From contig JACRMB010000005.1 of the NCBI GenBank assembly GCA_016235065.1, positions 270,733-334,732 on the forward strand: 64,000 nucleotides of DNA. Direction: 5' to 3'. The stretch's first letter is position 1, and each line of letters starts with the position of its first letter. Below the pieces are notes generated by a model that was not told the DNA's origin, did not search any database, and was given only the letters and a program-made list of their open reading frames with translations. This document shows, in pieces, positions 1 to 64,000 of this stretch. The position numbers were made by a program, and so were the translations under genes. Source of the stretch: Actinomycetota bacterium (GTDB lineage Bacteria > Actinomycetota > Thermoleophilia > BMS3ABIN01).

Positions 1-361
1 CTTTGGCCTTGATCGAAGTCAGCCAGACATCGTCGGGGATCACAAAACCCAGATCGCCCAGCGTCCGCGACCAGCGTACCCGTTGCCCGTAGAGCCCGGT
101 AACGATGTTCAGCTGGGTCTGCTTCTTGTTCTTTACTTCCTCATAGCGCTTGAGCTCGTTTACCTGCTTCTGAAGGCTGGCATTGCTGCTTTTGATATCC
201 TGCAGCTGCTTCTCTGAATTGGTGACCTGGTTGTTGTAATAGTAATAAGTGCCACCCAGGACGCCAGCCAGAACCAGCGCGCCGGCCACCGGCACGATAT
301 AGAACTGGCGGCGTAGCTCCCGCTGCCTCTCTTCTGCTGGTACAAGATTTACTTTGGGCAT
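1..361 (-). CDS. pilN: PilN-like type IV pilus inner-membrane assembly protein (partial, runs off left edge)
   Basis: The minus strand reads open from an ATG at 361 to the window edge, giving about 120 residues without a stop. The start MPKVNLVPAEERQRELRR is the usual PilN opening (a short cytoplasmic NLLP-like tail). It is followed by one membrane helix at about residues 21-37 and a charged, Gln/Lys-rich stretch at about 45-85 that should form a coiled coil. PilN binds PilM through its N-terminal tail and pairs with PilO in the inner-membrane alignment complex. It starts 3 bases after the pilM stop, so the two are one operon; PilO and later genes would lie beyond the left edge. The C-terminal domain is only partly visible. 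Confidence 0.88.
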   Translation of the reverse strand, partial: MPKVNLVPAEERQRELRRQFYIVPVAGALVLAGVLGGTYYYYNNQVTNSEKQLQDIKSSNASLQKQVNELKRYEEVKNKKQTQLNIVTGLYGQRVRWSRTLGDLGFVIPDDVWLTSIKAK

Positions 362-364
362 TTC

Positions 365-2533
365 CTACCCCTCATCCTCGAGCGCCAGCCCGATCGCTAT
401 CGCCAGCTGAGGCGACAGGGCCTGTAGCTGCTCGTCGGTCAGGTCTGACTTGTTATCGCTGACGCGCATCAAGGGATTGCCGGTCTCTACCGTGAACGGG
501 AACAGCTGCGACAGGTGGGCGTCGAGGTTCTTCAGCATCGCGCCGCCACCGCTGATCAGCAGCCGGCCGATCGGGGCCGCCTGTTCCTGCGACATATAAT
601 AATCCAGCGAGCGCCTGATCTCGTCAGCAAGCGAATCTGCCACTGATTCGAGCGTCCTCTGAACGTTCTGTTTCGTCTCCTGCTCGGTCTCCGCCTCAAT
701 CGGTGGTCCGGCTGGCCATGGCCCTTCTTCGGGCTTCTCTGAAGGTCCGCCGACGCCGGCTTCAGCGGGCTCGCCCTCTCCGGTTCCTTTTTCCGGCGGC
801 TCGAACGCAGGTCCGGGAGTGTATTTCGGCGCGTCGGCGTCCTCAGCGCCACCACCCTCAGCTCCAGGCTCCGCCGGCCCCGGTCCGTATCCGGTGGCAG
901 GATCGAATTCTATCCCCGGCGCGGGAATCGGAGGTTCGCCGGGCTTTGGCAGCTCCTGAGTGATCTCAGGCTCAGCCACCCGCAGAGCAGGGTCCGACAG
1001 ACCCGTCTCGGCCTTCAGCTGTTCGGCTTCGATGAACGAGATGCCCTGCATGTCCTGGAGGGCCTTGGTGAAATCGTCACCGCCGAAGGAGATTATACGA
1101 GTGAACTGCGGCTCGCCACCCATGTCCACGACCAGGTTGGTGACATCAGAGCCGATGTTGGCTATCGCTGTCGCCCTGTCGCCTGGGCCCTGATCGAGGA
1201 AGCTGATCGGCGCCAGCGCCCTCAGCAGGGCGAAAGCCTGCAGGTCCACACCGGCGATTGAAAGCTTGGCTCCCTTGATGGCATTGATGAAGTCCATGAC
1301 CATGACTTTCTGCGCGGCCACAACGAGGACTTTCTGTTTCTCTACTCCGTCCTCATCCGCAAACCGTCCAAGCACATGGAAGTCAAAGACCGCCTCTTCG
1401 ATGGGGATCGGAATGTAATCCTGGGCCTGGAACTCGATCGCGCTCCTGAGTTCCTTGGGGTCGAGCAGGGGGAACTCGAGCGTCCTGACCACGACTTTCT
1501 GGTTGGCCAGGCCGAGCGCCACCTTCTTGCCCTTGATGTTATGTGTCTTCCAGAATTCCCTGATGGCGTAGGAAAGGGCCTCAACATCCCTGACCTCACC
1601 TTCCTGGATAAGCCCTTCCGGCAGCGAATCATTGGCGGCCTGCAGCAATATTGAGCCGCCGGTCTGATACTTCAGACGAACTGCGGTCATAGAAGATCTG
1701 CCTATATCAAGGCCTACCGGGCTGGTCTTGGAACTGCCGAACCCGCCTCCGGCCGGCTTGGCTTTCTTGGCCCGCGGCCCCTTCGGCTCCTTGACCCTAG
1801 GCTGCTTGGGGCCTTTCTTGGAGAACATTCCCTTCGATCCCGAAGCTTCGACGTCTTCCGCAGCTTCGCCCGCTGGTGACAGCCTGTCTGGCTCTGCGGC
1901 GGTGACTACACCCTCACCCTTCTTCTTCCCGAATGAGAACATCGGTTTTTTCTGTCCTCTTGGCGGTTTGGGCTTCTTCACCTTCACGGCCTTAGGTTTT
2001 TTGGTCCGCTCAGGTTTTGGCTTCTTTTCCTTCCTGGCTCTTGGCGGCTTCGGAGCACGCTCCTTCTTGCCGCCAAACAGGCTTTTCTTTGGTTTTGCCT
2101 CTGAAGCAGCTTCAGCAGCTACCGGCGGTGCTCCAGCAGGTGCTCCCGGCATAGCTGCGGTCGGCGCTGCTGGGGCCTCGTATGGAGCCGGTTCCGGCCG
2201 CGACTTCTTCTTGCCGAAGGAGAACAGAGGTTTCTTCGGCCCTTTCGGCGGTTTGACTTTCTTCTGCCGCGGCGTCTTTGGCGGTTTCACTTTCTTTTCC
2301 CGCGGCGGTTTCGGCGGTTTTGGCGGTTTGAGAGGTTTCGGCTGTTTCGACTTCGATCCCTTTAGCTTCTTGGGACCTTTCGCGCCGAACAGGCCTTTCT
2401 TTTTCGGTGGCGGGGGTGGCGGAGGCATGCCGCCGCCAGCGTCCTGCTGGGGAGGCTGGCCCGGCTGCTGCTCTTTGTCTTTGTCAGACTGCATATTTAG
2501 TATTGCTGGCCATATGAAAAATGGGACAGGCAC
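365..2533 (-). CDS. pilM: PilM, type IV pilus assembly ATPase-like protein with a long basic N-terminal extension
   Basis: The C-terminal part (about residues 273-720) is a PilM/FtsA-type actin-like fold: it opens with SPVGLDIGRSSMTAVRL, has NIGSDVTNLVV near 459-469 and LLISGGGAMLKNLD near 658-671. PilM is cytoplasmic, binds ATP and docks the PilN tail. PilM proteins are usually about 350 residues; this one has 722. The excess is a Lys/Pro-rich disordered N-terminal region (about residues 15-270) with five spaced Phe-containing basic motifs, and a Pro/Glu/Gly-rich insertion (about 519-620) inside the fold. ATG 2533 has AGGG 6-7 bases upstream; an internal ATG at 2494 (MQSDKDK) lacks a clear Shine-Dalgarno sequence but would avoid a hydrophobic start. 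Followed directly by pilN. Confidence 0.9.
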   Translation of the reverse strand: MPVPFFIWPAILNMQSDKDKEQQPGQPPQQDAGGGMPPPPPPPKKKGLFGAKGPKKLKGSKSKQPKPLKPPKPPKPPREKKVKPPKTPRQKKVKPPKGPKKPLFSFGKKKSRPEPAPYEAPAAPTAAMPGAPAGAPPVAAEAASEAKPKKSLFGGKKERAPKPPRARKEKKPKPERTKKPKAVKVKKPKPPRGQKKPMFSFGKKKGEGVVTAAEPDRLSPAGEAAEDVEASGSKGMFSKKGPKQPRVKEPKGPRAKKAKPAGGGFGSSKTSPVGLDIGRSSMTAVRLKYQTGGSILLQAANDSLPEGLIQEGEVRDVEALSYAIREFWKTHNIKGKKVALGLANQKVVVRTLEFPLLDPKELRSAIEFQAQDYIPIPIEEAVFDFHVLGRFADEDGVEKQKVLVVAAQKVMVMDFINAIKGAKLSIAGVDLQAFALLRALAPISFLDQGPGDRATAIANIGSDVTNLVVDMGGEPQFTRIISFGGDDFTKALQDMQGISFIEAEQLKAETGLSDPALRVAEPEITQELPKPGEPPIPAPGIEFDPATGYGPGPAEPGAEGGGAEDADAPKYTPGPAFEPPEKGTGEGEPAEAGVGGPSEKPEEGPWPAGPPIEAETEQETKQNVQRTLESVADSLADEIRRSLDYYMSQEQAAPIGRLLISGGGAMLKNLDAHLSQLFPFTVETGNPLMRVSDNKSDLTDEQLQALSPQLAIAIGLALEDEG

Positions 2534-2802
2534 ATGCTTGCCCTGAAAGGCTGGGGATAAAATTCGACAGGGATGGCTGCTTTTCCTTTATAGCCCCGCC
2601 CGCCAATGAAACAAGCCTCTTCGGCACATGCCCCTCGCGCAAACGGCTGCTATCGCCAAAATACACCCCTTTAACGGCCGGCGGCCATGATTTCTTTAGC
2701 CGGCGATCTGCAAATCAGCCCTTCCAGCAACGGTGGGAGATTGTCTCCCCTGCATCCCGGGCGCTCAAACATGAGCAAAGGCGTGCAAATACACGGCTTT
2801 CG
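2534..2802. other. Intergenic region between trpC and pilM
   Basis: 269 bases between two minus-strand genes; it must hold the end of the trpC transcript and the pilM promoter. The only clear structure is a perfect 6-bp stem with a 3-base loop at 2735-2749 (GGGAGA-TTG-TCTCCC) without a T-run, so terminator function is uncertain. A 60-codon minus-strand frame (2484-2666) shows no family signature and is probably spurious. I looked for a c-di-GMP riboswitch because this precedes a pilus operon and saw none. Confidence 0.4.
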
Positions 2803-3645
2803 TCAGGACAGGAGCTGTCGCAGCCCGGCCCCCGGGTCGGCGCTGCGCATGAGGGTCTCACCGACGAGAACCGCGTCCACGCCCGCCTCGGCAAGCCGGG
2901 CGACGTCGGCGCTGGTGGCGATGCCGCTCTCACTGACCACCAGGACCCCATCGGGAATTAATCCTATCATATCCAGGGTCGTCTGCAGCGTGACTTCGAA
3001 AGTGCGCAGATCGCGGTTGTTGATGCCGATCAGCGGCGCTCCTGATGCCAGTGCGGCCTGTAGTTCATCGGGGTCGTGGGTCTCCACCAGGCACTCGAGG
3101 CCGGCATCGGCTGCCTCCTTCTGGAAAGATGAAAGTTCGTCGGTTGTGAGAGCCGCTACTATCAGAAGTATGGCGTCGGCCCCCGCCGCTGCCGCTTCCC
3201 AGATCTGATAGGGATCAACGATGAAATCTTTTCTGAGGATGGGGACAGGCGAGTTGAGCGTCTTTCGCGCCGTGACAAGATCATCGAGACTGCCTTTGAA
3301 GTACCTTGGTTCAGTGAGCACTGATATCGCCGCCGCACCGGCTTGCTCGTAGGCTTTGACGATATCGGCTACATCCAGGTCGGGACGGATATCGCCTTTG
3401 GATGGCGATGCCCGCTTGACCTCGGCGATCACAGATATGCCGGGCCGGGCTACTGCCTGGGTCAGCGAACGCTTCCCCGCACCGGAATCTATCAGCGCAG
3501 AATTCCCGCCCTTTTCCTCACCGGCTGCATTCTGAGCCGCACTGTCTTTCACAAGGGACTTCAACTCGTCCAGGGAGGTCTGCCGCTTGCGCGCTTCCAG
3601 GTCTTCGCGGGTCGAAGCCAGGATCTTCTCGAGGAAGCCTGCCAC
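2803..3645 (-). CDS. trpC: Indole-3-glycerol phosphate synthase
   Basis: Converts 1-(2-carboxyphenylamino)-1-deoxyribulose-5-phosphate to indole-3-glycerol phosphate in tryptophan synthesis. The TIM-barrel signatures are present: VIAEVKRASPSKG (72-84, catalytic Lys), LRKDFI (137-142), LVETHD (186-191), INNRDL (208-213) and SESGI (238-242). At 280 residues it is slightly longer than usual, the excess being a Gly/Ala/Ser-rich loop at about 38-60 before the first barrel strand. Translation starts with GTG at 3645, immediately after the TAG stop of trpD with no spacing, so the pair should be translationally coupled. No trpB, trpA or trpF follows; the next gene is pilM. Confidence 0.96.
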   Translation of the reverse strand: MAGFLEKILASTREDLEARKRQTSLDELKSLVKDSAAQNAAGEEKGGNSALIDSGAGKRSLTQAVARPGISVIAEVKRASPSKGDIRPDLDVADIVKAYEQAGAAAISVLTEPRYFKGSLDDLVTARKTLNSPVPILRKDFIVDPYQIWEAAAAGADAILLIVAALTTDELSSFQKEAADAGLECLVETHDPDELQAALASGAPLIGINNRDLRTFEVTLQTTLDMIGLIPDGVLVVSESGIATSADVARLAEAGVDAVLVGETLMRSADPGAGLRQLLS

Positions 3646-4683
3646 CTACGCCTTTCCGGCCGTGGCGGCGATAAATGCCTCCAGTTTGGCGCCCGCTGCG
3701 CCGCTGTCGATACTCTCAGCCGCCAGGGCGATTCCAGTCTCGATGCTTTCAGCGACCCCGACCGCGTAAAGCGCGGCGCCAGCGTTCAACAGCACGATGT
3801 CACGGCGAACGCCCTGCTCGCCGGCGAGGATGCTCTTCAGAATCTCCGCGTTCTTCTTTGCCGTGCCGCCCTTGAGCATCTCAACGGAGTCCACCCGCTC
3901 GAAGCCGAAGTCCTCCGGGGAGATCGTGTAAAGGTCTATCTCGTCGGAGTCTTCACGGATCTCGGCCACATCGGTGGGCCCGGTAATGGTGATCTCGTCC
4001 AGACCGTCGGAACCATGGACCACCAGACCCCGTCGACAGCCCAGTTCCCGGAGCGCCCAGGCGATGACTTCCACATAAGTTCCGTCGGAGACTCCGATCA
4101 GCTGGAATTTAGCTCCCGCAGGATTGGTCAAAGGACCAAGAAAATTAAATATGGTGCGTATCCCCAACTCCCGGCGCACCGGCACCACGTGCTTCATGGC
4201 CTCGTGATGCAGCGGCGCGAACATGAAGCCGATGCCCACATCACTGATGCAGCGGGAGACATCCTCAGCGGGAAGATTGAGGTTAGCGCCCAGCGCTTCG
4301 AGCACGTCGGCGCTGCCGCACTGGCTGGTGGCGCTGCGGTTGCCGTGCTTGGCCACCTGCCCCTCGGCGCCGGCGACCACAAAGGCGGCCGTGGTGGAGA
4401 TATTGAAAGTTCCGGACTTGTCACCGCCGGTGCCACATGTATCCACGAGGTTCACGCCCTGCACGTCGACGCGCAGTGAGAAACGCCGCATGGTGCGGGC
4501 CAGGCCGACGATCTCCTCGACGGTCTCGCCCTTGGAACGCAGAGCGGTAAGGAAGCCGGCGGTCTGCACTTCACTCGCATTGCCGGACATGATCTGCTCC
4601 AGCACCGACTCGGCCTCGGCCTCGGTGAGGTCGATGCCGTCGGCAAGGCGGTCTATGGCGTATGTGAGGATGTCGTTTGGCAT
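3646..4683 (-). CDS. trpD: Anthranilate phosphoribosyltransferase
   Basis: Transfers phosphoribose from PRPP to anthranilate. The PRPP loop DTCGTGGDKSGTFNIST lies at 81-97, KHGNRSATSQCGSADVLEALG follows from about 112, and the anthranilate-binding region RRELGIRTIFNFLGPLTNP is near 170-188. Length 345 matches the family. It directly abuts trpC. Upstream lies a plus-strand membrane gene rather than trpG, so trpDC needs its own promoter in the 86-base gap 4684-4769, or readthrough transcription from trpG on the minus strand across that gene. AAGGAG lies 12 bases before the ATG. Confidence 0.96.
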   Translation of the reverse strand: MPNDILTYAIDRLADGIDLTEAEAESVLEQIMSGNASEVQTAGFLTALRSKGETVEEIVGLARTMRRFSLRVDVQGVNLVDTCGTGGDKSGTFNISTTAAFVVAGAEGQVAKHGNRSATSQCGSADVLEALGANLNLPAEDVSRCISDVGIGFMFAPLHHEAMKHVVPVRRELGIRTIFNFLGPLTNPAGAKFQLIGVSDGTYVEVIAWALRELGCRRGLVVHGSDGLDEITITGPTDVAEIREDSDEIDLYTISPEDFGFERVDSVEMLKGGTAKKNAEILKSILAGEQGVRRDIVLLNAGAALYAVGVAESIETGIALAAESIDSGAAGAKLEAFIAATAGKA

Positions 4684-4835
4684 GTTGTTAGTTGCGCTCC
4701 TTGGTGGATTTCGCGCTCTATTTTATCTTTTTTTGTTGTATAGGGGCAGGGACCATGTCCCGTTAAAGTATGAATGTTTTTCAACCGATTAAAATCCATC
4801 GCATAAACACAAGCCGTCAGTCATGGAAACAAGTT

Positions 4836-5378
4836 ATGGCCGTAGATCCGAAATCTGAGAATATTGAGAATCGTATGCGCACCTCGCGCCTGACGCTTGA
4901 GAATGCATCCCCAGGTCGTGTTCTCTTGGTCATCATCACAGGTCTGCTTATAGCCTATTGCCCGTTTGCAATACTGGTTTGTGCCGTTTCGCTTTTTGGT
5001 AGTACCTGGCAGGACCAGGTATTTCATGGTCTCACAGTCACATTGGTGGCTGCTGTGATTCCTACTTTCATCGCTATTACTTTATTTTGGATCGCCATCA
5101 TCAGGAAACCTGTGATAAAGCATAATGGCGTACAAGGTCTGGCACTCCGTGGAACAGATTTTGCGTCACGGCTGATTTTGATCCTCATTGGGGCAGTATT
5201 TCTGTTCTTTGGTGCAGCCGGGCTCGCTGTAAGAATATTAGTCCCTATTATGACAGGACATCTAATAATCAATCCGATAGCATTTGGCATCCTGTTTCTT
5301 TTGGCTTATTGCGGCCTTCTGCTTATAAAAAAAGGTGTCGGAGATCGATTTCCGGACCTCCATCTGCCCGGTTTATAA
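4836..5378 (+). CDS. Unrecognised four-helix membrane protein inside the trp cluster
   Basis: About 180 residues if started at ATG 4836 (MAVDPKSEN); an in-frame ATG at 4770 would add 22 residues. A charged N-terminal tail of about 25 residues is followed by four hydrophobic segments (roughly residues 30-55, 64-90, 109-133 and 140-165 from 4836). I recognise no family. It is the only plus-strand gene between 0.4 and 22 kb, sits between trpG and trpD, and its last 6 bases overlap the trpG 3' end in convergent orientation. The DNA is visibly poorer in G+C than the trp genes, which suggests a later insertion. Function unknown; helix positions are read by eye. Confidence 0.62.
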   Translation: MAVDPKSENIENRMRTSRLTLENASPGRVLLVIITGLLIAYCPFAILVCAVSLFGSTWQDQVFHGLTVTLVAAVIPTFIAITLFWIAIIRKPVIKHNGVQGLALRGTDFASRLILILIGAVFLFFGAAGLAVRILVPIMTGHLIINPIAFGILFLLAYCGLLLIKKGVGDRFPDLHLPGL

Positions 5379-5957
5379 GCAACTACAACCCATCCCCAGA
5401 AAATTCCCCAGGATCTGCTTCCCCGGCGCCGTCAATATACTCTCCGGATGAAACTGCACTCCTTCGAGCGCCGGCAGCGTCTTGTGACGCACCGCCATGA
5501 CCACGCCATCCTCGGTCCAAGCTGATAGCTCCAACTCATCTGGAATAGGCTGCGCCAGGATCAGGGAATGATATCTAGTCGCTGTGAACGGGTTCTCGAC
5601 ACCTTCGAAAATTGTCTTGCCGTCGTGAATCACCGAGGAAGTCTTACCGTGCACCGGCGCTTCGCCCCTCAGTATCTTCCCCCCGAAAACCTGTCCGATG
5701 GACTGGTGCCCAAGGCAGACTCCCAGTAGCGGCACCTTGCCGCCCAGTTCCTTCACTACCTCCATGGAGATGCCCGCCTCATTGGGCGTGCACGGACCCG
5801 GTGAGATAACAATATGTGTCGGCGCTTTCTCAGCGATCTCGGCAACCGTGATCCGGTCGTTGCGATGCACCTCTATTTCCGCGCCCAGCTCTCCCAGGAA
5901 CTGCACCAGGTTGTAGGTGAAAGAATCGTAGTTGTCGACAATCAGCACGCGCGCCAT
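5373..5957 (-). CDS. trpG: Anthranilate synthase glutaminase component (TrpG/PabA)
   Basis: Class I glutamine amidotransferase that supplies ammonia to TrpE. The N-terminal VLIVDNYDSFTYNLVQ, the oxyanion motif ISPGPCTPNEAG (51-63), nucleophile Cys81 in LGVCLGHQSIG and the His/Glu pair in VQFHPESIL near the C-terminus are all visible. Length 194 is normal for a stand-alone subunit. It lies 43 bases after trpE in the same direction. The protein may also serve PabB for folate synthesis, as in many bacteria with one such subunit. The C-terminus (GCSCL) overlaps the convergent membrane gene by 6 bases. Confidence 0.95.
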   Translation of the reverse strand: MARVLIVDNYDSFTYNLVQFLGELGAEIEVHRNDRITVAEIAEKAPTHIVISPGPCTPNEAGISMEVVKELGGKVPLLGVCLGHQSIGQVFGGKILRGEAPVHGKTSSVIHDGKTIFEGVENPFTATRYHSLILAQPIPDELELSAWTEDGVVMAVRHKTLPALEGVQFHPESILTAPGKQILGNFLGMGCSCL

Positions 5958-6000
5958 CAGGGGCGCCCCTTTCCGTCAGCAATGTGGATTGCCATATGAG

Positions 6001-7524
6001 TCATTCCCACTCCTCCTGCCCCTGAGCCAGCTCGATAGCCTGGAACATCGCCCGGGCCTTGTTCCGCGTCTCCTCATACTCAAGCGCCGGCACTGAGTCG
6101 GCGACAACGCCGCCTCCCGCCTGCACGTAGGCGACACCGTCCTTGACCACGATGGTGCGGATGCAGATGCATGTGTCCAGCTCTCCGCACTGGAAGCTCA
6201 GATAGCCGATGGCTCCAGCGTACGAACCGCGCTTTACCGGTTCCAGTTCGTTGATGATCTCCATGGAGCGGATCTTGGGCGCGCCGGAGACCGTCCCCGC
6301 CGGGAAGGCCGCCTTGAGGGCGTCGGTAGCCTTCATGTCGTCGCGCAGCTTGCCGACCACGACCGAGACGATGTGCATCACATGGGAATAATATTCGATG
6401 CGCATCAGGTCGACCACCTCGACTGTGCCGGGAACGCAGACGCGCCCCAGGTCGTTGCGGCCCAAATCCACCAGCATGATGTGCTCGGCGCGCTCTTTCT
6501 CATCGGCCAGAAGGTCTTCGGCCAGTTTCTTGTCCTCGTCGGGCGTGGCGCCGCGCGGCCGGGTGCCGGCGATCGGCCGAGTCTCCACCCAGCCGTGATC
6601 TACCTTGATCAGTGGCTCCGGCGAAGAACCAACCAGTGAAAAATCGTCGAAAGCTATGTAATACATGTATGGGGAAGGATTGACCGTGCGCAGGCCGCGG
6701 TAGATTCCGAACGGAGAAACGTCGACATCAACCTGGAACCGCTGCGAAGGCACGGTCTGGAAGCTGTCGCCTGCTACTATGTATTCCTTCACCTTTTCAA
6801 CCGCCGATTCGAAATCCTCGCGCTTGAAATTAGATGTTGGTTCGGCCAACTGCCCGCGTGGATGACGTACCGGCTGCGGCAGCGGCTCACTCAGCAGTGC
6901 CTTGAGCTTGCGCACCCGGTCGCAGGCGGCCTCGTACGCCGTCTCGATATTCCCGCCCTCTTCCACCATCACATTGGCGAGCACATATATCGTGTGCTTG
7001 AGGTGGTCGAATATTACCGTCGAGTCCGAGATCAGGAACGCCATGTCTGGCAGGCCCAGCGTGTCCGGATTCGCCGGCGGCAGTTCCTCGGCCCAGCGCA
7101 CCAGATCGTATCCGAACAGGCCGACCGCGCCGCCGATGAACGGCGGCAGCTCCTCGAACTCGGGAGCGTTGTAGCGCGACATGTAATCGGAGATAGCGTC
7201 GAAGGGATCATCACAGGCGGTTACAGTCTCGTCGTCCCCCTCGCGGATCTTCAGCTCGCCGTCCTCGAAGGTGACGATCGCACGCGGATCGCAGCCGAGG
7301 AAGGAATAACGCCCGATACGCTCGCCCTGCTCGGCGCTCTCCAACAGATAGGAATTCTTTTGCGCACCCAGTTTCAGGAATGCGGAGACCGGTGTCTCCA
7401 GGTCAGAGATGAAACTGTGATAGACAGGTATCAGATTGTACTGTTTGCCAAGGTCGCGGACCTCCGCCAGGGACGGGCGAATCTCGAGCCCTGGCGGCCC
7501 GGACTTCGTCCCGTTCATTTCCAT
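6001..7524 (-). CDS. trpE: Anthranilate synthase component I
   Basis: Makes anthranilate from chorismate with ammonia from TrpG. Chorismate-binding signatures lie in the C-terminal half: [42 protein letters not shown] and [18 protein letters not shown]. The N-terminal half includes [18 protein letters not shown], the region that binds feedback-inhibiting tryptophan in this family. At 507 residues it is a normal single-domain TrpE. Its start overlaps the hisIE stop by about 10 bases (ATG 7524, or ATG 7518 at the third residue), so the two should be co-translated. No leader-peptide attenuator is obvious because hisIE precedes it. Confidence 0.96.
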
Positions 7525-8162
7525 CGTTTGAGGAGCTCCTCGAGGACGTCGGTGAGCGGCACGTCCGCCTTGCTGAGCAGCACGCCCACGTGGTAGAAAA
7601 GATCGGCCGCCTCGTAGACGATCTCATCCCGCTCGCCACCCTTAGCGGCGACGATCAGCTCTGAAGACTCCTCCCCCACTTTCTTGAGGATGGTGTCGGT
7701 GCCCTTCTCGAAAAGACTGGTGGTATATGAACCGGGCGGCATCAGCCGTTTACGCTCGCCGACCAGGGCATAGAGGCGGGAAAGCGCCTCGAAGACCGCC
7801 GGCTTCAGCGGCTCGCCGTCAATGGAGCGGTAAAAGCAGGTGTGTTCATTGGTGTGGCATGCCGCGCCGCGCTGTTCCGCCAGCACCAGTAGGCAGTCCT
7901 GGTCGCAGTCGTAGCGCAGGGATTTTACGAACTGAAAGTGGCCGCTGGTCGCGCCTTTGTTCCACAGCTCGGAACGGGAGCGGCTCCAGAACCAGGTGCG
8001 CCCGGTTTCCACGGTGAGCCTGACGGATTCCTCGTTCATGTACGCCATCATCAGCACTTCGCCGGACAGCCAGTCCTGGACGATCGCCGGGATCAGGCCG
8101 TTAGCGTCGTAGGTGAGCTCAGGGATTGGTACCGATGCGGGTTTTGGAGTCTGCTCTGGCAC
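7515..8162 (-). CDS. hisIE: Bifunctional phosphoribosyl-AMP cyclohydrolase / phosphoribosyl-ATP pyrophosphatase
   Basis: Carries out steps 2 and 3 of histidine synthesis. The HisI domain (about residues 12-115) has [24 protein letters not shown], the metal-binding DCDQDC (85-90) and [11 protein letters not shown] (102-112). The HisE domain (about 125-215) has [16 protein letters not shown] and [13 protein letters not shown]. It overlaps trpE, so histidine and tryptophan genes share a transcript here; a hisI-trpE neighbourhood is known in actinobacteria. No other his genes are in the window. The likely GTG start at 8162 gives 215 residues, typical of the fusion. Confidence 0.94.
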
Positions 8163-8209
8163 AGCCGGATTCTATCAGAAAGGCTATGCCGGAGTCAGGC
8201 TTGCCAGTG

Positions 8210-8911
8210 CTATTCCTTGGTCTCGGCAAACTCGTTCATGATCTCGACGGCGTGGCTGGTGCCCAGCCTGGCGGCGCCGGCGTTGATCATGGTCTCGGCG
8301 TCCTCAGCGGTGCGGATCCCTCCCGCAGCCTTCACGCCCAGGTTCTCGGAAAGCTCGTCCCGTAAAAGCTCAACGTCGGCAACAGTGGCGCCCTCGGGGC
8401 CAAAGCCCGTGGAAGTCTTCACAAAATCAGCGCCGCCGTCCTCGATCATCTTGCAGGCCAGCTTCTTCAGCTTCTTCTCGAAGTAAGTCGTCTCCATGAT
8501 CACCTTGACCAGCACCAGGCCCTTGCCGACATTGACGCTCTTCATGCGCACGGCCCGTACGACTGATGCGATCTCATCGCGTACCAGCCGGAAGTTGCCG
8601 GAGAGCATGGCGCCGATGTTCATGACGAACTCGACCTCGTCGGCGCCGATGCCGACGGCGTTCTCCGCCGCTCTCACCTTTGTGCGGGTGGTGTCCCCTC
8701 CAAAGGGAAACGAGATCACCGTGCAGACCTTGACGTCATGGCTCTTGAGCAGCGTCGCCGCCAGTGGCACATAACAGGGGAATACGCAGACCGACGCGAA
8801 ATGGTGCTGGCGTGCTTCCTCGCAGAGCTGCTCGATATCAGCGCGGGTGACATCCGGCTTCAGCAGCGTGTGGTCGATCGTCTTCGCCAGTTCTTCGATT
8901 CTCAGTGCCAT
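8210..8911 (-). CDS. deoC: Deoxyribose-phosphate aldolase
   Basis: Cleaves 2-deoxyribose-5-phosphate to glyceraldehyde-3-phosphate and acetaldehyde in deoxynucleoside catabolism. From ATG 8911 the protein has 233 residues: IDHTLLKPD (12-20), ISFPFGG (66-72), the Schiff-base Lys in LVKVIMETTYF (Lys136), the second active-site Lys in FVKTSTGF (Lys165) and VKAAGGIRT. The frame extends to 8965, but the ATG at 8911 is preceded by ACGGAGGCCACAT, a strong Shine-Dalgarno sequence, so the shorter start is chosen. It is separated by 174 bases from era and by 47 from hisIE; cdd lies 2 kb away, consistent with nucleoside salvage. Confidence 0.94.
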   Translation of the reverse strand: MALRIEELAKTIDHTLLKPDVTRADIEQLCEEARQHHFASVCVFPCYVPLAATLLKSHDVKVCTVISFPFGGDTTRTKVRAAENAVGIGADEVEFVMNIGAMLSGNFRLVRDEIASVVRAVRMKSVNVGKGLVLVKVIMETTYFEKKLKKLACKMIEDGGADFVKTSTGFGPEGATVADVELLRDELSENLGVKAAGGIRTAEDAETMINAGAARLGTSHAVEIMNEFAETKE

Positions 8912-9016
8912 ATGTGGCCTCCGTAGATTTTTATTTTGACGCCATGCAATGGACAAAGTCCCCAACTTGCACAGCGGCTATGGATTTGCCCGGATTCCGC
9001 CCTTTTTGAAGCGGAT

Positions 9017-9045
9017 ATTATCTTATCACAGGGCGCAAGGGGCAA
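9017..9045 (-). promoter_or_regulatory. Possible sigma70-type promoter for deoC
   Basis: On the minus strand TTGCCC (9045-9040) and GATAAT (9022-9017) are separated by exactly 17 bases, in the 174-base gap between era and deoC. The -10 box matches consensus at five of six positions, the -35 at four. The predicted transcript would have a leader of about 100 bases. Inferred from sequence alone. Confidence 0.35.
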
Positions 9046-9085
9046 GCCTGCCAGACCGGCGCCAGCACCGGGCTGCCGCGTATTC

Positions 9086-10003
9086 TTACAGCCCCAGGTC
9101 CCCCAGCAGCCGCTCATTCTGCCGCCAGTTCTTCTTTACCCGAACCGTCAGATCCATGAACACCTTCGAGCCGAGCAGGGCTTCGATCTCGCCCCGGGAG
9201 CGGGTGCCGATATCCTTGATCATCTGCCCCTTCTTCCCGATGAGTATGCCCTTCTGCGATTCACGCTCGACGATGATGATCGCCTCCATGTCGATGATGC
9301 CGCCCTCTTCGCGCTCCTCCATCTCGACCACGTTGACCGCGACCGCGTGGGGGACTTCCTGACGGGTGAGCCTCAACGCCTGTTCGCGGATGAGTTCACC
9401 GGCGATAACCCGCTCAGGCTGGTCGGATATGGCGTCATCCGGATAATACTGTGGCCCTTCCTTCATCAGGGCGGTCATGGCATTCTTGAGTTCGTCGAGG
9501 CCCCAGCCCTTGCGGGCGCTGATGGGGAAGATCTCATCACAGTCACCCAGACTGCTTGCCTCGCCGATCATGGGCAGCAGTGTATCCGGCTTCACCAGGT
9601 CGGTCTTGTTCACGGCGATGATAACCGGCGTGCCAGTTGCGAATGAGGCTTCGGCAACGAAGCGGTCGCCGCCGCCGATGCCCTCGGCCGCGTTGAATAT
9701 CATCAGGATCAGGTCGACCTCGCGCAGGGTCGTGTTTACCGCGGTCTGCATCCGCTCGGTCAGCAGGTCGCGCGGTTTCTGGAAACCCGGGAGGTCGAGC
9801 AGCACCATCTGGAAGTCCGGCCCGTTGACCACCCCGGCGATTCGATGCCTCGTCGTCTGAGGCACACGGGAGACGATGGCGACCTTCTCGCCGACCAGCG
9901 CGTTCACCAGGGTCGACTTACCCACGTTGGGGCGGCCGACGATCGCCACGAATCCCGAACGGAAGACCGGCTGGGATTTCTCATTCTCGTTTTCTGCGAT
10001 CAC
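9086..10003 (-). CDS. era: GTPase Era
   Basis: Ras-like GTPase that binds 16S rRNA during small-subunit maturation. The GTPase domain has GRPNVGKS (G1, about residues 23-30), the switch region around SRVPQTTRHRI, DLPGF (G3) and NKTDL (G4). The C-terminal KH domain contains GILIGKKGQMIKDIG, and the protein ends in a WRQNERLLGDLGL tail. The frame opens upstream at 10042, but a GTG at 10003 is preceded by AAGGAGA at seven bases, which gives 305 residues, the normal Era length. Downstream in the same direction is deoC. Confidence 0.95.
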   Translation of the reverse strand: MIAENENEKSQPVFRSGFVAIVGRPNVGKSTLVNALVGEKVAIVSRVPQTTRHRIAGVVNGPDFQMVLLDLPGFQKPRDLLTERMQTAVNTTLREVDLILMIFNAAEGIGGGDRFVAEASFATGTPVIIAVNKTDLVKPDTLLPMIGEASSLGDCDEIFPISARKGWGLDELKNAMTALMKEGPQYYPDDAISDQPERVIAGELIREQALRLTRQEVPHAVAVNVVEMEEREEGGIIDMEAIIIVERESQKGILIGKKGQMIKDIGTRSRGEIEALLGSKVFMDLTVRVKKNWRQNERLLGDLGL

Positions 10004-10025
10004 GCTGGTGTCTCCTTCTGGAAGA

Positions 10026-10062
10026 ATCAATGTAAGGATCAATTACAGGATCAATGATAAGG
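10026..10062. repeat. Three tandem copies of a 12-base repeat upstream of era
   Basis: ATCAATGTAAGG (10026-10037), ATCAATTACAGG (10038-10049) and ATCAATGATAAGG (10050-10062) follow one another without gaps between the GNAT stop and the era Shine-Dalgarno sequence. Simple slippage is the likeliest origin; no function is claimed. Confidence 0.6.
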
Positions 10063-10074
10063 ATGTTCAACCGA

Positions 10075-10548
10075 TCAGGGTTTTTTCGGCCCGCTCAGCT
10101 CGACAGCCAGCAGCATCCGGTGCCGCCCCTGACCGTAGTGGTCCGGCAGATAGTCTATCTCGCTGAATCCGGTCCGGTCGTAGAGTTTCATCCCCGGCTC
10201 GTTCTCGGGAGCCAGCGTCACCAGCATCCTTTTGAAACCTTCCTTCGCCAGGAGGTCAATCACACCGAGCATCATCTGGGTCCCATAGCCGCGGCCCTGC
10301 ATCTCCGGCCGGATATAGAATCCCTCCAGATACAGATCGCCACTGTCGAGGATTCCCAGGATCTCCGCCGCCCCGACCATCTCCTCGCCCACTCTGCCAA
10401 CATAAAGAAGGCCGCAGCTGGCGATCACCGGCAGCATCCACTCATCCAGGGCCGACTCGCCGAGGGCGGCGCGGCCATATTCGACCAGCTCGCCGATTGT
10501 CGCCGGCTCCAGGTGCGTCAGCCTGCGGATAGCGACGGGATCATCCAC
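10075..10548 (-). CDS. GNAT-family N-acetyltransferase
   Basis: Acetyl-CoA-dependent acetyltransferase of unknown substrate. The acetyl-CoA binding motif A is clear in YIRPEMQGRGYGTQMMLGVI, preceded by the β4-like LYLEGFY and followed by the C-terminal LYDRTGFSEIDY. The frame opens at 10617, but a GTG at 10548 with GGGGG just upstream overlaps the cdd stop by only 8 bases and gives about 157 residues, a typical GNAT size; the longer form would overlap cdd by 77 bases. Its place between cdd and era interrupts an otherwise common gene order. Confidence 0.85.
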   Translation of the reverse strand: MDDPVAIRRLTHLEPATIGELVEYGRAALGESALDEWMLPVIASCGLLYVGRVGEEMVGAAEILGILDSGDLYLEGFYIRPEMQGRGYGTQMMLGVIDLLAKEGFKRMLVTLAPENEPGMKLYDRTGFSEIDYLPDHYGQGRHRMLLAVELSGPKKP

Positions 10549-10957
10549 CGCTGCCCCCAGATGTAAAAGGTTCGGCCAGCAGTTCTGAAAGCCGCCGGGT
10601 GACATGCGCGCCGCCATAGCGGTAGGTTACCTTCAGCTCCGGCGCGAACTCATGGAGCGCCTGGCGGCAGGCTCCGCAAGGAGCCGCGTCCTGTTCGCCC
10701 GAATCGGTCTCGGCGACGACGGCCAGCTCGGAGAACTCGCGCTCGCCCTCGCTGACGGCCTTGAACAGAGCGACCCTTTCCGCGCAGACGGAAAGGCCGT
10801 AGGAAGCGTTCTCTATATTCGCTCCGGTGAACATCCGGCCGCCGGTACTGATGATTACCGCGCCGACGCGCAGTCCGGAATAGGGGTCATATGCGTTCCG
10901 CGCCGCCCAGCGCGCCTGTTCAAGGAGCGCCTGGCGTTCAGGTGTCAGGTCCGGCAT
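10541..10957 (-). CDS. cdd: Cytidine deaminase
   Basis: Zinc enzyme converting cytidine and deoxycytidine to the uridine forms in pyrimidine salvage. The active site is complete: NIENASYGLSVCAERVAL with Cys58 (zinc) and Glu60 (proton shuttle), and PCGACRQ with Cys94 and Cys97. Length 138 is typical of the tetrameric class. It lies 4 bases after the stop of the dgkA-type gene in the same direction and overlaps the GNAT gene. The cdd-era neighbourhood is conserved in many Gram-positive bacteria. The C-terminal tail FTSGGSGG is low complexity. Confidence 0.95.
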   Translation of the reverse strand: MPDLTPERQALLEQARWAARNAYDPYSGLRVGAVIISTGGRMFTGANIENASYGLSVCAERVALFKAVSEGEREFSELAVVAETDSGEQDAAPCGACRQALHEFAPELKVTYRYGGAHVTRRLSELLAEPFTSGGSGG

Positions 10958-10961
10958 CGCA

Positions 10962-11672
10962 TCAACCCCAAAGCTGGAAAAGGATGGTCGTCACCAGTAT
11001 CCCCAGAACCGCTCCGAAGAACACTTCCTGGACCGAATGGACGCCGGACTCAACCCGGCTCTGCGCCACCAGGAAAGCCATCATGAAACCCAGGGCGGAA
11101 ATCAGGATCCCATGCTGCAGGGAAGCAGATATGTATGTGATCGCAGTCCAGCCGGCGAAGGCTGCCGCGGCGTGGCCCGATGGCATGCCGCCGTGGAAGG
11201 CCGTGCCCCGGTGCAGAAAGGCCTTGATGACGATGGCGGTGAGGATGACCAGCACCAGCGCGATCATGGAAAGGTGCGTAGGTGACTGGCGCACCAGGGT
11301 GATCAGCTCCCGGGAAGGCTCGGTGATGCGATCGAAAAAGATCAGGTAGGCGACCGCCAGCGCGTTGACGGCGGCGATCAGCACGGCGCCGGCAGCGACA
11401 TCCTTGGCTATCTTGGCCATGGGATCGAACGCGGTTCCGAAGGTATCGATGGAAGCCTCCACCGCGGTGTTGACCATCTCCGTCACCAGGACGAAGGTTA
11501 TCGACATCAGCAGGGCGATGATCTCGGTGCGAGAAAGGTCGAAGAAGAGACTCGCCCCCATGACCAGGAACGCCACCGCGAAGTGGATCTTCATGTTGCG
11601 CTGGGTGCGCAACACGTAGACTATGCCTTCGAAGGCGAATGTGAAGCTTTTCAGAGTGCTGCGGCGGTACAT
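10962..11672 (-). CDS. Fused diacylglycerol/undecaprenol kinase and PAP2 phosphatase
   Basis: The N-terminal DgkA-type domain (about residues 8-115) has AFEGIVYVLRTQRNMKIH and the catalytic EMVNTAVEASID (65-76) with three membrane helices. The C-terminal PAP2 domain (about 130-236) has GGMPSGHAAAAF and SRVESGVHS, the second and third parts of the phosphatase motif. A lipid kinase joined to a lipid phosphatase would cycle undecaprenol and its phosphate or act on another lipid; the direction cannot be told from sequence. ATG 11672 follows AAGGAC and fits the DgkA start; the frame extends to 11768 across an inverted repeat, an unlikely coding extension. Such fusions are known in several bacterial groups. 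Confidence 0.9.
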   Translation of the reverse strand: MYRRSTLKSFTFAFEGIVYVLRTQRNMKIHFAVAFLVMGASLFFDLSRTEIIALLMSITFVLVTEMVNTAVEASIDTFGTAFDPMAKIAKDVAAGAVLIAAVNALAVAYLIFFDRITEPSRELITLVRQSPTHLSMIALVLVILTAIVIKAFLHRGTAFHGGMPSGHAAAAFAGWTAITYISASLQHGILISALGFMMAFLVAQSRVESGVHSVQEVFFGAVLGILVTTILFQLWG

Positions 11673-11701
11673 TACAAGTCCTTTTACTGAGAGTGTGGCG
11701 G

Positions 11702-11767
11702 TGGGATTATTTTCCCGCCTACGCTGACTGCGCCTTCGGCAAACGCTACGGCGGGAAAATAATCCCA
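11702..11767. repeat. Perfect 18-bp inverted repeat with 30-base spacer between ybeY and the dgkA-type gene
   Basis: The left arm TGGGATTATTTTCCCGCC (11702-11719) is the exact reverse complement of the right arm at 11750-11767. The 30-base spacer contains a small GCC-TTC-GGC hairpin. In RNA this forms a long stem-loop just upstream of the dgkA-type Shine-Dalgarno sequence. Neither strand has a T-run after the stem, so it is not a standard intrinsic terminator; an RNA processing or attenuation element, or a copy of a dispersed palindromic repeat, fits better. Confidence 0.75.
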
Positions 11768-11792
11768 TCGCCGACGCCTGATCGTGAATTTC

Positions 11793-12311
11793 TTATTGTG
11801 TCGGGCACATCTCTTTGAACAGCTGTGCTTGCAGTTTTTCCATCTCACCTTCGTCGGATTCGTGGTCGTAGCCGACGATGTGCAGGACTCCATGGATGAG
11901 CAGCAGGCATAACTCCTGCTCGGCGGTGTTGCCCTGGCTATGTGCCTGGGTGCCAGCGACTTCCGGGCAGATGACTACGTCGCCCAGCAGCAGCGGGACC
12001 TCGTCGGAACTGGCGCCGGACAGCATGCTGGCGATCAGCAGATGTTCTTCTGCTTCTATCTCGGCGAGGAAGCCGGCTTCGACCTCAAGGGCTGCCGCGT
12101 CCAGCGGGAAGGATAACACGTCGGTAGCGCCTTTCCTTCCCATGTACTGGATGTTCAGGTCTTCCATCTCCTCGATGCTGACATAGGTCACGCCGAGTTC
12201 GCCGCCGGTATAGCCGAGCCTCACCAGCAGCGCCGCGGCCATCCCGGCCGCGCGCCTGATATCGATCTCGAATCCGGAACGGTCCTCGACCTGTACTTCG
12301 GGCACGCTCAC
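11793..12311 (-). CDS. ybeY: Endoribonuclease YbeY (16S rRNA maturation)
   Basis: Zinc metalloprotein needed for 16S rRNA 3'-end maturation and 70S quality control. The signature LLIHGVLHIVGYDHES supplies the three zinc-binding histidines (His140, 144 and 150). NIQYMGRKGATDVLSFPLD is the conserved region before it. An acidic insertion of about 25 residues at 78-105 makes this protein slightly longer (172) than usual. The start overlaps the pgpH stop by 4 bases (ATGA), so the two are coupled, as commonly seen for pgpH-ybeY-dgkA. Confidence 0.95.
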   Translation of the reverse strand: MSVPEVQVEDRSGFEIDIRRAAGMAAALLVRLGYTGGELGVTYVSIEEMEDLNIQYMGRKGATDVLSFPLDAAALEVEAGFLAEIEAEEHLLIASMLSGASSDEVPLLLGDVVICPEVAGTQAHSQGNTAEQELCLLLIHGVLHIVGYDHESDEGEMEKLQAQLFKEMCPTQ

Positions 12312-14575
12312 TGGACGCCTCCGTGACGCCGGAATCCGGCTGGTGGACCCGGGGCAGCGCCACCGCCGGGCGGCTTACTCGCCGAGTCGCCGTCATTCGG
12401 TCTGTGCGGCGCGGCGCCACCATCCCTTGGCTTGTTCATCGCGCCCCCTGCGCCGCGCCCCTGCTTCTTCTGTTCAGGATAGGCGATCCGCATGGCGCCG
12501 AATCCCTGCAGGCTCTTCTCGAACACCATGCGCACCTTCTCGAGATCGCCGAAGGTCATCCGGCTCTCGCTCAGCTGGCCGTCGCGAAGCCGCTGGTCGA
12601 AGATGTCACGGATCACGGTCTTGATCCGCCGTGGTGTCGGGTTAGGCAGCGAACGCACCGCCGCCTCTACCGAATCCGCCAGCATGATTATGGCTGCTTC
12701 CCTCGACGCCGGCTTCTGCCCGGCATAGCGGTAGGTCTCCTCGTCCACTGGACCCTCGCGGGACGTTTCCTTGGCCTTGTGGTAGAAATATGACAGAACA
12801 GTCGTCCCGTGATGTTCCTTGATGATATCGATGATGTCAGGCGGCAACCCTTCGGCAGTGGCCAGGGCCACGCCGTCCTTCACATGGGCAGTGATAGCCA
12901 GCCGCGAAAGCCCTGGCGTCAGGCGGTCATGGGGATTCTGCACATGGAACTGGTTCTCGATGAAATAGTCGGGCCGGTTCAGCTTGCCGATGTCGTGATA
13001 GTAGGCGCCGACCCGCGCCAGCAACTGGTTGGCGCCAATCGATTCGGCGGCGGATTCGGCGATGTTCCCCATTATTATGCTGTGGTTGTAAGTTCCTGGA
13101 GCTTTCATCATCAGGTCTTTCAGCAAAGGCCGGGTGGGATCGGCGAGTTCCAGCAGCTTCTGCGGCGTCGGCAGGTTGAAGACCATCTCATAGATCGTGA
13201 GCAGACCGATGGTCACGACGATGGATAGCGTAGCGTTCGCCAGCCCCCAGGCGATGCCGGCCCAGAGCCTCGAAAAGGAAGCCTCGCTGATCTGGCTGGC
13301 CCCAGCGGCGGTCATGACAACGACCAGTCCGGCCACCAGGCCCGCGCGCATGAGATCGCGCCTCTGGGAGACATGGGTAACCAGGAAAACAGCCGCCATG
13401 CCGCCGAACAGGCCGACCAGGATGTACTGTGGATCCGAACCGCCGACGATGGCCAGGTTCACGCTGGAGAGGATGACCAGGATCGCTGACATGCGGGTCC
13501 CCAGCATCAGTGTCCCCAGCATTCCCAGGGCCGCCATCGGCACGATCAGCGGTGAAAGGTGTGAGATAGTCGCTACCCGGGCGAGCAGGGCAAAAAGGAT
13601 CAGCAGGGAAGCCGCGATGAACTGCAGCGAGCGGGAACCCCGGATACGCTTCTCGAACCTGTTGATATATATCGCCAGGAACAGCACCTCAAAAGCGGCG
13701 ATGACTGCGAGCCCCGCCAGGGTCCCAAGCTTGCGGCCCTGTTCAGTGAGTCCGAGCGCCTGCAAAGTCGCCAGGCTGTCTTCGGTGACCACCTGCCCGG
13801 GTGACAGGATGGTCTCGCCGCTCCTGACGGTGGTTATCACCGGCTGCACTTCGGTGGCGGCGCGCTCACGGGCCTGCTGGGTCCTGTCGGCGCTGTAGAT
13901 GTTGTTGGGTTCGAGGAAGGCCACCCCGGCTTCGCCCGCGGCGGCAGCCTGGGCGGGCACGGTTATCATGGTCCCGACGACGGATTTCAGCCGGTCCCTG
14001 TCGGTCTCGACGGTCGCTTCGGTGACATCGCCTTCCAGGATCTTCTGAACGCTCGCCAGCACCCCGGCCCGCAGCTCGACGAGAGCAGCATCACCAAGAG
14101 ACGCTATCTCAAGCGAGGCGGCCTCACCGATCGCGGGCTGGCCAGGCAGTTCGCGGATCCTCCTGGCTGCCCTTGCCGCGTCATATGTCTGAGCTGCCGC
14201 CTGGGCAGTCGCCTTCTCCTCGGCGATCACGCGGGCGACTGCATCGAAGTAGCCGTTGATATTCCTCGTTACCCTTGGCAGCACTGCCGCATCAAATATA
14301 TAGACCTTGGGTACATCCTCTGCCGCCTGCGTCTGGCGCCGCTCCGTCTCGGCTGTGTTCTCGAAGGTGAGCGTCCTGGGAGCGTGGATCAGATCCGGAG
14401 CGACATCGCCCACTGCCAGGTCATATCGCGCCGGCAGGAAAGCGCTGCCTACCAGCAGCCATACGACCAGCCAGGTGCAGACGGCAAGCGATATCCCAAA
14501 GACCTTGAGGTCGATGTTTTTGAAGTAGCGCCGCACCCCGGAGATCGCGCGATTCATGGTGGAAGGAGGATTCAT
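12308..14575 (-). CDS. pgpH: 7TM-HD cyclic-di-AMP phosphodiesterase (PgpH type)
   Basis: Membrane HD-domain protein that hydrolyses c-di-AMP to pApA in characterised homologues. One N-terminal membrane helix (about residues 27-49) is followed by an extracytoplasmic 7TMR-HDED domain (about 55-270), a 7-helix block (about 285-475) and the HD domain: HSIIMGNIAESAAESIG, VGAYYHDIGKLNRPDYF, AITAHVKDGV, IIKEHHGTT and MLADSVEAAVRS. The final 50 residues are a Gly/Pro/Ala-rich low-complexity tail (GGGAAP repeats) not usual in the family. It precedes ybeY with a 4-base overlap and follows phoH by 18 bases, the classical phoH-pgpH-ybeY arrangement. Confidence 0.94.
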   Translation of the reverse strand: MNPPSTMNRAISGVRRYFKNIDLKVFGISLAVCTWLVVWLLVGSAFLPARYDLAVGDVAPDLIHAPRTLTFENTAETERRQTQAAEDVPKVYIFDAAVLPRVTRNINGYFDAVARVIAEEKATAQAAAQTYDAARAARRIRELPGQPAIGEAASLEIASLGDAALVELRAGVLASVQKILEGDVTEATVETDRDRLKSVVGTMITVPAQAAAAGEAGVAFLEPNNIYSADRTQQARERAATEVQPVITTVRSGETILSPGQVVTEDSLATLQALGLTEQGRKLGTLAGLAVIAAFEVLFLAIYINRFEKRIRGSRSLQFIAASLLILFALLARVATISHLSPLIVPMAALGMLGTLMLGTRMSAILVILSSVNLAIVGGSDPQYILVGLFGGMAAVFLVTHVSQRRDLMRAGLVAGLVVVMTAAGASQISEASFSRLWAGIAWGLANATLSIVVTIGLLTIYEMVFNLPTPQKLLELADPTRPLLKDLMMKAPGTYNHSIIMGNIAESAAESIGANQLLARVGAYYHDIGKLNRPDYFIENQFHVQNPHDRLTPGLSRLAITAHVKDGVALATAEGLPPDIIDIIKEHHGTTVLSYFYHKAKETSREGPVDEETYRYAGQKPASREAAIIMLADSVEAAVRSLPNPTPRRIKTVIRDIFDQRLRDGQLSESRMTFGDLEKVRMVFEKSLQGFGAMRIAYPEQKKQGRGAGGAMNKPRDGGAAPHRPNDGDSASKPPGGGAAPGPPAGFRRHGGVQ

Positions 14576-14593
14576 GGATTCAGTTCCCGGTAA

Positions 14594-15541
14594 TCAGTGT
14601 TCCTGGTTGGTATAAGTCTTGTAAGCCGAGACTATCTTCTGCACCAGTTTGTGCCTGACGACATCCTTGCTCTCAAAATTTATAAAGGCGATGTCCGGGA
14701 TATCTCCCAGGATGTCGACCACCGTGGCCAGTCCTGAAAACCGGACGTCAGGCAGGTCCACCTGGGTGATGTCCCCGGTGACCACCATCCGCGAACCGAA
14801 GCCCAGGCGCGTGAGGAACATCTTCATCTGCTCGGGGCTGGTGTTCTGGGCCTCGTCGAGGATGATGAAGGAATCGTTGAGCGTTCGCCCGCGCATAAAA
14901 GCCAGAGGGGCCACTTCAATCGCGCCTTTTTCCATCAGCGTAGTCAGGCGGTCCGGCTCGACCATGTCATAGAGGGCGTCGAAAAGCGGCCTCAGGTAAG
15001 GATCGACTTTTTCCAGCATCGTACCAGGCAGGAAGCCGATCTTCTCCCCCGCTTCCACCGCCGGCCTGGTGAGGATTATCCGGTTGACCCGCTTGGTCAG
15101 CAGCTCGCTGACGGCGAGGGCCAGCGCCAGATAGGTCTTGCCGGTGCCGGCGGGGCCGATCCCGAAAGTTATGGTGCTGCCACGGATTGCGTCGACGTAG
15201 AGTTTCTGGTTGACCGTCTTCGGGACGATCCGCCGGCCACGGTGTTCCCAGACGACGTCTCCGAACACTTCAGAAGGCTTGCCGTTGTCGTCTGCCATGA
15301 CCATCCCGACCGACTCCACCGTCTCGCCGTCGACCACGTGTCCGGCATCGATCAGCTCAACCAGTTCCTCTATCATGGCGCGGCCACGCTCGACTTCCTG
15401 GTCTTCGCCTTCGAGGGTGATGACATTACCGCGCATGCCGATGTCGCAACCCAGCCGGCGCTCCAGCGCCTTCAGGGTAGCGTCATGTTCGCCGGCAAGC
15501 TCGGCGACGATCTCGTTATCTATTTCTATAGTCGTCTTCAT
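14594..15541 (-). CDS. phoH: PhoH-family ATPase
   Basis: Cytoplasmic P-loop ATPase related to the N-terminal domain of superfamily 1 helicases; role in RNA metabolism is likely but poorly defined. An N-terminal KH-like region (about residues 1-75) is followed by Walker A GPAGTGKT (about 129-136), Walker B SFIILDEAQNT and VVTGDITQVDLP. ATG 15541 gives 315 residues and begins like other PhoH proteins (MKTTIEIDNE); a GTG at 15559 would add six residues. It is the first of the phoH-pgpH-ybeY-dgkA set and follows yqeY. Confidence 0.94.
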   Translation of the reverse strand: MKTTIEIDNEIVAELAGEHDATLKALERRLGCDIGMRGNVITLEGEDQEVERGRAMIEELVELIDAGHVVDGETVESVGMVMADDNGKPSEVFGDVVWEHRGRRIVPKTVNQKLYVDAIRGSTITFGIGPAGTGKTYLALALAVSELLTKRVNRIILTRPAVEAGEKIGFLPGTMLEKVDPYLRPLFDALYDMVEPDRLTTLMEKGAIEVAPLAFMRGRTLNDSFIILDEAQNTSPEQMKMFLTRLGFGSRMVVTGDITQVDLPDVRFSGLATVVDILGDIPDIAFINFESKDVVRHKLVQKIVSAYKTYTNQEH

Positions 15542-15615
15542 TAGAACCGGCCATTCCACTCGATCATGTGACCGGGTGCCATCAGCCGTTAAGCGCCATC
15601 AGTCGCTACCGGCGA

Positions 15616-16062
15616 TCAGCTGCCAAGACGCGTCCTCACCATATCACTCAATACCTTGCCGTCAGCGCGGCCGGCGACCTGTGGCATCAGCACCGACATG
15701 ACCCTGCCCATGTCCTTTATCCCGGCTGCGCCGGTGGACTCGACCGCCTCATCTACCAGGGCCGAGAGCTCGCTCTCGTCCATAGCCTGGGGCAGATAGG
15801 TATCGATGACTGCCGCCTCCGCCTCTTCCTTGGCCGCGCTTTCGGCGCGTCCGCCATCGCGGAAGGCATCCGCCGCCTGCTGGCGCTTCTTCTTCTCGGC
15901 CATGAGCACTTTCAGCTCCTGCTCTTCGCCAAAATCTTCCTTCGCTTCCTTGGCGGCGTTCTGCAGGGCACAGACTATCATCCTGAGCGCGGATACCTGC
16001 TCCTTTTCATGTGCCTTCATTGCGGTTACGACATCCGCCTGGACCTTTTCGGTGATGCTCAA
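15616..16062 (-). CDS. yqeY: GatB/YqeY domain protein
   Basis: Small helical protein of the YqeY family, related to the tail domain of GatB of tRNA amidotransferase; it probably acts on tRNA or aminoacyl-tRNA but no reaction is established. The family pattern is visible: VQADVVTAMKAHEKEQVSAL at the start, an Lys/Arg/Ala-rich KKKRQQAADAFRDGGR segment, then YLPQAMDESEL and the final DMGRVMSVLMPQVAGRADGK. Length 148 is typical. It overlaps the HIT gene stop by 4 bases. Confidence 0.93.
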   Translation of the reverse strand: MSITEKVQADVVTAMKAHEKEQVSALRMIVCALQNAAKEAKEDFGEEQELKVLMAEKKKRQQAADAFRDGGRAESAAKEEAEAAVIDTYLPQAMDESELSALVDEAVESTGAAGIKDMGRVMSVLMPQVAGRADGKVLSDMVRTRLGS

Positions 16063-16418
16063 AGCTCCTCCTCGATATTGAACCCCGCCGAACGGCCGGC
16101 GAGCAGATGCCAGTGCAGATGGAAGATCACCTGTCCTCCACCGCTGCCGACGTTATTGATTACCCGATAACCTCGTTCTTTTACCCCTAGCTTGTCGGCT
16201 ACCTCAACCATAAACTCCAGCATTCCCTTGCATAACGCCGGGTCGGCTGAGTCTATGTCATTCAGCCAGTGGATGTGCTTCCTCGGAATCACCAGCGCGT
16301 GCACTGGCGCCTTGGGATATATATCCATGATGGCGATAAAATCTTCGTTCTCCATAACCAGATCCGCAGGCGCCTCGCCGGCTACGATGCGGCAGAAAAG
16401 ACAGTCCTGGAGGCTCAT
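16059..16418 (-). CDS. Histidine-triad (HIT) family nucleotide-binding protein
   Basis: HINT-type purine nucleoside phosphoramidase or hydrolase. It begins with CLFCRIVAGEAPADLV, has the central FIAIMDIYPKAPVHALVIPRKHI, and ends with the triad motif FHLHWHLLAG. Length 119 fits the HinT branch. It overlaps mtaB and yqeY by 4 bases each, placing it in a tightly coupled minus-strand operon. The physiological substrate of such proteins is usually unclear. Confidence 0.94.
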   Translation of the reverse strand: MSLQDCLFCRIVAGEAPADLVMENEDFIAIMDIYPKAPVHALVIPRKHIHWLNDIDSADPALCKGMLEFMVEVADKLGVKERGYRVINNVGSGGGQVIFHLHWHLLAGRSAGFNIEEEL

Positions 16419-17704
16419 CCTTCTTCCACCCTTCCAATCACTCCCTCTTCGCTGACGTTCTCACCGATGACGCTTACCAGCTCGCCGGGATGGCCTCCCC
16501 TGACTATGAATCTGGTGTAATCGCCACTGTAGCCACCATGCAGTCCCGGCGCCAGCGGCGACTCCAACAGGATTTCGCTCGAAATCCCGACTTTCCTCTG
16601 CCTGAGTGCTTTCTGCTGCCTGTCGGAGAAGTACCTGAGGAAACGGCTGCGCCGCTTTTTGACCGAGACCGGCACTGGGTCTCCCAGGGCCGCGGCGGCG
16701 GTCCCCGGCCGTGGCGAGTACATGAACACATGGACCTTGCTGAAATCCAGGTCCTCAAGCAGCCATAGAGTCCGCTCGGCAGCCTTCTCATCTTCTACCG
16801 GATAGCCGACCATGGCGTCGGTAGTCAGGTTGAGCCCGGGAAGCGCCTCGCGCGCCCGCTCTACCGCTTCCCTGAACGCGGCTGCGTGATAGCGCCGGCC
16901 CATTGCTGAGAGCACCCGGTCGTCCCCGCTCTGCAGCGGGATATGCAGATGCCGGCCGATCTGCGGATGCCGCTGCATCACTTCGAGTAGTGCCGGCGTC
17001 ACCCCGTTGACCTCGATGGAACTCAGGCGCAGACGTTTGAGCCCGTCTATCGAAGCCAGCCTGTCCATCAGCGCCGCCAGGTCATCGCCGCCGTCGCGCC
17101 AGACTCCCGCGTTGATGCCGCTGACCACGATCTCCGGATAACCGGCGTCTACCATCCGGGCGGCCGTATCAAGAAGCTCCGCCGATGGGATACTCCGGGG
17201 CATACCCCTCACTTGTGGGATGACACAATAAGAACAGTTGTTGGCGCAACCGTCCTGTACCTTGAGGAAGAAGCGGGTGCGGTTGGCGTCGCCACCAGCC
17301 TCACAGCCGGATGATGCTTTCCCTGCCATCGGCGCAGAAGATTCAGGCATCCCGGCGGGTGCCCTCCTCAATACCGCCGGATCCTCTCCTATCCTGTCGA
17401 GGATACCCCGGGCGACCTCGTCCGGTTCTCCCGTGAGTACGATTACGTTGTCAGCCAGATCTGCGAATTCATCGGGCTTCAACCGGGCGGCGCAACCGGT
17501 CACGAAGACGCTGCCGTCTGGACCGACCTGTCGTGACGCCCGCCGGACCTCCTTGCGCGACTGCTTCTCGCCTTCCGCAGTCACGCAACAGGTGCCGATG
17601 ACGGCCGCCGGCATGGATGGATCGGCGTCGAGACTCTCCAGCACCGACTGAACGTCGGCGAAGTTCACCTTGCATCCCAGAGTATGTGAATGGATTTTTG
17701 TCAT
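16415..17704 (-). CDS. mtaB: tRNA t6A37 methylthiotransferase MtaB
   Basis: Radical SAM enzyme that adds a methylthio group to N6-threonylcarbamoyladenosine at tRNA position 37. The N-terminal UPF0004 domain supplies three cluster cysteines (LGCKVNFAD, GTCCVTAEGEK, VTGCAARL). The radical SAM motif is CANNCSYCVIP, followed by IPSAELL. A C-terminal TRAM domain (about 365-425) ends the protein. The opening IHSHTLGCKVN separates MtaB from the MiaB and RimO branches. Length 429 is typical. Its stop overlaps the HIT start. Confidence 0.94.
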   Translation of the reverse strand: MTKIHSHTLGCKVNFADVQSVLESLDADPSMPAAVIGTCCVTAEGEKQSRKEVRRASRQVGPDGSVFVTGCAARLKPDEFADLADNVIVLTGEPDEVARGILDRIGEDPAVLRRAPAGMPESSAPMAGKASSGCEAGGDANRTRFFLKVQDGCANNCSYCVIPQVRGMPRSIPSAELLDTAARMVDAGYPEIVVSGINAGVWRDGGDDLAALMDRLASIDGLKRLRLSSIEVNGVTPALLEVMQRHPQIGRHLHIPLQSGDDRVLSAMGRRYHAAAFREAVERAREALPGLNLTTDAMVGYPVEDEKAAERTLWLLEDLDFSKVHVFMYSPRPGTAAAALGDPVPVSVKKRRSRFLRYFSDRQQKALRQRKVGISSEILLESPLAPGLHGGYSGDYTRFIVRGGHPGELVSVIGENVSEEGVIGRVEEG

Positions 17705-17774
17705 GGTCCTAAAATCCTGTGTCTGCTGCCTCCACGCTGCAGCCGCTTGTTCAACATTGCATCCTGCCCGCCGC

Positions 17775-18506
17775 TTAACCCAGCCCGCCCAACCTGTGCA
17801 TCACGATCGCCGCCGAAACCAGCGCTGCCGTCTCAGTTCGAAGCACCAGTCTTCCCAGGCTTGCGAAAGTCGCGCCGTGATCCTGCAACAGCCGGAGCTC
17901 CTCTTCGGAAAAACCCGCCTCCGGACCGATCAGGAGCGCCAGTGGTGCCGCAGTCATCGCCGCGGCTTCGCCGAGCGGCATGGCATCGACCTCGGTTGCC
18001 AGCGCGATCAGCGATCCTTCCCACGAATCAAGCCACCCAGCGAGTGCCCGGGGATCAGCGACATCCATCACCCTGTCCCGTTTCGCCTGGCTGGCAGACG
18101 AACGGGCGATGCGGCGCCAGCGCTCCAGCTTCTCGCCTCCGCCAGGCTTCGGCTTCGCCACTGAAGCCTGGGAATAGACCGGCACCAGACCGGTTACGCC
18201 GATCTCACTCAACTTCTCGACCACCAGGTCCATCTTCCTGCCCCTGGGCATGGCCTGCACCACGGTCAGGGCAAGTGCCGGCTGAGGCTCCATACCGATC
18301 TCATCGCCCACCACTGCTTCGAACCCACTGCCGGCCCCGGACACCTTCGCCTGAAAAGCGCGGCCGTCCGCACCAGCCAGCTCCAGCTGGTCCCCGGGGC
18401 GCAGCCTGAGGACCCTGGAGGCATGGAAGGCATCGTCGGATGACAGGCGGACGGTCTGTCCGGAAGTGATTCTCTCGTCGGTGAAGAAGCGATGGATGTG
18501 TTTCAC
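17775..18506 (-). CDS. rsmE: 16S rRNA (uracil1498-N3)-methyltransferase
   Basis: SPOUT-class methyltransferase modifying U1498 of 16S rRNA. It begins MKHIHRFFTDERI, has an N-terminal PUA-like region (RVLRLRPGDQLEL) and the knot motifs ERWRRIARSSASQAKRDRVM, LLIGPEAGFSEEEL and SLGRLVLRTETAAL. Length 243 is normal. The GTG start at 18506 is preceded by GGAGGTCACCACC. Gene order dnaJ-rsmE-mtaB is conserved in Gram-positive bacteria; prmA, often between dnaJ and rsmE, is absent. Confidence 0.95.
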   Translation of the reverse strand: MKHIHRFFTDERITSGQTVRLSSDDAFHASRVLRLRPGDQLELAGADGRAFQAKVSGAGSGFEAVVGDEIGMEPQPALALTVVQAMPRGRKMDLVVEKLSEIGVTGLVPVYSQASVAKPKPGGGEKLERWRRIARSSASQAKRDRVMDVADPRALAGWLDSWEGSLIALATEVDAMPLGEAAAMTAAPLALLIGPEAGFSEEELRLLQDHGATFASLGRLVLRTETAALVSAAIVMHRLGGLG

Positions 18507-18558
18507 GGTGGTGACCTCCGTGCGCCTGGACCTGCGCCCGAAGCCTCCCTGCGGCCCG

Positions 18559-19674
18559 TCAGCTAAAAGCTGCCCGTATACGGTTGATCAGACCCTCGTC
18601 GCTTGAATAATTCTTTTCGCTGGAAGCGTCGCCGAACTGCCGCAGAAGCTCTTTTTGCTCGTGTGACAGCTGTCGCGGGACCATGACTTCCATGATTATC
18701 TTGAGATCCCCCCGTCCGCGCCCACGCAGGAAAGGCATTCCCCGGCTGCGCAGTTTCTTGACCTCTCCCGGCTGGGTCCCTGGTTTTACTTCATAATCTT
18801 CGTCCCCCTCCAGGGTAGGCACTTCCAGGGTCGCGCCCAGCGCCGCATCGACCACGGTAAGAGGCAGATGATAGACGAGGTCGTTCCCGTCCCTCGTAAG
18901 CTGCTCGTGCTTCTCGACGGCTACCTGGATATACAGGTCTCCAGCCGCGGCGCCCATCTCTCCGGCGCTGCCGTTGCCGGTCATCCTGATGCTCTGGCCG
19001 TCGGCGATCCCCGGCGGTATCTCAACGCTCACCTTGCGCGAGGCCACGGCGAGGCCGCGGCCGCCACAATCGTCACAGGGAGTGGCGACAGTCGAGCCGG
19101 CTCCGCCGCAGGCGCTGCATGGACCCTGGCGCACGAACTGGCCGAATGCCGTCCTGGTGACGCTCCGTACCTGGCCGACACCGTTGCACGCCTTGCAAGT
19201 GTCCCGCCCGGTCCCGGGTGCTGCTCCGCTGCCCTCACACGCCGGGCAGCTGTCGATCGCATCGAACTCGACTTCGCGGGTCACCCCGGATGCCGCTTCG
19301 GCAAGTGAGATCTCAACCGCGACAGCCACGTCACCGCCACGGGCGGCAGCTGCCTGGCCGCCGAACATGTCCGCGCCAAACATACCATCCCCGAAGAACG
19401 ACCTGAAGATGTCCTCGAATGAGAACTGGGAGAAATCAGAGAACCCTCCACGCTTCAGCCCGTCGAATCCATAACGGTCATAGGTGGCGCGGCTCTCGGG
19501 ATTACTGAGACACTCATAAGCCTCGGCGGCCTCCTTGAATTTTACCTCTGCCTCAGGATCGCTTTTGTTTACATCCGGATGCAACTGGCGGGCCAACGCC
19601 CGGAAGGATTTCTTGATCTCCTTCTCGTCGCAACCGCGGGATACGCCAAGCACTTCGTAATAATCGCGTTTCAT
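18559..19674 (-). CDS. dnaJ: Chaperone DnaJ
   Basis: Hsp40 co-chaperone that stimulates DnaK ATPase activity. From ATG 19674 the protein has 371 residues: J domain (1-68, HPD at 32-34), a short Phe/Gly/Asp-rich linker with [15 protein letters not shown], four zinc-finger repeats ([32 protein letters not shown]) and the C-terminal substrate-binding domain ([27 protein letters not shown]). The frame extends to 19767, but that would run into hrcA and no family member has the extra residues. It lies 31 bases after hrcA; dnaK and grpE are not adjacent. Confidence 0.95.
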
Positions 19675-19705
19675 ATATCCAGTACTCTCTCGTTCGTCAG
19701 TTATG

Positions 19706-20728
19706 TCAGTTGTAGATCTCTTCGACCAGGCGGCTGAGCGTCCTGGCCGTATGCTCGACGCTGCCAATCACCGCCGGATAATCCATCCGCGTCGGCCCGA
19801 GCACGCCGACCGTCCCCAGGTTGCGATGGGCTACGCCGTAATTCGCAGCGACCAGGCTGCAACCGCGCATCGCCGCCGCGGGCATCTCCCTGCCTATCCG
19901 CAGGTAGACCTGGTGCTCGGATATGGCCGTCCCCAGAAGCTTGATTATCTCCTCCTGGCGGTCTAACAGTTCCATCAGGCTGCGCATGGCCGGGCTGCCA
20001 TCAGCCTCGAGCCTGGAAAAGAATCCGGAAACGCCTTCCAGATAAAGTCCGCGGGCGCCGTCGGCCGTACCATCGAAAGCGGTTGAGAGCGCCCGCAGGA
20101 ATCCACGTTCCACTTCGTCAAGGCCAGGTTCTTCCAGGCGCATCATCAACCTGCGACTGCCAAGCTCCAGGCCGCGGACAGCGTCATGGAGATAGCTGCG
20201 CGCCCAGTTGACCAGCCCCGGATCGACCGCGTCCTCGAAGATGACCAGCTTCTTGGCGACACCGCCGGAACCGGTGATGACGACCACAACCACCATCTCC
20301 GGATGAAGCTGCAGCACCTCTACATGCTCGATGGCGGTGTTGTCCTGGGCCGGAGCCGACACCAGCGCCAGCAATCCGGTCGCCCGGGCCAGCAACCCCG
20401 CGGAGATGCGCAGCGCATCCTCGATCTCCCCCTCGAGCTCAGCTGTCTTGGGTTCGGCAACCTGCCTGCGGCAGCGTTTCTCCCGAGACGCTGTATCCAC
20501 ATAAAAACGGTAGCCCTTGTCAGTGGGAACCCTTCCCGCCGAGGTATGGGGATGGGTCAGGAAGCCGAGCTTCTCAAGACGGGACAACTCACCGCGGACA
20601 GTCGAAGCCGAAACCCCGAAATCACCATACTGGCAGAGGAACCGCGAGCCTACCGGCCTGCCGGTATCCACGTGATACTCGATCACGGCTGTCAATATCT
20701 TCTCAAGCCTTGGGGTCAGGTCACTCAT
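19706..20728 (-). CDS. hrcA: Heat-inducible transcription repressor HrcA
   Basis: Repressor that binds CIRCE operators upstream of groE and dnaK operons. From ATG 20728 it has 340 residues: a winged-helix N-terminus ([60 protein letters not shown]), the GAF-like middle and a C-terminal VIGPTRMDY-type end ([16 protein letters not shown]). GAGG lies 8 bases upstream of the chosen ATG. I found no CIRCE inverted repeat (TTAGCACTC-N9-GAGTGCTAA) upstream of hrcA or hemW, so autoregulation is not evident. It is followed directly by dnaJ. Confidence 0.94.
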
Positions 20729-20748
20729 AAATACCGCCTCATACGCCC

Positions 20749-21906
20749 TTAATCCCGCAAAAGACGCGCACATACTTCATTGGCCACAAAGCGGCCCTGG
20801 CGCGTCAAGGATATTCTACCACCTTCGTTTACAAGGAATCCATTTCGTAGCAGGAGCTTTTCCTGATCAGTATCGATGGCGCCGGCAACCGCAGCCCGTT
20901 CCACACCCACATCACGCCGCAGGCCGAGCATCATTCGCTCGGAATCCAGGACCTCACTGGAGAGCTCCTCGCGGGTGCGCGCAGCTTCCCAGTCGCCACG
21001 AGACGCGCAATCCAGGTAAACCGCGAGGTCTTCGACGTTGTGCCACCGCCTGCCTTCGACGGTACTCCAGGCGCCCGCACCCAGGCCGATGAAGTCATCT
21101 CCCTGCCAGTATGCCAGGTTATGCCGGCACTCGTATCCCGGCCGGGCGAAGTTGCTGGTCTCATACCATCTAAAACCAGCTCCTTCCAGCGTCCCCGCTA
21201 CCATCTCGTAAAACTCCCTGCCGTACCGCGCTGCCACCTGGAGCCCCCGCAGCCAGCGCCGCTGGAACCGGCTGCCCTCCTTGACGGTCAGCTCATAGCA
21301 GGAGACATGCGCTGGTTCGAGGGCAAGCACGCTCTCGAGGTCGAATTCCAGGGCGGCCCTGTCCTGGCCCGGGATTCCGAACATCAGGTCCAGCCCGATA
21401 TTATCGATGCCGGAAGCGCGGAACGCCGCCACGGCCTCTGCGATCATCGCAGCCTCGCCCCTCCTGCCGAGATTGCGCCTGAGCTCAGGAGTAAAACTCT
21501 GAGCACCCAGCGACACCCGGTTGACCCCCGCTTCAGCCAGCGACTCCGCCAGCTCCCGCGAAACTGTCGAAGGATTGGCTTCCACCGTGATCTCGGCTGA
21601 GGGCAGGCAATACCCGGCTACCGCAGCCAGGATCTTTTCCAGCAGCTCGCCGCCAAGCATCGTCGGCGTGCCACCACCGAGGTAAACCGTCTCAAGCCCG
21701 GCTGATATCCCGGACCTGCCAGTCGAAACCGGTTCCAGACCGGACGTCCATTCCAGGTTCTCGCCCGGATACAATCCCTGATCCAGCTCCGACAGGATCG
21801 CTTCAACATAGGCCGGCGCCAGCTCGAGTCCACCGGCTTGGGAAAAGAAATCACAATAGTCACAGCGACTTTCACAAAATGGAAGATGAACGTAAAGATG
21901 TTCCAA
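20749..21906 (-). CDS. hemW: Heme chaperone HemW (coproporphyrinogen oxidase-like radical SAM)
   Basis: Radical SAM protein of the HemN-like family that delivers heme rather than oxidising coproporphyrinogen. It shows LYVHLPFCESRCDYCDF (CxxxCxxC cluster ligands), VYLGGGTPTML, EITVEANPSTV, RVSLGAQSF and LMFGIPGQ. The HemN-specific extra Cys after the cluster is absent, as in HemW. A TTG at 21906 is preceded by AAGGGG at a good distance; a TTG at 21942 would add 12 unremarkable residues. The order hemW-hrcA-dnaJ is conserved widely. It lies 20 bases before hrcA and marks the end of the housekeeping block. Confidence 0.93.
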   Translation of the reverse strand: MEHLYVHLPFCESRCDYCDFFSQAGGLELAPAYVEAILSELDQGLYPGENLEWTSGLEPVSTGRSGISAGLETVYLGGGTPTMLGGELLEKILAAVAGYCLPSAEITVEANPSTVSRELAESLAEAGVNRVSLGAQSFTPELRRNLGRRGEAAMIAEAVAAFRASGIDNIGLDLMFGIPGQDRAALEFDLESVLALEPAHVSCYELTVKEGSRFQRRWLRGLQVAARYGREFYEMVAGTLEGAGFRWYETSNFARPGYECRHNLAYWQGDDFIGLGAGAWSTVEGRRWHNVEDLAVYLDCASRGDWEAARTREELSSEVLDSERMMLGLRRDVGVERAAVAGAIDTDQEKLLLRNGFLVNEGGRISLTRQGRFVANEVCARLLRD

Positions 21907-22116
21907 AGAATCCCCTTGAATCGCGCCGGGCAATCCGGGCAAAAGATTTATCGTACTTCGCTTTCAGCGGCTAATGACAGGATGCAACGATATGGTTATC
22001 CATGTTAACACCGATCAAATCATACAGAAGGGTTTAGAGAGTCCCATTTTTCCACGCGCATCACCAATAAGCGGGCGCTTTGAGACCCCACATATCTGGT
22101 CTGGTATTCTGCTTAT

Positions 22117-23253
22117 ATGGTATTATTGCAGTTGGTTCGGCAAGCAGGCCGCACTACAGTGACCGCAGAGCATATCATCTTGACAACTGACTACGATTCG
22201 AGCGCCATTGCCGACCTTGTTCGGCTAGGCCAACAAGTTACAAAAACGGGCCCCGCAGGGGCTTTCAATCTACATGGGGTCAGGACCAGAGCGGAAACAA
22301 ACTCGGATGAAGTCGCTCGAGCGCTTGCAGAATTCCTGAAGGTCTTCCCGGGTAACGAATCGGATGACCCGGATATCAGAGTCCACCTCTTCATGGTGGA
22401 TTCGCTGGACAAATCAATGGGCGATGTCCCGGCAGATGCATCCATGCTGTACGACTGGGACAAGGTGAAGATTTATCACAAGGGACCACTGCGTTATCTC
22501 GAGGTAGATACGAGGGCGCGGGTAGTGGCCGATGTAGATCATCGGGTCATGGCTGGATTCGCCGAAAAGGAGCTGCTACAGTCCGACTGGCTGATCACTA
22601 ACCTTTTCTTCTATCCCCTATGGGGGCAGCTGCTAAAGGAATCGGGCTTGTTCCCGCTTCACGCGGCAGGTCTGGTAAGAGATGGAAGATCTTGCCTGTT
22701 CCTGGGCCGGAGCGGCAGTGGCAAATCGACTCTGGCATTACAGCTCGTACGAAGCGGTTTCGGCCTGCTGAGTGACGACACGGTATTTCTGCAGGAAAAG
22801 GATGGACTGATTGAAGCCCTTTCTTTCCCTGAAGACATAAATGTTACCGAGCAGACTATGAGTTTAATCCCGGAACTATCGCTGGTACAGAACTTCACAG
22901 CGAATGATCTAAGGAATAAATCATCGTTCTCAATCGAAGAACTATACCCGGATTGCGTGGTTGAAACCTCGGTCCCGGCGCTAATGGCGTTTCCGGAGAT
23001 TGCCGAGGTTGAGACATCAAGCTCAACACCGATGTCGCGCACCGAGGCGCTGGCGCTGGCGATGCGATACGGATATTTTTTCCTTGACCCGTCAACCACG
23101 GGCAGGCATTTTGAGATTTTATCGCTACTGACAAAGCAGACAAGCTGTTTTCGTCTGTATTGTGGCAGGAACCAGGGGGATCTGGGGCAGGTCGTCGACG
23201 GATTGCTGACCGCCTCACTGGCGAAAGACAAATCATCCGGCGAGAGGAAGTAA
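22117..23253 (+). CDS. HPr-kinase-like P-loop protein (lasso-peptide-cluster type)
   Basis: The C-terminal half looks like the HPr kinase fold: PLHAAGLVRDG, Walker A LGRSGSGKST (196-205) and GLLSDDTVFL (217-226) with paired acidic residues. The N-terminal 170 residues match no domain I recognise, and the HPr-kinase signature binding HPr is not evident. Such kinases occur beside PqqD and B2 proteins, and in the paeninodin lasso cluster a kinase of this type phosphorylates the precursor. The stop overlaps the next ATG by one base (TAATG), so it is coupled to the PqqD-like gene. A GTG at 22159 is an alternative start; neither start has a strong Shine-Dalgarno sequence. Substrate unknown. Confidence 0.85.
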   Translation: MVLLQLVRQAGRTTVTAEHIILTTDYDSSAIADLVRLGQQVTKTGPAGAFNLHGVRTRAETNSDEVARALAEFLKVFPGNESDDPDIRVHLFMVDSLDKSMGDVPADASMLYDWDKVKIYHKGPLRYLEVDTRARVVADVDHRVMAGFAEKELLQSDWLITNLFFYPLWGQLLKESGLFPLHAAGLVRDGRSCLFLGRSGSGKSTLALQLVRSGFGLLSDDTVFLQEKDGLIEALSFPEDINVTEQTMSLIPELSLVQNFTANDLRNKSSFSIEELYPDCVVETSVPALMAFPEIAEVETSSSTPMSRTEALALAMRYGYFFLDPSTTGRHFEILSLLTKQTSCFRLYCGRNQGDLGQVVDGLLTASLAKDKSSGERK

Positions 23254-23555
23254 TGATCGAAAAAAACAATTACCTGGTGAAGGACCACGAAGTGCTGTTC
23301 ACCTCAATGGGAGAAGATGCAGTACTCCTTCATGCCCAACGCGGCGATTATTACAGCCTTAATAAGGTTGGAGCGAGGCTATGGGTTCTGGCTGATGGCT
23401 GCAAGACCATACAGGAACTCGCTGGTCTGATCACAGAGGAATTCGATATTTCCCAGGACCAGGCTGTCCAGGATATAGTCGAACTGGCGGAGCAGTTGGA
23501 GAAAGAGGGCCTGGTGAAGGTAGTTGAAACTCCTCAGAACGATAAACAGGCTTAA
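23253..23555 (+). CDS. PqqD-family RiPP recognition element protein (lasso B1-like)
   Basis: A 100-residue winged-helix protein of the PqqD family: DHEVLFTSMGEDAVLLHAQRG, YYSLNKVGARLWVLADGCKTIQEL and a helical C-terminus ending EKEGLVKVVETP. PqqD-like domains bind leader peptides of ribosomally made peptides and present them to modifying enzymes; as a stand-alone protein before a B2 protease this matches the split B1/B2 arrangement of lasso-peptide clusters. ATG 23253 overlaps the kinase stop by one base and follows GAGAGGAAG. No candidate leader peptide is encoded within the operon. Confidence 0.88.
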   Translation: MIEKNNYLVKDHEVLFTSMGEDAVLLHAQRGDYYSLNKVGARLWVLADGCKTIQELAGLITEEFDISQDQAVQDIVELAEQLEKEGLVKVVETPQNDKQA

Positions 23556-23964
23556 GGATCCACGCGACTTCTGGCTGTTCCTGCAGATCCTGATATTGCT
23601 CGTTCTGCTCCCCAGGCAGATACGAAAGAGAAGTATGCCGGACTTGCTCGTTTCCCTCGATTCAGGTATCTCCGCCAGAACGGGCGATAGAGCGCTTCTC
23701 GATAAAACTACCGGTTTCACTGAAAGTCTTCTGCGCTATGGCATTTTCCAGCGATATGGCAAGTGCCTGCTGCGCTCTCTGGTGCTTTTCCGGTTTCTTC
23801 GTAATCAGGGCTGGCCCGTGAGCATCTACTTCGGTGTGCGGAAAACCAGCGAAGCCGGTAACGGTATAACCGGCCACAGCTGGCTGGTCCTTGACGGAGA
23901 ACCTTTTCTCGAAGATGAGAGCCAGCAGAATACTTATGTGACCACCTGGCAGTACCCTTCATGA
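23524..23964 (+). CDS. Lasso-peptide B2-like transglutaminase-fold cysteine protease
   Basis: 146 residues with the Transglut_core3 signature of lasso B2 leader peptidases: Cys81 in YGKCLLRSLVLFRFLRNQG, His118 in GHSWLVLDG and Asp124, giving a complete Cys-His-Asp triad. A hydrophobic helix (about 16-31) near the N-terminus may contact the membrane. In lasso pathways B2 cuts the leader from the precursor, which a cyclase then closes; no cyclase is present here. A TTG start at 23524 with GAAGG upstream overlaps the PqqD-like gene by 32 bases, and the 3' end overlaps the DUF2079 gene by 4 bases. Confidence 0.86.
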   Translation: MKLLRTINRLKDPRDFWLFLQILILLVLLPRQIRKRSMPDLLVSLDSGISARTGDRALLDKTTGFTESLLRYGIFQRYGKCLLRSLVLFRFLRNQGWPVSIYFGVRKTSEAGNGITGHSWLVLDGEPFLEDESQQNTYVTTWQYPS

Positions 23965-25886
23965 GTTCCCCGGCCCGGTCGAAGATCAGCCTGCCGCTAG
24001 GCGCACTTATCGTAGCAGTTTCCGGATTCTGTGCCGGTGCGGTATTCATCCCTGGGCTCATCGAATCGAGCAGTCCAAAAGCTGTAAGCACAATCCTGCC
24101 ATCGGGGATAATCGGTTCCACAGTGTACGTTCTCTTCTGGCTGGCCGTTTCGTTCCTGCTTTCGCAACACTCCGGTCAGGGACTTGGCAAGATGTCACAA
24201 CGTACGGCTGTATGGTTTTCAGCCAGCATGATGCCACTTTTGACTTACTATCCTTACCTGATCTATCGCACCGGCGTCTCAGGTGACACAGTGGAGCTTT
24301 CGCCCCTGGCCCCACGCCCGTCAGTCATATTATTACTGCTATGGTCTCTGGCACTACTGGCAGTACTTCTACGCATGACCATTGGAAAACCTGCGAGTTC
24401 GATGCTTTCGAGGTTCACGCGCCGGCCCGCTGTCACCCTGGCAGTCATGATTTGCGCCTGGATTGCCGCTTTCTTCATTCTGGATCTGCTCAAGGACCAG
24501 TATATGCATGTCACAACGATCAACAGCGCCGTCTATCGAGAGGCCATGCTGGACGTCACAGACCCCCGCGGCTTCATGTTCAGCCATTTGGCTCTAAGTG
24601 AAGGATCATCGATTTTCGGCGCGCATATGAACGTCATATTGATCTTTATCCTGCCGATCTTCCGCCTGTTCCCAGATTACAGGATGCTTTTGTTAATTTC
24701 CGATGTCGCCCTGGGACTGGCGGCAATTCCCGTTTATCTGCTGGCCCGCAGACATTTCTCCACTGCCCTGAGCTTGCTTTTTGCTGCGATGTTCCTGATG
24801 GTTCCTATCATTGCCGCTCAGCCTGGCCGTTCCGACTTTTCGGAGCTGCGGTTTTTCCCTCTGCTTTTCCTGACGACTTTCTACTTCTTCGAGACCCGGA
24901 GGTTCTGGTGGTTTACAGCAACTGCGCTGCTGCTTCTGACCATCAGAGAAGACATGGGCCTCTTTGTCGCAATATTCGGTGTCTACGCCCTGATGCGCCG
25001 CTACCCGCTGAAATGGATCTTTGCTCCGCTGATAGCAGGCTCAACCTGGTTCCTGCTCTCAGTATTGGTGCTTTTGCCTCATTTAAGCCCGACCGGCACT
25101 GCAGTCAGGTCAACGGTAAGGTATTCAGCCCTGGGGTCAAGCGGCTCTGAAATCGCCAAAACCATCCTGTTCAGACCATGGAAGTTGCTCCCGGTGGCTT
25201 TATCGACATCGTCACATATTGGCGCGGTCTTCGGCCTCCTGATCTCCTCAGGTATGGGCATTGCTTTTTTCTCTGGTGCGATCATATTCGCCTTGCCTGC
25301 CGTGGCCGAACTCCTCTTTCAGCAGACAACCAATCTGATCAATTTTATGGCCGTGCCTGCCGCTGCGACGCTCATCGTCTCTTTCTTGTATGGACTATCA
25401 CGTATAGACCGCATCTTCCATAGTTTCTGGAAAGTGGAACCAGGCAGGACGGCCGCCGTTCTCGGAGTGTTTATGTTTTTCCTTGCGCTTGCACCGTTTC
25501 ACACCTGGTTCAATCCCGATTTGTATCGTCCCCGTTATAATTACGAGGCGGCGCGTGAGGCATTCGGGATGATTCCCGACGATGCCCGAGTTCGATTGCC
25601 GGAATTCATGCTGGCGTACGCAAAGCCCGAACAGACGCTCAGCGGATTTCATCAGGCGACTTATCAGGAAGATCTGGAAGGTGGCTTCATCATAAAGGAT
25701 GATTACATTATCATAGACAGGCGAATACCAGCCCGAACTGGCGACGACCGATATTATAACGGCCTCGAAGATGTCACCGATTTTCTGATTACATCGCCAG
25801 ACTTCCGCATCATGTATGAACAGGATGACATCGCCTTATACGTCCGCAACGGATATGAGCCTGTTACCGCCAATGAAAATCGATGA
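23961..25886 (+). CDS. DUF2079 family membrane protein (GT-C-like fold)
   Basis: 641 residues with about a dozen membrane helices and a soluble C-terminal portion (about 545-641). DUF2079 features are visible: a loop after an early helix with DQYMHVTTINSAVYREAMLD and FMFSHLALSE, then GAHMNVILIFILPIFRLFPD, and the conserved LTIREDMGLFVAIFGVYALMRR. The family resembles polyprenyl-phosphate-dependent glycosyltransferases, but no reaction is established. It overlaps the B2-like and methyltransferase genes by 4 bases each, so it belongs to the same translationally coupled operon as the kinase/PqqD/B2 module. Confidence 0.84.
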   Translation: MSSPARSKISLPLGALIVAVSGFCAGAVFIPGLIESSSPKAVSTILPSGIIGSTVYVLFWLAVSFLLSQHSGQGLGKMSQRTAVWFSASMMPLLTYYPYLIYRTGVSGDTVELSPLAPRPSVILLLLWSLALLAVLLRMTIGKPASSMLSRFTRRPAVTLAVMICAWIAAFFILDLLKDQYMHVTTINSAVYREAMLDVTDPRGFMFSHLALSEGSSIFGAHMNVILIFILPIFRLFPDYRMLLLISDVALGLAAIPVYLLARRHFSTALSLLFAAMFLMVPIIAAQPGRSDFSELRFFPLLFLTTFYFFETRRFWWFTATALLLLTIREDMGLFVAIFGVYALMRRYPLKWIFAPLIAGSTWFLLSVLVLLPHLSPTGTAVRSTVRYSALGSSGSEIAKTILFRPWKLLPVALSTSSHIGAVFGLLISSGMGIAFFSGAIIFALPAVAELLFQQTTNLINFMAVPAAATLIVSFLYGLSRIDRIFHSFWKVEPGRTAAVLGVFMFFLALAPFHTWFNPDLYRPRYNYEAAREAFGMIPDDARVRLPEFMLAYAKPEQTLSGFHQATYQEDLEGGFIIKDDYIIIDRRIPARTGDDRYYNGLEDVTDFLITSPDFRIMYEQDDIALYVRNGYEPVTANENR

Positions 25887-26602
25887 ATAATCCATCAGAT
25901 AAACCAGGCAGCATCCAGCATCTTCCGTATACGCATCCGGATGTGATCTCGATTTTTGAAAACGCGACAGTTCATGCGATGATCATGTCTGCCGTGAAAG
26001 ATTCTGTGAAGCCTGGCGGCACCGTACTTGACGTGGGTTCAGGCCGGGGTGAGCTGATGAGCCAACTGGCAATGAACGGTTATGACGTCAGTGGCTGCGA
26101 CCTGGATGATGAGTGCTTGCGGCTATCGAGTCGCTACGGTCCTGTGACCCGCGTTGATATCGAAGATATCCAGTCAGGAAGCTTCGATCAGAAGTTTGAC
26201 TGCATAATCATGTCGCATGTGCTGGAGCATCTTGAAAATCCCCGCGAAACCCTTGGACGCCTGGCCGGATTCACAAATGGACTCATGATCATCTCTGTGC
26301 CAAACCCTTCCTACCTGCAGTTCATAGCCCGCTCACTTGTCAGGGCGAAAATCGACTATGTGAATGTCCGGCACCTCTGCTGCTGGGATTGGTACCACTT
26401 CAAGACATTAATCGAGATGGCCTGTGGCTTTAAGATCTTGGATTATTATTACGATTCCGTCGCTTTGCCGGCACCAGCGCCTGTAAGACGCTGGCTCTAC
26501 AGGCGAGGCTGGCTCGAGCCAATCGAAAACCATTTTTTGAAAAAACTTCTCCCCAGATTCTGCCGATCAGTCACAGCCGTCATCAGAGTAGTCCCGGAAT
26601 GA
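25883..26602 (+). CDS. SAM-dependent class I methyltransferase
   Basis: 239 residues with motif I GTVLDVGSGRGELMSQL (about 47-63), the acidic end of strand 2 GCDLDD, and CIIMSHVLEHLENPRETL typical of Methyltransf_11/23 enzymes in polysaccharide loci. The substrate cannot be told; sugar or lipid-linked intermediates are likely from context. It is the last gene of the kinase/PqqD/B2/DUF2079 operon (4-base overlap), and its stop is one base from the stop of the convergent glycosyltransferase. Confidence 0.86.
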   Translation: MNNPSDKPGSIQHLPYTHPDVISIFENATVHAMIMSAVKDSVKPGGTVLDVGSGRGELMSQLAMNGYDVSGCDLDDECLRLSSRYGPVTRVDIEDIQSGSFDQKFDCIIMSHVLEHLENPRETLGRLAGFTNGLMIISVPNPSYLQFIARSLVRAKIDYVNVRHLCCWDWYHFKTLIEMACGFKILDYYYDSVALPAPAPVRRWLYRRGWLEPIENHFLKKLLPRFCRSVTAVIRVVPE

Positions 26603-26603
26603 T

Positions 26604-27770
26604 CTATTCCGGATGTTCCATGTTGCCCGCTATCTTTTCCAGGCGAGCATCAAATCTCTGGACGAAATGGCTCCAGTCATATCTCTTGACCCGCTCAGCG
26701 CCCGCTCGTCCAAGCTTCTGAGTCAGTTCCGGGTCTGCGGCCAGACGGCTCATGGCCTCCGCGAAAGCGCGTGACTCTGGGGACACCAGATACCCAGTCT
26801 CGCCATCAACCACACTCTCTTTTGGCCCACCCTGGTTGACAGCGATCACCGGTTTTCCTGCACCCATGGCTTCGAGCGGCGTCAGGCCCCAGTCCTCGTT
26901 GAGGCTGGGAAACAGCAGGCAGTAGCAGGAGCGGTAAGTTTCCATCAGCTCCTCTTCAGTCGGATCTCGCTGGAAAACAATATCGTCTTCAGTGCCTGCT
27001 ATCTTTTTCAGCATCGATAGATACTGCTCGCTACCTGACTCCACCTGTCCTGTGATAAAAAGCCTGAAGTCAGAAAATTCCGGGTGATTGCGCTTGAACT
27101 CCCGGAATGCCTCAATTGCCAGTTCGATGTTCTTCCACCACTTGATCCGGCCCACGACGACAAAACGCTTATCGTATTTCCAGGTCGGCTGCATGTATTC
27201 GACATCCAGTCCCGGACTGAGCACTTCGACTTTTTCCTTAGGCGCCAGCTTCGCCCTGATGATACGGCTTCGAACCTCATCGCTGTTGCATAGAACATAG
27301 TCATAATATCTCCAGGCGATCCGGTCAAAAATCTTGAATATCCTGGAAAAAAAGAAAAACGGAGCTTTCATCCGGGGATTCTCATTAAGATATTTACGCC
27401 GCACGAAAGGATCATGGATGATCTTCAGGGGAGTATGGCAATAACAGATCACAGGCACGCTATGATTTCGAAACGTAATGAGATCGCCGAGCCCCTCTGA
27501 GGAGACAACCAGCGCATCGAAGTCAGAAAGGTTTATCTTCTGCCGCAAGATCGTGATTGCGGCATTGCTGACCGCTGAATATCCACGATCGACTGAAACA
27601 TCTGAGAGTTCGACAATCTTCAGCTTCTGAAACTCCGGGAATGTCTGCCCCGGATAATAGTGACTGGTAAAGATAGTCCAGTCATGCTCGCTACGGCTAA
27701 CAAGCTCTACGATCATTCGCTCGACGCCAGAACGCAGATAGACCCATGGATAGTATAAGGCTACTTTCAT
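26604..27770 (-). CDS. Glycosyltransferase family 4
   Basis: GT-B retaining glycosyltransferase of 388 residues. The N-terminal domain starts MKVALYYPWVYLRSGVERM; the C-terminal Glycos_transf_1 domain has FVVVGRIKWWKNIELAIEAF and the E-x7-E motif in SLNEDWGLTPLEAMGAGKPV, then NQGGPKESVVDGETGYL. Likely adds a sugar to a lipid-linked oligosaccharide at the cytoplasmic face. It overlaps the upstream GT2 gene by 4 bases, so the two are co-translated. Confidence 0.92.
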   Translation of the reverse strand: MKVALYYPWVYLRSGVERMIVELVSRSEHDWTIFTSHYYPGQTFPEFQKLKIVELSDVSVDRGYSAVSNAAITILRQKINLSDFDALVVSSEGLGDLITFRNHSVPVICYCHTPLKIIHDPFVRRKYLNENPRMKAPFFFFSRIFKIFDRIAWRYYDYVLCNSDEVRSRIIRAKLAPKEKVEVLSPGLDVEYMQPTWKYDKRFVVVGRIKWWKNIELAIEAFREFKRNHPEFSDFRLFITGQVESGSEQYLSMLKKIAGTEDDIVFQRDPTEEELMETYRSCYCLLFPSLNEDWGLTPLEAMGAGKPVIAVNQGGPKESVVDGETGYLVSPESRAFAEAMSRLAADPELTQKLGRAGAERVKRYDWSHFVQRFDARLEKIAGNMEHPE

Positions 27771-28732
27771 CGCCCTAAACCCGCATCGCGGCGTCGAAAC
27801 ATGCGCTTGATCTTGTCCAGCCCGTCACGTCGACCGAAAATCCCGCTGACAAGCCAACCGATTGCCTGAACCGCGTATCCTGCTCCCAGTATGGCCCGAA
27901 ACACGATAGCGGTGCCACGACCATGATAGCGGGAATAAAAAGCGAGCAGTCCGGCGGCATGAGCACCCACGGCGGCGCCACTCTGCTTGTTCATACTACG
28001 GCCGCCGTAGTGAAGCACAACGGAGTCTGGGACATTCCATACCTGCCAGCCGGCAAGCTTCATACGATAGCACCAGTCAACATCTTCCAGATACATAAAT
28101 ATATCAGCATCCAGCACTCCTACCCTTTCGACTGCCGTACGGCGCACCAACATTGCACATCCGCTTATCCAGTCCATGGGTTCGGGAAATATATTTTCCT
28201 TAGACTCATAAAAACCTAATGATCGTGAGGCCGTATGTCTCATGCCTGCAGGCAAAAAATATTGGCCCAACGCCCTCGGAATCGTCGGATAGCTCCCCTT
28301 TGAACGAACCTGGAGCGTACCATCTCCATTGACAACACGGGGACCACAGATACCGACGTCATCGTGGTTTTCCATGAACTCGACCAGACGAGGAAGCGAC
28401 CCTTTGTAAAGAAGCGTATCATTGTTGAGCAGAAAGTAATAACGGCCGCCAGCCACTGCCATTGCCTGATTGTTAGCCCGTGAAAAACCTGCGTTTTCGG
28501 TGTTGCAAATCAGCCTTACTTGAGGATGATCCCGTTCAATCATCTCCGTGCTGCCATCGGTGGAACCATTATCCACAACGATCGTCTCGATCTTCAGATC
28601 GCCGCCATATTCATTCAGGCTCTCAAGACAGGCGCCCAGCTCATCTTTGAGGTTCCAGTTGACAATTATGACAGTAACATCCGGAGAGGACGATGAAGAA
28701 TGTGCATTGTATGCTTTCCGGGATGTACTCAC
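27767..28732 (-). CDS. Glycosyltransferase family 2 (rhamnosyltransferase-like)
   Basis: GT-A inverting enzyme of about 321 residues: VTVIIVNWNLKDELGACLESL, IVVDNGSTDGSTEMI, NAGFSRANNQAM, the metal-binding LLNNDTLL and a C-terminal DIFMYLEDVDWCYRMKLAGW typical of WbbL-like rhamnosyltransferases. The donor is a guess from family resemblance. The GTG start at 28732 is at the edge of a divergent region facing the radical SAM gene. Coupled to the following GT4 gene by a 4-base overlap. Confidence 0.9.
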   Translation of the reverse strand: MSTSRKAYNAHSSSSSPDVTVIIVNWNLKDELGACLESLNEYGGDLKIETIVVDNGSTDGSTEMIERDHPQVRLICNTENAGFSRANNQAMAVAGGRYYFLLNNDTLLYKGSLPRLVEFMENHDDVGICGPRVVNGDGTLQVRSKGSYPTIPRALGQYFLPAGMRHTASRSLGFYESKENIFPEPMDWISGCAMLVRRTAVERVGVLDADIFMYLEDVDWCYRMKLAGWQVWNVPDSVVLHYGGRSMNKQSGAAVGAHAAGLLAFYSRYHGRGTAIVFRAILGAGYAVQAIGWLVSGIFGRRDGLDKIKRMFRRRDAGLGR

Positions 28733-28915
28733 ACAATCAATGGTACCAGCAAGGCCTGTCCACAGTCCAGAAACGCACCGTCGAGGCAGCCTGCTCTCAT
28801 GGCATAGTCATATTTCTAGAGTGGGCAACCGGTCAGTGGTATTATTTATAGTAGATATGATTTGGCCTGTAACGCGGTTCTCCGCCAAACCTGGCCGGAA
28901 TCCTCATCACAATAA

Positions 28916-30067
28916 CCGACTGGACGATCGATCAGCAACCTCCCTCATAACGCAAAAATCATAGCTGGCATCCTTTCCAGGCGCGTTCTGACCGGACCCC
29001 ATTCCGTACAGGTCAGCCTTGTCGATGCCTGCAATTACCGCTGCGTGATGTGCTGGGAGCATTCTTCAGAATTTGAAGGTTGGGGCGCTGATAACCTCTC
29101 CCGCGAGTATCACGCCGGCAAGAAGAATAAATCCACGGTCATGGATTATGACATCTATGAATCATTCGTCCGCAGCCTCCGAAGCACCGGAACCCGCGAG
29201 ATCAGCTTTGCCGGCATCGGCGAGCCTTTGCTTCATAAACGTATTGTGGACGCAGTGACACTTGCCAAGTCTCTGGGAATGAAGGTCTGGATAACAACGA
29301 ACGGCTCACTGCTCACACGTGACCTGATGACTGAACTGCTGTCGGCGGGACTCGATGATATCAATGTCAGCCTTAACGCCGGGGCCACCGAGGAATATGC
29401 CCTGGTGCATACGAACCAGGATGCCAACCGTTTCGAAGAGATAGTGAATAATCTGGTATGGCTGAAGGATCACAAACTTCATGGCGGGTTTGACACTCCA
29501 CGGGTGACGATCTCCAATGTCGTCAGCAACCTGAACAGTCACAGGGTAGTGGATATGATGGATGTTGCCGTGAAGGTCGGTGCGGTGAGCGTCACTTATC
29601 GCCCGATTGACATTTGCCCTCAAACCGAGCGCTTCGCGCTTGGTCCCGCTGACATGGAAATACTAGCCGGAGGATTCGCGGCAGCTGCCGAACTGGGTAA
29701 AAGCAAAGGGATTGGAAACAACATCGACTTTTTCTACCGGCTGCTGGCGCTTCGTGAAGCCGGTAATATCCCTTCCCCCTGTTTCGCCGGCTGGCTTTAC
29801 CCCTTTGTTCTCGCAAACGGCGATGTTACCTATTGTTGTATCAGCCGCGAAGTGCTTGGCAATCTAGAAGAGCGCAGTTTTAAAGCTATCTGGTTCGACC
29901 CCCAGCGGCGTTATCTGAACGACCAGGCCATACGAATCCACAAGACCCAGACACCCTTGCCCAAAAGCCGCTGTAGCGGCTGTGAGCTGACCCTTTCAAA
30001 TCAACGTATCTATGATCGGCTCTGGCCCTTGTGGGGCCGCCCCTGTTTCACACCTTCCTGTCCCTGA
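28916..30067 (+). CDS. Radical SAM/SPASM protein whose N-terminus lies in a shifted frame
   Basis: The frame is open from 28916 to 30067 and contains DACNYRCVMCWEHS (CxxxCxxC), IGEPLLHKR, WITTNGSLLT and a C-terminal SPASM-like cysteine set (PCFAGWLYPF, YCCISRE, KSRCSGCEL). No ATG, GTG or TTG occurs in this frame before the cluster motif; the first, GTG 29045, falls inside it. Another frame starts at ATG 28857 and reaches the A5 run at 28954-28958, where one extra A would join it to the radical SAM frame (…ITQKIIAGILSRR…). So either an indel or base-calling error, a frameshifted gene, translational slippage, or a non-standard start. Substrate unknown; the neighbours are glycan genes. Confidence 0.8.
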   Translation, partial: PTGRSISNLPHNAKIIAGILSRRVLTGPHSVQVSLVDACNYRCVMCWEHSSEFEGWGADNLSREYHAGKKNKSTVMDYDIYESFVRSLRSTGTREISFAGIGEPLLHKRIVDAVTLAKSLGMKVWITTNGSLLTRDLMTELLSAGLDDINVSLNAGATEEYALVHTNQDANRFEEIVNNLVWLKDHKLHGGFDTPRVTISNVVSNLNSHRVVDMMDVAVKVGAVSVTYRPIDICPQTERFALGPADMEILAGGFAAAAELGKSKGIGNNIDFFYRLLALREAGNIPSPCFAGWLYPFVLANGDVTYCCISREVLGNLEERSFKAIWFDPQRRYLNDQAIRIHKTQTPLPKSRCSGCELTLSNQRIYDRLWPLWGRPCFTPSCP

Positions 30068-30156
30068 TTCCTCCGCGCGCGAACTGTCTCGTCATGTTCC
30101 CATAAGCTCCGGATCCTTCAAGCCTTCCTGATGCTCATGGTCTTGATATATACCCA

Positions 30157-30185
30157 TTGTCATAAACATACTTAAAGTCTATCAT
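30157..30185 (+). promoter_or_regulatory. Likely sigma70-type promoter for the acyltransferase operon
   Basis: TTGTCA (30157-30162) and TATCAT (30180-30185) are separated by exactly 17 bases, each matching consensus at five of six positions, about 50 bases upstream of the acyltransferase ATG at 30236. The gap between the radical SAM stop and this gene (30068-30235) holds nothing else I can identify. Confidence 0.5.
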
Positions 30186-30235
30186 TGGTTAAGAAATGAC
30201 TCCGGTTTTACACCATCGTTTTTTCATTAGGGACT

Positions 30236-31417
30236 ATGGGGATGCAAGATCTGAACACGAGGGCTACTACGACTTACCTCAAGGGCATCGCCATCACCGG
30301 TGTTGTAGTCGGTCACACTTTATTTCACTATGTTCCAGGGAGCTTGAGTAAAACCGCCGGTCTGGAAAATTGCATGGTCGCGATTTTCTTCGTGCTCAGC
30401 GGATTTGGTATTTATCATTCTCTGGAAAAAAGCTTGAGCCACAGTGAAGGAAAGAAGCGGGCGCTCGCCGTTTATTTCAAAAACAGGGCCTGGCGGATAT
30501 ACCCTCTTTTTTGGTTATCCCTGTTTTTGACTCCCTTCTTCGTACAACAATTCGTTGGCTGGCATGATTTCAGCCCAGGGTTAGTAATCAAATATTTGGG
30601 TTTTGCGCCGTTTATCGACGAGTATCCCAAACCCGCCGATTTCATGTGGTTCATACATGCACTGATCCCGTGCTACCTGCTGGCACCGATCCTGTATCTG
30701 CTACTCAAATATTTAAGACCAGCGAAGTTCCTCGCCGTGAATTTACTTTTCATGTTGCTGTTCGGGTTTCTGTCAATCTGGGTTCTTGGGCATACAGGCG
30801 TACTTCCAGTTCAAACTTTCGTCTATCGCAGTTTTATCTTCGGGAATATATTCCTGTTTGCCATAGGAATGTCAATCTCGCCCTTGTTTTCAATTCTTAA
30901 GCATGTATTTCGTAATCGCCTGCAAGGTTATTTGCTGGTCGGCTTATCATTGGTTCTTTTCACGGGCTCGCTGCGATACTCCCGCACACAGGATATCCTT
31001 TTCGCAAACTCAGGAACCTACCTTGCTCCCATATTCTTTATCAGCGTATTTATTCTCTGCCTGACAGTAATCGCGTTGAACCCGATACTGCCTTTCAGGT
31101 CACTATTCAGTTTCTTTGGTACGCATTCTTATTCCATCTACCTATTCCACATTCCATTCTGGGGGCTATTATCATCATTAGGCATCGTTTACTCCTTTTC
31201 GCAAACATCCGATGCGCAGGCTGGAAACGTACCAATGACGCTATTGCTACTGCTACCCTTTTTCGCATTTTGCGCTCTGTTGGATGCCATGCAAAATCGG
31301 TCTGGCGATATATTCAGAAATTGGCGGAACCTCATGGGCGCTTATCCATCCAAGCTGGTACCCCAGGAGATCAATGCAGATGAAGAGAATTTGATACAGG
31401 GTGACAAGTCCAGTTAA
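30236..31417 (+). CDS. Acyltransferase family 3 membrane protein
   Basis: 393 residues, about ten membrane helices. The AT3 signatures are LKGIAITGVVVGHTLFHYV with the conserved His in helix 1, VAIFFVLSGFGIYHS, FKNRAWRIYPLFWL with the conserved Arg, and FFGTHSYSIYLFHIPFW near the end. AT3 proteins O-acetylate (or otherwise acylate) sugars of surface polysaccharides from the cytoplasmic acyl donor. It overlaps the start of the following GT-C gene by up to 17 bases and follows a good promoter, suggesting a two-gene unit. Confidence 0.9.
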   Translation: MGMQDLNTRATTTYLKGIAITGVVVGHTLFHYVPGSLSKTAGLENCMVAIFFVLSGFGIYHSLEKSLSHSEGKKRALAVYFKNRAWRIYPLFWLSLFLTPFFVQQFVGWHDFSPGLVIKYLGFAPFIDEYPKPADFMWFIHALIPCYLLAPILYLLLKYLRPAKFLAVNLLFMLLFGFLSIWVLGHTGVLPVQTFVYRSFIFGNIFLFAIGMSISPLFSILKHVFRNRLQGYLLVGLSLVLFTGSLRYSRTQDILFANSGTYLAPIFFISVFILCLTVIALNPILPFRSLFSFFGTHSYSIYLFHIPFWGLLSSLGIVYSFSQTSDAQAGNVPMTLLLLLPFFAFCALLDAMQNRSGDIFRNWRNLMGAYPSKLVPQEINADEENLIQGDKSS

Positions 31418-32993
31418 AGAATCAATAAAAACACATTCAGGGGAAATGCCTCAGACTTCTGATAATCCTTTGTCAGTGAATTGGCGATCGCCCTGGATGA
31501 CGCTTTTGACGCTGATCCTGTTTATCGGCCTGGCATTACTCTCTTACTGGTCGATTATGAACAATACTCAGGTAGCGGATGATTGGGGCCTTCTATCCAG
31601 AACGGTCCAGATCCCATCTAGCGAACTCTGGCGCCTGTTCCTGGTTCAGTCGCCATTATTTATCAGGCCTGTACCATTCTTTACCGTATGGATTTTTTAT
31701 CAGGTTTTTGGATTGAATCCGATGCCTTCGCATTTGCTCAATGTGATCGTGCATGCGATAAATGCCTGCCTTCTCATATGGGTTCTCGGCAAATTCAGCG
31801 TTTCCCGGCTCACCTGTTACCTGGCCGCTATTCTGTTTCTGGTCACTCCAATCGGCGCCGAGTCGGTGGGCTGGACCACAGGCAGGTTTGGTGTCATTTG
31901 CCTCTTCTTTATTCTCCTGACACTAGGTTTTTACGTGACATTTCTTCAGAATGGACGCCAGCGTTATTTCCTGGCCGCCCTTCTTACGACAGTTGCAGCC
32001 TGGTTCAGCAAGGAACCCTCGATGATCCTGGTCATCCTTATTCCTTTGCTGGAGTTGGTCTTTTTAACGGCGCCATCAGATGATCAATCCAAGCGCAGCT
32101 TCAAAACGACTTTAAGACTCAACTTCAGGCCGATATTGATCAGGTTGTCGATCCTGTTTTTTTTGTTTGCAGCTTATATAGCTTTGCGATACGCGATAAT
32201 GGGAAGGCTGGGAGGCGCTCCCTATGTACCTCTCTTCGGCAAGCCTAACCTCAGGGCGATCGCAGTGACATTCGAAGCGCTATTGGCTCCATTGGACCGG
32301 TTGGAAGTCTCAAGAAACATCATGCTTCCAATAGCCGCTTACGTCGGTACTCTATATTTGATCTCGCTAAGTCTGGTTGTCCTGAACTGGAAAAGGTCTG
32401 CGGCCGCATCACATCGCGCCTGGCTCTTTTTTGCTTTGTTTTTCGCCATTACGTTGGTGCCTATCTACTCTTTTGCATTCATGACCGGTCTCAGCGCCTA
32501 CCTGATCAACAGCCGTATGTTTTATCTTCCATATGCAGCTTTCATATCAGTCATGGTAATCGGCTTGCTGGAATTCGGGTGGAAGAGCCCAACCTGGCGG
32601 ATAATAGTAGCAATGGCCATCCTGCCGTTAGTGCCAGTCTTCATCTGGGGCCTGAATCAAAACAATAAAGTCTGGGAAAGAGCGTCGGTGATCGCCTTCA
32701 ACATCCTCGATGAGACACAGGAACAACTGCCTGATCCCCCACCCGATGCAAAACTGTATTTCCGGAACGTTCCCAGACTGGAGGGAGCACATATCATGGC
32801 TTCAGCGCTGAAGGAATCGTTACAGCTTAAGTACGATCGGCGGGACATAGAGGTCTATTATGTGAATCCTGACCCGAACCTGATAGATTTCTTTCCCGAC
32901 AAGGCTGCTGAATCTGGTGACGGCTACCTTTTTGATTATGACTGGGATTCTGGACGCCTGTCACTTGTCAGAGGCCCACAAGCGGCGCCCTAG
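31401..32993 (+). CDS. GT-C-type membrane glycosyltransferase-like protein
   Basis: About 530 residues with some eleven membrane helices. The first extracytoplasmic loop has QVADDWGLLSR, the acidic pair expected in polyprenyl-phosphate-sugar-dependent GT-C enzymes, followed by FIRPVPFFTVWIFYQVFGLNP and LNVIVHAINACLLIW as in TMTC/PMT-like proteins. The C-terminal 90 residues are soluble. Acceptor (lipid-linked glycan or protein) cannot be told. The GTG start at 31401 overlaps the acyltransferase gene; ATG 31446, preceded by AGGGGAA, is an alternative and gives 515 residues. Confidence 0.78.
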   Translation: MTSPVKESIKTHSGEMPQTSDNPLSVNWRSPWMTLLTLILFIGLALLSYWSIMNNTQVADDWGLLSRTVQIPSSELWRLFLVQSPLFIRPVPFFTVWIFYQVFGLNPMPSHLLNVIVHAINACLLIWVLGKFSVSRLTCYLAAILFLVTPIGAESVGWTTGRFGVICLFFILLTLGFYVTFLQNGRQRYFLAALLTTVAAWFSKEPSMILVILIPLLELVFLTAPSDDQSKRSFKTTLRLNFRPILIRLSILFFLFAAYIALRYAIMGRLGGAPYVPLFGKPNLRAIAVTFEALLAPLDRLEVSRNIMLPIAAYVGTLYLISLSLVVLNWKRSAAASHRAWLFFALFFAITLVPIYSFAFMTGLSAYLINSRMFYLPYAAFISVMVIGLLEFGWKSPTWRIIVAMAILPLVPVFIWGLNQNNKVWERASVIAFNILDETQEQLPDPPPDAKLYFRNVPRLEGAHIMASALKESLQLKYDRRDIEVYYVNPDPNLIDFFPDKAAESGDGYLFDYDWDSGRLSLVRGPQAAP

Positions 32994-33013
32994 ACCTTTC
33001 TGCGGCTCCCGCC

Positions 33014-34180
33014 TTAACGCGCCAGCAGTCGAAAGTACTCTTCTTCCATCTTGCCTGTCATCCCGTCAGCTGTGAACTGCATTTCCCACAATCTTCGTGC
33101 AGCAGCGCCCATATTTTCCCGCTCATCATCATTATTAAGCAGCGACGATATTGCGGTAGCCAGTGCATCTGAATCGCGGGGATTCACCAGCAAACCGGTT
33201 TCACCCTCAACAACAACCTCAGAAACTCCGCCTACATTGCTCGCTACCATCGCTTTGCCAGACATAGCCGCTTCCAGCAAAGATAGTGGCAGGCCCTCTG
33301 AAAGCGAAGGCAGAACGAGCAGATCAGCCATAGCTATGATTTCAAGGGCGTTGGTTCGCATTCCCATCAATGTGAACCTGCCGATTAAAGGAGGCTTTTC
33401 CGCCCTCTGCCTCAACGCTTCCTCCATCGGTCCCTCTCCAACCACAAGGAACCGTGCCTCTGGCAACTTCATCAGCACTGACTCGGCCGCGTCAGCCAGA
33501 TAGCCCACACCTTTGTGAAAAGCGACCCTGCCTACGAACACAACCAGCCTGTTTCCAGATTCGTATCCAAGACCGGCTCGCAATGCTTTAACAGTCGCGG
33601 CATCGGCTCGATGATCCTCAATACCGTTGTGGACGACAACCACCTTTGCCTCAGGCACTCCCAGCCCTTCGACAATATCTTTCCTGGTCGCCTCGCATAC
33701 AGCGATGAACAGATCAGCAAGGCGGCCGGTAAGCCGGTCGATCCAGCGATACTGGAGGCCGCGCGCCTTGCTTTTGAGAACTCCGAACTCGGTTTCATGC
33801 CCAAATGAGAACTGGGAATAAGATCCATGAGCCGAAGCAACGAGCGGTATCCGCCGCCTTCCAAATAACGTCAGTCCCATAAAAAAACTTGCTCTTGGGC
33901 CATGAGTGTGGATGATTTCCGGTGCCGACCTGGCAACAGCCGCCCTCAAAAACCGGATCGTCCGTATCAGTGTCAGAGGATCACGGCGAGACTTGCTGCT
34001 CAGATGGGTCACTACCGTGACCTTAAAACCAGCACGCTCATAAGCGGAGACCATGGGGCCATCGCCCATGCACAGAATTTCAACCACATGCCCTCGAGCT
34101 GCTAAACCCTTGGAAAGCGTCAGCACGTGAAGCGGCATACCCCCATAGCCCGCATTGGCTGGAACCTGGAGGATCCTCAT
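33014..34180 (-). CDS. Glycosyltransferase family 4
   Basis: 388-residue GT-B enzyme. The N-terminal acceptor domain begins MRILQVPANAGYGGMPLHVLTLSKGLAARGH; the C-terminal donor domain has VVFVGRVAFHKGVGYLADA and the E-x7-E motif SLSEGLPLSLLEAAMSGKAM, then NVGGVSEVVVEGETGLLV. It starts one base after the stop of the methyltransferase gene upstream, so the two are one operon. The specific sugar is unknown. Confidence 0.92.
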   Translation of the reverse strand: MRILQVPANAGYGGMPLHVLTLSKGLAARGHVVEILCMGDGPMVSAYERAGFKVTVVTHLSSKSRRDPLTLIRTIRFLRAAVARSAPEIIHTHGPRASFFMGLTLFGRRRIPLVASAHGSYSQFSFGHETEFGVLKSKARGLQYRWIDRLTGRLADLFIAVCEATRKDIVEGLGVPEAKVVVVHNGIEDHRADAATVKALRAGLGYESGNRLVVFVGRVAFHKGVGYLADAAESVLMKLPEARFLVVGEGPMEEALRQRAEKPPLIGRFTLMGMRTNALEIIAMADLLVLPSLSEGLPLSLLEAAMSGKAMVASNVGGVSEVVVEGETGLLVNPRDSDALATAISSLLNNDDERENMGAAARRLWEMQFTADGMTGKMEEEYFRLLAR

Positions 34181-34181
34181 C

Positions 34182-35135
34182 CTATTTTCTGACCTGGACC
34201 ATCACATAAGGATTGAGGCTGGTGGCCCTCATTGCCGCCGGCATGTCATTTATCCAGACTTCTGCCAAGCGCCCGAACGGCCTTAAAAATCCAGAACCGA
34301 ATATGGTAAGGCCAAAATAGCCTTTTATCGGCAGCGCTTCCATTTCGTGCGCGCCCCCGTGCTTGATGAAAAGTTGCTCGACTTCGCTGTATGAAAGCAG
34401 ATGGTACTTGCCCCAGGTGCGGTGAATATTCAATCCCGTCTTTTCAAACAGAAAATTTCGCAGGCGGAAAACAGCCGTATCCGGACTGAATCTGTCACTT
34501 GCCGTGTGTTGAGGATCGATGGGAAAACGCTTGTTGGGACAGGCTATAAGCATCCTGCCGCCGGTTCTGGTCACTCGAATCAGTTCATCAGCATAAAATT
34601 GACGCGCCGACCGGTAATCATCGGCCAGGGTACAGTCACCATCGATCGTTCCGATATGTTCGATCACGCCCATCGATAGAACAACATCGAAATACCCGTC
34701 TGGGAAGGGAAGACGAGCGGCATCGCAGCAGAAAAAACGCCCGGGGTCATTTCCATCCTTTGACCAGTACTCAGCCAGACAGGGCAGATCTATCCCATAT
34801 GCATCATAACCACGCTCAATTAGATTTTTCACCGTCCTGCCGATGCCGCAACCAGCATCCAGGATGCGCTCTGCCGGCTCCCTGCGCAGATATGGAATCA
34901 GATATTCCTCGTCTATTCTCTGGGCTCCGGCTGATGCCTGATTTTCGGCGTGCTGGTTGGTTGTCGAATCTTTTTCGTACACATCTGGATCCGCAACAAA
35001 CTCCAAGAAATCATATCGATTCGTCCTGTAGCCCCTGCAACAATCACCGCATCTCACCCCATCCCCGTCCGCGACAAACTGACCGTGGCATTCGGGGCAA
35101 ACCAGCATTTTGACTGAATTTATTATTTCTTTCAA
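34182..35135 (-). CDS. Methyltransferase with N-terminal zinc ribbon
   Basis: 317 residues. The N-terminus has a Trm112-like four-cysteine ribbon (LVCPECHGQF…GVRCGDCCRGY, residues 12-38). A class I methyltransferase domain follows: AERILDAGCGIGRTVKNLIERG, the acidic YGIDLPCL, and DVVLSMGVIEHIG. C-terminal signals (LLSYSEVEQLFIKHG) are typical of Methyltransf_11/31 enzymes in O-antigen and capsule loci. Substrate unknown. It pairs with the GT4 gene downstream. Confidence 0.85.
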   Translation of the reverse strand: MKEIINSVKMLVCPECHGQFVADGDGVRCGDCCRGYRTNRYDFLEFVADPDVYEKDSTTNQHAENQASAGAQRIDEEYLIPYLRREPAERILDAGCGIGRTVKNLIERGYDAYGIDLPCLAEYWSKDGNDPGRFFCCDAARLPFPDGYFDVVLSMGVIEHIGTIDGDCTLADDYRSARQFYADELIRVTRTGGRMLIACPNKRFPIDPQHTASDRFSPDTAVFRLRNFLFEKTGLNIHRTWGKYHLLSYSEVEQLFIKHGGAHEMEALPIKGYFGLTIFGSGFLRPFGRLAEVWINDMPAAMRATSLNPYVMVQVRK

Positions 35136-35408
35136 AACTTCCTGCCCAATTCCCCATCTGTTTTGACCGTCGCCTTGATCAATTTGAATCTGGCTTATAT
35201 GTCAACGTTTTTTTGCACACTCTCAATGAGAACCTATTGATAATATTAACAGGAGATGGGGGGTATTATAAGAAAGCAGCATCTGATGTCATCAGCTAAA
35301 GCGCCAACGTGGCAAACGGAGTTGCTGGTGCATTTGGTTTCTAATTAAGGCACAGTTAGAATTAGATTATCCGCAGGATCAATGCCTTCCCTATAAGGAT
35401 GCTTCAAT
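35136..35408. other. Divergent intergenic region, with a 30-codon frame of uncertain status
   Basis: 273 A+T-rich bases between a minus-strand methyltransferase and the plus-strand nucleotidyltransferase-like gene. It should hold promoters for both. A plus-strand 30-codon frame (35256-35348, starting MGGIIRKQHLM) has AGGAG directly touching its ATG, too close for good initiation, and no family resemblance. A T7 run lies at about 35209-35215. Nothing else is supported. Confidence 0.4.
35334..35362 (+). promoter_or_regulatory. Weak candidate promoter for the nucleotidyltransferase-like gene
   Basis: TTGGTT (35334-35339) and TAGAAT (35357-35362) are 17 bases apart, about 46 bases before the TTG start at 35409. 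The -10 box matches consensus at five positions, the -35 at only three. Position and spacing are its main support. Confidence 0.3.
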
Positions 35409-36647
35409 TTGGCAAGACTGTCTCCAGAGCACGAATTAATACTCGCCTGCGCAAGGAGTACCTTGGATGACAGCCAGACGTTCAAGGCAAAGCGTCTGTT
35501 GCAGGAGCAGATCGACTGGCCTCGATTGCTCGATCTGACAAACCGCCACCTGGTTACTCCCCTCGTATTTCATTATCTTGATTCCGCCGGGCTCGTCGAT
35601 GCTGTTCCACCTGACATTCTTGCGAGAATGCGTCATTTCACAGTCGCGAATCTCGCACGTAATATGCAGCGTTATGCGGAACTGAACCGCATCCTGGATT
35701 CTTTCACCGCCAGCGACATACCGGTCGTTGTCCTAAAGGGAGCAGCCCTGGCAAAGACGGTTTACGCAGATGAAAGCTTACGCCAGTTCGGAGATATCGA
35801 TGTACTTATACCTCGCGATGGCCTGGCTAGAGCAAAAGCAATCATGATCGAATCGGGTTACACCCTTCTCAAGGACAATTATCCTGTTCCCGATCACCTC
35901 AACGAAGAGCTTGGTTGCGAATGGACTTATTACAATTCGACCACAGTCATGGAGATCCACTGGAACCTGATTGACCTTAAGGCTCCGTTTAATCTGGACC
36001 CACCTGGAATGATCGAGCGATCGATCCCGCTTTTATTGAATGATCACAAAGCATTGGCGCTGTCGCCTGAGGACGAGCTCATTCATCTGTGCATCCATCA
36101 GTACAAGCACCACTGGCAACAGCTTCGGGACCTTTGTGATATTTCAGAGCTTCTGCGCTACCACGATGTTTCACTTGACTGGAGTCAGACTCTTGTTCGC
36201 TCGTCTGAAGTCGGTGCCGACAGATGCCTTTTTTATACTCTTCTACTCTCAAAACGTTTACTTGACGCACCCGTTCCTGACGACGTCATCTCGATTCTTT
36301 CTCAACGCGTCAGTCCGGGTGTTATTTCCAGGAGTATCTTCGATCTGATTGAAAAGAGCACCCTGACATTCGACTCACCCCATGGCTTCTGGCCGTTAAT
36401 ACTCGTTAAAGGCTTTTCCGCCAAGGTACAGCTCGTCAGGGAAACTTTCATTCATGAGAACAACATCGGCGAGGGCAAGACAGAGGAACCATCAGACAAG
36501 AATAAGAATATTTTACAAACCCCCACCCGTGTAGTATTACGTATGGTACGTTCACTGATGGCTTACAGAAATCTGGTGTGGATATTGTTCGTCAATCTTT
36601 CCAGGAATGTTTCCAAGAAGTTCCCTGCGTCACGGCGACGCGGCTGA
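35409..36647 (+). CDS. Nucleotidyltransferase family protein (NTP_transf_5-like)
   Basis: 412 residues. The nucleotidyltransferase motif is VVLKGAALAKTVYADESLRQFGDIDVLI (as seen near 107-134), with catalytic acidic residues Asp129 and Asp131; TTVMEIHWNLID gives the third acidic position and ELIHLCIHQYKHHWQQLRDLCDI a helical His-rich segment. Proteins of this family recur beside PqqD, HPr-kinase-like and lasso-B2-like genes in surface-polysaccharide loci, and that module lies 12 kb to the left. Reaction and target are unknown. The TTG start at 35409 follows AAGGA at nine bases; no ATG fits. Confidence 0.84.
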   Translation: MARLSPEHELILACARSTLDDSQTFKAKRLLQEQIDWPRLLDLTNRHLVTPLVFHYLDSAGLVDAVPPDILARMRHFTVANLARNMQRYAELNRILDSFTASDIPVVVLKGAALAKTVYADESLRQFGDIDVLIPRDGLARAKAIMIESGYTLLKDNYPVPDHLNEELGCEWTYYNSTTVMEIHWNLIDLKAPFNLDPPGMIERSIPLLLNDHKALALSPEDELIHLCIHQYKHHWQQLRDLCDISELLRYHDVSLDWSQTLVRSSEVGADRCLFYTLLLSKRLLDAPVPDDVISILSQRVSPGVISRSIFDLIEKSTLTFDSPHGFWPLILVKGFSAKVQLVRETFIHENNIGEGKTEEPSDKNKNILQTPTRVVLRMVRSLMAYRNLVWILFVNLSRNVSKKFPASRRRG

Positions 36648-36656
36648 CATCTCCGC

Positions 36657-37343
36657 TTATTCATTTCCCCCATTCCAGCCACCGTAGACTATGAAGGATT
36701 TTGTCATTCCCAGAAAACTCTCTTTTTCGAATGTGGCATCCGGGAACAGGTCCGCGAATTCTTTTCCTGTTAACAGCCTGATACTTTTTGCCAGCTCCCG
36801 CGCTTGCTCGCGATCGCCTATTTTTTCAAACCAACCAAGGGAAAAGTGGTTCAATAACCATGCACGTATTGCGATTGGCAAAAACTGAAAAAGCGGAAAT
36901 ACGGTGTGTGGCTCAATCGGGAAATACCGGTTCGGAGTCTGAACAAAGTAGCTGTGACCAACGCGCTTGATCTCCCTGGCCATCGATCTCTGATCATCAT
37001 AAGTACCGACATGCTCTATCACCGAATTCGAAAATACCACGTCGAACTCCCCATTCTCAAATTCCGGCATACTTCTTGCGTCTCCAACCATGCTGCGAAA
37101 GCCAGGTTTGTCCACTGCGATGGGCATGACGTTCAATAGAGTGATATCGTTCGCTTCCGGATTCAGCAAACCAGTCGTCTCCCAAAAATTCTGTGTGCCG
37201 CCAAGATCGAGTATCTTCAACGGTTTCGGTTTGCTTTCAATCAATGATCGAAAAAGAGCATGCCTGCCCGCACGACACCTTGCTGCTACAGATCTGTCAT
37301 TTGTGAAATCAGCAATATTCTTAAAGAATAATCTCATCTTCAT
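36657..37343 (-). CDS. SAM-dependent methyltransferase
   Basis: 228 residues with motif I LKILDLGGTQNFWE (about 47-60), an acidic strand 4 region FDVVFSNSVIEHVGTYDDQ and HSYFVQTPNRYFPIEPHTVFP. It resembles the Methyltransf_11 enzymes of capsule loci that act on sugars or lipid carriers; substrate unknown. ATG 37343 follows GGAAAGCTGGGG. Its stop is 9 bases from the stop of the convergent nucleotidyltransferase-like gene. The upstream 121-base gap to the glycosidase contains nothing recognisable. Confidence 0.82.
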   Translation of the reverse strand: MKMRLFFKNIADFTNDRSVAARCRAGRHALFRSLIESKPKPLKILDLGGTQNFWETTGLLNPEANDITLLNVMPIAVDKPGFRSMVGDARSMPEFENGEFDVVFSNSVIEHVGTYDDQRSMAREIKRVGHSYFVQTPNRYFPIEPHTVFPLFQFLPIAIRAWLLNHFSLGWFEKIGDREQARELAKSIRLLTGKEFADLFPDATFEKESFLGMTKSFIVYGGWNGGNE

Positions 37344-37464
37344 CCCCAGCTTTCCTTGCCCGGTGCAATCAATCCAAGATGGAGTTTACCTTAAAAAACG
37401 AGGTATGGCCGAATGCGGAACGCATCGACGCGCAGACTAAACAACATCGAGTGTCGGGTTGCAG

Positions 37465-38973
37465 CTAGTTAGGGAAATTATATACGTTGCCGGCGTTATC
37501 AATCCCGGATCCACGCATATAGACTCGAAAACTGGTAACGCCTGAGGGAATATAGTACTTCATGGTAAATGTAGTCGCGCCTCCAGGAGAGAAGTCTCCA
37601 ATAGGCAACGGGAGTTCCTGCGCAACATCTACACCGTTGCTCAAATCAACTCCATCGATGTTGACACCCCGCACGGCCCCATTGCCTGTATTTGTGATGG
37701 TGAAGTCATTGGACATATTCCTGGAAAGATAATCAGAGTAGCTGCTCCAGTATGAATTTTGCGATCCAAGCCGCAGATTCACCGTTGTATTTGTTTCCAG
37801 GTATGTCTTCAGCTTCTGGAAGGAAGGCTTTGGTTCATAAAGATAGTGGCCGGTGGGTACGCCATCGCCGTATTTGTCAGAGTATAAAAGTCCAAACCCC
37901 GACTCTTTGTCTGACGAACTGTACCAGGCGCGATCCATCACACGGAACAGGGTAAAGACCTCGACGGACGGATAACGCGTTTTGACTGTTTCCAGCGCGT
38001 CGATCATATAATCTCCCTGCTGGGATTCCGTTAACTTCCAGGAGCTGTCCCCAGTGGTCGTCCATCCTGCTTCAGTTATCCAGATAGGCTTGGCCGTGTC
38101 ACCATTAGCGTCCATTATCTGCCGCACGATGCCTATTTTGGCAAACACCCAAGAAAGGCTGGGCTTTTGATTATTGGTATAAGGGTGCAGGTTCGCCCGA
38201 TCAAAGAACGGGCCTCCCCCGTTTGCGTAAACAGTACTAATATACTGGTCTGACCATAATGCAATCGGGCCGCCCATTATGATCACACTGTCTGGATTAG
38301 CCTCTTTAGCGCGGCGGTATGCTGTCTTAAGCATATATGTATAACCTACAGCGCGCTGCTGGATCGAAGTCTGATCGCCTGTTATCCAGTTCCAGTCCGG
38401 TTCAGACCATATCTCCCAATAATCGATACGGCCCTTGTAGCGCCCGACGACGTCATAGACGAAATTACCATAATCCTCGACAAACTTCTGAAATTCAGGA
38501 TTATTCGGATCGCCATTACCTGGTATAAAGATACTGTTGCTGTTGCCGTTGGCCCATGAAGGCGAATTGTACAACATCCCGTAAGTGGTAATGCCTCGCT
38601 GTCTGCCCATCGCCTCTACTTTGTCCAGCAGGCTGATGGCTCCCGGATCCAAACCGGACTGCCCATCGCCCGGTCTTGTGGGCTGCCAGTCTTTCCAGGA
38701 GATCCACTCGTGATGCCAGGAGATGCCAAGCTCCTGCATTCTATCCATGCCGGTGCGAGCCATTGCCTCCTTTGTTCCAAACTGGTCATCGCTACCCCAG
38801 GCGTATGGTTCGCCAACACCAACTTCAACAGCCAAAGCAGGCGCAGTCGAATAAAGAACTGAAGCAAAAAACAGGCAGGAAACTATCAAGAACTTGCGCA
38901 GCAACTGTACCGACTCCCCATTGGTAGCTAGGCTGCCTCCCCCGAGGCCCTTGGCTTTGCGTCCCCACCTCAC
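37465..38973 (-). CDS. Secreted clan-A glycoside hydrolase (PslG/GH39-like)
   Basis: 502 residues. A signal peptide (about 25-48, cleavage after TAPALA) precedes a TIM barrel with the clan-A pair: acid/base Glu191 in YWEIWSEPDW and nucleophile Glu301 in WITEAGW. LGISWHHEWISWKDWQP and ANLHPYTNN are further family signals. The last 100 residues form a β-rich domain (NDFTITNTGNGAVRGVNI) like those that bind carbohydrate or the cell surface. In Pseudomonas the analogous PslG is a periplasmic endoglycosidase tied to its polysaccharide locus. By analogy this enzyme probably cuts the polymer made here; the linkage is unknown. Confidence 0.86.
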   Translation of the reverse strand: MRWGRKAKGLGGGSLATNGESVQLLRKFLIVSCLFFASVLYSTAPALAVEVGVGEPYAWGSDDQFGTKEAMARTGMDRMQELGISWHHEWISWKDWQPTRPGDGQSGLDPGAISLLDKVEAMGRQRGITTYGMLYNSPSWANGNSNSIFIPGNGDPNNPEFQKFVEDYGNFVYDVVGRYKGRIDYWEIWSEPDWNWITGDQTSIQQRAVGYTYMLKTAYRRAKEANPDSVIIMGGPIALWSDQYISTVYANGGGPFFDRANLHPYTNNQKPSLSWVFAKIGIVRQIMDANGDTAKPIWITEAGWTTTGDSSWKLTESQQGDYMIDALETVKTRYPSVEVFTLFRVMDRAWYSSSDKESGFGLLYSDKYGDGVPTGHYLYEPKPSFQKLKTYLETNTTVNLRLGSQNSYWSSYSDYLSRNMSNDFTITNTGNGAVRGVNIDGVDLSNGVDVAQELPLPIGDFSPGGATTFTMKYYIPSGVTSFRVYMRGSGIDNAGNVYNFPN

Positions 38974-39126
38974 AGTGGGTTTGCCCTTTCTTGGAGCTAT
39001 TAGTGATATCGGAGCAGATTAGGTTATCATTAAATAGCCCAATTCCTGATGAAAACGCAGGCTTATCCTTCAATAAATCAGTATCGGCCGAAAGACAAAT
39101 TTGAAATTGTACGAAATGACAGGCCC

Positions 39127-39153
39127 TTGATATAGTTAAATGCGAAGTATTAT
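39127..39153 (+). promoter_or_regulatory. Weak candidate promoter for wecG/tagA-like gene
   Basis: TTGATA (39127-39132) and TATTAT (39148-39153) each match consensus at five of six positions but are only 15 bases apart. They lie 30 bases before the ATG at 39184 in the 210-base divergent gap with the glycosidase gene, the most A+T-rich part of which is here. Confidence 0.3.
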
Positions 39154-39183
39154 TGAAACTCACCTAATGCTACTTTCATATCT

Positions 39184-39984
39184 ATGATGGCGAAAGACGC
39201 ACCCCCGGCGAAATCCCAAGACCTGCAGATACAACCTCCCAGAGTAAATCTGTTAGGAGTGAGCGTTGATTGCGTGGACATGCAGGAAGCGCTGGATATA
39301 GTAGAGGGTTTCATAGTTTCAGGCGAGCCCCACTATGTAGTCACACCCAACCTGCATTTCGTGGCGTTAGCTGACAAAAACCTGCTTTTTCGCAATGCTA
39401 TCAATAACGCCGATTTATGCCTGGCAGACGGAGTCCCCCTTCTTTGGATTTCCCGCCTGAAACGCGTCCCCCTGAAAGGGCGGGTAAATGGCACCGACTT
39501 TGTCCATGCACTTTGTGAAAGGCTGGCGCCCACGACCTGGCCGATATTCCTTCTGGGAACAACTGAAGAAAACAATGCGGCGGCCGCGAGGAATCTTGAG
39601 AAGCTTTACCCGGGCCTCAAAGTAGCAGGCCGCTATTCACCACCGTTCGGATTTGAGGATTCATCAGAAAGCAAAAAGATCTGTAACCTGATTATCGAAT
39701 CCGGTGCGAAGGTCGTATTCGTCGCATTCAGTGATCCAAAGCGCGAGTTATGGATCGTAGATAACTACAAGAGCATGGGGGGCCCGGTTTGTATAGGGAT
39801 CGGCGGCTCCCTTGATTTTATTGCCGGCTCTGTTCGCCGCGCCCCTGTATGGATGCAACGCAAAGGCCTGGAGTGGTTTTTCCGGGTTGTCGTCGAGCCG
39901 CGTCGCCTGGGTAAACGCTATATGCGGGATATATTTGACGTCTTCAGGATTGTCATCAGGTCAGTCGGCGAAAAACGTCACTAG
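39184..39984 (+). CDS. WecG/TagA/CpsF family glycosyltransferase (GT26)
   Basis: 266 residues. Family signatures: VNLLGVSVDCVDMQEALDIV, PHYVVTPNLHFVALA, NADLCLADGVPLLW, RVNGTDFVHAL, FLLGTTEENNAAAA and CIGIGGSLDFIAGSVRRAPVWMQ. GT26 enzymes add N-acetylmannosaminyl or related residues to polyprenyl-diphosphate GlcNAc-type acceptors as an early step. In this locus it would act after the initiating sugar transferase. The second-residue Met (MMAKD) is an equally good start. Its 3' end converges with a GT2 gene 27 bases away. Confidence 0.93.
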   Translation: MMAKDAPPAKSQDLQIQPPRVNLLGVSVDCVDMQEALDIVEGFIVSGEPHYVVTPNLHFVALADKNLLFRNAINNADLCLADGVPLLWISRLKRVPLKGRVNGTDFVHALCERLAPTTWPIFLLGTTEENNAAAARNLEKLYPGLKVAGRYSPPFGFEDSSESKKICNLIIESGAKVVFVAFSDPKRELWIVDNYKSMGGPVCIGIGGSLDFIAGSVRRAPVWMQRKGLEWFFRVVVEPRRLGKRYMRDIFDVFRIVIRSVGEKRH

Positions 39985-40011
39985 AACCGCCTGAACGCTG
40001 TACGTCCCTTT

Positions 40012-40932
40012 TCAGGCCACAAATTCCGCATCAGCTTCATGCGATATCCGCTGCAACGCGCCTTCAGCAAAGCCAATGTCCCAGTAAACCATACCCAGCA
40101 TCAGTGCCGGAAAAGCCGTCATGAACTTGAGCACATGCCACCGCCCTGCCCCGACCACCCGGATGAATATCTTGATTATTTTGATCAGTGAAAAGGCAGG
40201 CAACAGAATTAATGGCATTATCCCTTTGTAGATAAAATTCTTGTAGTGTATTTTTCGATAGCCGATAATGAATCTGCCTGCCAGTCTCTGGTTGGCTAGA
40301 AAGCCTTTCAGGTTTTCACGGAAGATATGATATATCCGTGCCTCGGGGATAAACCAGACCTTTGTTATCCTATTTACGCTCAATCCAAATAATACGTCCT
40401 CCGCGGCCCGTATCTCTGGAAAACCGCCGACTCTTTCAAATATTTCGCGATCACAATACATGTTACATGAGGGCACATACTTACGCGCCTGCCTGCCGCC
40501 TGAATCAAGACACTCATAGCACTGCATGTAATATTGCGCGATGGCAACCGGCCTGTTCTTCTGGAATGGCGGCAAAAAGATCGATCCTCCTCCGCACAGG
40601 CATCCATCCTGATAAGCCTTCAGTATGCTTTCGATCCAGCCCGGGTAAAGGTAAACGTCGGCATCGATGAACACCAGCAGCTTTCCTGTTGCCTGCCTTG
40701 CTCCCACGTTCCTTGCAATAGCAGGCCAGGTTCGCTCATCAAGTCTGATTACTCTCAAGTGATCCATTTGTATCTGACACAGAAAGTCATAAGTCTTTGA
40801 ATCATCCGATGAGTCCACAATGATTATCTCGTTGATAAGCTGTTCCCGCTGCTCCCGCAATCCCTGAAGAGTATGCCTGATAGTATCTATGCAATTATAT
40901 GAAGGGATTATTACCGAGACAGAAGTGTTCAT
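40012..40932 (-). CDS. Glycosyltransferase family 2
   Basis: About 306 residues from ATG 40932, which overlaps the previous stop by 4 bases (ATGA); an upstream in-frame start at 40986 would overlap 58 bases and is less likely. GT-A signatures: SVSVIIPSYNCIDTIRHTL, IIVDSSDDSKTY, ARNVGARQATGKLLVFIDADVYL, CGGGSIFLP, and a C-terminal FPEIRAAEDVLFGLSVNR. A hydrophobic segment near the C-terminus suggests membrane attachment. Sugar specificity unknown. Confidence 0.9.
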   Translation of the reverse strand: MNTSVSVIIPSYNCIDTIRHTLQGLREQREQLINEIIIVDSSDDSKTYDFLCQIQMDHLRVIRLDERTWPAIARNVGARQATGKLLVFIDADVYLYPGWIESILKAYQDGCLCGGGSIFLPPFQKNRPVAIAQYYMQCYECLDSGGRQARKYVPSCNMYCDREIFERVGGFPEIRAAEDVLFGLSVNRITKVWFIPEARIYHIFRENLKGFLANQRLAGRFIIGYRKIHYKNFIYKGIMPLILLPAFSLIKIIKIFIRVVGAGRWHVLKFMTAFPALMLGMVYWDIGFAEGALQRISHEADAEFVA

Positions 40933-41930
40933 AAGCGGACTGACTGAATCAGGTTTGCGGGTTTCAGGTGATACATAAGCGCCCAAAATGACCTTCCGGA
41001 ATTGCTTTTTTCCCTATGCCAAAACAGGAATACAGGAGCCGTCAATAGTCGAAAGGCAAATCCGGCCACGTTTAGCATATATAAGAACAATACATCGGCT
41101 ATACCGTAATTCTTTCGAAAAAATCGTAGCTGGCTTCTGTAGTAATTCTGAATGCTGACTTTTTTATTTCCCGACGAACTGCCACCTTCGTGATGGACGA
41201 TTGTCGCCTCTGGTACGTACAGTATTTTATATCCCGCCCTGGCACAACGAAGACACCAGTCAGTCTCCTCAAAATACAGGAAGTAGCCCTCATCCATGAG
41301 ACCAATCCTGTTCACAACATCTTTCTTGATCATCAGGCAGGCTCCACTGACCTGTTCCATTTCCTGTTCCTTGTCATAATCAAGGCCCCCTCCATAATAA
41401 GAGTTCAGGGCGGCGTTGTGAGGGAACAATTTTCCGAAATAGAACATTTCAGCTGCCAGTCGGGATAGCGTCGGCAATTTTTTGGGCAAAACCTCGGTCT
41501 GAAGACGATGGTCCGCATAAAATATCTTGGGGCCCACGATCCCCAGGTCTTTCTGAGCCGAAAGCTTTTCATACAGGATCTGGATGGCGCCGGCGCCAAG
41601 AACGACATCCGGATTCACAAGTGCTATTACTTCGCCGGACGATGCTATGATGCCGGCATTATTGCCTGCTGCGAAGCCACGGTTCTCCGGTAGCTCCATG
41701 AATACAACATCCTGGTGATCAAGCTGCAGTTCTTTCAATCCCGAATCAGCAGAGTTGTTGTCGACGACGATGACTTCATAGCTGATATCGAGATTTGAAC
41801 CTTTTATTGAATCAAGGCAGTGTCGCAGCAAGCGCGAAGACTTGTAATTGACGATTATGAATGAGAGATCCAATTTCAGACTCGTGCTTTGTACTAACGA
41901 CCGATCCGATGATCGGCTGTCAGGCAGCAA
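40929..41930 (-). CDS. Glycosyltransferase family 2 (rhamnosyltransferase-like)
   Basis: 333 residues with LSFIIVNYKSSRLLRHCLDSI, EVIVVDNNSADSGL, NRGFAAGNNAGII, ALVNPDVVL, a central YYGGGLDYDKEQEMEQVSGA and GYFLYFEETDWCLRCARAGY, the layout of WbbL-type transferases. The likely start is a TTG at 41930, overlapping the polymerase-like gene by 11 bases; no ATG fits the family N-terminus. It forms a coupled run polymerase - GT2 - GT2 on the minus strand. Confidence 0.9.
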   Translation of the reverse strand: MLPDSRSSDRSLVQSTSLKLDLSFIIVNYKSSRLLRHCLDSIKGSNLDISYEVIVVDNNSADSGLKELQLDHQDVVFMELPENRGFAAGNNAGIIASSGEVIALVNPDVVLGAGAIQILYEKLSAQKDLGIVGPKIFYADHRLQTEVLPKKLPTLSRLAAEMFYFGKLFPHNAALNSYYGGGLDYDKEQEMEQVSGACLMIKKDVVNRIGLMDEGYFLYFEETDWCLRCARAGYKILYVPEATIVHHEGGSSSGNKKVSIQNYYRSQLRFFRKNYGIADVLFLYMLNVAGFAFRLLTAPVFLFWHREKSNSGRSFWALMYHLKPANLIQSVRL

Positions 41931-43434
41931 CAGTTACTGACTCGGCTTCAGAATTATTCGACATGTCTTTCTCTATCCTGGCGAGAGCTATGCCCAATCC
42001 CATCGTAAGCCAGAAAAATTTGGCCACTGTAGTGAAGGATAGCGCATCAAAAGTCGCGCACATTATCATGAATGCCACCCCTGAGGAAAGAATCGCAATA
42101 CGCAAATCATGGACCTCATTGCCAAACTCTCCAGGCAGTCTGCGCCTTCGTGTAAAAACCGTGAAAAAACCAAACCACATAAGGGCAATGGAACAAATCC
42201 CCAGCGCACCCATCTCGACGATGGCTCCAAGATAATAGTTATCCGTGTAGATGAAAGATTCGGAGACACCCCTTCCGTACGGCAGTGTATGGCCCGTTAC
42301 CTTTCCAAGTCCTATTCCTGATAGTTCATGCCCCTCCAGCAGCAGGAATGCTTGAGGCCAGTCTTCTGTCCTTGATTCCACTGCACTGTCCTTTGTCAGC
42401 GTCTCGGGCTTGCTGACGTCCAGCACGGCCCCAACCAGGCTCGGAACCAGGGCAAATGAAAGTAGCGCTGCTGACGCCATTATGACTATGCCGGCTCGCA
42501 GTAGTGGCTTGTTTGACAATATAGACAGACAGAGTACCGCGCCTACTGACGCCAAAACGGCACCACGAGTCACGGTCAGCAATAGAGCGGCAGCAATCAG
42601 TGCCAGCGCAATCAGAGGCAGGGCCATCTGTTTTCGCGATTTTTTGGCATACGCAAGGAAATACAATACCAGCGGAAGTGTCATTGCCGCCATCAATCCT
42701 ACTTCATGAGGACTGATAGTAGTGGAGATAACCCTGATGATGTCCTCCCTCGTCAAGATTTCAACGGAAGGAAAAATCGAGCCTCCAGTGGCTAAAGGTG
42801 TTACTGGAGGAAGGTATCTCAGCAGCCATTCAAAAAATCTGAAACTGGTTGCGTATTCGATTATTCCTACAGCTCCCACAATCGATACCAATGCGCAAAT
42901 CAGCACTACGAATCGACGCAGCTGTCGCCAGTCTTTCGGTATATTCGCTACAAGATAAAAAAGTATAAACCACTCGACGACCGAGAAGCCAAAAGTCTTT
43001 GCAGCGCGGAGAAACTGGTCGCTGGTCATACCCAGGCTGTTAAACGCAAAAGAACACAGCATCGCGGTGACGAAGAGGAATATCGCGGTATCCATAGGGG
43101 TCTTGCGAAGGCGGAACTCTCCACGACTCCAGGCTATCGTGCAGCCGATAACCATAGCCACGAAGAGCAATCTTGAAAGTCCCCAGTCAATAGGTCCAAC
43201 AGTCCAGCTGTATCTCGACGGAGTCAGCAGCGTTGCTGCAAGGAATACAGCCAGAGACCTTTCTGGCGTCCAGTAAGGAATGATGATGGCCAACAGCCCG
43301 ATAGGAATAATAGCCGCGGGCCCCATGACTAACGCTACCGGGATCGCGGCAATGAAAACCAGGCTTGCCATCAGAACACCATGCCCGTTTTTCAGGGAGA
43401 CTCCCGACGCTTGTGCGAGAGGCATCTCGTTCAT
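41920..43434 (-). CDS. O-antigen ligase / Wzy polymerase-like membrane protein
   Basis: 504 residues, about 12 helices. The Wzy_C region is recognisable: RFFEWLLRYLPP, ALLLTVTRGAVLASVGAVLCL, a large extracytoplasmic loop with VESRTEDWPQAFLLLEGHELSGIGLGK and the following TDNYYLGAIVEMGALGI. Such proteins polymerise flipped oligosaccharide repeats or transfer glycan to an acceptor; the two activities cannot be separated by sequence. It follows the Wzz-like gene by 9 bases, consistent with polymerase plus chain-length regulator. Confidence 0.88.
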   Translation of the reverse strand: MNEMPLAQASGVSLKNGHGVLMASLVFIAAIPVALVMGPAAIIPIGLLAIIIPYWTPERSLAVFLAATLLTPSRYSWTVGPIDWGLSRLLFVAMVIGCTIAWSRGEFRLRKTPMDTAIFLFVTAMLCSFAFNSLGMTSDQFLRAAKTFGFSVVEWFILFYLVANIPKDWRQLRRFVVLICALVSIVGAVGIIEYATSFRFFEWLLRYLPPVTPLATGGSIFPSVEILTREDIIRVISTTISPHEVGLMAAMTLPLVLYFLAYAKKSRKQMALPLIALALIAAALLLTVTRGAVLASVGAVLCLSILSNKPLLRAGIVIMASAALLSFALVPSLVGAVLDVSKPETLTKDSAVESRTEDWPQAFLLLEGHELSGIGLGKVTGHTLPYGRGVSESFIYTDNYYLGAIVEMGALGICSIALMWFGFFTVFTRRRRLPGEFGNEVHDLRIAILSSGVAFMIMCATFDALSFTTVAKFFWLTMGLGIALARIEKDMSNNSEAESVTVAA

Positions 43435-43443
43435 TTTAAAGTG

Positions 43444-44034
43444 CTAGCCGCGCCGGGCGTTCTCAAACACGAATACACCGCCCGTAGTGATTATCAGCGC
43501 TGCTATCCCTGCAAGCATCAAAGTCTTCTTTCTGGGCGATGGCACCGGGGTAGCATACTCTGCCGACTCCACGACACTCAAAGCCAGGCGGTCTTCCGGC
43601 TTTTCCTGTCCCACCTGCCAGGCATTGACTCGCTCGATCAATGATTGCGCCGCATTATTGGCGATGACAATCGACTTTCGTGGATCCACATTCTTTGCCT
43701 CTATTACCAGGACCTGCGTCTTCTCCACGGGGAAAGAGGCCAGGGATCCCTGCGCTTCAGCTGGTGAAATATCTGGCGAAATCTCCGCCACACGGTCCGC
43801 CGTTGACGTACTCATGATAATCTGGGCATAAGTCGGAATAAGCTGCTGCGCTTTGGTGATATTCACGAGGCCTGCGCTGGTTCCAATAGAAGCTGGCTGA
43901 TCGATCAGCATCTTGACTCTGGCACTGTAAGACACTGATGCATCGCGCGTAAGGTAGAAGGCTACGGCTAGAGCCAGTCCTGTGCAAACTAACACGAATA
44001 TTGCCCTGGGCAATATAAATTTCAGCTTCTGCAT
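43444..44034 (-). CDS. Wzz/YveK-type polysaccharide chain-length regulator
   Basis: 196 residues with a helix at each end (about 8-28 and 170-190) and an extracytoplasmic part between: MLIDQPASIGTSAGL, AQQLIPTYAQIIMSTSTADRVA, FPVEKTQVLVIEAKNVDPRKSIVIANNAAQSLIERV and the pre-helix YATPVPSPRKK proline motif. It lacks a C-terminal kinase domain, as in YveK/CapA-like Gram-positive proteins; no separate tyrosine kinase gene is in the window. AGAGGGGAG precedes the ATG. It is the first gene of the Wzz - Wzy - GT2 - GT2 unit. Confidence 0.87.
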   Translation of the reverse strand: MQKLKFILPRAIFVLVCTGLALAVAFYLTRDASVSYSARVKMLIDQPASIGTSAGLVNITKAQQLIPTYAQIIMSTSTADRVAEISPDISPAEAQGSLASFPVEKTQVLVIEAKNVDPRKSIVIANNAAQSLIERVNAWQVGQEKPEDRLALSVVESAEYATPVPSPRKKTLMLAGIAALIITTGGVFVFENARRG

Positions 44035-44378
44035 CTACTCACTCCCCTCTTTCCGAACAATTGACTAAAAACCATGCTCTTAAGGTCGGTATCTTTGCGC
44101 GATTGATATTCGACCATTTATGCAATAACAGTAGGGCGACTTCCCCAGTCGTTATCAATTTTTCTCGCACCTCTCTAGATTCTTTATTCACCCGGACTCA
44201 CAGATTCTGATTATTCGGAGAATTCCCACAATCACTTAACTTTGATGATTGCTGCTATGAGGTAATTCTACGGGGTATTCTTACGAGAAGCATATGTTCG
44301 CAAACATGAAAATTTTAACATATCTCGTATTCAACCCCTAATTGCAACCTTTCCAATCAACTTATTGACTTCGTTACC
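44035..44378. other. 344-base A+T-rich intergenic region without a gene
   Basis: Lies between two minus-strand genes (flippase upstream, Wzz-like downstream). No frame of note. The stem CGACT-TCCC-C-AGTCG near 44140-44155 is short and lacks a terminal T-run on the minus strand. A near-palindrome ATGTTCGCAAACAT lies near 44293-44306. I see no convincing -35/-10 pair, though the Wzz-like gene needs a promoter here. Confidence 0.5.
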
Positions 44379-45911
44379 TTATCTCTTTCCTCCAAACGCA
44401 AGCACAGTCCCTAGTCTTTTCTGAACAATAGACCGCTCCTCCCCATCCAGAATCATGCTCCATGAAAGCATGATGAAAGATGCCAATGCTACTGTCAGAA
44501 AAACGACTTTCACGGCAAAGCCCATCGGAAGCATCGCAATCACCAGGACAATCAATACCCCGGTGACCAGTGAAGCCAGCTTCTTCATTCCGGCAGACTC
44601 AAGCCGATTGATCAAGGTCCCGGCAAATGCAAAGAGCAAAACAGCATCTAACAGCGCTCTGACTACCCAGGCAATGGCAGCCCCCTCTATTCCATAGCCC
44701 CTGACCACCCACCACAACACACCTAAATAGATTGGAAGCTCAAACATGTGAAACTTCGCCGTAATGTCAGGCCTGCCTGCTCCCTGAATCAGACCGAAGG
44801 GAATCTGGGCAATGCCATTCACAAGCACACCGATAGCGAGCAATTGTAATACGCGTGTGCTGTTTTGAGCGAACTCCTCTCCCAACCAGAGATTCAATCC
44901 TTCATGCGCAAGTGTCACGATTACCAGTGTCACTGGAAACAGGGACAGGAAGATGTACTTTACTCCGCGCATAAACAGTAATTGTGTGTGTTTTTTATCT
45001 TGAGCAAAACTCGTGATGAATGCAGGAAACAGAACTCCTACTACCGCGGCGGGCACTAACAGAAGTTTGGTGACTACTTCATATGGGGTCGAGTAATATG
45101 CGACAGCGGTGACCGAGATCATGGCGCCAATCAAAAACCGGTCGAATCTGACCATGATTGGGCTGATAATATTACTTACCGTCATCCAGCTGCCAAAAAG
45201 AAAAAGCGACTTGATGACTGAACGCTGGAGTCTGAACTCCCGACGTAATCCTGGAAATATGTGAAAGCACAAGATCAGATGTACCAGCATGGCGATCAGC
45301 CTGCCGGCCGCTAGCACTGCTGTTATGATGACCAGGTTATTGGTAAACGGTAGAACCAGCAATGGGCCCGCGTACATGAAGATTCCCATGGGAACCCGTA
45401 CCGCATTCAGAAGGTCAAAGCGCTGATGCGCTTCCAGAATACCTCCCAACCCGGCTGTTCCTACGACCAGCGGTACCGACAATGCCAGCAGGTAAAAGGC
45501 TTTTATCGTCTCCGACTGAAGGTCTTCGGGAACTTTCAATACATCAGTGACCAGCACCGACGAAAGCAGACCCAGCACTAAAGCTCCGACCGCGCCCAGC
45601 ACCATCATGATTGACAGGCCAGTCCAGATCAGCGGCGGGATCTCATATTCTTCTCCCGCACCAAGCTTTTCCGCTACCAGCTTTGTCAGAGCCCTGCCAA
45701 GCCCGAAATCGAACAGGCTAAAATACCCTATCAGGATCCAGACCAGCGTCAGCACTCCGAAGCGATCGATTTCGAGACCCCTGATCAAAAAGGGTATTGT
45801 GATTATGCCTACCAGAAGCGGTATGCTCTGCCCGACGAGATTCCAGCCTGTATTCTTGACCAGCAGGCGCCCACTCGTCAGAGTGCTTTCACCAGTTTTG
45901 TGTTTACTCAT
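44379..45911 (-). CDS. Wzx-type polysaccharide flippase (MOP superfamily)
   Basis: 510 residues, about 14 helices. It opens LVKNTGWNLVGQSIPLLVGIITIPFLIRGLEIDRFGVLTL and has FDFGLGRALTKLVAEKLG, the MOP-family hallmark, and ISPIMVRFDRFLIGAMISVTAVAYYSTPYEVVTKL in the middle. It would flip lipid-linked oligosaccharide across the membrane. It differs clearly from the other two flippases of the window, which are closely related to each other. Its start overlaps the upstream polymerase-like gene by 8 bases. Confidence 0.9.
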   Translation of the reverse strand: MSKHKTGESTLTSGRLLVKNTGWNLVGQSIPLLVGIITIPFLIRGLEIDRFGVLTLVWILIGYFSLFDFGLGRALTKLVAEKLGAGEEYEIPPLIWTGLSIMMVLGAVGALVLGLLSSVLVTDVLKVPEDLQSETIKAFYLLALSVPLVVGTAGLGGILEAHQRFDLLNAVRVPMGIFMYAGPLLVLPFTNNLVIITAVLAAGRLIAMLVHLILCFHIFPGLRREFRLQRSVIKSLFLFGSWMTVSNIISPIMVRFDRFLIGAMISVTAVAYYSTPYEVVTKLLLVPAAVVGVLFPAFITSFAQDKKHTQLLFMRGVKYIFLSLFPVTLVIVTLAHEGLNLWLGEEFAQNSTRVLQLLAIGVLVNGIAQIPFGLIQGAGRPDITAKFHMFELPIYLGVLWWVVRGYGIEGAAIAWVVRALLDAVLLFAFAGTLINRLESAGMKKLASLVTGVLIVLVIAMLPMGFAVKVVFLTVALASFIMLSWSMILDGEERSIVQKRLGTVLAFGGKR

Positions 45912-47274
45912 CCAGTGTTTTTTCCATAAGAATGACCGAGTCCCGTTTTTTTAGTTCAGCCAAGGCTCGCAGAAGCCCTGCTGACATCCAGAATATCACC
46001 ATATTTGGCCAATTCAGCATAGTATCAAAAGTGAATCCGTCTATAAACACCGCGCTCATACTTATTCCCAGTATCAAGGCTACAGCCCCATACGCGGCAC
46101 CACTTCTGATCAGCCTGATTCCCTGACGAACGATCAGGACAAGAGCCGCTCCTGCCAATAACGAACCCAGAATACCTTGCTCTACCAGCATCATCAGGTA
46201 CAGATTATCGATCGCCGAAGGAGGATTCGTCCACTTTTCAGGTGGAGCTTCCAGTCGATAGATCTCATCAACACCCCTCATCATGCCTGCACCAAAGAGG
46301 GGATTTTCCAGAAACACGCCTGGGGTTTTCGACCACATATATAGTCTTGGTGTCACACTCTCATGCCTGCGCGCTTTTGAAAAAGTACCGGATGAGACTG
46401 TTTCAGCATTGAAGACAGTGAATAACAATATTGATAGTCCAACGGCAATTACGAGCATGACCGTTGTTCGGCGCAGCTCACGATGGCGCCATAATGCCCA
46501 ACTGATGCCTGCGGCTGCAAGGATGCTTGCCGTGATCCATGCTCCCCTGGTGAAGGTTACTTCCAGAGCCAGCGCCAAAAGGATAATCGATGCCATCCAG
46601 GCAATTCTTGCCATCCTGCCGCGGGCGCGGTAATAGCAGACGATGAATAGCGGGGCTATCTGTACCAGGAACAGTCCCAGGACAACTGGATGCCCTAAAG
46701 ACGAACCACTGCGATGATAGCCCCAGCCAGGCTCAGGAACCCGGCCCTCGATAATACCCTCGAACAGAAAGTTACTGGTTGCGTAATATTCAACCAGTGC
46801 ATATCCGGCTACAATCACTCCGATTGCAATAGTGATCATGAACAGTGTCTTGATCGAAGACCACCATTGCCCCAGGACCGCCATGCCATAATAAAAAACC
46901 AGGGCATATCCGGCATAGGCGACGATCAGCAGTCCGGTCTCATTCGCCTGGCGAGCAGCGATCAGTCCTCGTACGGTCACATAAGAAATAGTAAGGATAA
47001 TGAATAGATCCAGATAACCCGGACTTATCTTCTTCCGCGCCTGCCATAAAAAGGCGGCGATGAAAGGAAAAGAAATCACGAGCATCATGCCAACAAGGTT
47101 GATTTTTACTGGCCCAAACCATATTTCATCGCCGGATAACGTGCCGGGGTACAGCATTGTGGTGGAAAAAAGCATCGCGATCATCGACAAAGCTGCCAGA
47201 TACAGCCGGCGATTATCATCGGCACCCGGCATCTCATCCATCTGGGGTGGTCTTTTCAGTGTCATTTTCTGCAT
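45904..47274 (-). CDS. O-antigen ligase / Wzy-like membrane protein
   Basis: 456 residues, about 12 helices. Distinctive segments: VPEPGWGYHRSGSSLGHPVVLGLF, LEVTFTRGAWITASILAAAGI, a loop with YMWSKTPGVFLENPLFGAGM and DNLYLMMLVEQGILGSLLAG. These are shared with the protein at 58946-60289 (VPEPRTGLHRIGSTIAHPV; SPLFGVGLKQG; DNYYLSLILEAGIIGF), so the two are paralogues. Likely role is polymerisation or ligation of the glycan. It lies 7 bases after the upstream flippase gene and overlaps the downstream one. Confidence 0.87.
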   Translation of the reverse strand: MQKMTLKRPPQMDEMPGADDNRRLYLAALSMIAMLFSTTMLYPGTLSGDEIWFGPVKINLVGMMLVISFPFIAAFLWQARKKISPGYLDLFIILTISYVTVRGLIAARQANETGLLIVAYAGYALVFYYGMAVLGQWWSSIKTLFMITIAIGVIVAGYALVEYYATSNFLFEGIIEGRVPEPGWGYHRSGSSLGHPVVLGLFLVQIAPLFIVCYYRARGRMARIAWMASIILLALALEVTFTRGAWITASILAAAGISWALWRHRELRRTTVMLVIAVGLSILLFTVFNAETVSSGTFSKARRHESVTPRLYMWSKTPGVFLENPLFGAGMMRGVDEIYRLEAPPEKWTNPPSAIDNLYLMMLVEQGILGSLLAGAALVLIVRQGIRLIRSGAAYGAVALILGISMSAVFIDGFTFDTMLNWPNMVIFWMSAGLLRALAELKKRDSVILMEKTLDE

Positions 47275-47281
47275 TATTTGA

Positions 47282-48904
47282 CTATCCGCCTGCTCCGACT
47301 GTCATCAACCTGGCCTTGATCAGACGCAGGATCGCTTTGTCCTTACTATTCAGACCCATGGTGATTGTTACTAAAACGTAGATGATAATCAGTCCAGATG
47401 CCAGAAGTGCTAACTGGCCTAATGTTTTTCCACCGAATATATAGTATTGCAACGATGCCATCAGAATTGTGCTGGTAATACATGCCAGGACTGGCTTTGT
47501 ATAGTCTCGATCGTAGGCATGTATCCTCATCAGCATCCAGACCTCCAAAGAACGCATAAAGTTGATTAATCCGGCCGCCAGGATGTTTGCCATGCCCGCA
47601 CCCAATATTCCGAATGAAGGTATCAGCAGATAGCAAAGCCCGACGTTGACGGCAAGGGTCACCATGATGTTGATCAGCTCCAACTTGGAGTGGCCAGACA
47701 TCAACAGCATGCTTCCCGACAAGCCGGCAGTCGCATGAAACAGCTGTCCTACAGCCAGCAGGATCAGTACTTCGCTGCCAGCTGAGAACTCTGCGCCGAA
47801 AAGGTTCATGATGGAATCTGCGAAGAGAATCTGACTAATGATCAGTGGTAAGCTGCAGATGAATATCCAACGGTTCAAAGTCTTGAATAAAGCCTGCAGG
47901 TCATGGGTTAGATGTCGATTGAAAAGGTCTGCAATCACTGGGGCGAACACTGTAGAAAATGCAATCAAAATCGCTGCGCTGATGACACCGACTCTGAGCG
48001 CGGCACCATAGAATCCTACTTCAGTTGGAGTTCCAAGATATCCGAGCAATAGCAGATCAATCCATGTCAATACCATTCCAAGAACGTTAGAAAAAGCCAG
48101 TGGGAGGGAGTAACGCAGCAACCTCCTCGCGGATTGCTCAGATTTCGGCTCAACAGGTTTGTTTTCCACGGGCATGGCCCAATACGCAAATACCGCTGCC
48201 ATTGTTGCCGCCCCAGCGATAGCTATGACATTGGCCCATGCAACACCGACTAGCTCCAGGCCCATCAATAATGCCACGAATGAAAGACCGAATTTGGCAA
48301 ATTGCTCGCCGAGATCCCTGCTGTAAACCTGGTAACGCATAAAATGCAGGCCCTGAGTAATTGCGTTAAAGAGTCTTGCCAGTACCCAAAATGGGATCGA
48401 TAGGGCAAAAATTCTAATGCCCGTTACTGCAGTAGAACCACTTTCAAAAAAAGTACTGGAAACGAACGGTGCGACTAATATCAGAGCCATACTGACGAAC
48501 ATGGCAATCACAAGGCCTATCAACAGACTGATCGCTGCCGTCCTTCGCACCAGCCTGACCTGACCCTCACCGGCATACAATGAAACAAATCGAACTACGC
48601 CAAGATCCAGACCAACGGTGGAAACAAGGCCAAGAATATTCACAATTGTCAGAATGAGGAAATACTGGCCCAGATCATTCACAGAAAGCATACGCGCGAG
48701 TAAAAGCGTGTAAGCAGTCGCTAGCACAGTCCGTGAAAAAACGCCGAAGAGGTTGATCATCGCGCCCTTGGCTACACGCGGCAGGTAAATCTCAGACTTA
48801 TCAGGCTGTATAAGCGGCGGAGTTTCAGCCTCAGGTGGATCCGTTTTTTTCACGTCCGGATCAATCACCTGACATTGTCCAGGGCGATCGTATAACGCTT
48901 GCAT
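47282..48904 (-). CDS. Wzx-type flippase, paralogue of the one at 53928-55529
   Basis: 540 residues, about 14 helices. YLPRVAKGAMINLFGVFSR, LLARMLSVNDLGQYFLILTIVN, VGLDLGVVRFVSLYAGEGQVRL and MLLMSGHSKLELINIMVTL recur nearly unchanged in the protein at 53928-55529, so the two arose by duplication. ATG 48904 overlaps the upstream phosphatase gene by 44 bases; a GTG at 48868 would overlap by only 8 and begin at VIDPDVKK, a plausible alternative. The C-terminus has NSKDKAILRLIKARL, matched by EQDKDMLRKLKGM in the paralogue. Confidence 0.9.
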   Translation of the reverse strand: MQALYDRPGQCQVIDPDVKKTDPPEAETPPLIQPDKSEIYLPRVAKGAMINLFGVFSRTVLATAYTLLLARMLSVNDLGQYFLILTIVNILGLVSTVGLDLGVVRFVSLYAGEGQVRLVRRTAAISLLIGLVIAMFVSMALILVAPFVSSTFFESGSTAVTGIRIFALSIPFWVLARLFNAITQGLHFMRYQVYSRDLGEQFAKFGLSFVALLMGLELVGVAWANVIAIAGAATMAAVFAYWAMPVENKPVEPKSEQSARRLLRYSLPLAFSNVLGMVLTWIDLLLLGYLGTPTEVGFYGAALRVGVISAAILIAFSTVFAPVIADLFNRHLTHDLQALFKTLNRWIFICSLPLIISQILFADSIMNLFGAEFSAGSEVLILLAVGQLFHATAGLSGSMLLMSGHSKLELINIMVTLAVNVGLCYLLIPSFGILGAGMANILAAGLINFMRSLEVWMLMRIHAYDRDYTKPVLACITSTILMASLQYYIFGGKTLGQLALLASGLIIIYVLVTITMGLNSKDKAILRLIKARLMTVGAGG

Positions 48905-50174
48905 ACTCTCTTATATGACCTGGGGCCCGTCTGATAATTGATGAATCGACAAAAGAAAAAGCGTCGTCGTGGGTATGCATGCCTTCAAACAGGGGTTTAT
49001 CATCAAATGACTGCGGCATTATACGGCCCTTTAGATCGAAACCTCGCCTGGGAATCGCCACAAGGTCAGGCCCCATCCCGGCCATGGGCCCCGAGTACAA
49101 TTCATCTCTCCTCAGCACCCTGTCAATGACCTTCTCACCGGTATCTGGAGCCCGAAGCTCTTCGATGAAATCCTTAACCTCATCGATTAGCCCAGCCGCA
49201 TCTTCATTTTTCACAATGCCTTCTGGCTCCCTGCCAGCCAGATTCAGATAGATGCGACTTGGATCGAGGCAATATACGCGTGAGCCAAGAGGGTCCATAT
49301 CTGCCAGAGACCTGGGCTCATCATTCCTGAACGATAGCCAGCCTGCTTCCTTCAGGCAAGTGTTTAGATATAGTTCGTTTCTGATCGGACAAAAACCATG
49401 GTCAGACAGCATGAGCAGTGAGACATCTTCCGGCAGGAGATCCGCGAGTTCCCCGATGATCTCGTCCACTCTCCTGTAATAATCAAGAAACTCTTTTTTG
49501 TAAGTCAGATCGTTTTCTGAATATTTTTTCCACATAAAATGGTGAAGACGATCGGTGCCCGTGAACACGCACATGAAGAAGTCCCAACGCTCCGACTCCA
49601 GGAAGTGAATCGCGGCTTCCCTTCGCTTTTCCAGAGTAAAGTGTAGATCTTCCAGAAACGCGTCGAGTGACTCCCGAGCTTTGGCTGCATCAACGTCTAT
49701 CCTGTAACCAGAACGGTTGAGATAATCGAAGGCTTCCGAAGGATAGACCGCGCGCTCAAGGTTAGGAGCAACAAATCCCGCTACCAGAATCCCGTTCAGA
49801 GGCTGGGCGGGATACGTTGACGGGACGTTAATCACACAACACCGCTTGCCTTCCCGGCTCAATCGATTCCAGACAGGCTCGGCTTTTAAATCGCTGTAAT
49901 TGGGAAAAGTGATCTCGTAGGTGCCAGGCTTCCGGTCGGTAAACCCATATATACCATGTTCTCCAGGATTCACGCCGGTCATGAATGACGCCCAGGCAAC
50001 AGAGGAAATGGCCGGGATCTCCGTCTCCATCTGTCTGAATTCACCTCGCGACAACAGGGAGCCAAGATTGGGAAGCGTTCCGGCCTCAATCTCTGTCTTT
50101 AAGAAGCTATAGGGAGTTCCATCAAGACCAATTATGGCAATCCGGCGGCTCTCAACTCCGATATTGTTAATCAA
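48861..50174 (-). CDS. Alkaline-phosphatase-superfamily (type I phosphodiesterase-like) protein, short form
   Basis: 437 residues, cytoplasmic by lack of a signal peptide. Superfamily metal sites: IAIIGLDGTPYSFL, nucleophile region EIPAISSVAWASFMTGVNPGEHGIYGF, TGTDRLHHFMWKKY and MLSDHGFCPIRNELYLN, with a final histidine in FEGMHTHDDAF. The nucleophile position is Ser, where the two paralogues have Thr. It is shorter than them by 120 residues and lacks their acidic RKRLE-LGYL tail. The TTG start at 50174 follows TAGGGTGAA. Probable role is hydrolysis of a phosphodiester or sulfate-like group, or phosphoalcohol transfer; unknown here. Confidence 0.85.
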   Translation of the reverse strand: MINNIGVESRRIAIIGLDGTPYSFLKTEIEAGTLPNLGSLLSRGEFRQMETEIPAISSVAWASFMTGVNPGEHGIYGFTDRKPGTYEITFPNYSDLKAEPVWNRLSREGKRCCVINVPSTYPAQPLNGILVAGFVAPNLERAVYPSEAFDYLNRSGYRIDVDAAKARESLDAFLEDLHFTLEKRREAAIHFLESERWDFFMCVFTGTDRLHHFMWKKYSENDLTYKKEFLDYYRRVDEIIGELADLLPEDVSLLMLSDHGFCPIRNELYLNTCLKEAGWLSFRNDEPRSLADMDPLGSRVYCLDPSRIYLNLAGREPEGIVKNEDAAGLIDEVKDFIEELRAPDTGEKVIDRVLRRDELYSGPMAGMGPDLVAIPRRGFDLKGRIMPQSFDDKPLFEGMHTHDDAFSFVDSSIIRRAPGHIREYASVIRSPWTMSGD

Positions 50175-50421
50175 TTCACCCTACTATCCACAGCTGCATG
50201 ACAATCCGGGCCGATTTTCAATGAGATAATTACTAAATCCAAGTTAAACTGACAAATACTACTTGAATACTTAATATTAAATTACCGACATGCGTGAGTC
50301 AAAGGGTTGCTATCATAATGAATTCCCTGCGAGGACAACATCTTCTGTAATAGAGGGCAACAGCCCGTTTGAACCTGCCAATTATCGTTGTAAATCGTTA
50401 CAAAAATAGTCGCATTTTGAG
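50175..50421. other. A+T-rich intergenic region between two phosphatase-like genes
   Basis: 247 bases between two minus-strand paralogues, long for this otherwise compact operon. No frame, hairpin with T-run or convincing promoter was found. It may carry a promoter for the downstream (lower-coordinate) phosphatase, flippase and polymerase genes. Confidence 0.4.
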
Positions 50422-52107
50422 CTATAGATAACCTAAATCCTCAAGCCGCTTTCGAACTTCATCCTCATCGTCCTGAGTATACACAGGTTCACTGTCTCTT
50501 TTCTGTTTTTTCCCGTATTCTTCATCTCCAGACTCGACTGGCGCTGCGCCACCACCCATAGCCTCCTCCAGGATACGGCCATCCCAGTTCTCATGCGATG
50601 GCAAACCCAGCAAGTTCATGACCGTGGGGGCAATATCGACCATCTGAGCGATACCGAGATCGCGATGTGCTATGTCAGGTCCATTGATCAGCAGTATTCC
50701 CTCCAACCTGTGAGTCCCTGAGTGGGCGAGCTGCTTCCATTCCTGAACAGGAGGTCGAACGATAGCCTCTTCTGCCAGCTCCGAGGCTGTGCCTATGACC
50801 GGACAGTAAGACCAATCACGAAAATTAATCACCATATCCGGTATCTCCGTCAGCAGCGGACCATGATAAAGCTCTTCCCTTCGATAAATCCTTGTTACCA
50901 AGGATTTCATGTCTTGGGGATCCTTCAGCTCAGTCAGAACAGCTTCCGCCTCACGAAGAACCGCCTGCCTTTCGTCTTCACTACCGACCGTTCCCATAGG
51001 ATTGCGACCTTTCAGGTTGATATACAGACTGCCAAATCCACCTATGGAACATATTTTCGTGTGACTCCAGTCGATATCAGCGATCAGAACATCGACATAC
51101 GACATCCAACGATTGTCAGCAATACCCTTACCCAGAAAACTTTTGATCTTCTGTTTGGATTGAACAGGTATGTGGGCGCGAAGTTTCTTGCTGAGATATG
51201 CACGACTGCGCTTGCGGCTGCTGACAGTCTTGAATTTGAGCAGACCGCCGCCGGCCAGTATGCGATTAACGCAAATATGACCACGTAACCGTCCAAAACC
51301 GTGGTCGGACATTATGAACGTATTTCGCTCAAGACTCCCTGATGAGACAAGCTGCCCCAGTTTGCGGTCGATGATCTCATAACAGCTGAAGACCGCCTCG
51401 GCTCGCCTCTGCTCGTCCGCGGAGACCTGCACTCCACTCATCACCTTCTCAGCATCACCCCAGAGCGTGTGCTGGAATATATCCGTTGATCTGATGACGG
51501 CGACAAAAAGATCCCAATCTTCCAATTTTGCAAGGTAGTCAATGACCCTTAATTCCATGTCCAGGTAAGCTGTGGCACGCTCTATCCATTCGCCCACAGG
51601 ATCCTTGTGATGGGTCACAAGATACTTTGCATCGTTTTCGAATGATATCTTGAAGTCAGGAATCGCCTCCAAAAGCCTGCTTTTTTCCTCAAGCGGATAA
51701 ATCGCCTTATCATTAAAACTTGGAGCGTCCAGGCCTGAGATCAGGATGCCATTGACTGGAACCGCCGGGTAGGTAACAGGAACGTTGTAAACGCATACCC
51801 TCTTGCCCTTGCTGCTTGCGAGGGTCCAGATGGGCTCACCTTCAAGATTGCCTGCATTCATCGGTTCCAGCTGATATGTGCCAGCACGGAACTTGAACAG
51901 ATCAGATGCTCCGGTCTTGCCAGGATTGGTTCCGGTATAGAAAGATGCCCATGCGGGCCAGGTGAGCGGGGGTGTTGTGGAATGAAGCGTCGCGCGGCTG
52001 CCCGCTTCCATCAACTTTGCAAGATTTGGCAGCCGCCCTTTGCCAACAAGATGATCAATAACAGAAAAAGTGCCGCCATCCAGACCGATTACACAGACTT
52101 TTGACAA
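50422..52107 (-). CDS. Alkaline-phosphatase-superfamily protein, long form 1
   Basis: 561 residues. VCVIGLDGGTFSVIDHLVG gives the first metal Asp; the nucleophile Thr lies in TPPLTWPAWASFYTGTNPGKTG; STDIFQHTLWGD and FIMSDHGFGRLRGHICVN give further metal ligands; HSGTHRLEGILLINGPDI supplies the last His. A variable acidic linker leads to the C-terminal DDEDEVRKRLEDLGYL. It matches its neighbour at 52209-53894 in length and along the whole sequence, so the two are a tandem duplication. The start is TTG, whereas the paralogue with the same first residues uses ATG. No signal peptide. Substrate unknown; context suggests a phosphorylated lipid-linked glycan. Confidence 0.87.
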   Translation of the reverse strand: MSKVCVIGLDGGTFSVIDHLVGKGRLPNLAKLMEAGSRATLHSTTPPLTWPAWASFYTGTNPGKTGASDLFKFRAGTYQLEPMNAGNLEGEPIWTLASSKGKRVCVYNVPVTYPAVPVNGILISGLDAPSFNDKAIYPLEEKSRLLEAIPDFKISFENDAKYLVTHHKDPVGEWIERATAYLDMELRVIDYLAKLEDWDLFVAVIRSTDIFQHTLWGDAEKVMSGVQVSADEQRRAEAVFSCYEIIDRKLGQLVSSGSLERNTFIMSDHGFGRLRGHICVNRILAGGGLLKFKTVSSRKRSRAYLSKKLRAHIPVQSKQKIKSFLGKGIADNRWMSYVDVLIADIDWSHTKICSIGGFGSLYINLKGRNPMGTVGSEDERQAVLREAEAVLTELKDPQDMKSLVTRIYRREELYHGPLLTEIPDMVINFRDWSYCPVIGTASELAEEAIVRPPVQEWKQLAHSGTHRLEGILLINGPDIAHRDLGIAQMVDIAPTVMNLLGLPSHENWDGRILEEAMGGGAAPVESGDEEYGKKQKRDSEPVYTQDDEDEVRKRLEDLGYL

Positions 52108-52208
52108 AACAGACCACTCTTTCTGTTAACCTTTACAACTCTGGCATGTCCATCACGAATAGCAACAACAGGTCCCGAGCAACTCAAGCAATATTGATTA
52201 TCTGTACT

Positions 52209-53894
52209 TTACAGGTACCCCAGGTTTTCCAGACGCTTTCGTATTTCTTCCTCATCTTCCTGGGAATATACCTGATCATCCCCTGCTTTCACGTCGGCCT
52301 GAATGAACTCATTTTCTGCTGCTAAGTCGGGTGCGTCCATATCAAGCGCCTGCTCAAGCGCGTGCCCATCCCATTCACGGAGAGAAGGAAGACCCATGAG
52401 GCGCATGATTGTCGGCGCAACGTCTACCATCTGAACCGTGCCAATTTCACCGTCCGCAATATCTGGTCCACCCATGATCAGCATTCCCTCGAGTCTGTGC
52501 GTGCCGGTATGGCCAAGCTGCTTCCATTCAGTTGCCTGAGAGCGGAAGATTGATTTTTCGGCAAGTTCGATAGCAGTGCTGGTGATTCCCCTGTATGACC
52601 AGTTGCGCATATTCACTACCATGTCAGGCATAGTCTTCATCAGCGGCCCGTTGTAGAGTTCCTCTTTCCGGTAGAAGTCCGAAACTACAGGCACGCCATC
52701 CTCGGGATCGACCAGTTGTGAGAGGGCGGCTTCTGCCTCACTCAACACCGCCTGTCTTTCCGCTTCGCCAGCAACGATACCCATGGGGTCCCGGCCTTTC
52801 AGGTTCACGAACAGGCAGCCGTGCTGGGCTATCGATGAGATGCGGGTCCGACTCCAGTCGATATCGGCCACTAGGGAATCAACAAACAAGTGCCAGCGCT
52901 TGTCGGTATTATCCTTACCCAGCAGGCGCTTTATCTTCTTTCTGGTTTCAACCGTCATCCGGTCCTGTAATACTTTTTTGAAATAATCTCTGGAGCGGTT
53001 CCTTCGACTGCCTGGCAGAAACTTGAGCAGGCCTGCGTCCTCAAGCACCCTGTTTAGACATATATCGCTACGCAATTTTCCAAAACCATGGTCCGACATG
53101 AATATGAGATTGCGATCAGCGCTCCAGGAAGACCAGGTCTTTCCCAACTCACGGTCAATCACCTTGTAACAGTTAAAAACCGCTTCGGCCCGCTGGGCCT
53201 CTTCAGGTGAGACTGGCTCGCCTTTGATCACCTTTTCTGTGTCCTTCCAGAAAATGTGCTGGAAGCTGTCTGTCGATCTGATGACACCGACAAAAAGGTC
53301 CCAGTCTTCCAATCCCATCAGGTGATTGATTGCCTTGATTTCCATGTCAAGATGCGATGTCAGCATCTCAATATAATCAGCAGCAGGTTGCGGGCTGTGA
53401 TTTGCCAGGTACTTTATGTCGATCTCAGTAGAGATCTTGAAATTGGGAACCGCGGCTAAAAAACTTTCTTTTTTCTCCAGTGGATAAATAGCCTGGTCAT
53501 CAAAACTGGGAGCGTCCATACCGGAAATCAGGATTCCATTGACTGGTTTAGCGGGGTAGGTCACCGGAACGTTGAAGACGCAAACACGCTTTCCGTGGCT
53601 GCTGGCCAAGGACCAGATAGGTGTCCCCTGAAGATTGCCGGCATTCATCGGCTCGAGCTGATATGTTCCAGCTCGGAATTTAAAGAATCCGATAGCCCCG
53701 GTCTTTCCCGGATTGGAACCTGTAAAAAATGAGGACCATGCTGCAGGCGTCAAGGGCGGCGTTGTTGAAAGTAAATTCCCATGGCTGCCATCAGCCATCA
53801 AACGGGCAAAATTCGGTAATTGCTTTTGCCCTATCAAATAGTCGATTACTGCAAATGTCCCCCCGTCCAAACCGATAACGCAGACTTTTGACAT
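52209..53894 (-). CDS. Alkaline-phosphatase-superfamily protein, long form 2
   Basis: 561 residues, closely similar throughout to the protein at 50422-52107: VCVIGLDGGTFAVIDYLIG, TPPLTPAAWSSFFTGSNPGKTG (nucleophile Thr), STDSFQHIFWKD, FMSDHGFGKLRSDICLN, HTGTHRLEGMLIMGGPDI and the tail EDEEEIRKRLENLGYL. ATG 53894 follows AAGGA. It lies 33 bases after the flippase gene upstream, and 101 bases separate it from the next paralogue; that gap holds nothing recognisable. Same likely chemistry as its paralogue. Confidence 0.87.
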   Translation of the reverse strand: MSKVCVIGLDGGTFAVIDYLIGQKQLPNFARLMADGSHGNLLSTTPPLTPAAWSSFFTGSNPGKTGAIGFFKFRAGTYQLEPMNAGNLQGTPIWSLASSHGKRVCVFNVPVTYPAKPVNGILISGMDAPSFDDQAIYPLEKKESFLAAVPNFKISTEIDIKYLANHSPQPAADYIEMLTSHLDMEIKAINHLMGLEDWDLFVGVIRSTDSFQHIFWKDTEKVIKGEPVSPEEAQRAEAVFNCYKVIDRELGKTWSSWSADRNLIFMSDHGFGKLRSDICLNRVLEDAGLLKFLPGSRRNRSRDYFKKVLQDRMTVETRKKIKRLLGKDNTDKRWHLFVDSLVADIDWSRTRISSIAQHGCLFVNLKGRDPMGIVAGEAERQAVLSEAEAALSQLVDPEDGVPVVSDFYRKEELYNGPLMKTMPDMVVNMRNWSYRGITSTAIELAEKSIFRSQATEWKQLGHTGTHRLEGMLIMGGPDIADGEIGTVQMVDVAPTIMRLMGLPSLREWDGHALEQALDMDAPDLAAENEFIQADVKAGDDQVYSQEDEEEIRKRLENLGYL

Positions 53895-53927
53895 TACAGC
53901 ATTTCCTTAGATTTTAGACAGAGAAGA

Positions 53928-55529
53928 TCATCTCGTTTTGATGCCGGCAGCCATGCCTTTTAGCTTCCTGAGCATGTCCTTGTCCTGCTCTTCGAGACCG
54001 AGCAGGAGCATGGATAAAACATAGATGATAATCAGGAGTGAAGCAAGTGAGGCCAGCTGGATCAATCCTTCGCCCCTGATGATGTACCTGGCGCTGATAG
54101 TGATCACGACCGCGCTTGTTATTGCTGCGATTACAGGCTTTAGATAGCTTCTGTCATAAGCGTAGATGCGCATGATTATCCAGATCTCGGTCACTCTCAT
54201 CAGGTTCACCAGACCTAAGCCTGACATATGCGCGATCGCCGCCCCTGTGATCCCAAAATGCGGTATGAGCAAAAAGCAGAGCATCGCATTGAAAGCCAGA
54301 GTCACAGTCACGTTTAATAATTCGATTTTTGAGTGACCTGACATAATCACCATGAGGCCGGCGGCTCCTGTCGTTGCGCTTAATAACTGGCCAATTGCCA
54401 GAAAGACAAGAGTAGTGCCGCCGACTGCAAAATCAGGACCAAAGATACTCATCAACGAATCCGGAAACAGCACCAGCAGAAGAAAAATCGGAATACTCAA
54501 CATGAAAATCCAGCGGCTAACCGTCAAATAAAGTTCCTGCAGCTCTGCTTTTCTGCCCCGGTTCCATAGATCAGCGATAATCGGAGTGAATACTATGGCA
54601 AAGGCTGTGATGATCTTGGCGCCGATCACTGAGATTTTAAGCGCCACACCATATAATCCGACATCCTCCGGACTACCCAGATAACCAAGCATCAAAGTGT
54701 CAACCCAAAGGAGCAAAGCGATGACGATGTTAGCGAATGCAAGTGGAAAAGAATATCTGAGCACTGCAGCCGCGGGCCTGACAACCACGTCACTTGGACC
54801 TCTTGGCCCTGCCAGCACTTTCATGGCAAAGAAAAATGCGAGGACTACTGCTGCACTAATGGCAATCACATTGGCCCAGACGACGCCCAGGAGGCCGGCG
54901 CCCATGATCAATACAAAGAACGAGAGGCCTATTTTTGCGATCTGTTCACAGATGTCCCGACTTAGAACCTGATATTTCATCTGGTGCATGCCCTGCGTCG
55001 TGGCGTTAAACAGACGCGCGGCGACCAGCAACGGAATCGCTAATGAGAAAATGCGAATCCCATTGACGGCATCAGCACTGTTCTCAAAGAAATGGTCGCT
55101 TACGAACTGGGCATTAACAAACAGGACTGCCGTGAAAAGCAGTGAGACCGGCAGACCGAACATGAGACCAGCCTGCAGTGTCTTGCGTGCCAGGCCCATC
55201 CTTCCTTCACCAGCATAAAGTGCCACATATCGTACCACTCCCGTATCGAGGCCAACCAGGGCCGCGAGTCCCAGAAGATTGATGATGGTGAACATCAGGA
55301 AGTATTCGCCCAGCTCGCTGACCGAAAGCATTCTAGCCAGTAAAAAAGTATATCCGTAGACAAGGATCATGCGTCCGATGATCCCGGAAAAATTAATGAC
55401 CGCCCCGCTGGCTACGCGAGGCAGATAATCTGACTTTCCCGTTGGACTATCGCCTGAATCCTGGCCATCGCCTGTTAAATGTATATTCCGTATTTTTTTC
55501 ATTGTGCGATTATATCTACTGCCTGGCAA
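53928..55529 (-). CDS. Wzx-type flippase, paralogue of the one at 47282-48904
   Basis: About 533 residues, 14 helices: YLPRVASGAVINFSGIIGR, LLARMLSVSELGEYFLMFTIIN, GLDTGVVRYVALYAGEGRMGL, WNRGRKAELQELYLTVSRWIF and LMVIMSGHSKIELLNVTVTL. A TTG at 55529 and an ATG at 55502 (MKKIRNIHL) are possible starts; neither has a strong Shine-Dalgarno sequence. It is the first gene of the minus-strand run flippase - phosphatase - phosphatase - phosphatase - flippase - polymerase - flippase, and faces the B12 radical SAM gene across a 172-base divergent gap in which I see no clear promoter. Confidence 0.9.
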   Translation of the reverse strand: MPGSRYNRTMKKIRNIHLTGDGQDSGDSPTGKSDYLPRVASGAVINFSGIIGRMILVYGYTFLLARMLSVSELGEYFLMFTIINLLGLAALVGLDTGVVRYVALYAGEGRMGLARKTLQAGLMFGLPVSLLFTAVLFVNAQFVSDHFFENSADAVNGIRIFSLAIPLLVAARLFNATTQGMHQMKYQVLSRDICEQIAKIGLSFFVLIMGAGLLGVVWANVIAISAAVVLAFFFAMKVLAGPRGPSDVVVRPAAAVLRYSFPLAFANIVIALLLWVDTLMLGYLGSPEDVGLYGVALKISVIGAKIITAFAIVFTPIIADLWNRGRKAELQELYLTVSRWIFMLSIPIFLLLVLFPDSLMSIFGPDFAVGGTTLVFLAIGQLLSATTGAAGLMVIMSGHSKIELLNVTVTLAFNAMLCFLLIPHFGITGAAIAHMSGLGLVNLMRVTEIWIIMRIYAYDRSYLKPVIAAITSAVVITISARYIIRGEGLIQLASLASLLIIIYVLSMLLLGLEEQDKDMLRKLKGMAAGIKTR

Positions 55530-55701
55530 CCCTGAATAATCGAAATACAGACCAAGTAATGGATTTACACAACCCGGAGTATCTTCCTGATGACTATCAA
55601 TTCGATACTCAGGCTAGTTACACTATTTCGGTCTGTATGATTCCAGGAAATAAATGCTATCATCTAAGCATTATTACATTTAATCTTTCGCTTGAGGCCA
55701 G

Positions 55702-57174
55702 ATGATCACGTTAGTAAATATCAGCTCCCCAGAATTCATGTTTGCTCCCCCACTTGGCATTATGTATGTGGGCAGCGCACTCAAGCGGGCAGGTCATGAA
55801 GTTGAGTTACTTCACATCTCTCCCGAAGAGATTCCGGCTTACGCAAAAAGAATCGCCACCAGCAAGCCATCTTTTGTCGGCATATCCGCTTTCACCTGCA
55901 ACCAGACTAAATTCTCCGCCCATCTTTCAAAAGAATTGAAGAAGCTATGTGATGTCCCCGTTGTGTGGGGCGGCGTACACGCCACAATGGTTCCAGAGTC
56001 TACGCTTAACGAGGATTATGTGGATGCTATCGTGATTGGAGAAGGCGAAGAGACTGCCGTTGAGTTTGCTGATGCAATTGAGGCCGGCAAGGATCTCAGG
56101 AATGTCAGAGGCATCGGTTTCAAGCAGGACGGTGAGCTGATAATAACGGAGCCACGCCCTCTTATCGAAAACCTGGACGACTTCAAGCTTGATTGGAACA
56201 TGGTTGATGTAAGCAGGTATCTGGTCCCATTATGGGGCCAAAAGAAAGTCATTAATTTCATAACTTCGCGCGGTTGCCCGCACCGGTGCGGCTTTTGTTA
56301 CAGTCTCAAATTCAGTGGAGGCCGCTGGAGATCACATTCACGAGAATTCGTTATCTCCGAGATTCAGATGCTCAAAGACAAGTATGGTATCGACGGAATC
56401 CGTTTCTACGATGACAACTTCTTTGCCAACAAAAAACGGGCGATTGATATCCTGGAAGCCATCGATCTGCCATGGGAAGGCCAGCTGCGGATCGGATACA
56501 TCACTGACGATCTTGCCCGCAAGTTAAGGGACACGAAATGCCAGGGGATCTGTTTTGGCCTGGAATCCGGCAACGACCGCATTCTCGAGCTCATGCAGAA
56601 GGATCAGACAGTTGAAGATATCATCAACGGCATATCGATCCTTGCCAAGTATCCGGAAGTGAGAATTTCAAACTGCGTGATTCTTGGGAACCCAACGGAG
56701 ACCAAGCAGGAGATCAGAAACACGATAAACCTCTGCCTGGACCTGTGGAAGATCCATCCCCGGATGTCTTTCTCATTGGGAACATACATGCCATACCCTG
56801 GAGTTCCACTTTATGACATGGTCGTTGAGGCGGGTTTTGTGCCGCCAGAACGTACCGAGGACTGGGAAACACTCAACCGGCTGAACAAGGAGATGAAAGT
56901 CTCCTGGTTGCCATGGGTGACGGCTCGCGAAACAAAGAAATTCATCAAGGCGGGTGGCTATGCGAGAATTCTCCAACTCGGCAATCTAAGGGTTCCCATA
57001 TTGAACCGGATACCTCACTGGCGGCTGGCACACTACAACTTCACATTTCCTGTCGAGCTTGGGCCACTCAGCTGGATCCACACAAAATTCGCAGATCGAA
57101 CAAGACGGGTCAGCACCATCATCCGAAATGTTCTGCCACATCTGGGAAATCGTAAAGGTAGTTTCAAGAACTAG
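55702..57174 (+). CDS. B12-binding-domain radical SAM protein
   Basis: 490 residues. A cobalamin-binding-like Rossmann domain (about 1-130; FAPPLGIMYVGSALKRAGHEVEL, VGISAFTCNQ, VWGGVHATMVPE, VIGEGEETAVEF) lacks the DxHxxG lower ligand. The radical SAM domain has SRGCPHRCGFCYS (CxxxCxxC), IRFYDDNFFANKKRA, GICFGLESGNDRIL and VILGNPTETKQEI. The class includes methyltransferases and other C-C bond forming enzymes; in polysaccharide loci its substrate is usually unknown. It stands alone on the plus strand, with its stop 27 bases from the convergent sugar transferase stop. Confidence 0.88.
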   Translation: MITLVNISSPEFMFAPPLGIMYVGSALKRAGHEVELLHISPEEIPAYAKRIATSKPSFVGISAFTCNQTKFSAHLSKELKKLCDVPVVWGGVHATMVPESTLNEDYVDAIVIGEGEETAVEFADAIEAGKDLRNVRGIGFKQDGELIITEPRPLIENLDDFKLDWNMVDVSRYLVPLWGQKKVINFITSRGCPHRCGFCYSLKFSGGRWRSHSREFVISEIQMLKDKYGIDGIRFYDDNFFANKKRAIDILEAIDLPWEGQLRIGYITDDLARKLRDTKCQGICFGLESGNDRILELMQKDQTVEDIINGISILAKYPEVRISNCVILGNPTETKQEIRNTINLCLDLWKIHPRMSFSLGTYMPYPGVPLYDMVVEAGFVPPERTEDWETLNRLNKEMKVSWLPWVTARETKKFIKAGGYARILQLGNLRVPILNRIPHWRLAHYNFTFPVELGPLSWIHTKFADRTRRVSTIIRNVLPHLGNRKGSFKN

Positions 57175-57201
57175 CAGGCTGGCACTACAGAAGTCCGGAT
57201 A

Positions 57202-58770
57202 TTAATATGCTCCGCGCTTACGCACTATCGCCAGGACTGTTCTCAGGATAATCTTGATGTCCCACCTCAGAGTCCAGTTGGTGACATAGAGGTAATCCAG
57301 CTGTACCATTTCCTCGTAAGGGATATCGCTGCGGCCGAGTACCTGCCAGAGGCCAGTTATTCCCGGTTGCACCAGATGTCGCATGTCGGCGGTTCCGCGA
57401 CATTCCTCCGCCTCCTCTACTGGAAGCGGCCTTGGACCCACCAGGCTCATCTCACCCTTGAATACATTGATAAGCTGTGGAAGTTCATCGATACTCAATC
57501 GCCTGATTATCCGCCCTACCCGGGTAATGCGTGGATCGTCCTTCATCTTGAAGATTGGCCCGGTAACTTCGTTTTGCTGCGCCAGGTCATTCTTTATCTG
57601 GTCGGCTTCAACCTGCATCGAACGAAACTTGTACATCTGAAAGTGCTTGTGATTCATTCCCATTCGATCCTGCCTGAACAGCACAGGACCCTTTGAGTCA
57701 ATCTTGATCAGCAAGGCTACCAGCAGGAGTATTGGGGATATTATGACTGTCAGAATTATGGTAAGGACCAGGTCCATCATACGCTTGGCGAAACGCATGA
57801 AGAATCCGTGCCGTGAGTAACGCGGCAAGCTGAGAATAGGAAGACCTTCGACGTCTTCGATCTCGATTCGAGAAGATAGTGCCTCAAAAAATCTCGGGAC
57901 GATGCTTACATCGACTTTCATCTCCTGACACTGGTGGATCATTCCCAGTATCAGTGGATGTGGAGTTCTCGAAAAGGCTATGATCACCCGGCTTATTCCG
58001 TAATGATCGACGATGGAACGCAATTCAGACGGTCTACCCAGCAGCTGCACCTTGGGCGGAAGATTATCTGACTGACCGCTATCCTCGAGGGTCGCAGTAT
58101 CTAGGAATCCAACCACCCTGAGCCCATACTCCTTATGGCGGCCTAATCTTCCCACCAGACTGCGGCCGACATCACCGGCGCCAACTACCAGAGTGCTGGT
58201 CCTGAAAGGGTTGTTGAATGATAGACCTATCCGGATCAATGCGCGGCCGAAGGGCAGGAGTAGCATCAGCAGTAACCAGGCAATGGCTACGAAGACCCAG
58301 ATCGCGCGACCCGTCGGATTGCCCCGGCTGGTCAAAGCCAGGAATGAGAACATCACCCACGCGCCTACCGCCAATGCTCCTATCGTCTGCGGCAGCTCAT
58401 CAAAAGTAGACACGGACAGACGCCGCACTTCGCGACGATATACACCGTAGTAAGCAAAAACCATCAGCCAGAGCGGAATCGTGGCAAGACCTATCCAAAG
58501 GATCCGGATTGTTATTTCACCAAGCTGAGGACCTAATATGCCATCCATGTATCCATGGTTTATCAGGATCTCGGCAGCAAAATAGGCAATGATCACAGAG
58601 AGAGCAAGAGTCAGAACGTCGATGACCGGGATTACCAGGGAATGAACCGCCCTGAGAATCTGCAGTTCGCGTCTGGGAGCTTCCTGCACTTCTTCGTACG
58701 GCAGAAAACTCCATGACCCTGACAGCTCCTGTGGACTTTCGACAGCCTTCAGGTCTGGGCGGTTTTCCAA
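57202..58770 (-). CDS. Polyprenyl-phosphate sugar phosphotransferase (WcaJ/WbaP type, initiating enzyme)
   Basis: 522 residues. Four N-terminal helices (about 45-190), a CoA_binding_3-type domain (TLVVGAGDVGRSLVGRLGRH; IIAFSRTPH) and the C-terminal catalytic Bac_transf domain: ARRM-like FAKRMMDLVLTIILTVIISP, LFRQDRMGMNHKHFQMYKFRSM, RLSIDELPQLINVFKGEMSLVGPRPLP and VQPGITGLWQVLGRSDIPYEE. It moves a sugar-1-phosphate from UDP-sugar to undecaprenyl phosphate, the first step of glycan synthesis. A TTG start at 58770 follows AGAGGATAA. A consensus promoter lies about 110 bases upstream. Confidence 0.95.
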   Translation of the reverse strand: MENRPDLKAVESPQELSGSWSFLPYEEVQEAPRRELQILRAVHSLVIPVIDVLTLALSVIIAYFAAEILINHGYMDGILGPQLGEITIRILWIGLATIPLWLMVFAYYGVYRREVRRLSVSTFDELPQTIGALAVGAWVMFSFLALTSRGNPTGRAIWVFVAIAWLLLMLLLPFGRALIRIGLSFNNPFRTSTLVVGAGDVGRSLVGRLGRHKEYGLRVVGFLDTATLEDSGQSDNLPPKVQLLGRPSELRSIVDHYGISRVIIAFSRTPHPLILGMIHQCQEMKVDVSIVPRFFEALSSRIEIEDVEGLPILSLPRYSRHGFFMRFAKRMMDLVLTIILTVIISPILLLVALLIKIDSKGPVLFRQDRMGMNHKHFQMYKFRSMQVEADQIKNDLAQQNEVTGPIFKMKDDPRITRVGRIIRRLSIDELPQLINVFKGEMSLVGPRPLPVEEAEECRGTADMRHLVQPGITGLWQVLGRSDIPYEEMVQLDYLYVTNWTLRWDIKIILRTVLAIVRKRGAY

Positions 58771-58882
58771 TTATCCTCTTCCCCGCGGTTGATTACGATG
58801 CGCGCCCGAAATGGAAAACGTCATTCCTGAGGAGGTTATTCCAACGTGGCTTACGCAATAAAGCCATCCTCTGTATTATATT

Positions 58883-58911
58883 TTTATATAACAGATACGC
58901 ACTATTGTCAA
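58883..58911 (-). promoter_or_regulatory. Strong sigma70-type promoter for the initiating sugar transferase
   Basis: On the minus strand TTGACA (58911-58906, perfect) and TATAAA (58888-58883, five of six) are separated by exactly 17 bases in very A+T-rich DNA just after the polymerase-like gene. Predicted transcription start is near 58876, leaving a leader of about 105 bases before the TTG at 58770. The best promoter seen in the window. Confidence 0.65.
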
Positions 58912-58945
58912 CAATGTACATCATATTTGTTCTATTATCTATCGA

Positions 58946-60289
58946 TTATAGCAGGTCAGCTGCATCCGCTTCTTTCCAGGATGTTTCCGATTTTCGCCAT
59001 ACCCCGCTCTCCCCCCAGAAAGCACCATGCAGAATACCTGCTGATATCCAAAAAAGTATGAAATTCGGCCACATGTGCATCGACTCGAAAGTGACAGAAT
59101 TAAGGATTATACCAAGGATGCTTAAAAGCGCTGCCAGCGCCCACTGCTGCGAAACACCACCCAAATGCCATACCCTGAAGCCCTCCAATACCAGAAATAT
59201 CACTAGCAGCATCCAGATGACAAAGCCGATAATGCCCGCTTCGAGTATCAGACTGAGATAATAATTATCAACCGGCAGGACTTTGCCCAGACCGATATAG
59301 AGGTTCGGATCCACATGTTTTTTGAGTTCCGCGGCTCCCTGCTTCAGACCGACGCCAAAAAGTGGGCTCTCCTTGATTCCTTCGATCGCTCCCTGCCAGC
59401 TTGAGATGCGTACATCGACGCTTATCGCACTTCGACCCTCTGCCTCAGAACGGACCTGCTGCCAGAATATTCCGAGCATGACTGCGACCACTCCGATTAT
59501 GACGATAGCCGGCAATAGATACCTTTGCCTCCGGCTGCTTCGAAGAAAGAGGGGCATGCATAACGCAATGAATACACCTACGAGCCAGCTTCCTTTTGAA
59601 TAAGTGAAAAAGAGGGCCAGAATCGCAAGCAATGTTGTTGCCATGGCGGCAACCCGCAACCACATTTGCCGCGAACTCACCCAGATCAGAACTGAAAATG
59701 GCAATGCCTGAATAATGAAAGCCCCATATGGGACTGGATGGGCAATCGTAGAACCGATCCTGTGCAACCCAGTCCTGGGCTCTGGAACTGCTTCCAGTAT
59801 GAATTCGTAAAATATCAGGTTCTTCTGAACGGCATATTCAATCAGACCGTATGCGGAAGTCAGTAACACCAGGCCTACGACGGTATATATGATCCTTTTC
59901 AGAAGCCTTTCGCTTTTTACCGTCAGAAGCGCCGTTAAGTAGAAAGTGCCTGTTCCATAGATCACATATTTGCCGGTGATTAGACTTTCGGGGCCAGTCA
60001 GATTCCGTAAAAGGATATAGGTAATAAACAGCAATAACAGCCAGTCAACAGCTCCTGGTCTGATCGATGTTCGGAGTGAGACTATATATATCGCCGAACC
60101 AAGGGCCATGACCGGCAACAGCAGGGTCAGTGGATACGTGTTCGCGGTTGAGAAAAAGGGCAAACCCGATATGAAGTTCTCCGGAAACAGTACGGCGATT
60201 GCCAGAACCAGGCAGACAAGCAGAAGAGCTGCATTGTCTAATCTGGATTCCCTGTCAGGTAAAAGGGTAGCTTCCGTGAGATTTGCCAA
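58946..60289 (-). CDS. O-antigen ligase / Wzy-like membrane protein
   Basis: 447 residues, about 12 helices; paralogue of the protein at 45904-47274. LIFYEFILEAVPEPRTGLHRIG, LALFFTYSKGSWLVGVFIALCM, a large loop with VDVRISSWQGAIEGIKESPLFGVGLKQG and VDNYYLSLILEAGIIGFVIW are the family landmarks. A TTG start at 60289 follows GAGGAAGAAG. It is the right-most gene of the polysaccharide island, upstream of the sugar transferase in the same direction but separated by its promoter. Polymerase versus ligase cannot be decided. Confidence 0.87.
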   Translation of the reverse strand: MANLTEATLLPDRESRLDNAALLLVCLVLAIAVLFPENFISGLPFFSTANTYPLTLLLPVMALGSAIYIVSLRTSIRPGAVDWLLLLFITYILLRNLTGPESLITGKYVIYGTGTFYLTALLTVKSERLLKRIIYTVVGLVLLTSAYGLIEYAVQKNLIFYEFILEAVPEPRTGLHRIGSTIAHPVPYGAFIIQALPFSVLIWVSSRQMWLRVAAMATTLLAILALFFTYSKGSWLVGVFIALCMPLFLRSSRRQRYLLPAIVIIGVVAVMLGIFWQQVRSEAEGRSAISVDVRISSWQGAIEGIKESPLFGVGLKQGAAELKKHVDPNLYIGLGKVLPVDNYYLSLILEAGIIGFVIWMLLVIFLVLEGFRVWHLGGVSQQWALAALLSILGIILNSVTFESMHMWPNFILFWISAGILHGAFWGESGVWRKSETSWKEADAADLL

Positions 60290-60373
60290 AGTCTTCTTCC
60301 TCGCAGCTGCCTGAGCTTCAACGATGCAGGTTATCAGCCGCTAGGTGTAAATGGAAGGGATTATAGTCATGCT

Positions 60374-60408
60374 ACCAGGGGCGCGGCGCGAAGCGCCGCG
60401 CCCCTGGT
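60374..60408. terminator. Perfect 16-bp GC-rich hairpin between the NfnB-like gene and the polysaccharide island
   Basis: The arm at 60374-60389 (ACCAGGGGCGCGGCGC) is exactly complementary to 60393-60408 around a three-base loop. It lies about 70 bases past the stop of the minus-strand redox operon. The minus strand has no T-run after the stem; the plus strand has a loose T-rich stretch (TTCTTCATTCTTT). A transcription or RNA-decay barrier at the island edge is likely, but not a textbook intrinsic terminator. Confidence 0.55.
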
Positions 60409-60475
60409 TCTTCATTCTTTCCGCAGTACTTCCTGAATCAGCAGTTGTTGCGATTCAGCAGCACTGGTTCGTCAG

Positions 60476-61990
60476 CTACTTTGCCGCAGCTTTCTCGGCC
60501 GCTTTCTCGTCGGCGGCCTTGATCGCCTCTTCCTCCTCGGGGGTCAGCAGAGGCTGTCCCTGGAGATAGCGATCGATGGAACGGGCGCCTGTCTTGCCGG
60601 CGCCCATGGCCAGGATGACGGTGGCGGCGCCGGTGACGATATCTCCGCCGGCGAAAACGCCTTCCTTGCTGGTCTGCAGGGTGTTCTCGTCAGCGACGAT
60701 ATTCCCCCACTTGTTGAGATCCAGGCCGCTGGTGCTCTTGGTGAGCAGTGGATTGGCCTTGGTGCCCACCGAGACTATTACGACGTCGATGGGGATGCGG
60801 CGCTCGGAACCGTCGACGGTGACGGGACGCCTGCGTCCGCTTGCGTCCGGCTCGCCCAGCTCCATGTCCATGACCTCGATCTCCTCGACCCAGCCCTCAT
60901 TGTCGCCGATGATCTGGGTCGGGTTTGTCAGGAGGTTGAAGATTATGCCTTCCTCTTCGGCGTGGTGGATCTCCTCGTTGCGCGCCGGCATCTCCTCGCG
61001 GGAACGCCTGTAGATCAGGTGTACCTCGGCGCCAAGCCGCAGTGCCGTTCGCGCGGAGTCCATAGCTACGTTGCCGCCGCCGATGACCGCGACTTTTTTG
61101 CCGACCTTGATCGGCGTGTCATATTCGGGGAAGCGGTAGGCTTTCATCAGGTTCGCCCGGGTGAGGAACTCGTTGGCCGAATAGACGCCATTGAGATTCT
61201 CGCCAGGGATGTTCATGAAAGCCGGCAGGCCGGCGCCATTCGCAAGGAACACTGCGTCATGGCCGTTATCCATCATCTGATCGACGGTCATGGTGCGGCC
61301 GATCACATAGTCCAGCTTGATCTCGACGCCCAGGCTCTCGACATAGTCGCACTCGCGCTGGACGATCGCTTTGGGAAGCCGGAATTCGGGGATGCCGTAT
61401 ACCAGCACTCCGCCCGGCTTGTGCAGGGCTTCATAGATCGTTACGTCGTAGCCCATCTTGGCCAGCTCGCCGGCGCAGGTAACGCCAGCGGGGCCGGAAC
61501 CGACGACACCGACGTGCTTGCCCTTGCTGGGCGCTATCTGTGGCTTACTGGAACTGTCGTGGGTCATGGACCAGTCAGCCGCAAAGCGCTCCAGACGGCC
61601 GATGGCGACCGGCTCCTGCTTTTTGCCCAGGATACAGAGCAGCTCGCACTGCTCCTCCTGAGGACATACCCGGCCGCAGACGGCGGGGAAGCTGGTTGTC
61701 TCCTTGAGCTTGGCTATGGCCGCGTCGTAGTTCCCTTCCTCGATCTGCTTGATGAAGGCGGGGATATCGATGCCCACCGGGCAGCCAGCCACGCACTTGG
61801 GCTTCTTGCACTGCAGGCAGCGGCTCGCTTCGAGCTTTGCCATGTCTTCGTTATAACCGAGCGCGACTTCCTCGAAATTGGCAGCACGCTGCTTCGCCGG
61901 CTGTTCGGGCATGCCGGTCCGCGGTATCTTCGGACGCTTGGCTTTCTTTTCCGGCTTGTCTCCGGGCTTGTCTGTATCTACGTCATGCAT
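60476..61990 (-). CDS. Glutamate-synthase-small-subunit-like oxidoreductase (NfnB/SudA/GltA type)
   Basis: 504 residues. Two N-terminal [4Fe-4S] sites: CLQCKKPKCVAGCP (Cys58, 61, 66, 70) and CGRVCPQEEQCELLC (Cys105, 109, 115, 119). Two Rossmann folds follow: VGVVGSGPAGVTCAGELAKMGYD (FAD) and VAVIGGGNVAMDSARTALRLG (NADPH), then GVFAGGDIVTGAATVILAMG. The partner immediately upstream is NfnA-like, so the pair most likely forms the ferredoxin:NADP transhydrogenase NfnAB or the related sulfide dehydrogenase; gltA-type names are also used. The first 35 residues are Lys-rich and unusual, and the C-terminus is Ala/Lys/Glu-rich. The start overlaps the partner gene by 13 bases. Confidence 0.9.
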   Translation of the reverse strand: MHDVDTDKPGDKPEKKAKRPKIPRTGMPEQPAKQRAANFEEVALGYNEDMAKLEASRCLQCKKPKCVAGCPVGIDIPAFIKQIEEGNYDAAIAKLKETTSFPAVCGRVCPQEEQCELLCILGKKQEPVAIGRLERFAADWSMTHDSSSKPQIAPSKGKHVGVVGSGPAGVTCAGELAKMGYDVTIYEALHKPGGVLVYGIPEFRLPKAIVQRECDYVESLGVEIKLDYVIGRTMTVDQMMDNGHDAVFLANGAGLPAFMNIPGENLNGVYSANEFLTRANLMKAYRFPEYDTPIKVGKKVAVIGGGNVAMDSARTALRLGAEVHLIYRRSREEMPARNEEIHHAEEEGIIFNLLTNPTQIIGDNEGWVEEIEVMDMELGEPDASGRRRPVTVDGSERRIPIDVVIVSVGTKANPLLTKSTSGLDLNKWGNIVADENTLQTSKEGVFAGGDIVTGAATVILAMGAGKTGARSIDRYLQGQPLLTPEEEEAIKAADEKAAEKAAAK

Positions 61991-62823
61991 CTTTTATCAC
62001 CACCGCATTCAACATAGAGGTCCAATGATTCCTTCTCCTGGGACAGGTACTGGCGCTGGCGGGACATCAGCACGTCGAAGTCTACCTGGTGTCCGTCGAA
62101 TTCCGGCCCGTCGACGCAGACGAATTTAGTCTCGCCGCCGACCGTGACCCGGCAGGCGCCGCACATGCCTGTGCCATCGACCATGATCGAGTTCAGACTG
62201 ACGATGGTCTTGACGTTGTATTCCTCCGTGGTCTTGCAACAGAATTTCATCATGATGCCCGGACCGATCGCGTAGATCAGGTCGATGCCGCCGGCCTCGC
62301 AAAGCTCCTTGAGTGGCTCGGTGACCAGGCAATGGCGGCCGCAGCTGCCATCGTCGGTGGTCACGATCAGCTCGTCGCTGATCTCCCGCATCTTGTCTTC
62401 CCAGAGCAGCAGGCTCTCGTTACGGGCGGCAACGATGGAGATGACCTTGTTGCCTGCTTCCTTGAGAGCACGGGCGATCGGATATACCGGCGCGACGCCG
62501 ACGCCACCGCCGGCGCAGATGACTGTTCCCACATTCTCGATCTCGCTGGGCATGCCCAGGGGTCCGATGAAGTTGGCGAGCGAATCGCCCTTGCCGAGTT
62601 TCTGCAGGTGGCGGGTCGATTTGCCTACCGCCTGGACGACGATGGTGATAGTTCCGGCCTCGCGGTCGAAGTCGGCGATGGTGAGAGGGATCCTCTCCCC
62701 CTCTTCGTGGATGCGCAGGACGATGAACTGTCCCGGCTGGCAGGCGGCGGCCACGGCCGGCGCCTCGATGACCTGCATATACACGTCATCTGAATAATCT
62801 ACTTTGTCAAGTATCTTGTACAT
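61978..62823 (-). CDS. NfnA/SudB-like FAD/NAD-binding reductase subunit
   Basis: 281 residues of the ferredoxin-NADP reductase superfamily in its dihydroorotate-dehydrogenase-electron-transfer branch. FAD region ACQPGQFIVLRIHEEGERIPLTI, NAD region VICAGGGVGVAPVYPIARALKEAG and YAIGPGIMMKFCCKTT are followed by the [2Fe-2S] cysteines in GMCGACRVTVGGETKFVCVDGPEFDG. It has the length of NfnA. AGGAGG precedes ATG 62823. With the downstream NfnB-like subunit it would couple NADH, NADPH and ferredoxin pools, useful next to one-carbon reduction genes. Confidence 0.9.
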   Translation of the reverse strand: MYKILDKVDYSDDVYMQVIEAPAVAAACQPGQFIVLRIHEEGERIPLTIADFDREAGTITIVVQAVGKSTRHLQKLGKGDSLANFIGPLGMPSEIENVGTVICAGGGVGVAPVYPIARALKEAGNKVISIVAARNESLLLWEDKMREISDELIVTTDDGSCGRHCLVTEPLKELCEAGGIDLIYAIGPGIMMKFCCKTTEEYNVKTIVSLNSIMVDGTGMCGACRVTVGGETKFVCVDGPEFDGHQVDFDVLMSRQRQYLSQEKESLDLYVECGGDKRCMT

Positions 62824-62840
62824 GTCCTCCTCTTGCTATC

Positions 62841-62876
62841 GTGGTTCCGCGTTCTTACACGTGGTTCCGGTTCTTA
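62841..62876. repeat. Two copies of a 16-17 base direct repeat upstream of the NfnA-like gene
   Basis: GTGGTTCCGCGTTCTTA (62841-62857) is repeated as GTGGTTCCGGTTCTTA (62861-62876), one base shorter. They lie in the 167-base gap between the acsE-like stop and the NfnA-like start. Function unknown; could be a remnant duplication or an operator pair. Confidence 0.6.
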
Positions 62877-62919
62877 TTGCTGACCGCAGCTGATGCGGCG
62901 GGTGACATCTCGCCAATTA

Positions 62920-63007
62920 AGCTCCGCGCTGAGCCTTCGGGCGATCAGGGTCTATATCAGCTCCGTGCTGAGGCTGCAGTCGATTATGATCTACTTCAGC
63001 TCCGCGT
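62920..63007. repeat. Imperfect 39-base tandem repeat overlapping the acsE-like 3' end
   Basis: The core AGCTCCGCGCTGAG (62920), AGCTCCGTGCTGAG (62959) and AGCTCCGCGTCGG (62998) recurs at exactly 39-base steps. The right-most copy includes the last codons and stop of the acsE-like gene, so the others look like decayed duplications of that gene end lying just past its stop. Confidence 0.6.
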
Positions 63008-63779
63008 CGGAAACCGAGTAAAGCGACTCGTTCTTGAGCGCGTTGATCAGCCTGATTGTCCGCATCATCTCGGGGTCCTTGGCGTTGCAGATGCACGAGG
63101 TCATGCCGCAGGCTGCCAGCATCGGCAGGAAGGCACGCTCGATGGCGCCGCGCAGTTCGTCAGGGGCTCCGTTCGAGGTGTTGGAAAGACCGCAGGTCGA
63201 CTGGACCGGCTCTTCGAAGAGGTCCGGGAACGACTTGAGCACATTCTGGACGGCGACCGCGTGAGCCTGGCCGACCTCCACGCCGATCGGCAATATGATC
63301 GGATCGATCCAGATACGGGAATTGGGGATGCCCAGGGCGTTAGCCGCGGCTACCAGCTCGTAGGCGATGGCGATGCGCTCGTCGGCGTCGATCGGTATAT
63401 GGGTCGACATGGTCAGGCCGATGATCTCGCAGTCGTATTTAGCGGCCAGCGGCAGGATGTTCTCCATCTTGTCGGGCTGGGCGCTGAAAGAATTCAGCAG
63501 CGGCGGCTCGTTACAGACCTTGATTCCCGCTTCCATCGCCTCGTGGTTGCTGGTGTCGAGGCAGAGCTGCAGGTCAGACACTTCCTGCACAGTCTGCACT
63601 ACCCACTCCATCAGCTCGGGACCGCCCTTGCGCGCCGGACCCAGGTTGATGTCGAGCAGGTGGGCGCCGGCCTCGGTGCACTCCTTGGCCAGCTGCTGGA
63701 TCGGCTCGGCGACGCGGTTCTGCATCGCCTCTCCGATGGACTTGCTCATAACATTGATATTCTCAGCGATCGCCTTCAT
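62991..63779 (-). CDS. acsE: Methyltetrahydrofolate:corrinoid protein methyltransferase (AcsE-like)
   Basis: 262 residues of the pterin-binding TIM-barrel family. It opens MKAIAENINVMSKSIGEAM and has AGAHLLDINLGPARKGGPELM, LCLDTSNHEAMEAG, NSFSAQPDKMENILPLA, EIIGLTMS, RIWIDPIILPIG and CGLSNTSNGAPDELR, the pattern of AcsE and other CH3-H4folate methyltransferases rather than folate-synthesis DHPS. AcsE passes the methyl group to the corrinoid iron-sulfur protein in the Wood-Ljungdahl pathway; a MetH- or Mtr-type partner is an alternative. CCGGAGGTTCT precedes the ATG. The metF-like gene is 46 bases upstream in the same direction. Confidence 0.9.
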   Translation of the reverse strand: MKAIAENINVMSKSIGEAMQNRVAEPIQQLAKECTEAGAHLLDINLGPARKGGPELMEWVVQTVQEVSDLQLCLDTSNHEAMEAGIKVCNEPPLLNSFSAQPDKMENILPLAAKYDCEIIGLTMSTHIPIDADERIAIAYELVAAANALGIPNSRIWIDPIILPIGVEVGQAHAVAVQNVLKSFPDLFEEPVQSTCGLSNTSNGAPDELRGAIERAFLPMLAACGMTSCICNAKDPEMMRTIRLINALKNESLYSVSDAELK

Positions 63780-63825
63780 AGAACCTCCGGTAGTGATTAC
63801 AGATGCTTATTGATTTCAGATTTGG

Positions 63826-64000
63826 TTATTCAGACCCCGGCCTCAGACCCGCCCGGGATAAGATCTCGGGAACTGCGGCTTCCCATTCTACAGCCATCAC
63901 GTGCACTCCCGCGACCCCATCGATCTCCCTCACCCGGTTTATGACCTCCACGCAGACGTCGATGCCCTCGCTCTGGGCGTCTTCAGCAGCGCTCAAACGC
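63826..64000 (-). CDS. metF: Methylenetetrahydrofolate reductase, C-terminal end (partial, runs off right edge)
   Basis: 57 residues to a TAA stop at 63826-63828, open to the window edge. AAEDAQSEGIDVCVEVINRV, REIDGVAGVHVMAVEWEAAVPEIL and the end RAGLRPGSE match the C-terminus of MetF-type methylenetetrahydrofolate reductases. The enzyme makes methyl-H4folate, the substrate of the acsE-like product 46 bases downstream, so the order is functionally sensible. The catalytic part is outside the window. Confidence 0.75.
   Translation of the reverse strand, partial: RLSAAEDAQSEGIDVCVEVINRVREIDGVAGVHVMAVEWEAAVPEILSRAGLRPGSE

Follow-up and report, generated by a model that had tools for sequence, protein, structure and literature searches.

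A cyclase-free module of HprK-like kinase, PqqD and lasso-type B2 peptidase is proposed to mature scattered precursor peptides in uncultured Thermoleophilia

An HprK-like kinase, a stand-alone PqqD protein and a lasso-type B2 leader peptidase, encoded together in a member of an uncultured Thermoleophilia family, probably form one trans-acting maturation unit for about 11 short precursor peptides that are scattered over the genome, as judged from sequence comparison. The genes lie in a 64,000-nucleotide stretch (the window) of contig JACRMB010000005.1 (positions 270,733 to 334,732, forward strand; assembly GCA_016235065.1). The source genome is a draft of 2.37 Mb in 10 contigs and is 98.9% complete. 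It was compared with the other members of its family, 19 genomes in all. The evidence is comparative throughout, and the genomes are drafts of uncultured organisms; matching records are metagenome-assembled (Thermoleophilia/Actinomycetes), several of subsurface or marine project origin. An earlier, sequence-only reading of the locus, in which recognition and cutting proteins without cyclase or precursor act on some other substrate, is partly supported.

The module comprises the kinase (22117-23253), the PqqD protein (23253-23555) and B2 (23524-23964), all on the plus strand. The TAA stop codon of the kinase and the ATG of PqqD overlap by 1 base, and the PqqD and B2 genes, the latter starting with TTG, overlap by 32 bases. 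Coordinates and family models thus agree with the arrangement read previously. A further gene, left out of the module at that time, encodes a DUF2079 membrane protein (23961-25886, plus strand). It is coupled to B2 by ATGA and adjoins B2 in most, not all, family genomes; the DUF2079 family is GT-C-like. In the window, the module is located within a glycosyltransferase-rich surface-glycan cluster. An NTP_transf_5 nucleotidyltransferase gene (35409-36647, plus strand) is found about 11.4 kb downstream of B2; few of the family loci have such a gene close to the module. A radical SAM/SPASM protein (29045-30067, plus strand), whose open frame of 383 aa suggests that the annotated start could be too far downstream, is encoded by 7 of the 15 family genomes examined for it. 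It was dropped as a module partner because it is not universal, being absent from a 98% complete genome (G008). The glycan cluster also encodes tandem type I phosphodiesterase/nucleotide pyrophosphatase-like proteins (50422-52107 and 52209-53894, minus strand).

The arrangement is conserved at the family level. B2 was detected in 16 of the 19 family genomes (the source genome and 15 of 18 others), and the module adjoins hemW at nearly all family B2 loci. Kinase and PqqD precede B2 at every family locus with enough contig. The exception is G016 (L041), where neither was seen. PqqD is the most conserved protein (65-91% identity across the family), compared with 46-80% for the kinase and 53-69% for B2. 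The glycan neighbors vary among genera while kinase, PqqD and B2 remain constant. Conservation of the block across the family indicates that the arrangement is not due to chance.

The kinase matches HprK_rel_A (E=1e-14), far below the cut-off of that model. Its Walker A motif is found at residues 196-205, as previously read, and H182, K203, D220 and D221 are invariant in 14 family sequences. Lasso kinases require a catalytic His-Lys-Asp-Asp set (PMC9266682). Since the catalytic residues are intact, phosphorylation of a peptide core by this enzyme is plausible. The PqqD protein (PF05402, E=2e-17) represents a stand-alone RRE (B1), with TbiB1 and PbaB1 as its nearest solved relatives. N37 and D74, positions placed by alignment offset, are invariant in the family, and the corresponding Asn and Asp of LppB hold a YxxP-type leader (PMC13381572).

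The B2 protein matches PF13471 (E=1e-14) and the NCBIfam model NF033537 (lasso_biosyn_B2), for which it scores 44.3 bits at a cut-off of 33. Of the intact Cys81-His118-Asp124 triad proposed earlier, Cys81 and His118 are invariant in 16 family B2 proteins. Residue 124, in contrast, varies (D/A/E/S/N), and the invariant acid is Glu130, located twelve residues past His118. McjB has Asp at this position. Outside the family, three lasso clusters have Glu here, which is not general in others. From the alignment, Glu130 is likely the catalytic acid of B2. A fold search returned weak matches to transglutaminase-like cysteine proteases, none of them significant. The source genome holds only one B2 and one PqqD.

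A lasso cyclase, missing near the module in the sequence-only reading, was not found by a profile search of the whole source genome. PF00733 matches four places there, three AsnB proteins and LarE, none of them near the module. The three AsnB proteins exceed the TIGR01536 asparagine-synthase cut-off and fall below the lasso-cyclase cut-off. This whole-genome search covered the source genome only; in the rest of the family, a lasso cyclase is absent from all 17 module loci read, and in none of the family loci is a cyclase together with a typical precursor linked to the three genes. Elsewhere in the source genome, in another glycan cluster, a tandem AsnB-like pair is flanked by two tail-domain genes (see below); its second member (L004:781-2673 on contig C9) starts with MSGI and has no glutaminase Cys.

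Likewise, searches agree that the window contains no precursor. No small precursor is conserved at the family loci up to about 10 kb from the module; a precursor inside the module locus was rejected as none is conserved, and no convincing radical-SAM-type precursor (A3) was found in the family. The lasso leader model NF033521 matched small ORFs in family genomes above its cut-off, with 0 of 14 control genomes above it. From these ORFs, a profile of 29 columns (A4) was built after reading. It identifies 11 precursors in the source genome and 4-12 in each of the 19 family genomes. Outside the family, a single marginal match was obtained among 41 class relatives, and 293 phylum genomes gave none. 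The genome-wide search suggested in the sequence-only reading thus yielded the most likely alternative substrate: peptides that carry a YxxPxL-type leader and are encoded away from the module.

The precursor consensus is YxKPxLxxhxNLkdITfECPxWQCSVxVPPPP, and an example sequence is MTAKKNDHREPYAKPELVRHDNLKDITFECPQWQCSVVVPPPPA. The leader, YxKPxLxxxxNLxxIT, is of the lasso/LPP type (YxxPxL, with Thr 15 residues after Tyr; for LPP see below), and the core carries a near-invariant W-x-C-S with a conserved Ser. The common core, ECPxWQCSVxVPPPP, has no Asp or Glu at positions 7-9 and hence no lasso ring acid. In the commonest core of the source genome, FECPQWQCSVVVPPPPA, Ser is the sole hydroxyl residue. 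Eight of the 11 source-genome precursors share the core (F/Y)ECP(Q/E)WQCSV(V/S)VPP(P/A)P(S)A; the remainder have different or His/Asp/Gly-rich tails. Some precursors exceed the NF033521 cut-off, and the commonest type is matched by no Pfam or NCBIfam model. A plausible Shine-Dalgarno site precedes the ATG in most of them, and the precursor at L148 has no clear start codon. Close copies differ mostly by silent changes. Core position 5 is genome-specific (p=0.0004), and homogenization of the whole core within genomes is not significant (p=0.12). At L163:6813-7402, two tandem precursors with Ser/Asp-rich tails (DSSSDSSS) are encoded, a possible multi-phosphorylation substrate.

The precursors lie outside the operon of the module, which counts against the proposed trans-acting unit. 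The same holds for three family genomes (69%, 78% and 92% complete, two of them clearly incomplete) that contain precursors with B2 undetected, and for the G016 locus, where kinase and PqqD were not seen next to B2. A candidate exporter was likewise not found. The family-wide co-occurrence of module and precursors represents a single lineage and is therefore statistically weak. Stand-alone precursors hold their position across genera, for example beside hemC in five genomes (G000, G001, G002, G006 and G010).

Many precursors are found next to genes for secreted proteins that share a C-terminal domain of about 105 aa. In the window, a secreted glycosidase-like protein (37465-38973, minus strand) ends in this Ig-like tail domain (37465-37782), of which the source genome has about 37-39 copies (39 profile matches). 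Among 60 genomes searched, every family genome contains 11-39 copies and none of the 41 class relatives has any. The domain is located at the extreme C-terminus and is predicted to form an Ig-like sandwich (mean pLDDT 93), with no significant structural match in the PDB. Its carriers are unrelated, including ethylbenzene-dehydrogenase-like, rhodanese, multihaem cytochrome, GH26 and Ig-repeat proteins, and all are secreted. By itself, the tail domain is a candidate for a sorting or attachment function.

Seven of the 11 source-genome precursors start 48-125 bp downstream of the end of a tail domain on the same strand, where chance would place about 0.01 of 11 (about 38 domains in 2.37 Mb). For an eighth, the tail-domain gene comes after it. 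Typically but not always, a precursor follows such a gene: 4 of the 11 do not, most tail-domain genes have no precursor, and a manual tally over eleven genomes places 24 of 41 precursors directly downstream of one. The tail-domain gene in the window is preceded by a c-di-GMP-I-GGC riboswitch (38919-38994, minus strand). The riboswitch encloses the GTG at 38973 that is listed as the start, so the gene probably begins further downstream. A riboswitch of the c-di-GMP-I type is also found before a tail-domain gene at five other family loci (L032, L033, L035, L039 and L042), suggesting surface or biofilm control of the tail-domain locus. No c-di-GMP riboswitch was found at the precursor operons elsewhere in the source genome.

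In the proposed pathway, PqqD would bind the YxxP leader of the scattered precursors, the kinase would phosphorylate the core Ser, and cleavage by B2 at the conserved Thr (after T or T-x) would free a peptide of 16-17 residues. A linear product is expected, as the pathway lacks a cyclase and the common core a ring acid. All three steps are established in relatives, namely binding of YxxP by the RRE, phosphorylation of Ser by the kinase and leader cleavage at the conserved Thr (PMC13381572). In lasso peptides, the leader Thr is penultimate (PMC10368454). The peptide would then be exported and act at the cell surface as a partner or tether of tail-domain proteins. This surface role is more weakly inferred, the most economical guess and no more, and is proposed because most precursors follow tail-domain genes and the unit lies in a surface-glycan cluster. 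Extended further, a trans-made phosphorylated, possibly sugar-linked peptide might serve dozens of tail-domain proteins as a common tether or docking partner. Such a surface-display system, rather doubtful at present, would by analogy resemble LPXTG, PEP-CTERM or T9SS sorting in its logic, with a RiPP-type peptide as anchor.

A substantial possibility is that maturation proceeds as proposed but yields a free peptide with a signalling, metal-binding or antimicrobial role, the adjacency to tail-domain genes reflecting only shared regulation or hitchhiking. No tie between LPPs or paeninodins and a particular secreted protein is known (PMC13381572), a minority of the precursors are encoded singly next to housekeeping genes, and some tails are His/Asp-rich. 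The adjacency and order of tail-domain gene and precursor, however, recur in different genera, with tail-domain proteins whose catalytic parts are unrelated, and cores near-identical within a genome argue against antimicrobial diversification.

Far less probable are two other explanations. The products could be true lasso peptides whose cyclase was missed, being divergent or lost in the draft assembly: the lasso leader model matches the precursors, B1, B2 and kinase correspond to the lasso set, and other parts of the phylum do have cyclase-bearing lasso clusters. This is very unlikely, as a genome that is 98.9% complete yields only AsnB and LarE matches, the 17 family loci have no cyclase and the common core lacks Asp/Glu at positions 7-9. 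There is similarly a slim chance that the surface glycan or a glycan-linked protein is the direct target of modification by the module and that the scattered peptides use another maturase. Its setting in a glycosyltransferase-rich cluster and its coupling to the DUF2079 membrane protein point in this direction, but just one PqqD and one B2 are available for 11 leader-bearing precursors, and the kinase-PqqD-B2 block stays while the glycan neighbors change between genera. A glycan-linked surface protein as direct substrate, also raised in the sequence-only reading, is unsupported beyond this neighborhood.

Among known systems, the proposed trans-acting unit resembles the Linear Polyphosphorylated Peptides (LPP) of Bacillota (Popov et al. 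2026, PMC13381572) in its discrete YxxP-type RRE, HprK-like kinase, capsular-polysaccharide surroundings and lack of a cyclase. The leader register is also shared (Tyr, Pro at +3, L/V at +5, often His at +8, Thr at +15). In contrast, the LPP protease is the signal-peptidase-I-like LppS instead of a lasso-type B2, the LPP cluster includes an MsbA-like exporter and an NTP transferase, neither of which is in the operon here, phosphorylation is at Ser3 whereas the Ser here is at core position 8-9, and 1-3 precursors are encoded in the cluster compared with about 11 scattered ones. Paeninodin and pseudomycoidin pathways share B1, B2, the HprK-like kinase, NTP_transf_5 in the neighborhood and a lasso-type leader; nucleotidyltransferases of this type decorate phosphorylated lasso peptides such as pseudomycoidin (PMC9266682). 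The system described here differs from them in lacking a cyclase and, in the common core, the ring acid, in a Ser that is not C-terminal, in a YxxP instead of a WxxP leader and in trans-encoded precursors. The HPr-rel-A system (TIGR04352/TIGR04353) and the SynChlorMet cassette likewise place an HprK-related kinase beside a PqqD-like chaperone, but all models remain far below their cut-offs (kinase TIGR04352, 53.9 of 200 bits; PqqD TIGR04353, 17.2 of 35 bits) and no universal radical SAM partner is found here.

Lasso features present are B1 (RRE), the B2 leader peptidase and a precursor with a YxxPxL...T leader; the macrolactam cyclase and Asp/Glu at core position 7-9 are lacking. As some defining LPP features (the signal-peptidase-like protease, and an exporter and NTP transferase in the cluster) and these two defining lasso features are not found, the system is regarded as a variant of phosphorylated leader-guided peptide pathways and a member of neither group. 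The literature yielded no further instance of the same arrangement beyond LPP. A related kind of pathway has been known since 2026, and the B2-based arrangement with trans-encoded precursors is new.

B2 is sporadic across the phylum (39 of 297 genomes), and other families contain the module with and without a cyclase. Among about 35 non-family loci, roughly a dozen are of the lasso type, with an Asn-synthase-like gene, and about 17 encode kinase, PqqD and B2 with no such gene within the fetched stretch. Cyclase-free loci with B2, PqqD and kinase (plus NTP_transf_5) include L097, L101-L104, L106-L108, L110, L117, L120 and L121. In these, the module is accompanied by a radical SAM/SPASM gene, and the 50-aa precursor encoded with it (YEKPxMxVMRINRFFFGGCQxxWPNCYS...CR) is matched by no NCBIfam or Pfam model. 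In one family, this gene and the precursor come after the module. Two further loci (L098:4031-7230 and L099:7124-10323) combine kinase, PqqD, B2 and NTP_transf_5 with a precursor of lasso-leader type (RYEAPRLMVYGRVEEITLHGRGHPPFG...); the 15-20 kb fetched there contain no cyclase. Cyclase-free use of the module thus recurs in other families, accompanied by precursors.

The findings indicate that pathways without a cyclase can employ a lasso-type B2 together with its RRE and kinase, and that a single unit of this kind can work in trans on numerous dispersed precursors, which for this reason are missed by cluster-based RiPP mining. They also connect RiPP chemistry with the secreted tail-domain proteins, a large set not described before. 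As the peptide family and the tail domain can now each be searched for by profile, the purpose of linear phosphorylated RiPPs becomes testable.
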